A stretch of DNA of 40,146 nt. It comes from a virus. Shown here piece after piece: positions 1 through 40,146 of the stretch. The first letter of the stretch is position 1. The number at the start of each line of letters is the position of its first letter. The translations under genes and the position numbers were made by a program. The stretch is taken from positions 1-40,146 of IMG/VR virus record IMGVR_UViG_3300037493_003139. The stretch is one strand, 5' to 3'. The notes beneath the pieces were generated by a model. It saw only the letters and a list, made by a program, of their open reading frames with translations, had not been told where the DNA came from and searched no databases.

Positions 1-177
1 CGTGGTAGAGCTACACAGTATGCCCGTAATATCCTGCTACTGGCCATAGGGTCATTACCTAAGGAGCAACGTGACTACTGGAAGCAGATGCTTGAGGCCC
101 AGGATGCGTTTTACCCGGTGAATAGACGAGCGCAGATTTACAAAGTGATGCTTAAAGAAGTTAAGTTAGTCAAGTAG
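1..177 (+). CDS. C-terminal part of a small early protein (cut by window edge)
   Basis: The frame is open from the first base to a TAG at 175-177 and encodes 58 residues rich in Arg, Lys, Gln and Leu, ending KEVKLVK. The start lies outside the window. I do not recognise the family. It ends one base before the -35 of the first early promoter. The open frame at the right edge of the window (40058 onward) is similarly basic and could be the front of the same gene, but the two parts are one base out of frame if the ends are simply joined. See the finding on the junction. Confidence 0.6.
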   Translation, partial: RGRATQYARNILLLAIGSLPKEQRDYWKQMLEAQDAFYPVNRRAQIYKVMLKEVKLVK

Positions 178-178
178 G

Positions 179-233
179 TTTACATATTCGTTTAATGAGT
201 TTATAATTATCTGAAGCATACGAAGTATGCTTC
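179..233 (+). promoter_or_regulatory. Early promoter 1 with 5' hairpin
   Basis: TTTACA (179-184), a 17-base spacer and TATAAT (202-207) make a near-consensus sigma70 promoter. A perfect 9-bp stem with a GAA triloop, GAAGCATAC / GTATGCTTC (213-221 and 225-233), begins six bases after the -10, so the transcript should start with this hairpin. A CAACC-rich leader and AGGAG then lead to the ATG at 263. Nearly identical cassettes occur at 1360 and 38991. Confidence 0.85.
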
Positions 234-262
234 AATATAACCAACCAACCAGGAGAATAATA

Positions 263-556
263 ATGATTGAGAATTTAAGTACTGAAGTTGTGATAGCTGG
301 AGTCGATGCTCTTTGTGAATACCATTACCGGTATCCTACTGTGGGTGGTATGCACTGTGAAGTGATTGACATTGTTAGTATTATGGTGCGCCTGCCTACT
401 GATGACCCGCTAGAGGTTGAGTACATAGACCTGGCAAGCGTAATAAATGAAGCCACACGTAATGACATTGAGAACCAGATTTCCTGGACTATGAATGACA
501 TGCTAGAAACTGACCAGGAAGGTAATACCTACTCTATAGGTGCCCATAATGCCTAA
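263..556 (+). CDS. Hypothetical early protein, 97 aa
   Basis: First gene behind early promoter 1. The frame is open further upstream (ATG at 227), but that ATG lies in the 5' hairpin. ATG 263 has AGGAG seven bases before it, as in the two sister cassettes, so I start there. The protein is acidic and I do not recognise it. Its order of motifs, GVxxLxxxYxY near the N-terminus and then YIDLASVINE and DIENQI, is echoed in the next gene (GVMLDVDYDY, NLELAGLLSE, EIETDI), so the two look like diverged tandem copies. It probably acts early in infection, judging only from its position. Confidence 0.8.
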   Translation: MIENLSTEVVIAGVDALCEYHYRYPTVGGMHCEVIDIVSIMVRLPTDDPLEVEYIDLASVINEATRNDIENQISWTMNDMLETDQEGNTYSIGAHNA

Positions 557-773
557 TATACGAACAATAGTATCTGGTGTAATGCTAGACGTAGACTATG
601 ACTATGACCCGGCAGAAGGTGATGGCTTCAACATGCCTTATACACCTGAATACTTAATGATTAACTCAATAGTATACCATAACCTAGAGTTAGCAGGCTT
701 ACTAAGTGAGTACATATTAGAAGAAATAGAAACTGACATTTTAGAACAACTTAAGGAAAATAGAGATGAATAA
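549..773 (+). CDS. Hypothetical early protein, 74 aa, likely paralogue of the preceding gene
   Basis: Overlaps the end of the previous gene by 8 bases. A GTG at 540 would add three residues, but ATG 549 has an AGG about ten bases upstream and I prefer it. The protein is small and very acidic, with YDYDP near the start and a C-terminal helix rich in Glu. The pattern GV...YDY...NLELAGLLSE...EIETDI matches the upstream protein segment by segment. No known domain was recognised. The tight overlap on both sides indicates one translationally coupled operon. Confidence 0.75.
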   Translation: MPNIRTIVSGVMLDVDYDYDPAEGDGFNMPYTPEYLMINSIVYHNLELAGLLSEYILEEIETDILEQLKENRDE

Positions 774-1032
774 AGTAATAATAGTAGGTGTGTTGCTGGC
801 TATTGTATTTGCGTGCAGTGATGGCCGGGCAGATGAGTTGGAAGAGCTTGAGGAGCAAACCAGCTTAATGCAAGAGCAAGCCTGGAACCAACGTTACCAA
901 AGATTTGAGCAAGAGAGGCAACATAACTGGGATAACTACGAGCGCTCTCTTCAAGCGCAAAGACTAGAGCAACAACTACGCAACCAAAACTTGCAGAACG
1001 TTATGAGGTTTTACGACTATGCACCTAGGTAA
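766..1032 (+). CDS. Small exported or membrane-anchored coiled-coil protein
   Basis: 88 aa. Residues 1-17 form a short basic-hydrophobic leader (MNK followed by a Val/Ile/Leu/Ala run) ending VFAC-S. This resembles a lipobox, so lipid attachment at Cys17 is possible; plain signal-peptide cleavage after GRA is the alternative. The remainder is a long Glu/Gln/Arg-rich helix with many Leu at heptad-like spacing. The ATG overlaps the previous stop by 8 bases. An envelope role (superinfection exclusion or a spanin-like part) is conceivable, but no family was identified and the lysis genes lie elsewhere. Confidence 0.75.
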   Translation: MNKVIIVGVLLAIVFACSDGRADELEELEEQTSLMQEQAWNQRYQRFEQERQHNWDNYERSLQAQRLEQQLRNQNLQNVMRFYDYAPR

Positions 1033-1111
1033 AGTGATTGCTCAGTTTGCCCTATTTGTGTTGACTTTGTTGTTTATAATGACCACGCTTGTAATAATTG
1101 GAGGCATATAA
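1019..1111 (+). CDS. 30-aa single-pass membrane protein
   Basis: ATG 1019 lies inside the last codons of the previous gene and the TAA (1109-1111) shares its last base with the ATG of the next gene, so it fits the overlapping gene train exactly. The product begins MHLGKVIAQF and the rest is nearly all Leu, Phe, Ile, Val and Thr, which is one membrane span. No obvious Shine-Dalgarno is present, so translation would depend on coupling. It could form an envelope pair with the 88-aa exported protein it overlaps. It is short enough that chance remains possible. Confidence 0.5.
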   Translation: MHLGKVIAQFALFVLTLLFIMTTLVIIGGI

Positions 1112-1311
1112 TGAATTTAAAGATGACCGCGCCATTAGACAATAGCTACGCCAGGTGTGTTAGTGATAAATGCAACCTCAAAAACGTATGCCAAAGACAC
1201 CTAACTATAGAGCTAGATAAAGACCCACTGTTTTGGTTTGCAGATTTCAGAAAAGAGTTTCCATCATTAGAAGATGAGAAATGTTACTTCTTTATTGAAT
1301 GGGGTGTGTAA
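1111..1311 (+). CDS. Small Cys-rich hypothetical protein, 66 aa
   Basis: GGAGG seven bases before ATG 1111 supports the start. Cysteines at CVSDKC, NVCQRH and EKCYFF give a C-x4-C-x5-C-x2-H type cluster plus one distant Cys, suggesting a small metal-binding (zinc-ribbon or iron-sulfur) fold. Aromatic residues crowd the C-terminal half (FWFADF, YFFIEW). It is the last gene of the first early operon, followed by a dispersed hairpin repeat and then the second early promoter. Function unknown. Confidence 0.75.
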   Translation: MNLKMTAPLDNSYARCVSDKCNLKNVCQRHLTIELDKDPLFWFADFRKEFPSLEDEKCYFFIEWGV

Positions 1312-1315
1312 GCTA

Positions 1316-1336
1316 GTCCCACTCTTCGAGTGAGCC
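1316..1336 (+). repeat. Dispersed hairpin repeat, copy 1
   Basis: Core CCCACTCTTCGAGTGAGC just after a stop codon and before early promoter 2. It folds as a 5-bp stem with a TTC loop on this strand, and as a 7-bp stem (one U-G pair) with a GAA loop on the other strand. It is the same element as at 36935, 37411, 37684, 38186 and 39857. Confidence 0.8.
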
Positions 1337-1338
1337 TG

Positions 1339-1432
1339 TTTACATATTACGCCACGAGGTTTACATATTCGTTTAATGTGATTATAATTATCTGAGTCAT
1401 ATAAGCTATGCAGTGCATAACTCACATGACTC
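1339..1432 (+). promoter_or_regulatory. Early promoter 2 with two-tier 5' hairpin
   Basis: TTTACA (1360-1365), 17 bases, TATAAT (1383-1388). A second TTTACATATT copy lies 21 bases upstream (1339), a duplicated -35 region. The transcript start coincides with a hairpin that differs in sequence from promoter 1: an outer stem GAGTCAT / ATGACTC (1394-1400 and 1426-1432) and an inner stem TATGCA / TGCATA (1407-1412 and 1414-1419). The leader and AGGAGAATAATAATG then match the sister cassettes. Different stem sequences with a conserved fold argue that the structure matters. Confidence 0.85.
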
Positions 1433-1461
1433 AATATAACTAACCAGCCAGGAGAATAATA

Positions 1462-1680
1462 ATGAATACTACAGAATTAATAAAAAAGCTTAACACGTTA
1501 AGAAAAAATGATAAAAATTGGATTTGGCATGATGTTATTTTAGATGATGGCCGTGATATACAATATAAGGCCATTGACACTTGGGTTCAATATTTAACTA
1601 TTGATGGCGTAAAACATAGCAGTGTTATGGGCCTAAATGTAAAAGGCTTTAATAACTTTTTAAATGAATGTTTATTATGA
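1462..1680 (+). CDS. Hypothetical early protein, 72 aa
   Basis: First gene behind early promoter 2, with AGGAG seven bases before ATG 1462. The product starts with a Lys-rich helix and then a Trp/Asp-containing segment (WIWHDVILDDGRDI). No motif was recognised. The stop TGA overlaps the next ATG as ATGA, so the next gene is translationally coupled. Confidence 0.75.
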   Translation: MNTTELIKKLNTLRKNDKNWIWHDVILDDGRDIQYKAIDTWVQYLTIDGVKHSSVMGLNVKGFNNFLNECLL

Positions 1681-2171
1681 ATATATTTTATCTTAGTCAC
1701 AACACCGAAGAATGTGCCCAAATGCACGTTGACAAGCATGTTGTTAAAATGATTTTGGAATACGCCCAGCTTTTGTCTACTACGCATCGTGTTCTTAATA
1801 ATGTGCCAGAAGATAGCCTTTTTTACAAGCAAACACATGTTAACCACCCATCAGCAGCGTGGGCCAGGAAGTCGTGTGAAAATTACTTTTGGTTGTATGA
1901 TTTATTAGTTGATTTATGTTGTGAGTATACTTACCGGTATAGCAAAACCCATAAAGTGCAGTCATCAGGTTTACTACATGCTTTAAGACTTGCGCCTACA
2001 AATATGCCCGCCTGCAATTTTACTGAGCCTACACAAGCAATGCCTGATGAATATAAAGTTATAGGCGACTCGATACAAGCCTATAAAAACTATTACAAAG
2101 GCGCCAAATGCAATTTGTTTAGCTGGAAAAATCGTGAAATACCCAACTTTATAGGAACAGGCAATGAGTAA
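1677..2171 (+). CDS. Conserved phage protein with DKHVVKMxLE motif, 164 aa
   Basis: Started at ATG 1677 in an ATGA overlap with the previous stop; an in-frame ATG three codons upstream is less likely. The N-terminus reads MNIFYLSHN...HVDKHVVKMILEYAQLL, then WARKSCENYFWLY and YTYRYSKTHK. I recall this pattern as a conserved protein in many phages, sometimes labelled pyrimidine-dimer glycosylase. I cannot support that activity from the sequence: it does not resemble T4 DenV by eye. The conserved His, Asp, Lys and Glu residues suggest an enzyme. Overlaps the next gene by 8 bases. Confidence 0.8.
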   Translation: MNIFYLSHNTEECAQMHVDKHVVKMILEYAQLLSTTHRVLNNVPEDSLFYKQTHVNHPSAAWARKSCENYFWLYDLLVDLCCEYTYRYSKTHKVQSSGLLHALRLAPTNMPACNFTEPTQAMPDEYKVIGDSIQAYKNYYKGAKCNLFSWKNREIPNFIGTGNE

Positions 2172-2463
2172 AGAAAGAGAGTTGTTGAAAACAATACTGG
2201 CTTACATGTGTGCTGAATATTTGGTGATGACAGAGTTTGAAATGATAGCTCAAATCGAAGATACAGTTAAAGAAATACAAGAACTACTCGCCCAACCTGA
2301 GCAGACTGAGCAAGAGCCTGTGGCTTGGATTGATGATGGGTGTAATGGTCTAATTAAGCGGCCTTTGTCTTTCTTCAGGAGCACCAGAGCTGAACAAGTA
2401 GCTTTTGAAGATGGTATTATTTTTGCTAAGATTTTATACGGCATTGGAGTAGATGATGAGTAA
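2164..2463 (+). CDS. Hypothetical early protein, 99 aa
   Basis: ATG 2164 overlaps the upstream stop. The N-terminal half is a helix ending in a Glu/Gln/Pro linker (QPEQTEQEPVAW). The EPVAW string is common in small phage proteins of unknown function, where it joins a variable N-terminus to a short folded C-terminal part. No catalytic motif was seen. Its stop overlaps the next start. Confidence 0.75.
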   Translation: MSKERELLKTILAYMCAEYLVMTEFEMIAQIEDTVKEIQELLAQPEQTEQEPVAWIDDGCNGLIKRPLSFFRSTRAEQVAFEDGIIFAKILYGIGVDDE

Positions 2464-2662
2464 AGGCAGTGGTAGAAGACCGACAGACCATAAGAAGTAT
2501 TCCGACAATTGGGAAAGAATATTTAATGACAAACCAGACTTGCATAAAAGAGTAATAGACGTATTATGGGATAGCCATCGTAGCTTGAACTCCGCTATGC
2601 AAGATGAGGTATTTAGTTGTATAGCAGAATTAGAAAAGCACGCGAGGAAAACTGATGATTAA
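2456..2662 (+). CDS. Hypothetical early protein, 68 aa
   Basis: GGAG at 2446-2449 sits six bases before ATG 2456; ATG 2453 is only three bases away, so the second Met is preferred. The protein is basic at the start (SKGSGRRPTDHKK), followed by a helical part (WERIFNDKPD...). No family recognised. Its last bases overlap the GIY-YIG-like gene that follows. Confidence 0.7.
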   Translation: MSKGSGRRPTDHKKYSDNWERIFNDKPDLHKRVIDVLWDSHRSLNSAMQDEVFSCIAELEKHARKTDD

Positions 2663-3089
2663 CGCTAGCATAGCACCACCTAAAAACGAACTACCCGAGC
2701 CCTTCTTATATGAGATAACATTTGGTGACGGTAAACTATACTACGGGGTATCAAGTTGCATGACCATACAAAGAATAATTGACAACATAAAATGGTTTTC
2801 TACAACGGAAAGAAACAGGCCCATTGATTATGCGTATAGAGACTTTGGTATTACTAAAGTAATTAGCTATGCAACTGGGTCTTTAGCGGAGTTAAGAAAG
2901 CTTAAAAAATGTCTAATAAAAGACAAAGATACCATATTCCCCAAGGGATATAATGGCTTAAACGCTATGAAAATGGAGCACAACATAAAGTTGCATATAG
3001 CTCGAAGAACTGGCAAGCCATTGTCAAAAGAGACCAGGCTGAATCAGAGCATCGCGCAAAGAAAAAGACTAGACAGACCGCAAAAATAA
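2655..3089 (+). CDS. GIY-YIG-like protein with NUMOD3-like tail, 144 aa
   Basis: Residues 18-31 (LYEI...KLYYG) resemble the paired GIY and YIG strands of GIY-YIG nucleases. Arg40 sits about nine residues after YYG, as the catalytic Arg does, and GYN at 98-100 matches the end of the domain. Residues 118-132 (RRTGKPLSKETRLNQ) match the NUMOD3 DNA-binding motif of homing endonucleases. By eye, the metal-binding Glu that should precede CLIKD is Lys84, so cleavage activity is doubtful. GAGG before ATG 2655 supports the start. It could be a free-standing homing endonuclease or a decayed or repurposed one. Last gene before a long hairpin. Confidence 0.7.
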   Translation: MINASIAPPKNELPEPFLYEITFGDGKLYYGVSSCMTIQRIIDNIKWFSTTERNRPIDYAYRDFGITKVISYATGSLAELRKLKKCLIKDKDTIFPKGYNGLNAMKMEHNIKLHIARRTGKPLSKETRLNQSIAQRKRLDRPQK

Positions 3090-3135
3090 TTACGTATTAT
3101 ATATATTAAAATTGCTATATAATATAAGTCCACAC

Positions 3136-3175
3136 AAAAAAAGTCCGCTTAGTTTTAACAGGAACTAAGCGGACT
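3136..3175 (-). terminator. Intrinsic terminator facing left (13-bp stem)
   Basis: Perfect 13-bp stem AGTCCGCTTAGTT / AACTAAGCGGACT (3142-3154 and 3163-3175) with an 8-base loop. On the minus strand it is followed at once by seven T (A-run 3136-3142 on the plus strand). On the plus strand no U-tract follows. It therefore reads as a terminator for leftward transcripts, although no leftward gene lies nearby. The stretch 3176-3277 up to the primase is AT-rich, with only weak -10-like sequences. Confidence 0.7.
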
Positions 3176-3277
3176 AAACCTCTTCGAGAAGAAATATCAA
3201 ATGTCTAAGATATTCAAATATATTATAACTTATAAAAACCTTTATGTAAACAATAAATTAGTTTATGGAGCACTATA

Positions 3278-5350
3278 ATGGGTCCTACATTTACGTCGCA
3301 AGCCTCAGCAGCAGGATTCACCCAAGCTTCAGATGAGTATGACCAGCGTCTTATAGACCTAGGCATAAAAGACCCGGCGGCTTATGGGTTATCATTGCTT
3401 AACAATATTGATGTTACCCAGGAAATAGGCTTCTCTAAAGGCACGGGAGCAATCAAAATACAGTACTTTGATGTTAATGGCAAAGCTACTAACTTTTTTA
3501 GATATAGATTCCTAGGCTCTTTTGCTGGCAATAAATATCATCAGCCACCGCGAAGCCCAGTTAAAGCTTACCTACCACCCAATAAAAACTGCAAGCGTAA
3601 TCTTAATGACATAACAAGACCTTTGATTGTAACTGAAGGCGAGTTTAAAGCATTGTCAGGACATTTAAATGGCTACGACACAATAGGCCTTGGTGGTGTA
3701 GACTCTTTAACTAATATATTCAATGACGACAGGGTATTACTAGCGCCACTGAGCCACTTGCCTTCTAATAAAGATGTCTATATCTGCTATGACTTTGACC
3801 CATCAGATAGAATGCTTAATGGTGAGCCTAAAGAAGCGGTCAGGCGTGCTGAATTAAGACTAGCAGCTTTCCTAAAAATAAGGGGTATTAATGTATTCTT
3901 TATAAGACTTGGGCAAGGAGGTAGCAATATTAAAATAGGCCTCGACGATTACTTACAGAGTGGCGAAAGACTAGAGCCCTTAATGGCACAAGCATTACCT
4001 TACGTACCCACTAAAAAAGATGGTGAAAATTACTTGCTATCTAAATGGGCGGTATATGAAGGTGATCTGATTGACTTAAATAACGGTGATGTACTAACAA
4101 GAACAAAGTTTGCTATACAAGAACAAAACTGCTCAAATCCAGTAGACCCAAATGTATCAGGTGAAGACAAAGTAACGCCAATAACCAAGTTTTTAAACTC
4201 TTTAGATAGAACCTCAGTATATGGCCATGTTTATGACCCATCAACGTTGTCCAGGATAACAGACAAAAGCCTAGTTAACTTGTGGAAAGGGTTTAATACA
4301 CAACCTGTTAAAGGCGACGTGGGCTTATGGATAGACTTTGTAGACTTATTTTTTAGTGACGAGCCAGAAATACAGCTCCACTTTGAGCAAACAATGGCCC
4401 TTATGCTGCAAAAGCCTTGGGTTAAACAAGATAGACTACCTATACTTAGGTCTGACTTAACAGGCATTGGTAAATCATTTTACTTTGAGACCTTTGCGGC
4501 TATAATAAATGGCTCAATGAAAGGCGCACCAGTAGATCACAGGCCAAACCACGGACTTGTGACTTCAGCACAAAACCTGGATAATAACTTCAATGGCGTA
4601 ATAGCTAATAAAAGCCTGGTAGTGTTTAATGAGATAGGCGAAAAAGGTGAACGCCATACAAACTTACTCAAAGACTTAGTTACTTCGCATACCATTACAG
4701 TTAATGAGAAGTATATGAAGCCGTATACAACAAAGACGTATGCCTTATACTGTATAACTACTAACGAGAACTACACTCACCAGCTAGATGCAACATCACG
4801 TAGAGAGTTAGTCTACGCTATACCAGGCTATTCACCGCTATCTACTAAGCTAAGAGACTTCTGGGCGGACTCTAGTGAGTTAAAGTCCTGGATTAATACG
4901 CCTGAGGCGCGTAGTGCACTGCTATATTATTATCTAAACATGGAATTAGATGGTTATGACGGCACGCAGGTTGCGCCAACTGGTAAGTCAAAGCTAGACA
5001 TGGCTGAAGCATTAGAAAACACAATGGATCATTACATAAAGAATGAGCTATTAGACTTGCAATATATAGTGCCTAAGCTTGAGTATGAATTATTCATTAA
5101 GAATTACCCCTACGAGAAGTATTCCCCCACTTTCTTTGCGCGAAAGATAAAACAATATGGCTTTGTAAATGGCCCTTGGGACGTAACAAGAGGTCAAATG
5201 CACTTCAGCCCCACAGATACCTGGCCTGATAAAATCAATTTACGGCCAACAGTTCTAATAAATAGAGCCATCTTCTTTAATGATAAGTACAACAAAGATG
5301 CGCTTTTGAATTTCTTAATTGCACGTTATTTTAAACCGAAGAAATTTTAG
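3278..5350 (+). CDS. Replicative primase/helicase (DUF3854 Toprim-like plus DUF5906-type ATPase)
   Basis: 690 aa. The N-terminal third has a Toprim-like primase core: VTEGEFKAL (about residue 117), CYDFDP (about 169) and KIGLDDYL (about 218), typical of DUF3854. The middle has a helicase ATPase: GIGKS Walker A (about 395), VVFNEIGE Walker B-like (about 445), ITTNEN sensor and SRRELV, where the Arg could act as a finger, as in DUF5906/SF3-like phage proteins. It likely unwinds the fork and primes synthesis for the polymerase at 9131. GGAG eight bases before ATG 3278 supports the start. No N-terminal zinc finger (CxxC) is visible, unlike T7 gp4. Confidence 0.85.
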   Translation: MGPTFTSQASAAGFTQASDEYDQRLIDLGIKDPAAYGLSLLNNIDVTQEIGFSKGTGAIKIQYFDVNGKATNFFRYRFLGSFAGNKYHQPPRSPVKAYLPPNKNCKRNLNDITRPLIVTEGEFKALSGHLNGYDTIGLGGVDSLTNIFNDDRVLLAPLSHLPSNKDVYICYDFDPSDRMLNGEPKEAVRRAELRLAAFLKIRGINVFFIRLGQGGSNIKIGLDDYLQSGERLEPLMAQALPYVPTKKDGENYLLSKWAVYEGDLIDLNNGDVLTRTKFAIQEQNCSNPVDPNVSGEDKVTPITKFLNSLDRTSVYGHVYDPSTLSRITDKSLVNLWKGFNTQPVKGDVGLWIDFVDLFFSDEPEIQLHFEQTMALMLQKPWVKQDRLPILRSDLTGIGKSFYFETFAAIINGSMKGAPVDHRPNHGLVTSAQNLDNNFNGVIANKSLVVFNEIGEKGERHTNLLKDLVTSHTITVNEKYMKPYTTKTYALYCITTNENYTHQLDATSRRELVYAIPGYSPLSTKLRDFWADSSELKSWINTPEARSALLYYYLNMELDGYDGTQVAPTGKSKLDMAEALENTMDHYIKNELLDLQYIVPKLEYELFIKNYPYEKYSPTFFARKIKQYGFVNGPWDVTRGQMHFSPTDTWPDKINLRPTVLINRAIFFNDKYNKDALLNFLIARYFKPKKF

Positions 5351-5359
5351 TCCACAAGG

Positions 5360-5411
5360 TTTACATACACATTTCGTTGCAGTATAATAACATATACTTA
5401 TTGATAAGTAT
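5360..5411 (+). promoter_or_regulatory. Promoter 4 with 5' hairpin
   Basis: TTTACA (5360-5365), 17 bases, TATAAT (5383-5388), immediately downstream of the primase stop. Hairpin ATACTTA-TTGA-TAAGTAT (5394-5411) starts at the expected +1. A second small stem GGCAA/TTGCC follows, then a C-rich leader with GGAG before ATG 5454. Same architecture as the three near-identical early cassettes, with unrelated stem sequence. Confidence 0.8.
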
Positions 5412-5453
5412 CAACGGCAATCTTGCCTAAAACCCCAACCTGGAGATAATAAA

Positions 5454-5912
5454 ATGTCTGATATAGACTTAGAACGTGAAGAAGCAATGAACTTAATTGA
5501 CGAAGAAGCTGCGCCTGCTAAAAAGCCACGTGCTAAAAAAGCAAAAGTAGCAGAAGTAGAATTATCAGCTGAAGAAGTAGAGGCAATTGCAGCAGCTAAG
5601 CTTGAATCAGAAGCTAAAGTTGCAGAAATTAAATTAGAAATTGACGCCATCAGTGCTAATTTGAGTCAACTAAAAGCTCAATTGAAAGGACTAACAGGCA
5701 AGTCAACAAGCACAAATCGCGGCCCTGTTGGTGTAGGCGCGTTTATTAAAGAGCTTATTAAAGAAGGCTTGACTAATGCTGAAATATCTGACCGCATTAT
5801 AACTGAATGGCCAGAAAACAACACTAATACTAATTGCATTAACTGGTACCGTAATGCACTAAAAGCATGGCCTGACGGCAAAAGACCTAAAAAAGTTGTA
5901 GCAGAAGACTAA
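5454..5912 (+). CDS. Small regulator-like protein with C-terminal WYRN domain (paralogue of the gene at 37849)
   Basis: 152 aa. The N-terminal half is charged: an acidic start, a Lys/Ala-rich stretch (AKKPRAKKAK), then a Glu/Ala/Leu coiled coil (about residues 40-80). Residues about 95-140 form a compact domain: GVGAFIKELIKEGLTNAEI, then NTNTNCINWYRNAL. The same domain ends the protein at 37849 (GVGDFIRSYILEGLSNTEI ... WYRNKM). The helix-turn-helix-like spacing suggests DNA binding, but this is inference. It stands alone behind its own promoter and is followed by a 14-bp hairpin, so it is probably made in quantity. Confidence 0.75.
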   Translation: MSDIDLEREEAMNLIDEEAAPAKKPRAKKAKVAEVELSAEEVEAIAAAKLESEAKVAEIKLEIDAISANLSQLKAQLKGLTGKSTSTNRGPVGVGAFIKELIKEGLTNAEISDRIITEWPENNTNTNCINWYRNALKAWPDGKRPKKVVAED

Positions 5913-5931
5913 CGCTAAGTTAGCTAACTAT

Positions 5932-5965
5932 GGAAGCCCTGGTATTTAACTATACCAGGGCTTCC
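5932..5965 (+). terminator. 14-bp perfect hairpin after the WYRN gene
   Basis: GGAAGCCCTGGTAT / ATACCAGGGCTTCC (5932-5945 and 5952-5965) with a 6-base loop. The following bases (TAGTATT) are not a proper U-tract, so it may be a weak terminator, an RNA-processing site or a 3'-end stabiliser rather than a strong intrinsic terminator. The CCCTGG...CCAGGG core recurs in the hairpin at 9035-9100. Confidence 0.6.
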
Positions 5966-5994
5966 TAGTATTAAACCTTTGACTGGAGTATTAG

Positions 5995-6264
5995 ATGAAT
6001 AAAATAGATTCCACATTAGCTGAAAGAAGTTCAACGCATGGCTCATTTGTTGAAAATGCTTATGATTCACAGCGGCTAAAAAGAGTTGTAAGAAGATGCA
6101 ATAGCTACGAAAGCATGACTCTCGTGCAAAGAGAAGCTCTTGATATGATTATGCACAAGATTTCAAGAATAACATGTGGCAATCCACATGAGCCTGACCA
6201 TTGGTTAGACATAGCTGGCTACGCAACCTTAGTTTATAAGGACCTTTCAAATGAAGCAGTATAA
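5995..6264 (+). CDS. DUF6378-like phage protein, 89 aa
   Basis: The sequence follows the pattern of a small phage family often near nucleotide genes: LAERSSTHGSF at the start, ALDMIMHKISRI in the middle, GNPHEPDHWLDIAGYATL near the end. I match it to DUF6378 from memory. The His/Asp residues in HEPDHWLDIAGY are the conserved block. GGAG stands before ATG 5995, and the end overlaps the ThyA-fold gene by 14 bases, which ties it to nucleotide metabolism. Its biochemical role is not established. Confidence 0.7.
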   Translation: MNKIDSTLAERSSTHGSFVENAYDSQRLKRVVRRCNSYESMTLVQREALDMIMHKISRITCGNPHEPDHWLDIAGYATLVYKDLSNEAV

Positions 6265-7051
6265 AGACTTAATAAACCGCGTTCTGGACTACGCGCAAGT
6301 TAGCCCGGATAGAACAGGGGTCGGCACTCTATTTAAATTTGGTGAGAGCATAGAAATTGACTTGCAAGACCAATTCCCTATTGTTACGCTGAGAAAAATT
6401 GATTACAGGCAAGCATTTGGTGAGTTGGCAGCATTCTTAAAAGGCGCTACCTCAAAAAAAGAGTTTTCTGAACTTGGTTGTAACTATTGGAATTCTACTA
6501 AAGGCGTTGATACTGACGATAACTTAGGGCCTATATACGGCGCTCAATGGGTAAACTTTAACGGCGTTAACCAGTTGCAAGAGTTAGTAACAAGCTTAAA
6601 AGAAAACCCTTACTCAAGAAGACATATTTTGTCTACCTGGAATCCAGCTGACCTGCATAAAATGGCATTGCCACCCTGTCATATAACAGCCCAATTTAAT
6701 ATACATGAAGGCGAACTAAGCTGCGTAGTCTATATGCGTAGCGTTGATATTATGTTAGGTCTTCCTTATGACTTAATAGTCTATGCAGGCCTAACTCACT
6801 TACTAGCTAAAGAATGTGGCTTAAATCTGGGTAAGCTAAAGTTTTATTTTGGTAACGCCCACATATATAGAAATCATATTATGGACGCTATAAAGTTGAT
6901 TAAACGGGAGCCAGTTACTGAAATAGCCGACCAGCCAAACATGAAGCCTGAGCTAATACTTAGCAGCACTCTATGGGACTTTGACCCTAAAGAAGCACGC
7001 ATAATATTTTATCAGCCGCATCCATCAGTAAAATTTGAGCTTAATTTATAA
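6251..7051 (+). CDS. ThyA-fold pyrimidine C5-(hydroxy)methyltransferase; likely dCMP rather than dUMP
   Basis: 266 aa, full length and collinear with E. coli ThyA. Conserved: Arg21 (DRTG), Glu58, Tyr96 (LGPIYGAQW), SRR 122-124, catalytic Cys143 (PPCH), Asp166 (RSVD) and His204/Tyr206 (GNAHIY). The residue that reads the pyrimidine, Asn177 in E. coli ThyA (LPFN), is Asp174 here (LPYD). In T4 dCMP hydroxymethylase the same position is Asp179, and swapping Asn/Asp there is known to shift ThyA-family enzymes between dUMP and dCMP. So the enzyme probably makes 5-hydroxymethyl- or 5-methyl-dCMP. The sequence cannot decide methyl from hydroxymethyl. The gene overlaps DUF6378 and abuts dCMP deaminase. 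Confidence 0.85.
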   Translation: MKQYKDLINRVLDYAQVSPDRTGVGTLFKFGESIEIDLQDQFPIVTLRKIDYRQAFGELAAFLKGATSKKEFSELGCNYWNSTKGVDTDDNLGPIYGAQWVNFNGVNQLQELVTSLKENPYSRRHILSTWNPADLHKMALPPCHITAQFNIHEGELSCVVYMRSVDIMLGLPYDLIVYAGLTHLLAKECGLNLGKLKFYFGNAHIYRNHIMDAIKLIKREPVTEIADQPNMKPELILSSTLWDFDPKEARIIFYQPHPSVKFELNL

Positions 7052-7470
7052 TGATTACTAAAACTCAATGGGCAATGGAATTAGCTATACAAATAGCCAA
7101 AATAGCAACATGCCCTAGACGATCTGTGGGCTGTGTTCTGTTAGATAGCGACTACAAAATATTGTCCACTGGGTTTAATGGCGTACCACCAGGCATAAAG
7201 CATTGCACTGATTATCCATGTGCCGGTGCAGTACACGAAGATAAGTGCATGGCTATACATGCAGAAATAAATGCACTAATACAATGCCCCGACGTGTCTA
7301 AAATAAGAAAAGCTTTTGTAACATGCTTCCCTTGCTTTAGATGTGCTAAGGCTCTTATGAATACAGGAGTAAAAGAAGTAATCTACATTGATGTTTATAA
7401 CGGCTTTGAAGAGACGGCAGAAATGTTAACCTCTTCCGGCATCTCAATCCATAAATACGAGGTAATATAA
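7051..7470 (+). CDS. Deoxycytidylate (dCMP) deaminase
   Basis: 139 aa. Zinc and catalytic motif HAE at 70-72 (MAIHAEINAL) and PCFRC at 94-98 give the His and two Cys ligands and the Glu proton shuttle of the cytidine/dCMP deaminase family. GFNGVPPG (41-48) and extra Cys/His residues (HCTDYPC) match the phage T4/T2-type dCMP deaminase, which turns dCMP into dUMP. Stop and start codons overlap by one base on both sides (TAATG), so it is coupled to the ThyA-fold and MazG-like genes. It competes with or balances the ThyA-fold enzyme for dCMP. Confidence 0.9.
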   Translation: MITKTQWAMELAIQIAKIATCPRRSVGCVLLDSDYKILSTGFNGVPPGIKHCTDYPCAGAVHEDKCMAIHAEINALIQCPDVSKIRKAFVTCFPCFRCAKALMNTGVKEVIYIDVYNGFEETAEMLTSSGISIHKYEVI

Positions 7471-7865
7471 TGAGTACGTATCAAGATGTAATAAATGTAA
7501 ACAAGCACCACGGGGTGCCTATGGCAGCTAAGCCAACCTTTCCTAATGTTGAAGACTTTAGTTTTAGGCATGACTTTTTACTTGAAGAGCTTGATGAATT
7601 AGAAGAAGCTTTTAGTGAGCGATCTTTAGTAGGCATAGTAGACGCAATTGCTGACATACTAATTGTAGCTTACGGGCTTGCCGCAACAATGGGTTTGCCT
7701 ATGGACGAAATACTTGAAATAGTTAATGCCGCTAATACACACGGCAAAAGGCTAGTTACTTCTGCTGAAGAAAGCAAGCGTAGTTACAGGTTTGACTTAA
7801 AGAAAACTAAAGATTTTGTATCACCAGAAGCGGCAATTTTTGAACTGCTAAAAGGAGCTTTGTAA
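7470..7865 (+). CDS. MazG-like all-alpha NTP pyrophosphatase
   Basis: 131 aa. LLEELDELEEA (residues 37-47) provides the EExxE metal site and VDAIADILIVAYG (57-69) the second acidic helix of the all-alpha NTP pyrophosphatase superfamily, which also holds the dimeric dUTPases and T4 dCTPase/dUTPase. It should hydrolyse a nucleoside triphosphate to the monophosphate plus PPi. In this operon a dCTP- or dUTP-clearing role, feeding monophosphate to the ThyA-fold enzyme and deaminase, is plausible but unproven. Overlaps neighbours by one base on each side. Confidence 0.8.
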   Translation: MSTYQDVINVNKHHGVPMAAKPTFPNVEDFSFRHDFLLEELDELEEAFSERSLVGIVDAIADILIVAYGLAATMGLPMDEILEIVNAANTHGKRLVTSAEESKRSYRFDLKKTKDFVSPEAAIFELLKGAL

Positions 7866-8245
7866 TGGACAGTCGTTCTATAGGCTCATTAACAGATAAG
7901 CTCTATGAAATTAGGTCTAATCGGCTAGCATTAGAAAAAGAAGCCGATGGTCTTAAAAGTAGAGAGGCAGCCATTAGTAGTTACTTAATAAAGAGACTGC
8001 AAGCTGATGATACAGAGGCGGTGCGTGGCACTAAAGCAATGTTTAGCTTAAGCCATAAAGTTGTGCCTGAAGTGCTAGACTGGGAAGGCTTATACAGCTT
8101 TATAGTTGACAACCACGCTTTTAGTCTGCTACAAAAACGTATAGGCTCAATGGCATGGGGTGAATACTTAGACTCCGGCATAGTTGTTCCAGGCACTGCA
8201 GCACTTGAAGTTACAAAATATAACCTAACCAAAACTCGAGGATAA
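7865..8245 (+). CDS. Conserved phage protein of the replication module, 126 aa
   Basis: An N-terminal coiled coil (about residues 8-45, LYEIRSNRLALEKEADGL) is followed by a short folded domain with LDWEGLYSFI, LLQKRI and GIVVPGTAALEV. Proteins with this layout commonly sit just upstream of the ssDNA-binding-like gene in short-tailed phages, but their function is not known to me. Overlaps the MazG-like gene by one base and precedes the next gene by four. Confidence 0.7.
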   Translation: MDSRSIGSLTDKLYEIRSNRLALEKEADGLKSREAAISSYLIKRLQADDTEAVRGTKAMFSLSHKVVPEVLDWEGLYSFIVDNHAFSLLQKRIGSMAWGEYLDSGIVVPGTAALEVTKYNLTKTRG

Positions 8246-8249
8246 TAAA

Positions 8250-9020
8250 ATGTCAGACGAAATAATTGAAAGTACCACCACTGAAGTTGCAACAGTTAGC
8301 TGGGAAGAAGCTATAGCTAAAAAAGCAGCCGAACAAGCGGCAATGCGTGGCCAGTTGTCTAATAGCGTTAAGTTCTTAAGCTTTAGAAGTGGTCAATTAA
8401 GCATCGATGGTGTCGCGCTTCCTGATAATAAGCTGCAAGTTGTTGTGCTAACATTCATTGCAGAGAATGCTTACTACAAAGGTAAGTTCGACCCAACTGT
8501 GTCACAAACACCGCTCTGCTATGCTTTATACAATAGCCAAAAAGATATGTGGCCAAGTGATAGTGTAAAAGAAAAGCAAGCAGATACCTGTGCTGAATGT
8601 CCTAACTTCGAATGGGGCTCTGACCCGCAGGGTGGCAAAGGTAAAGCTTGTAAAACTCGTTATAGGATTGCAGTTATACCAGCGCCAACAGACGCGTCAC
8701 TACCGATGCACATACAAGGTTCTGAATTGCGCTTTGCTACTATACCTGTTACATCGGTTAAAAACTTTGAGCAGTTCATGTCAAAAGCAGAGCTAGTATT
8801 TAGCCGGCCGATGTTTGGAGTAGTTACTGAAATGTCAGTAATACCTGACCCTAAAACGCAATACGTAGTAAACTTCACGCCAATTAGCAAGGTTGCCGGC
8901 GAACTTATGCTGCCTATGCTAGCCCGTATTGAAGACGCCGAAGCTGCTATTACCTACGATATGGGTGCTGCTGACGAAGAGACTACGACTAATAGCACTA
9001 AGCAAAAACCGTTAAAATAA
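8250..9020 (+). CDS. Probable ssDNA-binding protein with zinc-ribbon-like insert
   Basis: 256 aa. A beta-rich core after residue 40 (VKFLSFRSGQLSIDG, LQVVVLTFIAENAYY) carries Cys at CYALYN, then CAECPNFEWGS and KGKACKTRYR, a possible four-Cys metal site. The C-terminus is acidic (GAADEE) before a short Lys tail. This pattern occurs beside DNA polymerase in many podoviruses, where it is taken as the single-stranded DNA-binding protein. The acidic tail and position support that; biochemical proof is not visible. Followed by a long hairpin before the polymerase. Confidence 0.65.
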   Translation: MSDEIIESTTTEVATVSWEEAIAKKAAEQAAMRGQLSNSVKFLSFRSGQLSIDGVALPDNKLQVVVLTFIAENAYYKGKFDPTVSQTPLCYALYNSQKDMWPSDSVKEKQADTCAECPNFEWGSDPQGGKGKACKTRYRIAVIPAPTDASLPMHIQGSELRFATIPVTSVKNFEQFMSKAELVFSRPMFGVVTEMSVIPDPKTQYVVNFTPISKVAGELMLPMLARIEDAEAAITYDMGAADEETTTNSTKQKPLK

Positions 9021-9034
9021 CGTAGTTTTTAAGC

Positions 9035-9100
9035 TCCCTGGGAAACTAAAATTTAAGCTTAATATAACCGATTAGCTTAAATATTATAAATTCCCAGGGA
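9035..9100 (+). other. Long two-tier hairpin upstream of DNA polymerase
   Basis: Outer stem TCCCTGGGAA / TTCCCAGGGA (9035-9044 and 9091-9100) and inner stem ATTTAAGCT / AGCTTAAAT (9051-9059 and 9074-9082), separated by symmetric AT-rich bulges. No U-tract follows on either strand. It fills most of the 110-base gap before the polymerase and shares a CCCTGG...CCAGGG core with 5932-5965. Possible roles are attenuation, mRNA processing or stabilisation. Confidence 0.7.
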
Positions 9101-9130
9101 ACAAATTAATAGCCAAGGTAGGCACTAAAA

Positions 9131-10933
9131 ATGGAATTATATATGCTAAATAACTTTGTAACAATAGACTTTGAAACGCATCCGATAGAAGGCTCACTAC
9201 CACCAAAGCCAGTTGGCGTGGCTATTAAAGTGGGCGATAACCCATCAGAATACTTGTCCTGGGGCCACCCAGACAGCAACAATACTAATGAAGTATATGC
9301 AACGCAATGCTTAAAGAAATTATTTGCGGAGCATCCTATAATAATGCACAATGCCTCATTTGATATAAGCGTTGCAAAATATTGGCTGGGCATAGACTAC
9401 CCAAAAAGACTTCATGATACACTAATTCTGCTATTCTTACGTAATCCCCATGCTAGAACTCTTGCTTTAAAGCCAAGCGCCGAAGAAATACTCAACATGC
9501 CGCCTGAAGAAAAAGACTTACTACATGATTGGATTATAAAAAATGTGCCAAAAGCAAACAAAAAGAATGCCGGCGCATTTATAGCACGAGCTCCAGTTAG
9601 CTTAGTGGCTCCTTATGCTTGCGCTGATACAGACATGACGGCTGCATTGTTTAACATGATGCACCCTTTATATAAAGGCGAAGCTTACGATAGAGAGATG
9701 AAGCTAATGCCTATACTGTGTGCAAACACTTTGCAGGGTATTAATGTAGATGAAAGCATCATATATAAAGACTTCGTAGAATTCAAATCAGCGCATAAAC
9801 TAGTTTCAGACAAAATATATCAAAAGCTAGGCTCTGAATTTAATATAGATTCAGGCGTCGAGCTGGCTAATGCTATTGAAAAAGCCGGTCTTAACACACA
9901 ATGGATCTACACTAAAACGGGCAAGGCTTCTACCAGTAAGAATAACCTACTGGCCGCTATAAATGACCAAGAATTATTAGACTTCCTTAGCTACAGAGGC
10001 ACGCTGTCAACATATTTAGACACTTTTATGTCTTCCTGGATTAGCAAAAACAATGCTGGCCGGCTACACTTTAACTGGAACCAGGTTAGAAATCAAGAAA
10101 CTGGTGGCTTTATGGGCACGCGAACTGGTAGACTGTCTTCATATCCTTCAGTTTTAAATGTGCCTAAGAAACCACCTGGCATAGACCCAAAGTATAATCT
10201 CCCCGCGTTGCCTTCAATGCGTAAATACTTCATACCCGATGCTGGTCAGTTGTGGCTTTCACGAGATTTTAATTCACAAGAATTGCGAGTGCTTGCTCAT
10301 TATGAAGATGGCATTATGATGCAGTCATACCAAGAAAACCCGCATCTTGATTTACACCAATTAATGTCAGACACATTAACAGAGGCTCTAAACAAAGAAG
10401 TTAGTCGTCGTTGGGCAAAGACTATAGGATTCTCTATACTGTATGGCTCAGGCATAACTGCACTTTCAGAGCAACTAGAGTGTAGCTACGATGAAGCCAT
10501 GGAAGTAAAGAGAGCTTATCTCAATAGCGCACCAGGTATTAGAGATGTACAAAATAAGATAAAAGCTTCTTGGGATATTGCTGACCCTATTAAAACATGG
10601 GGCGGCAGATACTATTTTAAAGAAGACCAAAAGATGATAACAGACAAACGAACTGGTGAGCAGCGCCTGGCAGACTTCGGGTATAAAGGCTTAAACTATT
10701 TAATACAGTCAAGCTCCGCAGATATAACTAAGCAAGCTATTATAAACTACAATGAAATTAAGCAAGATGGCAGATTCTTATTATCAGTACATGACCAAAT
10801 AGATATATCAGGGCCACTAAGCGAAATGAAATTACTTAAAGAGGCCATGAGTGATATAAAGTTAGACGTAAAACTTTTGAGTGATGGCTCCTATGGTAAT
10901 AATATGACCACACCGGAGACTTATGATGATTAA
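9131..10933 (+). CDS. Family A DNA polymerase with 3'-5' exonuclease
   Basis: 600 aa. Exonuclease motifs: DFET (Asp13, Glu15), HNASFD and YACADTD. Polymerase motifs: A, RDFNSQELR with Asp379; B, RRWAKTIGFSILYG with Arg426, Lys430 and Phe434; C, SVHDQIDI with Asp555. Motif C normally reads HDE; here it is HDQ, keeping the catalytic Asp but replacing the Glu. No 5'-nuclease domain is present, as in other phage Pol A enzymes. Phe434 matches E. coli Pol I Phe762, a state associated with virulent phages. An AGGTAGG about nine bases before ATG 9131 supports this start over the ATG at 9143. Partner of the primase/helicase at 3278. Confidence 0.95.
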   Translation: MELYMLNNFVTIDFETHPIEGSLPPKPVGVAIKVGDNPSEYLSWGHPDSNNTNEVYATQCLKKLFAEHPIIMHNASFDISVAKYWLGIDYPKRLHDTLILLFLRNPHARTLALKPSAEEILNMPPEEKDLLHDWIIKNVPKANKKNAGAFIARAPVSLVAPYACADTDMTAALFNMMHPLYKGEAYDREMKLMPILCANTLQGINVDESIIYKDFVEFKSAHKLVSDKIYQKLGSEFNIDSGVELANAIEKAGLNTQWIYTKTGKASTSKNNLLAAINDQELLDFLSYRGTLSTYLDTFMSSWISKNNAGRLHFNWNQVRNQETGGFMGTRTGRLSSYPSVLNVPKKPPGIDPKYNLPALPSMRKYFIPDAGQLWLSRDFNSQELRVLAHYEDGIMMQSYQENPHLDLHQLMSDTLTEALNKEVSRRWAKTIGFSILYGSGITALSEQLECSYDEAMEVKRAYLNSAPGIRDVQNKIKASWDIADPIKTWGGRYYFKEDQKMITDKRTGEQRLADFGYKGLNYLIQSSSADITKQAIINYNEIKQDGRFLLSVHDQIDISGPLSEMKLLKEAMSDIKLDVKLLSDGSYGNNMTTPETYDD

Positions 10934-11207
10934 AGAATCTATTATTGAAAAGAAAAGCTGCGCCTGGGCAAAGCTTACTTTTGGCATTAGGAGTTTTAAA
11001 ATAACAACTTATGTAGGCGTGCCAGATAGATTGTTTTTACATAAAGGCAGAGTTATCTTTGTAGAATTTAAACGCCTTGGTGAAAAGCCTCGGGTTATTC
11101 AAGAGCATGTACATAGAATGCTAAGAGACGAAGGCTTTACTGTTTACGTGGTAGACAACTTTGAAAGTTTTAAACTTATAGTAAAGGAATGGACCAATGC
11201 TAGCTAA
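10926..11207 (+). CDS. VRR-NUC domain nuclease, 93 aa
   Basis: The compact protein matches the VRR-NUC fold: GVPDRLFLHKGRVIFVEFKRLGEKP, with the Asp of PDR and the Glu-x-Lys of VEFK as PD-(D/E)XK metal and catalytic residues, followed by Q...HRMLRDEGF and VYVVDN. Free-standing VRR-NUC proteins in phages probably cut branched DNA or aid recombination and packaging. GGAG sits seven bases before ATG 10926 and only four before ATG 10923, so the second Met is preferred. The gene overlaps both the polymerase and the helicase genes. Confidence 0.85.
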   Translation: MIKESIIEKKSCAWAKLTFGIRSFKITTYVGVPDRLFLHKGRVIFVEFKRLGEKPRVIQEHVHRMLRDEGFTVYVVDNFESFKLIVKEWTNAS

Positions 11208-12570
11208 GCCAGTAATACCAAAAGTATACACGCCCCATGTGTACCAGCAAAAAGCGGCCTCTTTTGTGCTTAACTCTTTTGAGCATTTTAACTGCGCTGC
11301 ATTGTTTTTAGACATGGGCCTCGGCAAAACTTCTACTACGCTTAATGTGTTTAAGACTTTAAAAGAGCAAGGCAAAGTTAAACGTATGCTAATAGTGGCA
11401 CCACTGCGTGTAGCTCAAACTACCTGGAGTGGCGAAATAAAAAAGTGGCTTGACTTTATGGACTTTAGCTATGTAATTCTGCATGGGTCTGATAAAAGTG
11501 TATTACTACAAAGAGATGCTGACGTCTACATTATTAACTATGAGGGACTAGTCTGGTTGACAGAGCAAAATTGGCGTGGCGCTGATATGCTAGTCTTTGA
11601 CGAGCTAACTAGAATGAAGAACTGGTCGTCTAAAAGAGTGAAAGCTATTAAGCCATTTCTGCCCACATTTAAGTACCGGCTCGGCTTAACTGGCACTCCT
11701 ATGCCTAATGGACTAGCTGACTTGTTTAGTCAAATTTACATGCTTGACTTAGGCGCTTCATTAGGCACTAAACTATCACACTTTCAAACTCGTTACTTTA
11801 AGCCTAAGACACAATATTCATTTAAGCTGCAGCCTTACCCTGGCTCTCTAGATAAAGTAACAGACAAGCTACGCAGCATTGCATTTCGTATGGATGCTAA
11901 TGACTGGATAGACCTGCCCCAAGAAATATATAATAACATAGAACTTCATTTAACGCCTACGCTAAAGAAACAATATGACTTTCTTAAAGAAGAATTTTTA
12001 GTAGCCCTGGGAGGCACAATAATAACAGCTCAGTCCGCATCTGTGTTATCTACGAAGCTTCGCCAATTTTTAAGTGGTAATATCTACACTGAAGATGGCG
12101 ATGTGCAGCATGTACATGATATAAAAATGATGGCACTGCGTGAATTTGTAGACGACTTAAATGGAAGCCCTGTTTTAGTTGGCTACCAATATAGGCATGA
12201 GATACCAGTGTTTAAGAAGTTATTCCCAGAGGCTACTTTTATTGAGTCTTCAACAACAGGGCCTAAATTGCAGCAGATAGTTGCTGACTGGAATAATGGG
12301 GGCATACCAGTTTTATTTGGACACCCTAGTTCTATTGGACACGGCTTAAATCTACAAGAATCTTCTAATACTGTGCTTTTTTATTCGCTTGACTTTAACT
12401 TAGAAAATTATCTACAGTTTATAAAGCGTGTTTGCCGTCAGGGGCAGAAACAAAAGCATGTAATTATTCACTATCTTGTATTCAAAAATACCATAGACGA
12501 GCATATACAAGCTATTTTAAGCGGCAAAGACTCTCTTCAGAATGTATTACTAGACTTTTTAAAGGTCTAA
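11197..12570 (+). CDS. SNF2-type superfamily 2 DNA helicase/translocase
   Basis: 457 aa with ordered SF2 motifs: I DMGLGKT (39-45), Ia VAPLRV, II DELT (about 136-139; DEAD-box position), III GLTGTPMPN, then a C-terminal lobe with V GHGLNLQ and VI QFIKRVCRQGQ. The final part (FKNTIDEHI) is the usual SNF2 tail. Such phage enzymes remodel replication or recombination intermediates. AAGGA eight bases before ATG 11197 supports the start. It is the last gene of the rightward arm and faces the late genes tail to tail. Confidence 0.9.
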   Translation: MLAKPVIPKVYTPHVYQQKAASFVLNSFEHFNCAALFLDMGLGKTSTTLNVFKTLKEQGKVKRMLIVAPLRVAQTTWSGEIKKWLDFMDFSYVILHGSDKSVLLQRDADVYIINYEGLVWLTEQNWRGADMLVFDELTRMKNWSSKRVKAIKPFLPTFKYRLGLTGTPMPNGLADLFSQIYMLDLGASLGTKLSHFQTRYFKPKTQYSFKLQPYPGSLDKVTDKLRSIAFRMDANDWIDLPQEIYNNIELHLTPTLKKQYDFLKEEFLVALGGTIITAQSASVLSTKLRQFLSGNIYTEDGDVQHVHDIKMMALREFVDDLNGSPVLVGYQYRHEIPVFKKLFPEATFIESSTTGPKLQQIVADWNNGGIPVLFGHPSSIGHGLNLQESSNTVLFYSLDFNLENYLQFIKRVCRQGQKQKHVIIHYLVFKNTIDEHIQAILSGKDSLQNVLLDFLKV

Positions 12571-12580
12571 ACATTGTTAT

Positions 12581-12656
12581 GTTACGTACACGAATTAAAT
12601 AAGACTAACTACTTAATACTTATTCAGATTTCGCGTACGTAACTATCATTTTTATT
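12581..12656 (+). terminator. Terminator between convergent arms
   Basis: GTTACGTAC / GTACGTAAC (12581-12589 and 12635-12643) is a perfect 9-bp outer stem, extended after one mismatch by CGAA/TTCG, with an inner AATAAG/CTTATT pairing. On the plus strand it is followed by a T-rich run (about 12648-12656), suiting the end of the helicase operon. On the minus strand the tail is less T-rich, so it is probably stronger rightward but may serve both arms. Confidence 0.65.
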
Positions 12657-12664
12657 TAGAGTTA

Positions 12665-13987
12665 TTAACGATCACCCTCCAGCAGATTTTTAAGAGTATT
12701 AGCTTTGCTATTAAGCTCTCTACCAGGGCTAGCATTAAATCTACCTTTTACTTGCACCATTTTACGTGTGTGAGGATCATACTCAGCGGTAAGTAATGGC
12801 GTATTTTTTGCATCTCTTAATGAGTATATTTCGGCCTTTCCGCTATTAACCTTATTACAATAAGTGCCAACACAATGGCCTTGATACTCACCCTCAGCTT
12901 TTAAGGCATCACTATGAGATATTTTATTCCATGATGTACCGTCATCAAATTGATGCACCAATTCTTTTTTGTTAAATGCAGCAGACTTACCTGCGTTCTC
13001 CCTTGCATCTTTTGCTGCTGCTACAGCAGCATCATCGGCGCTAATAGCGTGCCTAACAGAATCTATTAATGACATTCTATCTGTTTGTGGAATAACGTCT
13101 GCCATGTGAGAAAATTGGCCAAATCTATAGCTATCTATTTTAGGTGTAAATATTGCAGGCTTGTCAACACTATTCTTATAATAATCACTATTAACTATGT
13201 CTTTTACTCTGGGATTTTTAGGATTGACTAGGGTGCTAACTGCATTCAAGTCATTAATATCTTCAAAATATTTGGCGGCTCTAGTTTGGCCAATTGCATT
13301 AGTGCCACGTGTTTCACGCATTTGGTTCATAACGTCGTTTAAGCTATCAACATGGGCGTTGAAGCGCTTAGTCCCGCGGTTATTTTTTAGTAGGTCTAAA
13401 GTCACGCCTAAACGTCTACCGCTTGTGTAGTTGCTGTCTAACTTTAGTCTATCACCTTCTGGTATACCCAGCCTAGCTTGATTTATGTCTATCTTTGCGG
13501 GACGTATTTGGTTAAATAAATATTGGTCATTAATAAAATTGTTAGGTATAGCTGAATAATTATTAGAGCGTGTACCATTTCGGGTTCTAGTTATAGGACC
13601 TGTAATATCTTGCCCCTCATTTAGCATTTTAACAAACGGATCAGTATCCGTAGCCCAATCTTTGTTTAGGTATTTGCTATACCGTTTAATCACGGTGTCC
13701 ATGTGTGGCAGCAATCTGCGGGTGGCACCGTCTACCTCAGCAGGGCCACTATACATAGGTTTAACTATGTCGCTAGGCAGACGTATGCTACCCAGCATGC
13801 TTGCGACATGGCTAATAGGATTATTGGCGGAGGCAAAGTCTAACATGGCAGTAGGGCCAACACCCTTTGGTAGACTAGCCTCTATACCAGTTTTTACATT
13901 GTTACCTAACTTGTTCACCCACTGCTTAGTGGCATCCATCTTAGGGTTGTTGTTTAATAGCTGCAAATAGTCGTCAATGGCACTCAT
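12665..13987 (-). CDS. Virion/ejection-associated protein with C-terminal PcfJ-like domain
   Basis: 440 aa, last gene of the late arm. The first 270 residues show no recognised domain but are Asn/Arg-rich, like ejection proteins. Residues about 345-415 (SWNKISHSDAL, then GHCVGTYC, EIYSLRD, LLTAEYDP, VQVKGRFN) match the PcfJ-like domain by eye: the HCVGxY core, a YSLR strand, and the Q-x-x-G-x-x-N end. This domain is known from conjugative-plasmid and polyvalent phage proteins; its activity is unknown. GGAG precedes the start. It may be injected into the host with the DNA. Confidence 0.7.
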   Translation of the reverse strand: MSAIDDYLQLLNNNPKMDATKQWVNKLGNNVKTGIEASLPKGVGPTAMLDFASANNPISHVASMLGSIRLPSDIVKPMYSGPAEVDGATRRLLPHMDTVIKRYSKYLNKDWATDTDPFVKMLNEGQDITGPITRTRNGTRSNNYSAIPNNFINDQYLFNQIRPAKIDINQARLGIPEGDRLKLDSNYTSGRRLGVTLDLLKNNRGTKRFNAHVDSLNDVMNQMRETRGTNAIGQTRAAKYFEDINDLNAVSTLVNPKNPRVKDIVNSDYYKNSVDKPAIFTPKIDSYRFGQFSHMADVIPQTDRMSLIDSVRHAISADDAAVAAAKDARENAGKSAAFNKKELVHQFDDGTSWNKISHSDALKAEGEYQGHCVGTYCNKVNSGKAEIYSLRDAKNTPLLTAEYDPHTRKMVQVKGRFNASPGRELNSKANTLKNLLEGDR

Positions 13988-13999
13988 TCAATTCTCCAA

Positions 14000-15862
14000 T
14001 TAATCGGCATATTGATTAGCAGATAAATATCCAACCAACCCAGGTATCTTATTTAATATACTGTCATCCATAAAAGCCATGGCATGTGGTCGTTTACCAA
14101 CTTTGAATAGTGCGGCAGTTTGTTTTGGGTCTAATAGTATATCAGCAAGTCTTGATTGTATCACTCTATTTTGACCAGTCATCTCTGACAACAACTTACC
14201 CGTAACACCTTGGTATATGCCAGGTACGCCAGAAGCTGCTTGTGCCACAGCACCAACTCCTCTTGACTCCATACCACCACCAACCTCATGTTGGAACCCA
14301 GTACCAGAAGTTAATTCAGATGCAGCTCTACGTCTTTGACTTTCAGATACATTAGACATTAAATCTTTTTGTCTATTTGTAAATGTATTATCATAGGTAG
14401 AGCCTTTAAAATCAGTACCTGCTTGAACTAATTTATCTGGGTCTGCTATTATGTCTCCCAATTTTAATGGATCAGTTCTATACAAGGCTGCGGGGTCTTC
14501 AGTACCATGTGGATAGACTTTGTCTATAATTTCTTGCGCAGCATTTCTTCTATTTACTGGTCTAGATAGTTGCCTATATTTTGATTGCGCCTGTGCATAT
14601 TGTGGTATGTTGGTAGTTCTCCAATTTTCAAATGTAGATGATATATCTTTAAACGCATTCTGATCCAAATTAGCTCTTGGATTTTTTGCTTCTTTAATTA
14701 AACTATCAATACCAAGTTTTATATGATGTAAAGCATCACCACTAATTTGAGGACTACCTCTTCCACTTAATACCTGATTAAGCATAGCTCTTGTTGGAGG
14801 GGTAAGACCCTTATTTGCACCTGTTGTAATTGCTTTGTTTAATGCTTTGCGCATCTCAGGTCTTTTAAGTAGCTGCACTAATTCCTGATCAACTGGAACC
14901 ATAGTTTGTTTAGCAGCATCATATAATGGTGTTGTTTCAGCGCCTCTAAATTTAATTTTCTCAGCAAGTTTTTTAGGGTCTGCAACAGCATTCATTAGTC
15001 TACTTTCTGCCCCAATGTTATCTAACTCCCTAGATATGTATTGACCAGGATTGACGCCAGAAAAGTAATCTTGTAAAGTATTTAAACCAGTATGTTGTCC
15101 TACTTCAGCTGCTGTTGGTTTATAGCCAGGTACTAACTTTTTATAGTTTTCAAGATTAGATACTACAGTTTGTATAGCATCCTCTGGCACTGCCTGCCTA
15201 ACATAATCAGCAAGTTTAGACATATGGCCAGAGTCAGTAAATATATCATGTACAGTTCTTGCAGCACCGCCAAGATATTTTACAACTGGTTTTGCCACTT
15301 GGCCTACTGTACTAAATAAACCAGCTCCTGCAGCGTCAATGGCTCCATTACTTAACCTATCCCATGCGTCGCCAGGATGTGTTATGGCGCCAGTAATACC
15401 AGCTAGGCCCATATCTTGTCCGATTTGAGCCAATGGCTTCATTAGCGCGCCACCAACAACTTCTGGCGCTGCATACATTGCTGGTACTGTCATAACAGTA
15501 TCTGCAACTGCCTTACCAATACCAGTTCCAGTATTTTCAGACATCCATTGGTTCTGCCTATCAATCTTCTCTTGCCATGGTTGAGAGTGAAAGCCTAGCA
15601 TACCAGCAGCACCTGCAGCAGCTTCTTCACCTCTACCATAAAAGCCTAATAACATATTTTTATCTGGTTCTTTAACACCATACATTTTGTCAAATGTATC
15701 AGTTTGAACACGCCTAAGATTTTTAAAGAAATTATTAACAGTACCGCCAGGTTGTTCTACGGGCGCAGGTTCTGATGGCAGTGCATTAAAATCAGCCTCT
15801 GACATTTGACCATTAGAGTCAGCTGGTAATGAATTAAATTCTTCTTCAGTTAAGTCACCCAT
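14000..15862 (-). CDS. Internal virion / DNA-ejection protein, 620 aa
   Basis: Starts with two short acidic repeats (LTEEEFNSLP, MSEADFNALP), seen at the N-termini of many podovirus ejection proteins. It continues with Ala/Gly-rich hydrophobic stretches (about residues 85-200, possible membrane-inserting helices) and a long helical C-terminal part. No enzymatic motif. The position after tail genes and beside two more large uncharacterised proteins matches the DNA-transfer cluster of short-tailed phages. AAGGAG stands a few bases before the ATG, and the start overlaps the upstream stop by one base. Confidence 0.75.
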   Translation of the reverse strand: MGDLTEEEFNSLPADSNGQMSEADFNALPSEPAPVEQPGGTVNNFFKNLRRVQTDTFDKMYGVKEPDKNMLLGFYGRGEEAAAGAAGMLGFHSQPWQEKIDRQNQWMSENTGTGIGKAVADTVMTVPAMYAAPEVVGGALMKPLAQIGQDMGLAGITGAITHPGDAWDRLSNGAIDAAGAGLFSTVGQVAKPVVKYLGGAARTVHDIFTDSGHMSKLADYVRQAVPEDAIQTVVSNLENYKKLVPGYKPTAAEVGQHTGLNTLQDYFSGVNPGQYISRELDNIGAESRLMNAVADPKKLAEKIKFRGAETTPLYDAAKQTMVPVDQELVQLLKRPEMRKALNKAITTGANKGLTPPTRAMLNQVLSGRGSPQISGDALHHIKLGIDSLIKEAKNPRANLDQNAFKDISSTFENWRTTNIPQYAQAQSKYRQLSRPVNRRNAAQEIIDKVYPHGTEDPAALYRTDPLKLGDIIADPDKLVQAGTDFKGSTYDNTFTNRQKDLMSNVSESQRRRAASELTSGTGFQHEVGGGMESRGVGAVAQAASGVPGIYQGVTGKLLSEMTGQNRVIQSRLADILLDPKQTAALFKVGKRPHAMAFMDDSILNKIPGLVGYLSANQYAD

Positions 15863-17220
15863 TACTTTCTCCTTGCGTTATATGCAGCAACATCTTTATA
15901 GTATACACCATTTATCCATTTACCAGTAGTTGCTTCTTTAGGGGCATTACTATTTATAACTGGTGCGTTAGGTACATATCCACCATATTTATTTTCTAAT
16001 ACTTTTTCTTTATAGTCTAATCCAGTTAATAACTTTTCATAATTTTCTTGTAGTGTTTTCTTATCTGTGTAGTAAGGGTCAAGACCGCTAGTTATTTGAC
16101 CAAATTGTAAATCAGCATTTGAATCATTACCACCAATAGCTTTTAAAGTTTCCAACACTTTACTGCCAGCTATTCTTGTTGCTCTATTTGCAGAAGGGTC
16201 ATTTACAATATTGGTATCTAACCATCTATTAACATTAGGCAAGAATTGTTTTTGACCACCACCAGTTTTTAAATCTTCGAGGGCTCTGGCTACTTCAATA
16301 CGCATGTTTTGTATATCGTTTTTCATCACTGGTAAATCAAACGCAGCAACTCTAGATACTTCATCATTACTTGCTCTTTTAATATCTGTTTCTTTATTGT
16401 ACGAAGTCTGACCACCTGGGTACCAGCTATAAATATCATTCAGCATAGAATCGAGCATTGGTCTATCAATACTACCATTCTTAAAATTATCTGTAACAGT
16501 TTTTATAGACTCTTCACCTCTTTGTCTAAGGTCTAATAACTCTTCAGTAGTCATCTTTTGCTGATTACCACCGGGCATAGTTGCTTCTTGTATAGTTTGT
16601 CCTATTTTACTTTTTGCAATAGTTTTAACTTGTTCAGGGTCTTGTAGAAATTGTTGATTTTGAGTCATGGCTGACATATCTCTTATCGAGTCGCCATTTG
16701 GAGTTACCCACCACCAAGTGCCAGTATCTGGGTCTTGTTCATGAGTTGAACCAGCTGGTATAACGCCAACTCCTGCCTTAGTAGCAGTTGGTATTAATCT
16801 ATCAAATATACCAGCACCAGCTTGTTGCAATGTAGCATCGTCTAATCCCATCATTCTAGCAGCAAGTTCATCTCTATCGCCATTCTGCAGATAGCCAGAA
16901 CCTTTCTGAGTAATTATATTATGACTACTCAATGGATCGGCACTTTCTCTATAGCCAACTTCTGGCGTACCAATTAGCTCCTTCATTTGTTGCATGGATG
17001 CTAAGTGCGCCTTCTGCTTTTCTCTTGCGGCTCTTTCTTCAGGTGAAACTCTATACAATGCAGCATAATTAGGCTGCTCAGGTAAAGTAGGTGCTTGTTG
17101 ATTTTGTCCTTGAGATAAGAATGCCAACATTGAGCCAAGTGCTCGGTTACTATCATCTTGGGGCGCTACTCGCGGTTTTACAATATCGCCACTTAATAAA
17201 TCTTGTATACTAAGTCCCAT
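15862..17220 (-). CDS. Internal virion protein, 452 aa (function unknown)
   Basis: The N-terminal region is Gln/Pro-rich (about residues 30-55), then mostly helical with charged segments (SPEERAAREKQKAHLASMQQM). A central motif, DPDTGTWWWVTPNGDSI, looks like a small beta hairpin. A C-terminal WINGVYYKDVAAYNARR ends the protein. No known domain recognised. One-base overlaps with both neighbours place it in the ejection-protein operon, and it probably is packaged in the virion. Confidence 0.65.
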   Translation of the reverse strand: MGLSIQDLLSGDIVKPRVAPQDDSNRALGSMLAFLSQGQNQQAPTLPEQPNYAALYRVSPEERAAREKQKAHLASMQQMKELIGTPEVGYRESADPLSSHNIITQKGSGYLQNGDRDELAARMMGLDDATLQQAGAGIFDRLIPTATKAGVGVIPAGSTHEQDPDTGTWWWVTPNGDSIRDMSAMTQNQQFLQDPEQVKTIAKSKIGQTIQEATMPGGNQQKMTTEELLDLRQRGEESIKTVTDNFKNGSIDRPMLDSMLNDIYSWYPGGQTSYNKETDIKRASNDEVSRVAAFDLPVMKNDIQNMRIEVARALEDLKTGGGQKQFLPNVNRWLDTNIVNDPSANRATRIAGSKVLETLKAIGGNDSNADLQFGQITSGLDPYYTDKKTLQENYEKLLTGLDYKEKVLENKYGGYVPNAPVINSNAPKEATTGKWINGVYYKDVAAYNARRK

Positions 17221-17741
17221 TACATATCTCCAAGTAGTCTTTTGAACAGACTCATAATATCATCATTTGGGTTGTTGACTGGTTGAATAGCACCAGGCAT
17301 ACTAAGTGGTGTCATAGTTTGCTTTTGTGGTTGTTGTTGACCACTCTGCATAACTTGCTGCATCATCTGACCATACATGGGGTCTTGTGGACTACCTGCA
17401 ACTAAACCTGCAGAAGTGTCTTGTGGTGTAGCCCACTTCTCCCACTTCTTTTCTTTGCCACCATTACCACTACCCATATTTGGTGGAGGTGCACCAACTC
17501 CTATATTAGATGACATCAAAGGATTAGTAGTACTAGTAGAACCAGATAGTGCTTGGTTTACTTGACTCTGTGGTAGTACAGCACCAGCAACTGGTCCAGA
17601 CATACTACTAGAAGCATTGCCCATTCCACCACTACCAAGTAAACCCATTAAACCACCAGCACCTTGTGTTGCCCCTGATGCTCCTGCAGCTCCTGCACCA
17701 GAGCCTAATACACCCAGTAGCATTTGAATTAAGTCACCCAT
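17220..17741 (-). CDS. Low-complexity Gly/Ser/Gln-rich virion protein, 173 aa
   Basis: A short amphipathic start (MGDLIQMLLGVLG) is followed by Gly/Ala/Ser-rich sequence, a basic KEKKWEKW patch, a Gln/Met-rich stretch and a final MSLFKRLLGDM helix. The sequence is largely disordered by appearance. Similar small Gly-rich proteins accompany ejection proteins in podoviruses. No catalytic residues. The stop overlaps the next gene's start. Confidence 0.65.
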   Translation of the reverse strand: MGDLIQMLLGVLGSGAGAAGASGATQGAGGLMGLLGSGGMGNASSSMSGPVAGAVLPQSQVNQALSGSTSTTNPLMSSNIGVGAPPPNMGSGNGGKEKKWEKWATPQDTSAGLVAGSPQDPMYGQMMQQVMQSGQQQPQKQTMTPLSMPGAIQPVNNPNDDIMSLFKRLLGDM

Positions 17742-17743
17742 AT

Positions 17744-18508
17744 CTATTCCTTATTAATTGTTGATAAAAAGAAATCATGCTGCTCTCTCCATATCCCTTT
17801 AAGTTCTTGAGGGTTTTCAATAGATAAGCGATGAATCTCATGTAACCTTGGATTATTGTGCCTTTTTGCTATTATGTTTAGATGACTCCCACAAAATATA
17901 TGGTCAAAACAATCATTTTGTTTTTCTGTAAATATTTCAATATCACTATGCAAACATTCAAAAACTTGACCAAACGTATCCCACATTGTCCAGTTGCCAT
18001 TTATTTTAAGGGTTGTATATTTTATTAGATCAGTGCAATATTTATTTTCCAGTGCATTAATTTTGTTTATCAATAGTTTTACAGAAGGTATATACAAGAA
18101 TGAAGTGTGTATTCTTGGCTTAGTTATAGTATTGGTATATGCATTAAAGAACTCAGGTATTAATCTTCCAGACAGCAATTTATTGGTAGTAAATGTTTCT
18201 ACGTTTCCCCAAAAAATGACATCAGGATCAATAATATATATCTGAGCATCATCATTTTCACAGTTTAAAATATACCTCAAATAATCACGGTGAAGCACTT
18301 GATTTTCCAATTTAACAAATTGTGCATTAACACTGTGCGCAGCTTTTTCTATCTCAATAACTGCATCAGTAATGCTATGGTTATCAACTACTATAATTTC
18401 AGCAGTTGGAAACCCCACACGAATAGTGTCGAATACAAGCAATGAACCGTATAGCTGATTAATATCTTTACAAAATGTTAATACATAGACCTTTTTCAAG
18501 CCACCCAT
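17744..18508 (-). CDS. GT-A-type glycosyltransferase, 254 aa
   Basis: KKVYVLTFCKD is followed by EIIVVDNHS (about 38-45), the first Rossmann-like strand and Asp of GT-A nucleotide-sugar transferases, and YIIDPDVIFWG (91-101), whose DPD is the metal-binding DxD. The frame is open ten codons further upstream, but ATG 18508 follows the cupin stop directly with AAGGA in front, so I start there. It would move a sugar onto a protein, glycan or base; the acceptor is unknown. It sits among tail and ejection genes, so virion-protein or host-surface glycosylation is likeliest. T4 hydroxymethylcytosine transferases are GT-B, not this fold. Confidence 0.75.
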   Translation of the reverse strand: MGGLKKVYVLTFCKDINQLYGSLLVFDTIRVGFPTAEIIVVDNHSITDAVIEIEKAAHSVNAQFVKLENQVLHRDYLRYILNCENDDAQIYIIDPDVIFWGNVETFTTNKLLSGRLIPEFFNAYTNTITKPRIHTSFLYIPSVKLLINKINALENKYCTDLIKYTTLKINGNWTMWDTFGQVFECLHSDIEIFTEKQNDCFDHIFCGSHLNIIAKRHNNPRLHEIHRLSIENPQELKGIWREQHDFFLSTINKE

Positions 18509-18509
18509 A

Positions 18510-18995
18510 TTAATCTTTATCCTTTGATGTAACATCACCTAGTGTACTACCATCATCACCAACCCAATCACAACCTGCGCAAGTTGGTAAAGTACCATTT
18601 AAATATTTTTGTACTGAAAAGAAACTAGCACCATTCTCACCAAATGTACCACCATGCCAGTAATGTGGTAATACTCTTATTGGCGCCATACTATCAGGAT
18701 TGTTAGAATCATATAATATGCCATTTGTTTCAAATACTACATCACCAGAGTTGTAGACTTCATAACTGTCCATATTAGGGTGAATATGCCGCCTAACAAC
18801 TGTATTAGCTGGCACAACTATTAATTGTATTTGGTACACATCATGTCTATATAAATTGATACACGTTACTTTTTTACTAGACTTATCACCCTTAATTTCA
18901 AAATGGTCACAAGTAGGGTTATCTAGCGGTATATTTAATGGTCTACCATTACTGAACCACCAATTTAGAAAGCTAGTTAAATCATCGTATATCAT
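18510..18995 (-). CDS. Cupin-fold protein, 161 aa
   Basis: RRHIHPNMDSYEVYNSG (68-84) gives the first cupin motif with His70, His72 and Glu79 as metal ligands. LPHYWHGGTFG further on supplies the second motif and its His. Cupins of this size include sugar epimerases/isomerases and dioxygenases. The ATGA overlap with the gene upstream and one-base gap to the glycosyltransferase suggest the two act together, for example in making or attaching a sugar. The substrate is not evident. The C-terminus has a CAGC pair. Confidence 0.75.
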   Translation of the reverse strand: MIYDDLTSFLNWWFSNGRPLNIPLDNPTCDHFEIKGDKSSKKVTCINLYRHDVYQIQLIVVPANTVVRRHIHPNMDSYEVYNSGDVVFETNGILYDSNNPDSMAPIRVLPHYWHGGTFGENGASFFSVQKYLNGTLPTCAGCDWVGDDGSTLGDVTSKDKD

Positions 18996-19831
18996 TTGCC
19001 ACCACCAGTACCCACACCCATCGCACTACTATTGCCAGAACTACTGCCTGAACTAAGCACTGTTGGTGAGCCGATACTATTGGCATAATTAGACATGTTT
19101 TGCCAAGGCATCATCGTAGGAGCAAAATTACCCATGCCTAGATTCTGCATTTGTCCACCAGCGTTTAATGCACCTGTTTGTACGCCTTGTTGTTGTCCTA
19201 ACATACCAGCCATCATCTGTTGACGTGCCAGCGTACCAGAGTCAGCTTGTTGAGCAATATTGAGCTTGTTGTTTAAGTCTTTATCAAACGTGTTGTAACC
19301 AATATCTGCAAGGTTCTTTTGCAGATTGCTGTTAATGTCGTACATGCCTTGAGACGTTGCGACACCATGCCTTGAACCACCACTCATACCAGAGGCTGCT
19401 GCCCTTGCATCAAGAGTAGATAACATATTATCAGTCGCGCGATTGGCATCTGCCGTATAACCAGCTTTCATCGCATCAGCATAGTTATTGCCATTGCCGC
19501 CCATCATCTGGCCATATATCTGACTAGTTGCAGTTGGACTATTTAAAGACTGTTGAAGTGAGTTAGACAAGGCATTAGCATTATCCATACCTTGATAAAC
19601 GCCACCGTTTAACTGGTTCTGCCATTCTGGCATTGCCGACTGGTTGGTTCTATTTATGTAATCTTGCGCCCCACCCATCTGCTGATTGATGGAATTGCCA
19701 GTATTACCAAATGTGCCTGCTGCTGCGTTATACATTTTAGTAAGCGCATCAGACTGCCATTTGGGTATTTTCTGATTAAAATTGCTATTGTTTTTTGCGT
19801 TACTTTGTGAGTAATTTGCACCACCTGACAT
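18992..19831 (-). CDS. Tail-associated / ejection protein, Asn- and Gln-rich, 279 aa
   Basis: Starts MSGGANYSQSN, then a helical, Asn/Gln/Met-rich middle with LDARAAASGMSGGSRHG and a Gly/Ser tail (residues about 255-279). The SGGSRHG segment with surrounding helices is typical of small internal virion proteins in podoviruses whose role is to assist DNA transfer. No domain with known activity. Its stop overlaps the cupin start. Confidence 0.65.
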   Translation of the reverse strand: MSGGANYSQSNAKNNSNFNQKIPKWQSDALTKMYNAAAGTFGNTGNSINQQMGGAQDYINRTNQSAMPEWQNQLNGGVYQGMDNANALSNSLQQSLNSPTATSQIYGQMMGGNGNNYADAMKAGYTADANRATDNMLSTLDARAAASGMSGGSRHGVATSQGMYDINSNLQKNLADIGYNTFDKDLNNKLNIAQQADSGTLARQQMMAGMLGQQQGVQTGALNAGGQMQNLGMGNFAPTMMPWQNMSNYANSIGSPTVLSSGSSSGNSSAMGVGTGGGK

Positions 19832-19832
19832 G

Positions 19833-20261
19833 TTATTCCCCTAATTTATTGAGTGATTTACCTGTTACTACATATTTCTGTGTCATACCGTAACGGTTCC
19901 ATAGTCGGATGATTGACTCACGACCTGAACCCTCCAGATAAGTTGCACCATTTTGTCTAATAATGTCTTCAAATTGCCCCCAAGTATTGCGATTAGAAAC
20001 ACACTTTCCACCAATAGCGACTACGAAAGCCACACGGTTAGTAGGTCGATTGAAGTACGAAACAACCAGAGCGCCATGTACCTTTTCATTGTCATCGGTG
20101 GCAATAATCAGTTGCCAGTTGCCTTGCGTCAGCATTACCTTTATCTCGGCTGCGTCATAGTCTCCGGCTGACCACGACAAGGCCGACTCGATAAAGTGTT
20201 CGACATAAGGCCATGTTTGGTTAACATAATCAGTATGTACTGCTATTATTTTTAAGTTCAT
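19833..20261 (-). CDS. GNAT-like protein, 142 aa
   Basis: The pattern fits a short GNAT acetyltransferase-like fold: an N-terminal helix with HFIESALSW, WQLIIATDD (strand), VHGALVVSYF (strand 4), and ESIIRLWNRYGMTQKYVVTGK near the end, like the closing helix and strand of GNATs. The acetyl-CoA loop (Q/RxxGxG/A) is not clear, so catalysis is uncertain. T7-like phages place a related small protein among their internal virion genes, which suits this location. Confidence 0.55.
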   Translation of the reverse strand: MNLKIIAVHTDYVNQTWPYVEHFIESALSWSAGDYDAAEIKVMLTQGNWQLIIATDDNEKVHGALVVSYFNRPTNRVAFVVAIGGKCVSNRNTWGQFEDIIRQNGATYLEGSGRESIIRLWNRYGMTQKYVVTGKSLNKLGE

Positions 20262-20962
20262 ACTATTGACACAAGTGTTACTGTTACTATCACAGAAGGA
20301 CTCTGCGGGTGAATAGGTGCTATTGCAGATGCAGGATAGGTTAATATTGATGAAGTTCCTATGTCTGTAGTCCAGTATAACTCAAAATAGTCATTAGTGG
20401 CAGCATTAACCAATAGGTTTACAGTTAAAATTGTGTGCCCATTAGTTGACCCATGCTTAGATGGAACACTGGCTAAACTTGCTGAGTTAGATATATCAAC
20501 ACCATTTTTTCTAAACCATATTGTTATATCATCATCAGTTGCTGATGCATTTGATAACTGCATACTAAACTGAATATTATATATTCCTGCTATACTAATA
20601 ACTATTCTTGAAGTAGGACTTCCGATTGATATGCCATTTGACAAATCAGTAGAATTTAACGTTACAGCAGTAACTGTTGCCCCTATTGCAGTCTGTGTTG
20701 TTGTGTCATGAAAGGCCCCGTATGGAACTCCTAGCGTTATAGAACTCCAACCAGTTGACCTATAGACATAAGCCCCTTCTGCAACAATAGTAGGTAAAAT
20801 AACATTAGCAAAATAATAAATTTTACCTACTGTAGGTTTAGTTGGTAACGCAGTTAATATTTCTAAATTACCTAACTGCAAAGACTTGTTTTCAAGTGCT
20901 GATAACTGTCTAAACAGGTATTCAGTCAACTGAGTATCGGTATTAGCTGGAGGTTGTTCCAT
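20258..20962 (-). CDS. Structural protein with C1q/TNF-like jelly-roll domain, 234 aa
   Basis: After a helical start (about 1-50) and a linker (GKIYYFANV), residues 80-234 follow the jelly-roll pattern common in phage structural proteins: YGAFHDTTTQTA, ISIAGIYNIQFSMQLS, ITIWFRKNGVDIS, DYFELYWTTD, then SVIVTVTLVSIV. This resembles C1q-like trimeric head domains used as fibre tips or capsid decorations. Likely a tail-fibre or decoration component. Overlaps both neighbours. Confidence 0.7.
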   Translation of the reverse strand: MEQPPANTDTQLTEYLFRQLSALENKSLQLGNLEILTALPTKPTVGKIYYFANVILPTIVAEGAYVYRSTGWSSITLGVPYGAFHDTTTQTAIGATVTAVTLNSTDLSNGISIGSPTSRIVISIAGIYNIQFSMQLSNASATDDDITIWFRKNGVDISNSASLASVPSKHGSTNGHTILTVNLLVNAATNDYFELYWTTDIGTSSILTYPASAIAPIHPQSPSVIVTVTLVSIV

Positions 20963-21429
20963 TATCTTCTCCCGTCATAGTAACTACCATCAGGCAACTG
21001 TAAGAATGTACCCTCTGGTTGATTTGACTTCCAATATCTCATCAAATCTTCAATAGGATTTTGCTTCAAATTAAATTCAGAAGGTTTAAAGCTCCAGTAA
21101 GGTGAACCCTCAGCACCACCCGTTTTCCATTCACCACCTTGCATATCAGGTGCAGAATAACTACTTTGCGTTGAGAATGTTTGGTGATTAGGCATCTTAA
21201 ATTCATCACCAATATGTCTGCCACCTTTCATGTACTCAACCATTGACTGGTATGGAGCTGGTACGCCATTCTTTTTAATATAACTATCCATGCCATAATC
21301 AGGACTTTCTTGATTGAAGTCATCAATCTGATTAAGTACCTCATAAGCCATACCTTTTGTGCTGTATGGACTTTCTTGTGTAGACTTATCCATCTGTCCA
21401 AGCAACTGTGCAATCAATGTACTATTCAT
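20962..21429 (-). CDS. Hypothetical virion-associated protein, 155 aa
   Basis: Hydrophilic, Ser/Gln/Tyr-rich protein with MNSTLIAQLLGQMDKS at the start and WKSNQPEGTFLQLPDGSYY at the end. No domain recognised. One-base overlaps with the tail protein upstream and the jelly-roll protein downstream indicate co-expression with tail genes. Confidence 0.65.
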   Translation of the reverse strand: MNSTLIAQLLGQMDKSTQESPYSTKGMAYEVLNQIDDFNQESPDYGMDSYIKKNGVPAPYQSMVEYMKGGRHIGDEFKMPNHQTFSTQSSYSAPDMQGGEWKTGGAEGSPYWSFKPSEFNLKQNPIEDLMRYWKSNQPEGTFLQLPDGSYYDGRR

Positions 21430-23261
21430 TATCTAACCCCATTAACAACATACTGAATGTCGAGTCCAGTCAAGGTGAAAGGCAACGTACCCGTTGAATA
21501 AATACGCCATGAGAGTAGTTTTCCTGTTGTCCGTATATCTACCTTGCGCATGGTATTCGGGTCAAATGAAACAGGTGCTTTCCACGCTATGGGCCCTGCT
21601 ACAAACTGCTGAGAACCAAGCTGAATGAGTACAGGCTCTTGTGAAACAATATGTGGAAAAACACTCTGCGTGGTCGTTACTACTTCCTGCCCCTCTACCG
21701 GAAAGCTTAAGCGTTCAAGCAGGGTATTTTGGGTAGTAGTCGCATCATCTAACTCTAAAGAGATAATCGCACTATTGACGTTGTTTGTTGATACGATAGT
21801 CCATGAGAAGATAGAGGTTGGATCATATGCCCAGTTTTTAGCATTTTCATCCCATCCACCCAGTACGTTGCTCCATAGGATCGGTACTTGTAGGTTAGGA
21901 CCAAAGTTAATACCTGTGGTCGTGCTTGGTATACTACGCATCGACACCAAATCATCTTGAGTATTAATAACAAAAGCGATATTAGGGAGTGTGTTGCCTA
22001 CTTGTGGAACACAAATCCATATTTCTTCGGTAATAGGATTAGAGTAAGCAAACGAGTTCATATAATAAGTGGGGTCGATGTTACCCACCAACTGTGTTTG
22101 CATCTTGTTGTGTAATACCGATACTATTGAGTTCCCATCTGTTTTTAAGATGTCACCATTTGACAAAAAGTAATGATAACCTTTGCTTTCAACCACACAG
22201 TTCTTAGCCAGCAACCCGTAGCTAGTGGTTAAGACATTCCTAGCCCACACAAACTCCCCACCAACATAAGAAAGGACGCTAATGCCTCGTTGTGAGTACA
22301 GCATGAAATTATCACGCAATGTCATGCCATCTACTAAGTCGCCCATATCACCACCGACTGAGGCAATACCAGCAATGGCTGCTAAGTCTGTTTCATCCCA
22401 TGTGTAAGGAAGTCCGTTAATATCGGCAGGGTGTGACCAGCGGTAACTAGTTGCTTGTATAACACCTGAAAGTTGTAGATTAATCGCAAAAAGAAAGTTC
22501 TTGTGTGAGCGTACTACTTTGGCGCTGAGTCCTTTGGCCTGCCAAGTCTGACCAGATTTGGTTGTTGTGCCTAGTGTTGTAGTTAATGTGCCAGCAGTAA
22601 CAGACGTTGTGACTACAAAAGTAAAAGTAGTGCCTGTCGGTATACTAGCAATAGTCCATACGCCATTTAGTTTTGCTTGTTCTGTTCCAGTCGCGCCTGA
22701 TATTGTGAGAATGTCACCTATTGAATAGCCGGCAGTTGACGCAACTGTACCTTTAACAGTTGTTGTCCCTGCACCAATATAATTTGTTATGGCCAGCGTA
22801 AATGAAGCCCCAAAATTGAGTGCTTGAAGTTTTTGTGCGGTTTGTTGAGGTGACCAATAAGCCGGATAGTCTTGAACATTGTTGACGATGGGGATATTAC
22901 CCAACAAGCACCCTGTCCACAGTAGTTCATCACCAACATCTATTCCTGTATAGGCTCCCACTTGCGATATATCGGTCCATGTTGTGCCATTATAAACCCA
23001 AGCAACTTGCAGACCAGAAGGGCTATTTTGCCCAAGAAGCAGATAGAAGTTACCACTCTCACCAAGCACTGACATGATAAGCCCAGCCTTGAAGTTAGCG
23101 GATGGAGTCGCCAAAGTGTACGACATATTGGTAGCTCTAATCTTGCCATTTAACAGTTTATAGTTAGTGCCAGACGTTAAGGTATTCGCTGGCAAATCAC
23201 ACGGTTCAAGATCAAAGTTTATATTCTGAGCGCCAAGACTATTTAATTTTAATAGTGGCAT
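21429..23261 (-). CDS. Large tail (nozzle/hub-like) protein with inserted FCCH-like repeat, 610 aa
   Basis: Beta-rich protein of about the size of podovirus tail-tube or stabilisation proteins. Features include YRWSHPADINGLPYTW, MTLRDNFMLYSQRG and GYHYFLSNGDILK, reminiscent of beta-propeller-like nozzle proteins, and a C-terminal WRIYSTGTLPFTLTGLDI strand region. Residues about 155-240 (VKGTVASTAGYSIGD, GVWTIASIPTGTTFTF) look like an inserted beta domain of the FCCH/Ig-like type that is common in phage surface proteins; it interrupts the core sequence. Host-contact role inferred. Confidence 0.65.
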   Translation of the reverse strand: MPLLKLNSLGAQNINFDLEPCDLPANTLTSGTNYKLLNGKIRATNMSYTLATPSANFKAGLIMSVLGESGNFYLLLGQNSPSGLQVAWVYNGTTWTDISQVGAYTGIDVGDELLWTGCLLGNIPIVNNVQDYPAYWSPQQTAQKLQALNFGASFTLAITNYIGAGTTTVKGTVASTAGYSIGDILTISGATGTEQAKLNGVWTIASIPTGTTFTFVVTTSVTAGTLTTTLGTTTKSGQTWQAKGLSAKVVRSHKNFLFAINLQLSGVIQATSYRWSHPADINGLPYTWDETDLAAIAGIASVGGDMGDLVDGMTLRDNFMLYSQRGISVLSYVGGEFVWARNVLTTSYGLLAKNCVVESKGYHYFLSNGDILKTDGNSIVSVLHNKMQTQLVGNIDPTYYMNSFAYSNPITEEIWICVPQVGNTLPNIAFVINTQDDLVSMRSIPSTTTGINFGPNLQVPILWSNVLGGWDENAKNWAYDPTSIFSWTIVSTNNVNSAIISLELDDATTTQNTLLERLSFPVEGQEVVTTTQSVFPHIVSQEPVLIQLGSQQFVAGPIAWKAPVSFDPNTMRKVDIRTTGKLLSWRIYSTGTLPFTLTGLDIQYVVNGVR

Positions 23262-23266
23262 TAGGA

Positions 23267-24721
23267 TTACTCGTACATTATATTAATTGAGCCAGCATCG
23301 AAAGTATCTGTGCCGCCAGTAGTTGTAAGCTGGACTTGTGTTAATACACCAGCTAATGTTTTATTACCTGCAAATATCCAGTTAAATGCTAATGGTGGAT
23401 GAGCTAAATTACCAGAAAGAATCCAACTATTACCACTTATATTTGTTAAAACAACATTGCCAGAATAAAGATAAGCTGCATTACCATTTGTTACTATTTC
23501 AAACCCTGATGTTGCTGCAGTTGACCCCGAAGCACCAGTAGTTGTTATAACATTAATAGTTGACGTATAGCCTGTATTTTCAACACCACTAGCAGTACCA
23601 AGTCTAATAGTAGGAACTCCCGGTGATGTTGTAGATGTTGTAGATACCCCGTTAAGCATGACAGTAATACGTTTAACCCAAGAAGGAATACCAGTAAATA
23701 ATACCGCTGTAGTTAGCGCATTTTGCAAAGTCCTAGAGGTTAAAATACTAGAAGCCATGTTAGTAATAATTGGAGATACTATACTAGACAATACTGGCAA
23801 TACTACTGAGCCTGATAGCCCTAAGCTATTGACTCTATATGCCTTTCCTGTTCCTGTACCTACACCAGAAGCAACAAACGATAGCCCTACCGTGTTAGAT
23901 GCCGCGCCAATTAGGGTAAAGTCTGTTGTACCAATAGATTGAATAATATAGGTTGCAGTTACTATAAATGCGCCAGATGTTACCAGTTGGGCAGTAGTAT
24001 TGGTAATCCTAAATGCTGTACCGTTACCTAGTGCTGTACCAATATTGGCACAAGTAAATGTAGAACCAACCAAGTAGGTTTGTAAGGCAGTACCAGAACC
24101 AGACCCTGTGCCTAGCGCTACAAATGATGTACCAATGGTGCTATTTGCAGCACCAATTAAAGTAAAATCAGTTGTACCTGGCGAAACAATAACGTATGTT
24201 CTACCTGGCACAAATGAGCCAGCAGTTACGTTAGTAGTGCCAGCAATCGTGTTCCATTGTGCGTTTGTTGTAGTGCCAAGAGCCTGAATGGTATAGGGCT
24301 GACTAAGCGTTAAATAACCAACCGTATCAATTACACCGCTTGAGACTTTTAGCCCATTAACACTTTGTACATTAGTAACTATCTCATTTCCTGTAAGCGC
24401 ACTCCTTGCATTTATTTGCCCTTGTGCCTTACCTAGCGCACCTAATAAAGTATCTGTCACTAATATAGGAGAATTTGCGCCTATGACATAACCAGAAACA
24501 GCTGGAAGTATTGTTGTTATGTTGCCAGTATGAAGTGAATTTAACTCAGCCTCTGTTGCGGTTATTGCTGTGGCATACCCTAATCCACCAGAGCCAGGAA
24601 ACTGTGCCTGTAGTACCGCTTTTATTAATCGGATGTGATTATCACCTTGGTTGACTAGATCAGATGAAGTTGGATTTGATGCGATAAGACTTGAGATCGT
24701 TGAACCTGCTTCTAAGCCCAT
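23267..24721 (-). CDS. Tail-fibre-like protein with internal repeats, 484 aa
   Basis: Starts MGLEAGSTISSLIASNPTSSD with LVNQGDNHIRLIKAVLQAQFP, a typical N-terminal anchor of podovirus fibres. An upstream in-frame ATG would fall inside the previous gene; GCAGGG precedes ATG 24721. Two copies of a roughly 40-residue unit follow (GTTDFTLIGAANSTIGTSFVA and GTTDFTLIGAASNTVGLSFVA, each ending in a GTGTG-like strand), then a Ser/Thr-rich beta C-terminus. Probably receptor-binding; the repeats suggest variable fibre length. Confidence 0.75.
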   Translation of the reverse strand: MGLEAGSTISSLIASNPTSSDLVNQGDNHIRLIKAVLQAQFPGSGGLGYATAITATEAELNSLHTGNITTILPAVSGYVIGANSPILVTDTLLGALGKAQGQINARSALTGNEIVTNVQSVNGLKVSSGVIDTVGYLTLSQPYTIQALGTTTNAQWNTIAGTTNVTAGSFVPGRTYVIVSPGTTDFTLIGAANSTIGTSFVALGTGSGSGTALQTYLVGSTFTCANIGTALGNGTAFRITNTTAQLVTSGAFIVTATYIIQSIGTTDFTLIGAASNTVGLSFVASGVGTGTGKAYRVNSLGLSGSVVLPVLSSIVSPIITNMASSILTSRTLQNALTTAVLFTGIPSWVKRITVMLNGVSTTSTTSPGVPTIRLGTASGVENTGYTSTINVITTTGASGSTAATSGFEIVTNGNAAYLYSGNVVLTNISGNSWILSGNLAHPPLAFNWIFAGNKTLAGVLTQVQLTTTGGTDTFDAGSINIMYE

Positions 24722-24726
24722 AGTAG

Positions 24727-25347
24727 TTACCCTGCAAAAGTGGTGAGTGAAGTGCCTGACCAAGTGGACTTGGCATCATTTAAAGTGATCTCTGACATCG
24801 CTTGTTGAAAACGTCCATCCCATAATTGTGTTGCTTCTACATCTTTAACAAAACTGTTAATCTCAACCAGCAAACCAAAGACATAAGCATCTGGGTTGGA
24901 GTCGGATAACCAGTTAGACGTTAAATTAGTAGACAATGGAGGCAAAGTTCTAAAGTAATCTATCTCTAAAGAATGGTCAGAGTCATAAAAAGGTTGGACG
25001 TGGATGTTGCCTGAAATAACGGTATAACAGGGAAACTGAGTCTCTCCATTATTAACAAGGTTTGCCATTTGCTCAGGATTGACTTGCAGTAATGTCACTC
25101 TACTCGTTGAGTTAGTATTGTTAATAACCTTAATAGAGCGCATAACAGAATAGTCAGTCGGTAACGGATAATATTCAAGCGTTGAACTCATTGCTGTTTT
25201 AGCTCGACTAGACATATCTAACGTCATTAATGTACGGTTAATTCTTGCTTCTGTAACGCGCAAAAAATTATCCATACGAGAAGTTACTTCTGAATCTTGC
25301 CGATCAGCGTAGCCAAGCGTTAAGTTTATAATGTCGCTATAGTTCAT
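24727..25347 (-). CDS. Head-tail adaptor-like protein, 206 aa
   Basis: Begins MNYSDIINLTLGYADRQDSEV...FLRVTEARINRTL and contains YYPLPTDYSVMRSI and YTVISGNIHVQP, ending DVEATQLWDGRFQQAMSEI. This arrangement matches adaptor proteins of podoviruses that bridge portal and tail. The ATGA overlap at 25344-25347 favours ATG 25347 over the ATG four codons upstream. Confidence 0.7.
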   Translation of the reverse strand: MNYSDIINLTLGYADRQDSEVTSRMDNFLRVTEARINRTLMTLDMSSRAKTAMSSTLEYYPLPTDYSVMRSIKVINNTNSTSRVTLLQVNPEQMANLVNNGETQFPCYTVISGNIHVQPFYDSDHSLEIDYFRTLPPLSTNLTSNWLSDSNPDAYVFGLLVEINSFVKDVEATQLWDGRFQQAMSEITLNDAKSTWSGTSLTTFAG

Positions 25348-26051
25348 TCTATTTCCCAAATAATAGGCGGTACAAATTCAAACTGCCAGTCACCCAAATA
25401 CAAACCAATATCTGCATTAACACCAGTTACAGAGTAAGTTCCACAGTCAGATGAAAGTAATGTGTTATGTTGCATTATTGATGTTTGCCCGTCATACGAA
25501 TACTCCCCATTCGATGCAATAATAACCTTATGTAAAAATGCTTCTGCTGATTTTCCTGTATAGGTATAACTGCCATTATTAGCAACAATTAAACTGTTTT
25601 TGTTATTTAAAGCAGTAACACCAACATAACTATAAGTTCCATAGTTTGTTGTTAATATGGTGCTACCTGTCTTATCTGCTGATTGCCCTGTGTAGGTATA
25701 TGTACCATTTGATGCAAGAATAACTTTATGTAAAAATGCTTCTGAATCTACGCCTGAATAGCTATAACTTCCATTACTTGCATTTATTAAACTATTTTTG
25801 TTGTTTAATGCGTCAATACCTAAATAACTATATTCGCCATAACTACTATAAATAACAGTGTTATGTTGCACATTTGCTGCATTTCCATCATAAGAATAAA
25901 TCCCGTTGTCAGCGACTAATATTCTATTTAAAACATTAATAATAATGTCTTGACCAGTAAGGTAGTAATCTCCTTTTGCAGCGTAATTTACACCCCTTTT
26001 GTCAACAAAATTACAAAATGGTAATTCAGCAAATGATGAAAATCCCAGCAT
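25344..26051 (-). CDS. Beta-repeat protein with about nine G-x-Y-x-x-x-G units, 235 aa
   Basis: Repeats of about 21-22 residues, each with a core such as NGSYTYTGKSA, cover residues about 26-215. Within them a three-unit block is duplicated (ALNNKNSLI...SEAFLHKVI... occurs twice about 64 residues apart), and the DNA is also alike (about 192 bases apart), so the duplication is recent. Such repeats usually form a beta-solenoid or fibrous stalk on the virion. N-terminal FSSFAELPFCNF and C-terminal FEFVPPIIWEIE are conserved-looking caps. Confidence 0.7.
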   Translation of the reverse strand: MLGFSSFAELPFCNFVDKRGVNYAAKGDYYLTGQDIIINVLNRILVADNGIYSYDGNAANVQHNTVIYSSYGEYSYLGIDALNNKNSLINASNGSYSYSGVDSEAFLHKVILASNGTYTYTGQSADKTGSTILTTNYGTYSYVGVTALNNKNSLIVANNGSYTYTGKSAEAFLHKVIIASNGEYSYDGQTSIMQHNTLLSSDCGTYSVTGVNADIGLYLGDWQFEFVPPIIWEIE

Positions 26052-26060
26052 AAGTATTCC

Positions 26061-26204
26061 TTATTCTTTAGGTAGTGCTTCAGCTTGTGGTGTTGCCTGT
26101 TCTTTAATCTTCTCAACCAACTCTGCTACTTGAGCATAAGGTGCTTGACCTAATGCTTGTAGGATTAAGTTGATTTCTTGTACTGATAAGTTTAAATCAA
26201 TCAT
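26061..26204 (-). CDS. 47-aa phage micro-protein
   Basis: Short frame starting MIDLNLSVQEINLILQALG and continuing APYAQVAELVEKIKEQ, ending PKE. This pattern recurs in small phage proteins near tail genes: an NLxxxExNxIL helix, a Pro-Tyr turn, then a Lys/Glu/Gln helix. It lies two bases after the stop of the DUF7936-like gene upstream, and its own end is followed by AGGAATACTT and the next ATG, so the spacing is that of a real gene. Function unknown. Confidence 0.75.
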   Translation of the reverse strand: MIDLNLSVQEINLILQALGQAPYAQVAELVEKIKEQATPQAEALPKE

Positions 26205-26206
26205 TT

Positions 26207-26539
26207 TTATACAGTCCAAGGTAATGGTGGAGTGACAATAGTAGGGTTAATTTGTGCTTCTATTTGGTCAGCAACAGATTTTTCATACGATGCTACTTGT
26301 TCCTCGCCCAATGCCGCTTGTGTCCAAGCAACCACTTCATCTAAAGTTAAATCTTCATAAGGTGTGTAATCAGGCTTATCAGGGTCAACTTCAAAAGATG
26401 CTGTGCCGTACACTGAACCTGTGTAAGTGCCGTCAGTTGCTGTTAAAGTCCAATGCGCAGTCACGACATAATCAAGCATACCGTTGACATCAGGTTTGCA
26501 ATTTAAGGCTACGATGTTCCAAGTGTTTGTTATTGACAT
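26207..26539 (-). CDS. DUF7936-like phage protein, 110 aa
   Basis: Pattern MSITNTWNIVALNCKPDVNG...VVTAHWTLTATDG, TYTGSVYGTASF and a C-terminal YEDLTLDEVVAWTQAALG...LPWTV. These blocks match a small conserved phage protein family (DUF7936, by recall) found next to tail-fibre genes. Beta-strand N-terminus followed by a helix. AGGAAAATAAT precedes the start. Confidence 0.75.
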   Translation of the reverse strand: MSITNTWNIVALNCKPDVNGMLDYVVTAHWTLTATDGTYTGSVYGTASFEVDPDKPDYTPYEDLTLDEVVAWTQAALGEEQVASYEKSVADQIEAQINPTIVTPPLPWTV

Positions 26540-26549
26540 ATTATTTTCC

Positions 26550-27788
26550 TTAAATTGAAGTTATGGTTTGCCATGCTGCACCGGAATAGACGCAGAGTTT
26601 AGCTAATGTTGTATCAAATACTACAAGCCCCGCTGCTGGTGAAGATATAGCTGTTTTTTGAGTTGTGGTCATGTTAGGAAATCTAACACCTTTTGTTGTA
26701 GATTGTGCGTCTAGTATTGCTGATGCGTTTGGTGTAGCCCCAATCCCCACGTTGCCTGAAGCGTCAATTCTTAATCGTTCTGTGTTGCTGGTTACAAAAA
26801 TGTGTTGCCCTGAAGATGCTGAACCAGCACGATAAGTAATTGCTGAACTAGCAGCAATACCAAAACCATAAGACTCGGTTGCAGATACATTTAATAAATA
26901 AATTACTAACCCTTGATAAGGGCAAGTATCCGTAATGTTGTAGAAATTCCCAAAATTTAAATGTATTGGCGTACTTGTTCCAACTGCTCCGTAACCTGAT
27001 GGATTAACACCAATACCCACGTTGCCGGAGGAGTCGATACGCATGCGTTCTGTGCCATACGTAGTATTATAAGTGCTTAATAAACCTCCTGTTGAGCCAG
27101 TATTAAACACAATAGCTGTTGACATTGTAGTAGCAGATGTGAAAGAACTTTCTGATACTCCTATAATTGAAGCCGCGTATAAATTTTTTGCACTTTGGTA
27201 AGAGGTGTCAGTACCCCATTGACCCCCAAAAGCAAATATTCCTAAAAAGTTTCCTGACGCTATTGCTGTGCCGTCTGCGCGTCTTTTAGATGCACCAAAT
27301 CTACCACAAAATGTGGGGTCGCTGTCATATCTGCTACCGAAAGCTTCAATAAGTGGCCACGCATTTGTAGCATTAGCAGTATAATCCCCAACTCTAATAA
27401 TAGAGTTTGTATTTGGTGAACCGACATCCAATTTAACCGCCGGAATTACGCCTATGCCCACGTTGCCCGAAGCATCTTGGTAAACACTTTTTGAAGAAGG
27501 GTAAGTGACAAAGACATCTTTGGTGCCAGCTGTAAATGAAACTAGTGCCCCAGCGTTTGATGATGCTAAGACGGTAGTACGGGCAAGTAAAGTACCAGCT
27601 GAAGTATAAGTACCAATGCCTACTTCCCAGTTAGCGCCTGCTTGATCTGATATACAATAGTAAGTAGTGTTTGCGTTACCGATAGTTGAAAAAGACTGGA
27701 AACCTGTAACAGCACCTAGCAAAGTTACAGCACCAGTACCAACTACTGATGTTGTTTCACGAACACGATCATTAAGTACGAGTGCCAT
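26550..27788 (-). CDS. Tail-fibre/appendage protein with D-x-SGNVGIG repeats, 412 aa
   Basis: N-terminal MALVLNDRVRETTSVVGTGAVTLLGAV is a common phage fibre anchor. Three DASGNVGIG / DSSGNVGIG motifs (about residues 110, 252 and 347) punctuate beta-rich segments with ERMRIDSSGN and ERLRIDASGN, typical of environmental-phage fibres. The C-terminus (GVRFPNMTTTQK, VYSGAAWQTI) lacks the S74 chaperone domain often found here. Likely receptor-binding appendage. AAGGAA before the ATG. Confidence 0.75.
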   Translation of the reverse strand: MALVLNDRVRETTSVVGTGAVTLLGAVTGFQSFSTIGNANTTYYCISDQAGANWEVGIGTYTSAGTLLARTTVLASSNAGALVSFTAGTKDVFVTYPSSKSVYQDASGNVGIGVIPAVKLDVGSPNTNSIIRVGDYTANATNAWPLIEAFGSRYDSDPTFCGRFGASKRRADGTAIASGNFLGIFAFGGQWGTDTSYQSAKNLYAASIIGVSESSFTSATTMSTAIVFNTGSTGGLLSTYNTTYGTERMRIDSSGNVGIGVNPSGYGAVGTSTPIHLNFGNFYNITDTCPYQGLVIYLLNVSATESYGFGIAASSAITYRAGSASSGQHIFVTSNTERLRIDASGNVGIGATPNASAILDAQSTTKGVRFPNMTTTQKTAISSPAAGLVVFDTTLAKLCVYSGAAWQTITSI

Positions 27789-27797
27789 TTAATTTCC

Positions 27798-28214
27798 TTA
27801 AGTTACTTGAAATACGCCATTAGTGGCATCTAGTACAATCTGTACAGTTTCACCAGCTGTTGCAGTTTGACTTGAACCGTAATCCCAAGAACCTATCGGT
27901 ATATTCAAAGTTGAGTTGTAAAGAATGGCATAACGATAGGTAAAACCTGCGCCAGTAGAAGTCCATGTTGCTGGACTGGCAAGAACAAGTTTAAACAATC
28001 CAGCAGTCTGTGATGATGATGTAGTAGTACAAGTATTACCACCAGCAGTATAGCCTCCGGCAGTTGCAAGATCAGTTGTTCCAGATACAAAGGTTGTATT
28101 AGCTAAGTTGATTGTATTAGAAAGGGCAACCTTCCAAACATCAGTTCCAGCATTGCCATTTTCTAAAAGTGATTCAACACCAGCGGTGTATTTTGAGTAA
28201 ACAGATGTAGTCAT
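27798..28214 (-). CDS. Small structural protein, 138 aa
   Basis: Ser/Thr/Ala-rich beta protein: MTTSVYSKYTAGVESLLEN, VWKVALSNT, then TTDLATAGGYTAGG and WDYGSSQTATAGETVQIVLDATNGVFQV. The last segment is a familiar end of small phage tail or decoration proteins. Probably virion structural. It starts two bases after the stop of the 59-aa membrane protein gene. Confidence 0.65.
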   Translation of the reverse strand: MTTSVYSKYTAGVESLLENGNAGTDVWKVALSNTINLANTTFVSGTTDLATAGGYTAGGNTCTTTSSSQTAGLFKLVLASPATWTSTGAGFTYRYAILYNSTLNIPIGSWDYGSSQTATAGETVQIVLDATNGVFQVT

Positions 28215-28216
28215 TA

Positions 28217-28396
28217 TTATTTTCCTATTTTATCAGTAAAAAACATGCCTTGCGAGCCAGCTAAAGCCATAACTAATGATGTTATAGCTTGTGATTGTTC
28301 AGATGGCATATTATATATCCCAAACGCCCCTAGACACCATATTAATCCTCGAATTGTACTGCCTTCTTTTAACAGTGTTTGTAAATATATCTTCAT
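28217..28396 (-). CDS. 59-aa holin-like protein
   Basis: Frame starting MKIYLQTLLKEGSTIRGLIW, then CLGAFGIYN, AITSLVMALAGSQGMFFTDKIGK. The pattern (KEGSTIRGLIWxxGAFG, then a hydrophobic helix and a terminal Asp/Lys) matches small phage membrane proteins beside lysozyme genes that are treated as holins. AAGGAATTTT before the ATG is good. Lies eight bases downstream of the lysozyme gene. The second hydrophobic segment is moderate, so one or two spans are possible. Confidence 0.7.
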   Translation of the reverse strand: MKIYLQTLLKEGSTIRGLIWCLGAFGIYNMPSEQSQAITSLVMALAGSQGMFFTDKIGK

Positions 28397-28404
28397 AAAA
28401 TTCC

Positions 28405-28836
28405 TTACATTAATAATAAATTAGCTTCACGCTGACGTCTTCTAACTAGTCCTGCTAATACATCTCCGCCTGCTTTATTCCACTTCTTAATTTCTGTTAC
28501 AGCAGATACCCAATTCTTTTGGTTAATTCTTAATTTTAATTTTGATCTATTATAATTCGTTATTCCTAGATTGTAAACAAAATCCGCAATAGCAGCCTGC
28601 TTATTAATATCTTCAAGTATTAGAACAGGACTTGCTTTAATAACTTCATCTATAACCCCTATACAAGTTTCTAATAAGTTATCATCAGCTTCTTGTTGAG
28701 TCCATTTCATACCTTGTTTAATTCCTTTTGTTTGACCATAGCCTATTGTCCATATACCTGCAGGACATTTATAGGCTTCTAATTTACAACCTTCAAATTC
28801 TTTTATAAGTCTAGTAAGCACTTCAACTGTAGTCAT
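28405..28836 (-). CDS. GH24 lysozyme (endolysin)
   Basis: 143 aa. FEGCKLEAYKCPAGIWTIGYG gives the GH24 triad: Glu15, Cys24 (the Asp of T4 lysozyme, with Cys as a known alternative) and Thr30. Further family blocks: QAAIADFVYNLG and RRRQREANLL. It cleaves peptidoglycan between MurNAc and GlcNAc. It has no signal peptide, so it needs a holin. It sits between two small membrane proteins, forming a compact lysis cassette. Start overlaps the upstream stop by one base. Confidence 0.92.
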   Translation of the reverse strand: MTTVEVLTRLIKEFEGCKLEAYKCPAGIWTIGYGQTKGIKQGMKWTQQEADDNLLETCIGVIDEVIKASPVLILEDINKQAAIADFVYNLGITNYNRSKLKLRINQKNWVSAVTEIKKWNKAGGDVLAGLVRRRQREANLLLM

Positions 28837-29078
28837 TATGTCTTACTCGTAAAAATATATGCTAGAAAAGCAAATATGGCACTAACACTAAAAACTACGC
28901 CCCCAAAAAATCCTTTATTTGAATGTGCATTTTTTTGTAATTCATCTAAGGCTGCAAATATTCTATCTGAGCGCCTTCGAGCATCTTCTCTATCACAATG
29001 TATATCTTTAACCAATCCGTCTAATCTTTCTTCTACTTTTGCTACTCTACAATTAAGGTCTGACATAGATGTGTCCAT
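28836..29078 (-). CDS. Coiled-coil membrane protein (holin/XhlA-like), 80 aa
   Basis: Residues 5-50 form a charged coiled coil (RVAKVEERLDGLVKDIH...SDRIFAALDELQ), followed by GFFGGVVFSVSAIFAFLAYIF, a single C-terminal membrane span. This matches small phage proteins of the XhlA type that accompany holins. ATG 29078 directly follows the previous stop but has no good Shine-Dalgarno; the Met at 29066 is an alternative. Likely part of the lysis cassette. Confidence 0.7.
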   Translation of the reverse strand: MDTSMSDLNCRVAKVEERLDGLVKDIHCDREDARRRSDRIFAALDELQKNAHSNKGFFGGVVFSVSAIFAFLAYIFTSKT

Positions 29079-29351
29079 TTATGCGGTAAGTGTTACATCA
29101 ATAATTGTGCCTAGATTGACATTAGTATAAACCGCTACACTTTGGGCCGTCACTGGGCCAGTTGTCAATGTTACTGTACCTAATACTAAACCAGCTGACT
29201 GTAAAGCATTAGTTGCTTGTGTAAGTGTCATGCCTATTAGTAATGGAGTTACTATTAATGGTTTAGCTCCTGTTTTCAAAGATAACCGACCACCGTCTGG
29301 ATTTTTCTTACCGACAAATACACTACTAGGTAACTCTAAGAATTTAGCCAT
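29079..29351 (-). CDS. PASTA-like domain protein, 90 aa
   Basis: Residues about 31-90 match the PASTA pattern: VTPLLIGMTLTQATNALQSA, GLVLGTVTLTTGPV, then AQSVAVYTNVNLGTIIDVTLT. PASTA domains usually bind cell-wall fragments in kinases and PBPs. Here the domain stands next to lysozyme and holin-like genes but could also be virion-attached. The first 30 residues (ELPSSVFVGKKNPDGGRLSLK) are a basic linker. Starts one base into the previous stop. Confidence 0.7.
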   Translation of the reverse strand: MAKFLELPSSVFVGKKNPDGGRLSLKTGAKPLIVTPLLIGMTLTQATNALQSAGLVLGTVTLTTGPVTAQSVAVYTNVNLGTIIDVTLTA

Positions 29352-29674
29352 TAGTGTTTACCTTGTATCAAACACATCTTGCCATCTGATGATTGCAAGA
29401 ATCTGTGCATCTCTTGCCCGGCAATTTGACTGTCGGGGCAATTCAAATCATAGCCATCTCTAATTGCTTTTTCAAACATAATTAATGGTATTGTTGCTAC
29501 CATTCTTCCAAAAGACTCTCCACTCTGTGCACCTAAATCATGAAGTGCACCAGGGTTCTTTCGAAGTTCAGCGTTACGTTCAAGTATCAGCTTTTCAGTA
29601 GGTTGACTAGTTTTGTGAGTAATAGTATTTGTATGTTCCTGATAGTGCATTTCACTTTTAATAACGCTGTCCAT
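29351..29674 (-). CDS. Conserved phage protein, 107 aa
   Basis: ILERNAELRKNPGALHDLG is the recognisable block, followed by RMVATIPLIMFEKAIRDGYDL and ending in a Met/His/Gln region. Similar proteins follow the capsid gene in short-tailed phages, and some are annotated as head-tail or virion components without proof. Mostly helical. The order and spacing in the late operon support a real gene. Confidence 0.7.
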   Translation of the reverse strand: MDSVIKSEMHYQEHTNTITHKTSQPTEKLILERNAELRKNPGALHDLGAQSGESFGRMVATIPLIMFEKAIRDGYDLNCPDSQIAGQEMHRFLQSSDGKMCLIQGKH

Positions 29675-29676
29675 CT

Positions 29677-29844
29677 TTATACCTTTTGCACGTAATCAGA
29701 AAGTGCTTCTGCTTCAGTTGCAGTAATAGTACCTGTTTCACCTGGAGCAATTGGTCCACTTTCAAAGTTAATAACATCTGTCCAAATGTTTTTTATTTTA
29801 ACAGGTTTGGGTTCTTTGCTAGTTGTTGTATCTTTTTCAGCCAT
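29677..29844 (-). CDS. 55-aa phage micro-protein near the capsid gene
   Basis: Frame starting MAEKDTTTSKEPKPVKIKN, then IWTDVINFESGPIAPGETGT and ITATEAEALSDYVQKV. The pattern KNIWTxxxNFxxGxIxPGExGxxTxxEAxxL is repeated in short proteins just after capsid genes in podoviruses. It starts about 15 bases downstream of the capsid terminator and ends two bases before the next gene. Function unknown. Confidence 0.75.
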   Translation of the reverse strand: MAEKDTTTSKEPKPVKIKNIWTDVINFESGPIAPGETGTITATEAEALSDYVQKV

Positions 29845-29857
29845 ATTAATATCTCAT

Positions 29858-29893
29858 ATAAAATAAAAGATGGCCACCTTTTACAGTGGCCAT
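29858..29893 (-). terminator. Intrinsic terminator after the capsid gene
   Basis: On the minus strand ATGGCCAC / GTGGCCAT (8 bp, 8-base loop) is followed by CTTTTATTTTA. It lies six bases after the capsid stop codon. A partial terminator here would keep capsid mRNA in excess over the downstream lysis and tail genes. Confidence 0.85.
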
Positions 29894-29898
29894 ACTCA

Positions 29899-30960
29899 TT
29901 AAGCAGTTACAGCAGATGCAATAATAATATCGCCAATAATTGCATGAGATTTTTCAGTGTTAACAATCAAAGACCAATCAACAGACATTTGACGATTTTC
30001 AGCCAAACCAGTTTTAGCCAATTCTTCTGTTCTATAACCTTTCAAATAAGTCATAGCTAAGTAAGAAGGGTCAAGAATGAATACGTCAGCAGAAGTACCT
30101 GCAGATGAATATACACCTGTTGTAGAACCAGGAGTTCCAACATAAGGAGTTTGTAGACGATTAGGAACTAACTTCAAAGTACCAAAGTCAGTTACGAAAA
30201 CATTAACAGAGCCCATTGCAGTAGCTGCAGAAGCAGATTTACCTTGGTCAGACATCAATGTAGCAACACGAGCGGATGAAGTAAATAAATACTCACTGAA
30301 CTTACGAATGGTGCCAGGCACAGACATCATGATGCTTGGATCGCCACCTTGAGTATATACAGACTGAACGGCATCACGGACTAATGTTTCAGTCAATGCG
30401 CGAGCAGTACCGTAAGTACGTAAAGCAGTTACACCAGATGATTGAAACCCACCAACTGCGCCAGTTGCACCAGCACTAAAGTTAGTAGTCAACCAAGATG
30501 GTAAACCGCCTACTTTACCAGCAGCAGAACCAGTATCAGCAAAAGATGCTTGGTTAGTCAATACAATTGCTTCAACGTCACGTCTTAGCTCTTGTTGTCT
30601 ACGCATCATCTGATATGATAATTCTTTTGTACGACCAATAACGTCAGAAGCATCAGCTCTGAAAGAAGTACGAACAACTTTGGTAGAGATTTGGTGATGG
30701 TTACCTACTCTCAAACCAAGAACAGTATTGTTACCTGAAGCATCAGAACCGTCAATAACCGCGTTGGTTAAGTTAGGAACTGCCAAAGCATCAGTAGTCC
30801 ATTCTTTGTATGGGTTCTTTGAAGTTTCAGTACCGATAGCATCAGTAAATGGCAAAGGGATTTTAGAAATATCCCAAATTTGGTTCATTACATCTTCACG
30901 GATTAAACCGCCACGGACAACGCCCTTAAGTGCTGCTGCGTCTAAATTAGCTGTAGTCAT
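29899..30960 (-). CDS. Major capsid protein (SU10-like, HK97 fold)
   Basis: 353 aa. Pattern of the SU10-type capsid family (DUF5309): LRVGNHHQISTKVVRTSF, DVIGRTKELSYQMMRRQQELRRDVEAIVLTNQ, VPGTIRKFSEYLF, VNVFVTDFGTLKLVPNR, then DVFILDPSYLAMTYLKGYRTEELAKTG. Size and the position after a scaffold-like gene fit. It builds the icosahedral head. No N-terminal delta-domain of the cleaved HK97 type is obvious, consistent with a separate scaffold. Followed directly by a terminator, the usual arrangement for this abundant product. Confidence 0.92.
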   Translation of the reverse strand: MTTANLDAAALKGVVRGGLIREDVMNQIWDISKIPLPFTDAIGTETSKNPYKEWTTDALAVPNLTNAVIDGSDASGNNTVLGLRVGNHHQISTKVVRTSFRADASDVIGRTKELSYQMMRRQQELRRDVEAIVLTNQASFADTGSAAGKVGGLPSWLTTNFSAGATGAVGGFQSSGVTALRTYGTARALTETLVRDAVQSVYTQGGDPSIMMSVPGTIRKFSEYLFTSSARVATLMSDQGKSASAATAMGSVNVFVTDFGTLKLVPNRLQTPYVGTPGSTTGVYSSAGTSADVFILDPSYLAMTYLKGYRTEELAKTGLAENRQMSVDWSLIVNTEKSHAIIGDIIIASAVTA

Positions 30961-30977
30961 TTTTTGATACCCTTAAA

Positions 30978-32078
30978 TTAATTATATAAACCGCTTAGCA
31001 ATTCTGCCACAGCGTCTGTTTCAGCATTACGTTTTTGATACCCTTGTGAAGACTTTGCAGTCTTTGTAAGTTTATCAAGTTTAGTAAGTGCCTTTGTTGT
31101 TTTACCTGTACTTTTTTGATACTTAGGAACCTGCACATCAAGTTTTGTTTTCGCAGTCTTAACACTAGACCTGTACTTCATAGCATCTTTAATTACTTCA
31201 AGTACTCTAGCATCTTGTATGTTTGAAAACTCTTCTTGTGTAAACCCATAAGCATCAGCTGCAAAATCAGTCATTTCTGATAGAGCCTTTCTAAATACTT
31301 CAGGTTTTGCCCATGAAGGATTTTTTTCTAAAACTCTATCCGCTTGACTTTTAACATACTCTTGCTGCATTGCTTGTTGCTCTGCAGTCATTTGTTGGTC
31401 AATGCCATTCCTTTCTTGACTTACCGCATTAGAAATTTGTTCAATTTCTGAATTACGAAAATTAAAGTCTTGAACAGCAGCAGCGTATTCGCCTGGATTT
31501 TCTACTCTTAGTCTATTCCAGTCAACATCTTTATAACTACCTAGCAAGGTATCTTTAAGATGCTGTGTTAGTTTATTTACAGACTCAATTTTCTTGGTAT
31601 ACTCAGTGGCTACAGCAACCTTTATGTCGTCAAACTCCTTACGCTGTTCTGCGAGTTGTTTAGACTTATTAGTATTGCTTTTATTGCTCTGGTAACCTGC
31701 AATTAAATCTTTCACCCCGACAGTTGCTACTTTGCCATCAACTTTTACATTAATGCCTGATAGATTACCATCTTCGTCTAGTACTACATTTTTTTCATCT
31801 ATACCTAGTGTTTTAGCCCAGGTAACATCTTCATCAGATTCGTCCGAGTCATCATCTTCAGTTTCGTCTGTTTCTTCACCTTCTGGTTCATCTTCCTCTT
31901 GAGTAGAATCGTCTGGTTGGGTATCAGCCTCCTCAGATTCTTCAATAGGTTTCTTTTTTGTTGCAGCTGGCTTTTCTGGCTCACCTGATAGCAGGTTAGC
32001 AATTTGGTCAACCATATTTACGCTTCCAGCTTCGCTTAATAGCTCCGCCGTTGAAGTAGTATTTTGGTCATCATTCAT
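30978..32078 (-). CDS. Scaffolding protein, 366 aa
   Basis: Very acidic segment at residues about 44-85 (EESEEADTQPDDSTQEEDE and following Asp/Glu runs), a charged helical middle with coiled-coil character (QLAEQRKEFDDIKVAV...), and a basic C-terminus (KTTKALTKLDKLTKTAK). Acidic-helical-basic order directly upstream of the capsid gene is the hallmark of podovirus scaffolds, whose basic tail binds the capsid protein. No protease domain is seen, so the scaffold is probably released rather than cut by itself. Confidence 0.85.
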   Translation of the reverse strand: MNDDQNTTSTAELLSEAGSVNMVDQIANLLSGEPEKPAATKKKPIEESEEADTQPDDSTQEEDEPEGEETDETEDDDSDESDEDVTWAKTLGIDEKNVVLDEDGNLSGINVKVDGKVATVGVKDLIAGYQSNKSNTNKSKQLAEQRKEFDDIKVAVATEYTKKIESVNKLTQHLKDTLLGSYKDVDWNRLRVENPGEYAAAVQDFNFRNSEIEQISNAVSQERNGIDQQMTAEQQAMQQEYVKSQADRVLEKNPSWAKPEVFRKALSEMTDFAADAYGFTQEEFSNIQDARVLEVIKDAMKYRSSVKTAKTKLDVQVPKYQKSTGKTTKALTKLDKLTKTAKSSQGYQKRNAETDAVAELLSGLYN

Positions 32079-32086
32079 ATTTTATC

Positions 32087-32350
32087 TCACTCTTCACTAA
32101 GTTGTTTAAATGCAAGTTGTCCTGTTTCTATATCTCTAAGTATAATTTCTTCCAAAGCTTTTATTGCAGTTATTTGATATTTTATAATTAAAATATCATC
32201 GCAAGCAAGATCATTTACATATAGTTGTTTAGCAACATTGCTTTGAAATTTATCAAAGTAGTCCTTTAGATATATGTCATAAGCTTGCTGTGCTCTATTG
32301 CCTATATTTACTTCTTCGTGCAATATATGGTCTATGTCTTTATTCGCCAT
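32087..32350 (-). CDS. Hypothetical head-operon protein, 87 aa
   Basis: All-helical by appearance: MANKDIDHILHEEVNIGNRAQQAYDIY, then QLYVNDLACDDILIIKYQ, AIKALEEIIL, FKQLSEE. Overlaps the end of the portal gene by 11 bases. Small helical proteins at this place are common in podovirus head operons; role unknown. Confidence 0.7.
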   Translation of the reverse strand: MANKDIDHILHEEVNIGNRAQQAYDIYLKDYFDKFQSNVAKQLYVNDLACDDILIIKYQITAIKALEEIILRDIETGQLAFKQLSEE

Positions 32351-34511
32351 TTTCTTTTTGACCTTCGTCTATAGCTTCTTCGTTAGCTTTAAAGTTAGCT
32401 TCCTCATTGGCTTGAGTAACTGCTTCTAATTTAGTTAATTCAAGTGCGGTCTTTGCCTCAAGTTCATCATACTTAAATTTAAGGTCACTTTGTTCTTTAT
32501 TACTTTTGCCTAGTAATGTTAGTTGTTCTAGTTGCATTTTTAGACTGGCTATTTCAGCAGCCGATGTTTGTCTTTCCATTTCACGTTGATGTTTACCCAG
32601 TTCAACCTGTCCTTTTAATTGCACATTAGCCATTTGGGCTTCAGCGGTAGTAGTAGCAGACTTTGCAATCTCAGCTTGTTGCCTTATTTGCTCCATCTCT
32701 AACTGTTGTTGTTGTTGCTGTTGCTGCTGAGAACCTTGTGATGCTTGTTGTTGTGCTTGCTGCCCTTCTTGTGAAGATGGATCAATAAAATATTTATTGG
32801 CGCCATTAAGACCTGAAAACTTACAGAAGTCATCAAGTGTTGCATATATTTTAACTGGATTTGTTAATGCTTGGCCAGGTATTGCCATAATCTTTTCTTG
32901 AATCATTTGTATCTGCTGAATAGCGGCCAGTTTGGCAGTAACATCGCCGGTTCCAGTTCCTACACGTACTGAACTCTTTGTACGTTTTGGCCATTCTGAT
33001 GGATTTACTTTAACCCATTGACCACGATACTGAAAGTCTTGTATTGTATCAACATGTTGTGTTACTATGTCACGAATCTTATTACATAGTGGTTTAATAC
33101 CAGTTTCACATATAACACGAATGATTAAGCCAATTAATTCTTCTTTGGCATTCATCATTCTCTCAACACCCTGAGAGCCTACTCTATCACCTATATTCTC
33201 TGGCGAAGCAGTACCATCAGCAGATACCCCTATGCGACCTGCCTTAACTTCATCGAGATATTGCATCATACTAAAAGCTGCATCACCAATTTGTGGCGTA
33301 GCTAGTGGTTGTATTGCGTCTAGTCGTTTAGCCCTAATGAGGCCGCCAGGGCGAGAGACAAGAAGGTCATCAAGATTAACTTGACCCTCAAGAATAACGT
33401 TTCGTTGATTATTTTGTAGGTACATATTATCCATAATGTTTCGGATAATTGCTGTCTTGTTGTCTTGAATCTGTTTAAGTCTATCATATACTGACAACCC
33501 TTGAAACTTGTGTGACATTAAAATAGCAGTTGTGGCAATCCAAGGACTACTATCAATAGACTCAATACTAAGTATTTTTGTAGGAGGCTCTACACCTGCT
33601 ACAGTTATTTTCATAAGTTCTGCTATACCTGAACCATCCATGTCAAGTTTCATATAGCACTCACCAATTTCAACTAACTTATTAGCGTCATCTTGTGAAA
33701 GTGTAGAAGGTATAAGAGTTGGTTCGTTTTGATAGTTAAAACGGTATGATGAACGTATTAAGTCAGATGATGCAATATCTTCAATTTCAGATTGTTTAAA
33801 TCCTTCTTCACGTAAATCTGATAATGATTTGTTAACTATTTGGGCTGTAAATCTAGCGTTTGATAAATCAATAGAATTATGTTGTGAATTAACTCTAAAT
33901 TCTTCAGGTGCCACGCCATCAATTTTTACTCGACCGTCTCTATTAGTAACAGATAATTTAGCATCATATATTACTTGTGGTTGTCCTTGTTCATCAATAT
34001 ACTGATTAGGCGTTAACTGTTTTATCTCTGTATTTTTATCGGCTACAATTATATGTAACTGATCTTCTGTCAATCCAGTATAGTTATATACTTTTGTCTC
34101 TACTGATTCTTCATAGTACACTTTAAGCATACCATTACGTTGCATAAGTGCATCTTTTACAAATTGGTGGATTAATACAAACCCATCATTTTGTTTCATT
34201 AGCACATCATATACATACTCAGATTCTATACTAGCTTGTAATTCATCTGCTTCACTAATTGGGTCAAATACTACTACTTCATTGTTCTGAGTGAATGACT
34301 TCATTATTTGAGGCATTATCCACTCAATAGCATCTGCTATATCTGTAGATACTATAGATGAACGACCTTCTTGCTCTGTACCATTTGGTAAACCAAGATA
34401 GTACAAAAGTGGGTCTTGCAGCATTGCTGGACTTGAAGTAGTAATATTAGCATTACTAAGTTCATTTGCTATAATAGCAAGAATGTCGCTCTCAGATAGT
34501 TTATTTTTCAT
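32340..34511 (-). CDS. Portal protein, P22-like, 723 aa
   Basis: Typical long podovirus portal: an N-terminal wing (GRSSIVSTDIADAIEWIMPQI), central stem region (YDRLKQIQDNKTAIIRNIMDNMYLQNN), YLDEVKAGRIGVSADGTASPENIG and ERMMNAKEELIGLIIRVICETGI, then a Gln-rich, helical barrel-like C-terminus with a run of nine Gln (about residue 600). It forms the dodecameric ring for packaging and tail attachment. ATG 34511 is preferred to the GTG two codons earlier; it overlaps the preceding gene by 11 bases. Confidence 0.9.
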   Translation of the reverse strand: MKNKLSESDILAIIANELSNANITTSSPAMLQDPLLYYLGLPNGTEQEGRSSIVSTDIADAIEWIMPQIMKSFTQNNEVVVFDPISEADELQASIESEYVYDVLMKQNDGFVLIHQFVKDALMQRNGMLKVYYEESVETKVYNYTGLTEDQLHIIVADKNTEIKQLTPNQYIDEQGQPQVIYDAKLSVTNRDGRVKIDGVAPEEFRVNSQHNSIDLSNARFTAQIVNKSLSDLREEGFKQSEIEDIASSDLIRSSYRFNYQNEPTLIPSTLSQDDANKLVEIGECYMKLDMDGSGIAELMKITVAGVEPPTKILSIESIDSSPWIATTAILMSHKFQGLSVYDRLKQIQDNKTAIIRNIMDNMYLQNNQRNVILEGQVNLDDLLVSRPGGLIRAKRLDAIQPLATPQIGDAAFSMMQYLDEVKAGRIGVSADGTASPENIGDRVGSQGVERMMNAKEELIGLIIRVICETGIKPLCNKIRDIVTQHVDTIQDFQYRGQWVKVNPSEWPKRTKSSVRVGTGTGDVTAKLAAIQQIQMIQEKIMAIPGQALTNPVKIYATLDDFCKFSGLNGANKYFIDPSSQEGQQAQQQASQGSQQQQQQQQQLEMEQIRQQAEIAKSATTTAEAQMANVQLKGQVELGKHQREMERQTSAAEIASLKMQLEQLTLLGKSNKEQSDLKFKYDELEAKTALELTKLEAVTQANEEANFKANEEAIDEGQKENGE

Positions 34512-35274
34512 TAGCACTATTTTCTAATAATTTTTGTATGACAGAAAACTGGTTTAGTCCATGTTTTCTCATGTTTTCTATCGTAGTCTTTGGTGACTCA
34601 TTAACTCTTTGCTCTGGCGTCATTAATGCTCTAACTTGCGTCATGCGCGCTTGTTCTTCGCCTTCTGAATCGGTATAAGCCCTAGGGGCCTCTTTATCTC
34701 CGTCTGCTCCAATAGCCAGTCCGTACGTACGCTGTATTGCATGGGTAAGTTCATGCAATAGTGTACTTTGTTTCTGAGCATCAGTTGCATAGTTAGCAGT
34801 TATGCTAGTTTTGTATTCCACTGGCTTATTCAGCTCTTTAAGTGTGCCCGCAATGTCATACCAGTTTGCATTATTAGTACTTTTTTGAGGTTCTGCTAAA
34901 AATGCGCCTCTTTCAGCCGGTAGTTTATCTTCGCTATACCTAGTTAAATTTACTGGTATTTTTGCTAAGTCTGGGTAGTTACTAAATAGTGCGGGATGGT
35001 TTAACGCATCCCCTATATTTCTAGCTTTGCCTGGATTTAAACTTGCCCCGCTGTCTATTACCTCTCCAACTAAAGCATTGCCACCATTAGCCATAGGACT
35101 TTTGTATAGTCCAAATTTCTTCCAAATATCTTCATCTGACGCGCCATGTCCTAACGCTAAAGCAGCCTTAGTATCATTGCCATAAGGATACCCTGGGGCA
35201 CCGTACATTAAAGGTTCAGCTTCAGCATTTCCAATAGGATTTAATGAAGCTAAAAATTTATCAAATGCAGACAT
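34501..35274 (-). CDS. Zincin-like metallopeptidase domain (polyvalent-protein type), 257 aa
   Basis: TLLHELTHAIQ at 171-181 supplies the HExxH metal site (His174, Glu175, His178), and GEEQAR at 205-210 a likely third ligand, followed by TQVRALMTPEQR. Upstream, NPGKARNIGDALNHPALFSNYPDL matches the LPD23-type strand-helix segment that precedes HExxH in large polyvalent phage proteins. Here the domain is a stand-alone gene between terminase and portal, where a prohead protease often sits. It could process head proteins or be injected to attack host proteins. The sequence does not choose. Confidence 0.8.
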   Translation of the reverse strand: MSAFDKFLASLNPIGNAEAEPLMYGAPGYPYGNDTKAALALGHGASDEDIWKKFGLYKSPMANGGNALVGEVIDSGASLNPGKARNIGDALNHPALFSNYPDLAKIPVNLTRYSEDKLPAERGAFLAEPQKSTNNANWYDIAGTLKELNKPVEYKTSITANYATDAQKQSTLLHELTHAIQRTYGLAIGADGDKEAPRAYTDSEGEEQARMTQVRALMTPEQRVNESPKTTIENMRKHGLNQFSVIQKLLENSANEK

Positions 35275-35435
35275 TATGCGAAAGTATTATTAAAACCATC
35301 TATCCATGCTTGATAAGCAGGAACACTTGCGCCAAATGGATTAGTACCGACTAGCGCACCAGTCTGTGCCGCCCTACGTCCATCACCCCATGCTTCATTT
35401 AATTTAAAAGAGTTTTTGTAAATTTTACCAGCCAT
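35274..35435 (-). CDS. 53-aa phage micro-protein (RMF-like pattern)
   Basis: Begins MAGKIYKNSFKLNEAWGDGR, then RAAQTGALVGTNPFG, ending YQAWIDGFNNTFA. The pattern G-x-x-A-A-x-x-G...NPF...W-x-x-G-F is seen in short phage proteins that resemble ribosome modulation factor, although binding to ribosomes is not shown. The start is preceded by AAAGGAGCATGCT, and its TAA overlaps the next ATG (TAATG). Both facts support a real, coupled gene. Confidence 0.7.
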   Translation of the reverse strand: MAGKIYKNSFKLNEAWGDGRRAAQTGALVGTNPFGASVPAYQAWIDGFNNTFA

Positions 35436-35506
35436 TAGCATGCTCCTTTTTTCTTGCCAGGCATTGGCATAGGCGGTTTCTTTGGTGAAGTTTTAGATTT
35501 AGCCAT
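35435..35506 (-). CDS. 23-aa Lys/Pro-rich micro-protein
   Basis: Starts MAKSKTSPKKPPMPMPGKKK and ends GAC; CGAGGTAATAAA precedes the ATG, nearly the same ribosome site as that of the large terminase gene (CGAGGTAATAA). Its stop overlaps the next start. Very basic. Such tiny PMPMP/KKK proteins occur in podovirus head operons, but the function is not known. It may alternatively be only a leader that drives coupled translation of the 53-aa gene. Confidence 0.55.
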   Translation of the reverse strand: MAKSKTSPKKPPMPMPGKKKGAC

Positions 35507-35519
35507 TTTATTACCTCGT

Positions 35520-36917
35520 TTATATTATACCACGGTTCGCTAAAGTGTAATCAATTTCTTTAGTATCGAAACCACCAATAACTCTTTCTCCACCTACTGC
35601 GCCCAAGAATAAATATTGGCACGCGTCAGCAACGTGAGAGTACTTACCTTTATCAGGTTTGTCCATAAAACGTGCTTCCCCGGAGACTTGCACGCGTTTG
35701 TATTTGTAGCCGCCAGCAAATGCTTTCCTTAGTATTGGAGCTCCTGATGTTACTAAGAATGCTGGGTTACCACCAAAATCAAGTCTTTGTAAATAATCCG
35801 CTATACACTCGCGCCTTATTATTGGATCATTAGTATAAGTTGGGTACGCTTTTATACCTTGGTTTTGCAGAATCATGAACGGCGTCATTTCGTCAGCTTG
35901 GGAGCGTTGCTCGCCTGCTGGGTCACCATATATCTCTATATTAAGGCACTTTGAGTATTTGTGTGTTAACTTCTCTCTAAGCAGTTTGCCAAATGACATA
36001 GCACCCATATCAAAGGTTACTAACTCATCTATTATTACCATTCTGCCTGTAGTAGTAATTTGCCCAAACACTGCGGCTGGCGTCAGCCCAAAATCTATGC
36101 CTATATATAATGGTAACTTAGGGTCATAGAAATAAGGCTCATTACTGGAGTGTATGTTGTCTTTGTATTCTGGGAATACTGGCTTGCCTTCCATTATGAA
36201 CCCATACTGCCCTTTAACATAAACATTTATCCACTCCTGGTCTTTGCCTTGCACCATATTTTTGTAGTAGCTGCTTGGTAAGTTCTCTATGTTCTCAGCA
36301 TCTGCGGCGTCACCACTAGGTTGTTTGAACAGTATGTGGTTATCCGGTTGCGTTTCCTCAAACAGTTTGTAAAACCAACTGTCATTATCTGGAGGGTTGG
36401 TATCCAGGATAACCCCATGCCAGGTCGGTCCACCATCACGCTTATTAGGGTAACGACCTACGCGACCCTGGAGCATGTCTATAACCTGCTTTGGTATTTC
36501 ACGAGCCTCGTTAACCCAAGCTCCAGTTAACTCTAGCGATAGGAGCTTCTTAACATCATTTGGGCGGTCTAAGGCTCTAAACATAAACTCAGCCTCAACT
36601 ATGGTGCCGTCTGGTAGATGCTGCTTAAAGAAAAATGTTAGGCTTAGCTTATGCCATTTTCCACTCGCCTCTGGTATCCAGTCATTAAACGATTTTATGC
36701 TGGTATCTAGTAGCTCGCGGTAGGTGTTACGTATTATAACCCATCTTGATTTCCTAATACCATCTTGGTTAGGTCCTTGCGCATAACATTTTATCAAGGT
36801 CTCTACTATGCACGCTACAGACTTACCACTACCTATTGGGCCCATTAGACTACGCACGAACTTATCAGACTTGTGGAAGTCCTTCATAGTTTTAGACGCT
36901 ACGTAGACTATGTCCAT
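35520..36917 (-). CDS. Terminase large subunit
   Basis: 465 aa. ATPase: GPIGSGKS Walker A (26-33), Walker B in TGAWVNEA, coupling motif around GVILDTNPP. Nuclease: YIGIDFGLTPAAVFG (first Asp), IYGDPAGEQRSQAD (second) and HVADACQYLF (third), the RNase H-like acidic triad. It packages DNA into the head with the small subunit and portal. GAGGTAATAA precedes ATG 36917, with a dispersed hairpin repeat just upstream of that site. Confidence 0.95.
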   Translation of the reverse strand: MDIVYVASKTMKDFHKSDKFVRSLMGPIGSGKSVACIVETLIKCYAQGPNQDGIRKSRWVIIRNTYRELLDTSIKSFNDWIPEASGKWHKLSLTFFFKQHLPDGTIVEAEFMFRALDRPNDVKKLLSLELTGAWVNEAREIPKQVIDMLQGRVGRYPNKRDGGPTWHGVILDTNPPDNDSWFYKLFEETQPDNHILFKQPSGDAADAENIENLPSSYYKNMVQGKDQEWINVYVKGQYGFIMEGKPVFPEYKDNIHSSNEPYFYDPKLPLYIGIDFGLTPAAVFGQITTTGRMVIIDELVTFDMGAMSFGKLLREKLTHKYSKCLNIEIYGDPAGEQRSQADEMTPFMILQNQGIKAYPTYTNDPIIRRECIADYLQRLDFGGNPAFLVTSGAPILRKAFAGGYKYKRVQVSGEARFMDKPDKGKYSHVADACQYLFLGAVGGERVIGGFDTKEIDYTLANRGII

Positions 36918-36934
36918 TTATTACCTCGTCGCTT

Positions 36935-36952
36935 CCGCTCTTCGAGTGAGCC
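36935..36952 (-). repeat. Dispersed hairpin repeat, copy 2
   Basis: CCGCTCTTCGAGTGAGCC between the small and large terminase genes, differing from the other copies by one base in the outer arm. It lies directly upstream of the terminase ribosome site and could influence its translation or RNA processing. Confidence 0.75.
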
Positions 36953-36962
36953 ACTATGTCCA

Positions 36963-37331
36963 TTAGTCTAGCACTACCTTGAAGCTGAAGTTCTTACCAA
37001 TCCCTACATCGCCTTCACCTTGGGGGAATACTTCACTCACTTGGCGAAGATAACTTAGGGATGCCGCAGCGCCGTTCTTCTCGTTGGACATTTGCCTGAA
37101 CAACTGCACTACCGCTTTGTGCTTTGCTATTTGGCGCCCTCTATTAAACGACGCCTCAAAGTATGCTAAGTCTTCCAGATTCGGTGCTAACTGGTCTCTA
37201 GATATATTGAAATACGATAATATTTCCTCTTGGCTTAGACCCGCCGCCATCTCCTCTACTTCTGCCAGACTTGCTGCGTCAAATATCTTTAAGCTATCTG
37301 GTAAATATGAGTAAGGGTCATATCGTTCCAT
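36963..37331 (-). CDS. Terminase small subunit (putative)
   Basis: 122 aa. A central helix-turn-helix-like block LSQEEILSYFNISRDQL, then FEASFNRGRQIAKHKAVVQLF and NGAAASLSYLRQVSEVFPQ fit the small-terminase pattern of DNA-recognition and oligomerisation helices. First gene of the late arm and adjacent to the large subunit. It would bind the packaging site, which may lie in or near the repeat-rich region upstream (37332-37848). Preceded by GAGAG before the ATG. Confidence 0.85.
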   Translation of the reverse strand: MERYDPYSYLPDSLKIFDAASLAEVEEMAAGLSQEEILSYFNISRDQLAPNLEDLAYFEASFNRGRQIAKHKAVVQLFRQMSNEKNGAAASLSYLRQVSEVFPQGEGDVGIGKNFSFKVVLD

Positions 37332-37371
37332 GGTTATGTTCTCTCGTCAAATAATTTTATTGCCTAGTGTA

Positions 37372-37400
37372 ACTATAGCACGGTTTTAGAGTTTTGTACA
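37372..37400 (-). promoter_or_regulatory. Late-arm promoter
   Basis: On the minus strand TGTACA (37395-37400), 17 bases, TATAGT (37372-37377), about 40 bases upstream of the small terminase start. Its -35 matches the promoter at 37750, which faces the other way, so the two arms use related promoters. The only promoter-like site seen before the late operon. Confidence 0.65.
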
Positions 37401-37410
37401 CTTTTATTTT

Positions 37411-37430
37411 GGCTCACTCAAGAGTGGGAC
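37411..37430 (+). repeat. Dispersed hairpin repeat, copy 3 (one-base deletion)
   Basis: GGCTCACTCAAGAGTGGGAC: same as the full element except that one G of the GAA loop region is missing. Lies just upstream of the late promoter. A half copy, GGATCACTCGA, follows at 37447-37457. Confidence 0.7.
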
Positions 37431-37579
37431 AGGGTCACTTCAAGGCGGATCACTCGATACTTAGTTACACTAGATGTTATCATGGATCATTTTATCATTT
37501 TATATCTACGTGGTACTGCTCAGTTAACTTGTCACCCTCGACCCCCCGCCCCTTCGCCTGGAATGCCCACCTGGTCGCT

Positions 37580-37671
37580 TGGGTCCTAGGTTCCTTGAGG
37601 CCTGGGTCCTAGGTTCCTTGAGGCTTAGGTCCAGGTCCTTGATCTCCAGGTGACCAGGTAACCAGGTAACT
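37580..37671. repeat. 23-bp tandem repeats and 8-bp CCAGGTAA repeats in the control region
   Basis: TGGGTCCTAGGTTCCTTGAG plus GC(C/T) occurs twice in tandem (37580-37602 and 37603-37625), followed by a degenerate third unit (37626-37647) and then CCAGGTGA, CCAGGTAA, CCAGGTAA. The stretch is GC-rich against an AT-rich genome and is dense in CCWGG. It lies between the two divergent promoters. Candidate iterons (origin), packaging site or regulator array. The rest of 37332-37848 holds promoters and hairpin repeats, no gene. Confidence 0.75.
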
Positions 37672-37683
37672 GAGTGTGTACTA

Positions 37684-37703
37684 TCCCACTCTTCGAGTGA
37701 GCT
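37684..37703 (+). repeat. Dispersed hairpin repeat, copy 4
   Basis: TCCCACTCTTCGAGTGAGCT, in the same orientation as copy 1, between the tandem repeats and the rightward promoter. Confidence 0.75.
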
Positions 37704-37749
37704 AATATATTAAAGAATAAATTATTTAATCATTAAGGTAAAATAAGTG

Positions 37750-37801
37750 TGTACAACTGCATTAATTAATGATATTATAACTCATCACTTAGATTATCTA
37801 A
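37750..37801 (+). promoter_or_regulatory. Early promoter 5 (diverging from the late promoter)
   Basis: TGTACA (37750-37755), 17 bases, TATTAT (37773-37778). Near the expected +1 lies TTAGATTATCTAA (37789-37801), a small dyad, and GTCC-TCA-GGAC (37818-37828) follows. Less close to consensus than promoters 1-4, but with the same spacing and a 5' hairpin again. Confidence 0.65.
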
Positions 37802-37848
37802 CTGATAAACCCTTTCGTCCTCAGGACAACCTATATCGGAGAAGTATC

Positions 37849-38181
37849 ATGGCTAGACCTAAAAAAGTAATCTTAGAAGAAGTAACTCTTGAAGAAGCAT
37901 TGATTGAAGAGTCTACCCTTGAAGAAAACAATGAAGTTAAGATTGAAGAAATTAAAACCGAAATTGCAATATTGGAGTCCAAACTTATTGAACTTCGTGC
38001 CTTGTTACCAGTGGAACCTAAGACTTTCAAAAAGGCAATCAACAAGGGTGTTGGTGACTTCATTCGTAGTTATATTCTCGAGGGTTTGAGTAACACTGAA
38101 ATCCTACCTAAAGTCCATGCTCATTATGGTAACACCAACACTACCTATGCTTGTGTTGCCTGGTATCGTAACAAAATGTAA
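37849..38181 (+). CDS. Small regulator-like protein with C-terminal WYRN domain (paralogue of the gene at 5454)
   Basis: 110 aa when started at ATG 37849 (MARPKK), which has GGAGAAG in front; the frame runs open further upstream, but that region holds the promoter. After a basic start comes a Glu/Lys/Ile/Leu coiled coil, then GVGDFIRSYILEGLSNTEIL...TTYACVAWYRN, matching the C-terminal domain at 5454. First gene of the rightward arm, next to the control region, so a transcription or origin-binding role is plausible but inferred. Confidence 0.75.
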   Translation: MARPKKVILEEVTLEEALIEESTLEENNEVKIEEIKTEIAILESKLIELRALLPVEPKTFKKAINKGVGDFIRSYILEGLSNTEILPKVHAHYGNTNTTYACVAWYRNKM

Positions 38182-38185
38182 TAAC

Positions 38186-38206
38186 GGATCACTCGAAGAG
38201 TGAGAC
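38186..38206 (+). repeat. Dispersed hairpin repeat, copy 5
   Basis: Core ATCACTCGAAGAGTGAGAC, with a 6-bp stem TCACTC/GAGTGA and GAA loop, seven bases after a stop codon (TAATAA). A second stem TGGGAC/GTCCCA follows at 38213-38230, before the next small gene. Confidence 0.8.
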
Positions 38207-38255
38207 GATCTCTGGGACATGGACGTCCCAACCTACCTAACTACTGGAGAATATA

Positions 38256-38342
38256 ATGACTGAATCATTAGGCGACGTTGTAACTTTTTTTGTGATGATC
38301 CTAGCTATACTGGGATTCTGTAACCTTTGGGCTAGGCGATGA
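38256..38342 (+). CDS. 28-aa single-span membrane protein
   Basis: Starts MTESLGDVVTFFVMILAILG and ends CNLWARR; GGAGAATATA precedes ATG 38256. One hydrophobic span with a basic C-terminus. Its stop overlaps the next start as ATGA. Similar in size to the 30-aa membrane protein at 1019. Role unknown; early envelope-acting phage proteins are often of this kind. Confidence 0.7.
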   Translation: MTESLGDVVTFFVMILAILGFCNLWARR

Positions 38343-38545
38343 AAAGCTTGGAGTTACATGGGTGTTATGGTCGGGATACCAACATGACTGACTGGGCCGA
38401 AGGCAAAGACTTCAAGATACTTGGTGGCCCGTACTGTAGTATCCGGGACCTAGACATTATGATACGCGATGGCTGGGAAGAGTTGGTCTTTGTTAATCGT
38501 GCTGGGCTACTAGTGGACGTGATTCCTTTAGTGCCTGTACACTAA
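38339..38545 (+). CDS. Hypothetical early protein, 68 aa
   Basis: Starts in an ATGA overlap with the membrane micro-gene. The product starts MKSLELHGCYGRDTNMTDWAEGKDFK and contains RDLDIMIRDGWEELVFVNRAG. No family recognised. Followed by more than 500 bases without a credible gene. Confidence 0.65.
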   Translation: MKSLELHGCYGRDTNMTDWAEGKDFKILGGPYCSIRDLDIMIRDGWEELVFVNRAGLLVDVIPLVPVH

Positions 38546-38958
38546 GTAACCTCGAAGTGCATAAATTTCGTCGAAAGTACACGCATATTTTATAGATTGA
38601 GTGACTTTTGACGAAATTTTGCCAGTAGTAGTCAGATTTGTATCTACAAATTGGGCTGTGTAAGTTATTGATTTGTAAAGCTTAGTCTTAAGTCTATCTT
38701 ACTATTTATTATTTAATAAAAACTGTTAAATAATATATAGCTATATATATAAACTAAAAACTTTTTTTGCGCTAATCGATAGAACGATAGTAATAGTGCT
38801 ATATTAATTCTTATAAATCAGTAACTTAGCGTTTCTAAAATCCTACTACTGTTTAGTTTATTACTACTCGTTTTCGAGTAATTGAGACAGATTTGGCTTC
38901 ATATGGCTTCATAATCACTTTGTTATTAGTAAAATATGTTTTTACTACTATCGTTCGG
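38546..38958. other. AT-rich gene-free stretch with inverted repeats
   Basis: No credible gene on either strand. Contents: a 15-bp inverted repeat AAATTTCGTCGAAAG / CTTTTGACGAAATTT (38563-38577 and 38605-38619, one G-T pair), a strongly AT-rich run (about 38690-38770), an 11-bp inverted repeat GAACGATAGTA (38782-38792) / TACTATCGTTC (38946-38956), and a tandem TGGCTTCATA x2 (38894-38913). The combination is compatible with a replication origin, but nothing proves it. Confidence 0.6.
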
Positions 38959-39010
38959 ACATTGAGCGAATATGTAATTGCGCCACGAGGTTTACATATT
39001 CGCTCAATGT
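38959..39010. repeat. 19-bp perfect inverted repeat overlapping early promoter 3
   Basis: ACATTGAGCGAATATGTAA (38959-38977) and its exact reverse complement (38992-39010), 14 bases apart. The right arm covers most of the -35 hexamer and most of the spacer of promoter 3. Confidence 0.9.
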
Positions 39011-39045
39011 GATTATAATTATCTGAAGCATGCGAAGTATGCTTC
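38991..39045 (+). promoter_or_regulatory. Early promoter 3 with 5' hairpin
   Basis: TTTACA (38991-38996), 17 bases, TATAAT (39014-39019), hairpin GAAGCATGC-GAA-GTATGCTTC (39025-39045). Compared with promoter 1, one A-U pair of the stem is a G-U pair, so pairing in RNA is kept. CGCCACGAGG just upstream is shared with promoter 2. Leader and AGGAG before ATG 39074 match the sister cassettes. Confidence 0.85.
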
Positions 39046-39073
39046 AATGTAACAACCAACCAGGAGAATAATA

Positions 39074-39271
39074 ATGTCAGTATTTTACCAAGATTTATTA
39101 GAACGTGCCAACTACGTACTACAAGACCAGTTGCTTGAACTCAAGAATGCAGACTACACTGATCTGCCCGTCTTAGAGTGCCTAGCACATAATGTAGCAA
39201 GTCAAATCCAGTTTATACGAGAAATTGAAAGCGATATACTTAACCAGGAGGCACATAATGTCAACAGTTAA
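39074..39271 (+). CDS. Hypothetical early protein, 65 aa
   Basis: First gene behind early promoter 3, with AGGAG seven bases before ATG 39074. Helical and acidic: MSVFYQDLLERANYVLQDQL, then LPVLECLAHNVASQIQFIREIE. No family recognised. Its end overlaps the next gene by 14 bases and holds that gene's AGGAGG ribosome site. Confidence 0.75.
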   Translation: MSVFYQDLLERANYVLQDQLLELKNADYTDLPVLECLAHNVASQIQFIREIESDILNQEAHNVNS

Positions 39272-40061
39272 TACTGGCTCACCCGCGAAGAGTGTGCTTG
39301 ACCACTACATTGAGTCTATTAATCATAAGTCTGCCCAGCTTGAGCATTTAAAAGGCTTAACGGTACTAATGGCCATAGAGCTTGGGCGTGAGTTAGGCGA
39401 AGTGAAGGCAATCCTGCCCCACGGTGAGTTCATGCCTTGGGTAACGGTGCATACTAGCGTGAATCCAGGCAATGCTAATAAGTATATTAAACTGGCCAAA
39501 GAGCATGGCGACATTAGTTTACGAACTGATTTGTCTAATGTCAAGCTTAGTAAGTTGTTCCTGGCGTTAGGTGCCCCAGATACGATGGAGCAAGTGATTA
39601 GTGATGATGGCTTAGCCAGGGAGGAGATAACGAAACTTGCTCAGGTTGAGCGTGCACTAATAGAAGAGCAGAAGCGAACGGAGGACTGGCGTGTGCAGAA
39701 TAAGAGGCACATGGACACCATCAGAGCCCTGGAGATCGAGCTATCTCAGCACGGTCGTGATGACCAGAAGATAGCCATCATACGTAGAGAGATGGACTCA
39801 CTCCGCGCGACCATGGTGCAGGACAGGCTCAAGCATCAACAAGAGCTTCAGAAGGTGGCTCACTCGAAGAGTGGGACAAACAAAGAGCTTCAGAAAGACC
39901 TCGTGCGTAAGCAAAACGAGATCGAGGCTTTGAAGTCTAACACCTCGAACCCATCAGAGCGCAAGGTGTTAGTGCTTGCCCAGATCAAGTGGCATTCTGA
40001 CCAAGTGGCACTCCACAACAAGAGCCTAGTAGCATTGCAAGAGGAGTTATCGTCATTGTGA
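39258..40061 (+). CDS. DUF3102-like protein with long coiled coil, 267 aa
   Basis: AGGAGG nine bases before ATG 39258 decides the start; an open frame upstream is inside the previous gene. Residues about 35-95 match DUF3102: a helix, then ELGRELGEVKAILPHGEFMPWV, NANKYIKLAKEHG. The rest (about 120-267) is a charged coiled coil. DUF3102 proteins occur on plasmids and phages, with unclear DNA-related roles. The dispersed hairpin repeat copy 6 lies within the coding sequence (encoding VAHSKSGT), which suggests insertion of the element into the gene. Confidence 0.8.
   Translation: MSTVNTGSPAKSVLDHYIESINHKSAQLEHLKGLTVLMAIELGRELGEVKAILPHGEFMPWVTVHTSVNPGNANKYIKLAKEHGDISLRTDLSNVKLSKLFLALGAPDTMEQVISDDGLAREEITKLAQVERALIEEQKRTEDWRVQNKRHMDTIRALEIELSQHGRDDQKIAIIRREMDSLRATMVQDRLKHQQELQKVAHSKSGTNKELQKDLVRKQNEIEALKSNTSNPSERKVLVLAQIKWHSDQVALHNKSLVALQEELSSL
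39276..39296 (+). repeat. Degenerate copy 7 of the dispersed hairpin repeat
   Basis: GGCTCACCCGCGAAGAGTGT resembles the element with two or three changes near the N-terminus of the DUF3102-like gene. Could be chance. Confidence 0.4.
39857..39877 (+). repeat. Dispersed hairpin repeat, copy 6 (inside a gene)
   Basis: Core CTCACTCGAAGAGTGGGA, a full-length match to the element, in frame within the coiled-coil region of the DUF3102-like gene. Confidence 0.8.
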
Positions 40062-40146
40062 CCAAAACAGAACAGAAGGCCTATTTCGTAGCCAGAGCTA
40101 ACGAGGAAGCCAAGCGATTGAGAGACCAGTTACGTGCCCGCAAGGC
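40058..40146 (+). CDS. N-terminal part of a basic protein (cut by window edge)
   Basis: GTG 40058 overlaps the previous stop as GTGA, and the frame stays open for 29 codons to the window edge (VTKTEQKAYFVARANEEAKR...). No ATG is available, so a GTG start is assumed. Basic and helical. See the finding on the junction with the fragment at 1-177. Confidence 0.55.
   Translation, partial: MTKTEQKAYFVARANEEAKRLRDQLRARK

Follow-up and report, generated by a model that had tools for sequence, protein, structure and literature searches.

According to our analysis, the open reading frame at 6251-7051 on the plus strand of an IMG/VR virus record, analysed here as a whole (the window, 40,146 bases), probably encodes a predicted dCMP C5-methylase, and its sequence makes hydroxymethylation the less likely activity. 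The initial annotation had proposed a dCMP methylase or hydroxymethylase on the T4 model. Of this, the proposed use of dCMP and the link with cytosine modification find support in the Asp at residue 174, in accompanying changes at positions 165 and 180 of E. coli ThyA, in a conserved operon and in the published association of Asp177 and of the neighbouring gene families with modified DNA (PMC8670742), while the emphasis on hydroxymethylation and T4 does not, the signature residues being of thymidylate synthase (TS) type and the C-terminal lid being present. Judged from sequence, dCMP is the likely substrate. The genes and codons concerned, all on the plus strand, are these:

5995-6264 (+): DUF6378 protein, 89 aa, first gene of the cassette (PF19905)
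6251-7051 (+): TS-fold enzyme with Asp at the pyrimidine-reading site, 266 aa (Pfam, alignments, AlphaFold model, fold search)
6677-6679 (+): catalytic Cys143 (ThyA Cys146), from alignments; three residues before it stands Leu140, as in TS, against Asp in T4 gp42
6734-6736 (+): Met162 (ThyA Gln165), from the survey alignment
6770-6772 (+): Asp174, codon GAC (ThyA Asn177, T4 gp42 Asp179), from alignments
6779-6781 (+): Val177 (ThyA Ser180), from the survey alignment
7051-7470 (+): dCMP deaminase (PF00383, 1.4e-19; phrog_174, 1.5e-40; PDB deoxycytidylate deaminases)
7470-7865 (+): MazG/PRA-PH-like all-alpha NTP pyrophosphatase (PF01503, 1.7e-13), a relative of the N-terminal domain of AXL1 gp64
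7865-8245 (+): conserved small protein (phrog_13900) whose translation is coupled to that of the cassette and which is kept with it in the related contig L052

The protein matches the Thymidylat_synt family over its full length (residues 2-264, Pfam E=2e-77), and its identity to E. coli ThyA is about 37% from end to end; its AlphaFold2 model, built on 19 aligned viral relatives (mean pLDDT 93.6), superposes on ThyA with a TM score of 0.92, and TS structures rank top in a fold search. The collinearity with ThyA noticed at the outset, including the numbering of Arg21 and Glu58, is borne out by alignment, in which the catalytic residues Cys143, Arg123/124, Arg163, Ser164, Asp166, His204 and Tyr206 are invariant, and the features of the PF00303 superfamily (full-length fold, catalytic Cys, Arg quartet, Asp169, His207 and Tyr209) are all found. 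The motif at the pyrimidine-reading site is MRSVDIMLGLPYD. Its LPYD, with Asp174, had been set opposite LPFN of ThyA, with Asn177, and opposite Asp179 of T4 gp42; both placements hold in an unambiguous alignment with ThyA, solved TS structures and gp42, and Asp174 occupies the pyrimidine-reading position in place of the Asn that characterises ThyA. The gp42 and ThyA sequences were entered by hand, gp42 being verified against PDB 1b49 and ThyA by length and key positions only. Relatives at 93% identity (L001/L021) and at 54% identity (L052) have the same Asp, which therefore is not a lone error.

Asn or Asp at this site determines the substrate, according to work cited in PMC8670742 and PMC6400193, and the engineered L. 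casei N229D and E. coli N177D synthases yield 5-methyl-dCMP (cited in PMC8670742). The window enzyme resembles these mutants as a TS active site altered at the same residue; unlike them it is natural, is altered also at 165 and 180, and lies within a phage cassette.

The product is suggested by the rest of the active site. A T4-type hydroxymethylase has been proposed to be marked by Asp at the third position ahead of the catalytic Cys, where TS has Leu, and by Ser at the second position ahead of the catalytic Tyr; D145N abolished the T4 activity, and gp42 has no C-terminal lid (PMC6400193). In the window enzyme the first of these positions holds Leu140 rather than Asp or Glu, the second holds Pro (Pro-Ile-Tyr) rather than Ser or Thr, and a lid of ThyA length, ending FELNL, is present, because of which hydride transfer, and so 5-methyl-dCMP, is favoured; Asp at 177 joined to a TS-type hydride-transfer site, with lid and without Asp at -3 of the Cys, is the combination expected of a dCMP methylase. 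That water would instead quench the exocyclic methylene intermediate, giving 5-hydroxymethyl-dCMP for DNA as in T4, appears to us rather unlikely. The enzyme does have the fold and the catalytic residues of gp42 and, like it, Asp where the pyrimidine is read and Met at 165; hydroxymethylation regenerates THF without DHFR, a gene for which was sought across the record and not found; and Trp83 of ThyA, said to restrict solvent access (PMC6400193), is not conserved, being Thr or Gly in an uncertain part of the alignment. Against this stand the TS-type residues at both signature positions (Asp145 and Ser94 of T4), the retained lid, a sequence far nearer ThyA than gp42, the TS structures at the top of the fold search, and a record in which neither glucosyltransferase nor carbamoyltransferase families were recognised. 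Hydroxymethylation by analogy with T4 was consequently set aside, the published signature residues (PMC6400193) having been looked for and found to be of the other type.

Among the record's identified genes (Pfam, phrog and PDB comparison) there was no nucleotide kinase and no DNA glucosyltransferase, which, like the lack of a DHFR gene, counts against the proposed supply of methylated cytosine for phage DNA. A glycosyltransferase-like protein with the motif IIDPDV and no family match is encoded at 17744-18538 (-), adjoining a cupin-like gene at 18510-18995 (-) among structural genes; as a candidate DNA glucosyltransferase it was rejected, having neither family nor PDB support. Other genes identified in the record are those of terminase, portal, major capsid, endolysin, primase, family A DNA polymerase and an SNF2-type helicase. 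The frames at 5454-5912 and 37747-38181 have a common C-terminal motif (GVGAFI...NWYRN and GVGDFI...AWYRN) and look like paralogues, for both of which the relatives L257 and L258 show one site.

The DUF6378 gene, whose PF19905 match (E=1e-5) lies slightly below the curated cut-off, has 14 bases in common with the beginning of the TS-like gene, and TAATG stop/start overlaps follow at 7049-7053, 7468-7472 and 7863-7867; the DUF6378, TS, deaminase and MazG genes therefore probably share a transcript and have coupled translation. A dCMP deaminase and a MazG-like pyrophosphatase had been said to come directly after the enzyme, and so they do: the former (7051-7470) has the zinc, HAE, PCxxC and G-F-N-G allosteric motifs and may act on dCMP and/or a 5-methylated nucleotide, while the latter (7470-7865) has, by its PRA-PH/MazG fold family, a probable dCTPase-like role. 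T4, too, has dCTPase-like and dCMP deaminase partners. In contig L052 the gene order is that of the window: DUF6378, TS, deaminase, MazG, small protein and a 256-aa protein.

A degenerate motif pattern found at least 119 viral contigs when written with Asp and at least 120 when written with Asn, and the matches listed gave a non-redundant set of 57 Asp177 and 69 Asn177 enzymes. Within this set position 165 is Gln in all 69 Asn177 enzymes, against Met in 54% and Gln in 42% of the Asp177 ones, and position 180 is Ser in all 69, against Met, Ser, Leu, Val or Ile where 177 is Asp. The pair reads Met/Val in the window enzyme, Met/Trp in T4 gp42 and Leu/Gly in AXL1; outside the survey sample, one Asn177 enzyme from a bacterial genome (L248) carries Val/Glu. 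Trees with column 177 masked require about 7-10 changes of the Asp/Asn label, 3 of which are forced by well supported branches, and place the window enzyme in an older, stable Asp clade. Two TS of T4-like phages, L027:6495-7352(-) with Asp177 and L164:6255-7112(-) with Asn177, are well supported sisters, and the specificity switch is therefore recent there. Viral TS genes in L003, L004, L005 and L006 are divided, beyond roughly residue 163, by stretches of 250 to 1,050 bases that probably represent introns or inserted elements. When isolated phages with a close Asp177/His147 enzyme were sought, the matches inspected, from Gordonia SpeedDemon, Arthrobacter Cheesy and Bacteroides BK649P1, were Asn177.

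Gene neighbourhoods were compared in 50 Asp177 and 50 Asn177 contigs, each of at least 15 kb, among the matches listed. Of the 50 Asp177 contigs, 32 have a PRA-PH/MazG gene no further than 2 kb from TS, and of the 50 Asn177 ones none does; for dCMP deaminase the counts at this distance are 9/50 and 0/50, and DUF6378 is immediately upstream of TS in 18 Asp177 contigs and adjoins TS in no Asn177 contig, although two of the latter carry it elsewhere. These counts are not independent and come from few lineages: along the tree the MazG trait switches only some 4 times, and a paired-lineage test is powerless with so few switches. Three Asn177 contigs (L259, L260 and L261, in G061, G062 and G083) have a divergent gp42-like gene adjoining dCMP deaminase, which does not adjoin the TS; in G061 and G062 this arrangement fits a link of the deaminase with cytosine modification, and in G083 a DUF6378 gene is also there and the gp42-like match contains one in-frame stop. 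In one phage contig, L030, a dCMP deaminase lies between two genes (1736-2557(-) and 5303-6034(-)) for a TS-fold enzyme with Asp177 and a hydroxymethylase resembling T4 gp42; the hydroxymethylase is 45% identical to that of T4 and keeps the signature Asp and Ser, so that two dCMP enzymes are predicted in one phage.

The AXL1 cassette and Xp12 are a better parallel for the window than T4. In Xp12 cytosine is fully replaced by 5-methylcytosine, a dCMP methyltransferase is present, and a deaminase converts 5-methyl-dCTP to dTTP (PMC5175136, PMC9206674, PMC12088426). Its relative AXL1 (Bosavirus) has DNA that resists most enzymes with G/C sites, and the accessible part of the discussion of this resistance in PMC9206674 makes no mention of the Asp177 that the AXL1 TS (gp63) carries. 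Genes gp61-gp64 of AXL1, for pyrophosphohydrolase, TS, dCMP deaminase and DHFR, stand side by side, and gp64 (L127:5561-6334(-)), annotated as a nucleotide pyrophosphohydrolase, joins a MazG-like domain to one of Nmad1/DUF1599-like type. The latter is homologous to an Nmad1-like gene upstream of TS in two contigs of the window enzyme's clade (L018, 40% identity; L076, 47%), PF07659 being named 'nucleotide modification associated domain 1'. The DUF6378 gene of the window occupies the place of this Nmad1-like gene; a pooled profile of the upstream genes matches the gp64 domain, while the window's gene alone does not. With AXL1, the relative of Xp12 that was compared, the window shares the cluster expected of an Xp12-type dCMP methylase, an Asp177 TS-fold enzyme with dCMP deaminase and MazG-like pyrophosphohydrolase. 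AXL1 departs from the window in having Asn at -3 of the Cys and Pro at 147, in showing no TS-like lid when aligned, and in carrying both a DHFR gene and the pyrophosphatase-Nmad1 fusion; the window has Leu, His, the lid, no DHFR and separate genes.

Natural enzymes of this kind were connected to DNA modification by the MetaGPA study (PMC8670742), in which TS position 177 is mostly Asp in experimentally modified contigs, PF00303, PF00383, PF14437 and PF01503 co-occur in them, and position 147 is a second residue tied to modification. The window resembles those contigs in Asp177 and in the co-occurrence with PF00383, PF14437 and PF01503. Position 147 differs between the modified and unmodified contigs, and here the window enzyme keeps the canonical His (His144), a point against modification when compared with Thr in T4 gp42 and Pro in AXL1; some MetaGPA contigs also carry a carbamoyltransferase, and none was recognised in the window.

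A different use of the same enzyme would be the making of thymidylate: dCMP would be methylated mainly as an intermediate, the deaminase turning 5-methyl-dCMP into dTMP and bypassing dUMP, with cytosine in DNA ordinary or partly modified, or, in a weaker form, enough dUMP activity would be left for the enzyme to serve as the phage thymidylate synthase. Consistent with this are the retained His147, the overlapping codons that couple enzyme to deaminase, and the absence from the record of a second TS or a ThyX, which leaves this as the sole TS; dCMP deaminases accept 5-methyl-dCMP, Xp12 makes dTTP from 5-methyl-dCTP (PMC12088426), and in L030 the Asp177 TS and the gp42-like hydroxymethylase flank a single deaminase, which would suit a thymidylate role for the Asp177 enzyme. 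However, a dCMP deaminase anywhere in the record is found in only 15/50 Asp177 contigs, and most Asp177 enzymes therefore cannot depend on a deaminase route; DNA modification is also what the association found by MetaGPA and the MazG-like gene alongside point to. We regard thymidylate as the main purpose as improbable. That Asp174 is a neutral change in an ordinary thymidylate synthase, which the protein is overall nearest to, is very hard to believe and was rejected on conservation and context, since the Asp is kept across about 50% divergence, has several origins, comes with the 165/180 changes and a distinct neighbourhood, and sits where Asn or Asp sets the substrate in the work cited in PMC8670742 and PMC6400193.

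Palindrome avoidance, taken as a sign of modification, gave a mixed outcome confounded by host and lineage, and was discarded. In favour, avoidance of 4-mer palindromes that contain C is weaker in Asp177 contigs, with a median of 0.88, than in Asn177 contigs, with 0.74 (window 0.85), and A/T-only control palindromes show little difference; against, the window avoids C-containing 6-mer palindromes (0.73), and GATC is strongly avoided, occurring in it at about half the expected frequency (0.48). CpG is depleted in the window (0.64).

Returning to the dCMP methylase, we propose that the Asp177-type TS homologue would take dCMP in place of dUMP and turn it into 5-methyl-dCMP by TS chemistry with methylenetetrahydrofolate. 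The MazG-like neighbour, by hydrolysing dCTP to dCMP, would both clear the unmodified precursor and feed the methylase, and the deaminase would make dUMP from dCMP and/or, as happens in Xp12, convert the methylated product to a thymidine nucleotide. Host kinases would then phosphorylate the methylated nucleotide, which would replace cytosine in phage DNA and blunt host restriction. Taken whole, with dCTP removal and cytosine replacement, this explanation is somewhat more probable than its opposite; we infer in it the substrate, the product, the dCTPase role and the modified virion DNA. A DNA sequence proves no modification of virion cytosine, yet such modification is plausible, and with it may come resistance to host nucleases, as suggested in the initial annotation. 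It is also conceivable, as a tentative suggestion, that one Asp177 enzyme supplies both 5-methyl-dCMP for DNA and, via the coupled deaminase, thymidylate without dUMP; the Xp12 route of 'methylate first, deaminate later' would then have arisen in an ordinary ThyA through substitutions at 177, 165 and 180, and uncultured phages might often use it.

Natural Asp177 enzymes tied to modified cytosine having been published (MetaGPA 2021, PMC8670742), the kind is already known and the member is new. Here the classic Asn-to-Asp change of specificity is met in nature, in a testable form and within an active site that otherwise looks like that of TS. The case also singles out residues 165 and 180 as changing together with 177, and it directs attention to a large, barely characterised group of Asp177 phage enzymes, which with its at least 119 contigs is larger than the sample taken here. 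The choice between methyl and hydroxymethyl, and the action of the deaminase on the methylated nucleotide, bear on the extent of cytosine replacement and on thymidylate synthesis in environmental phages.
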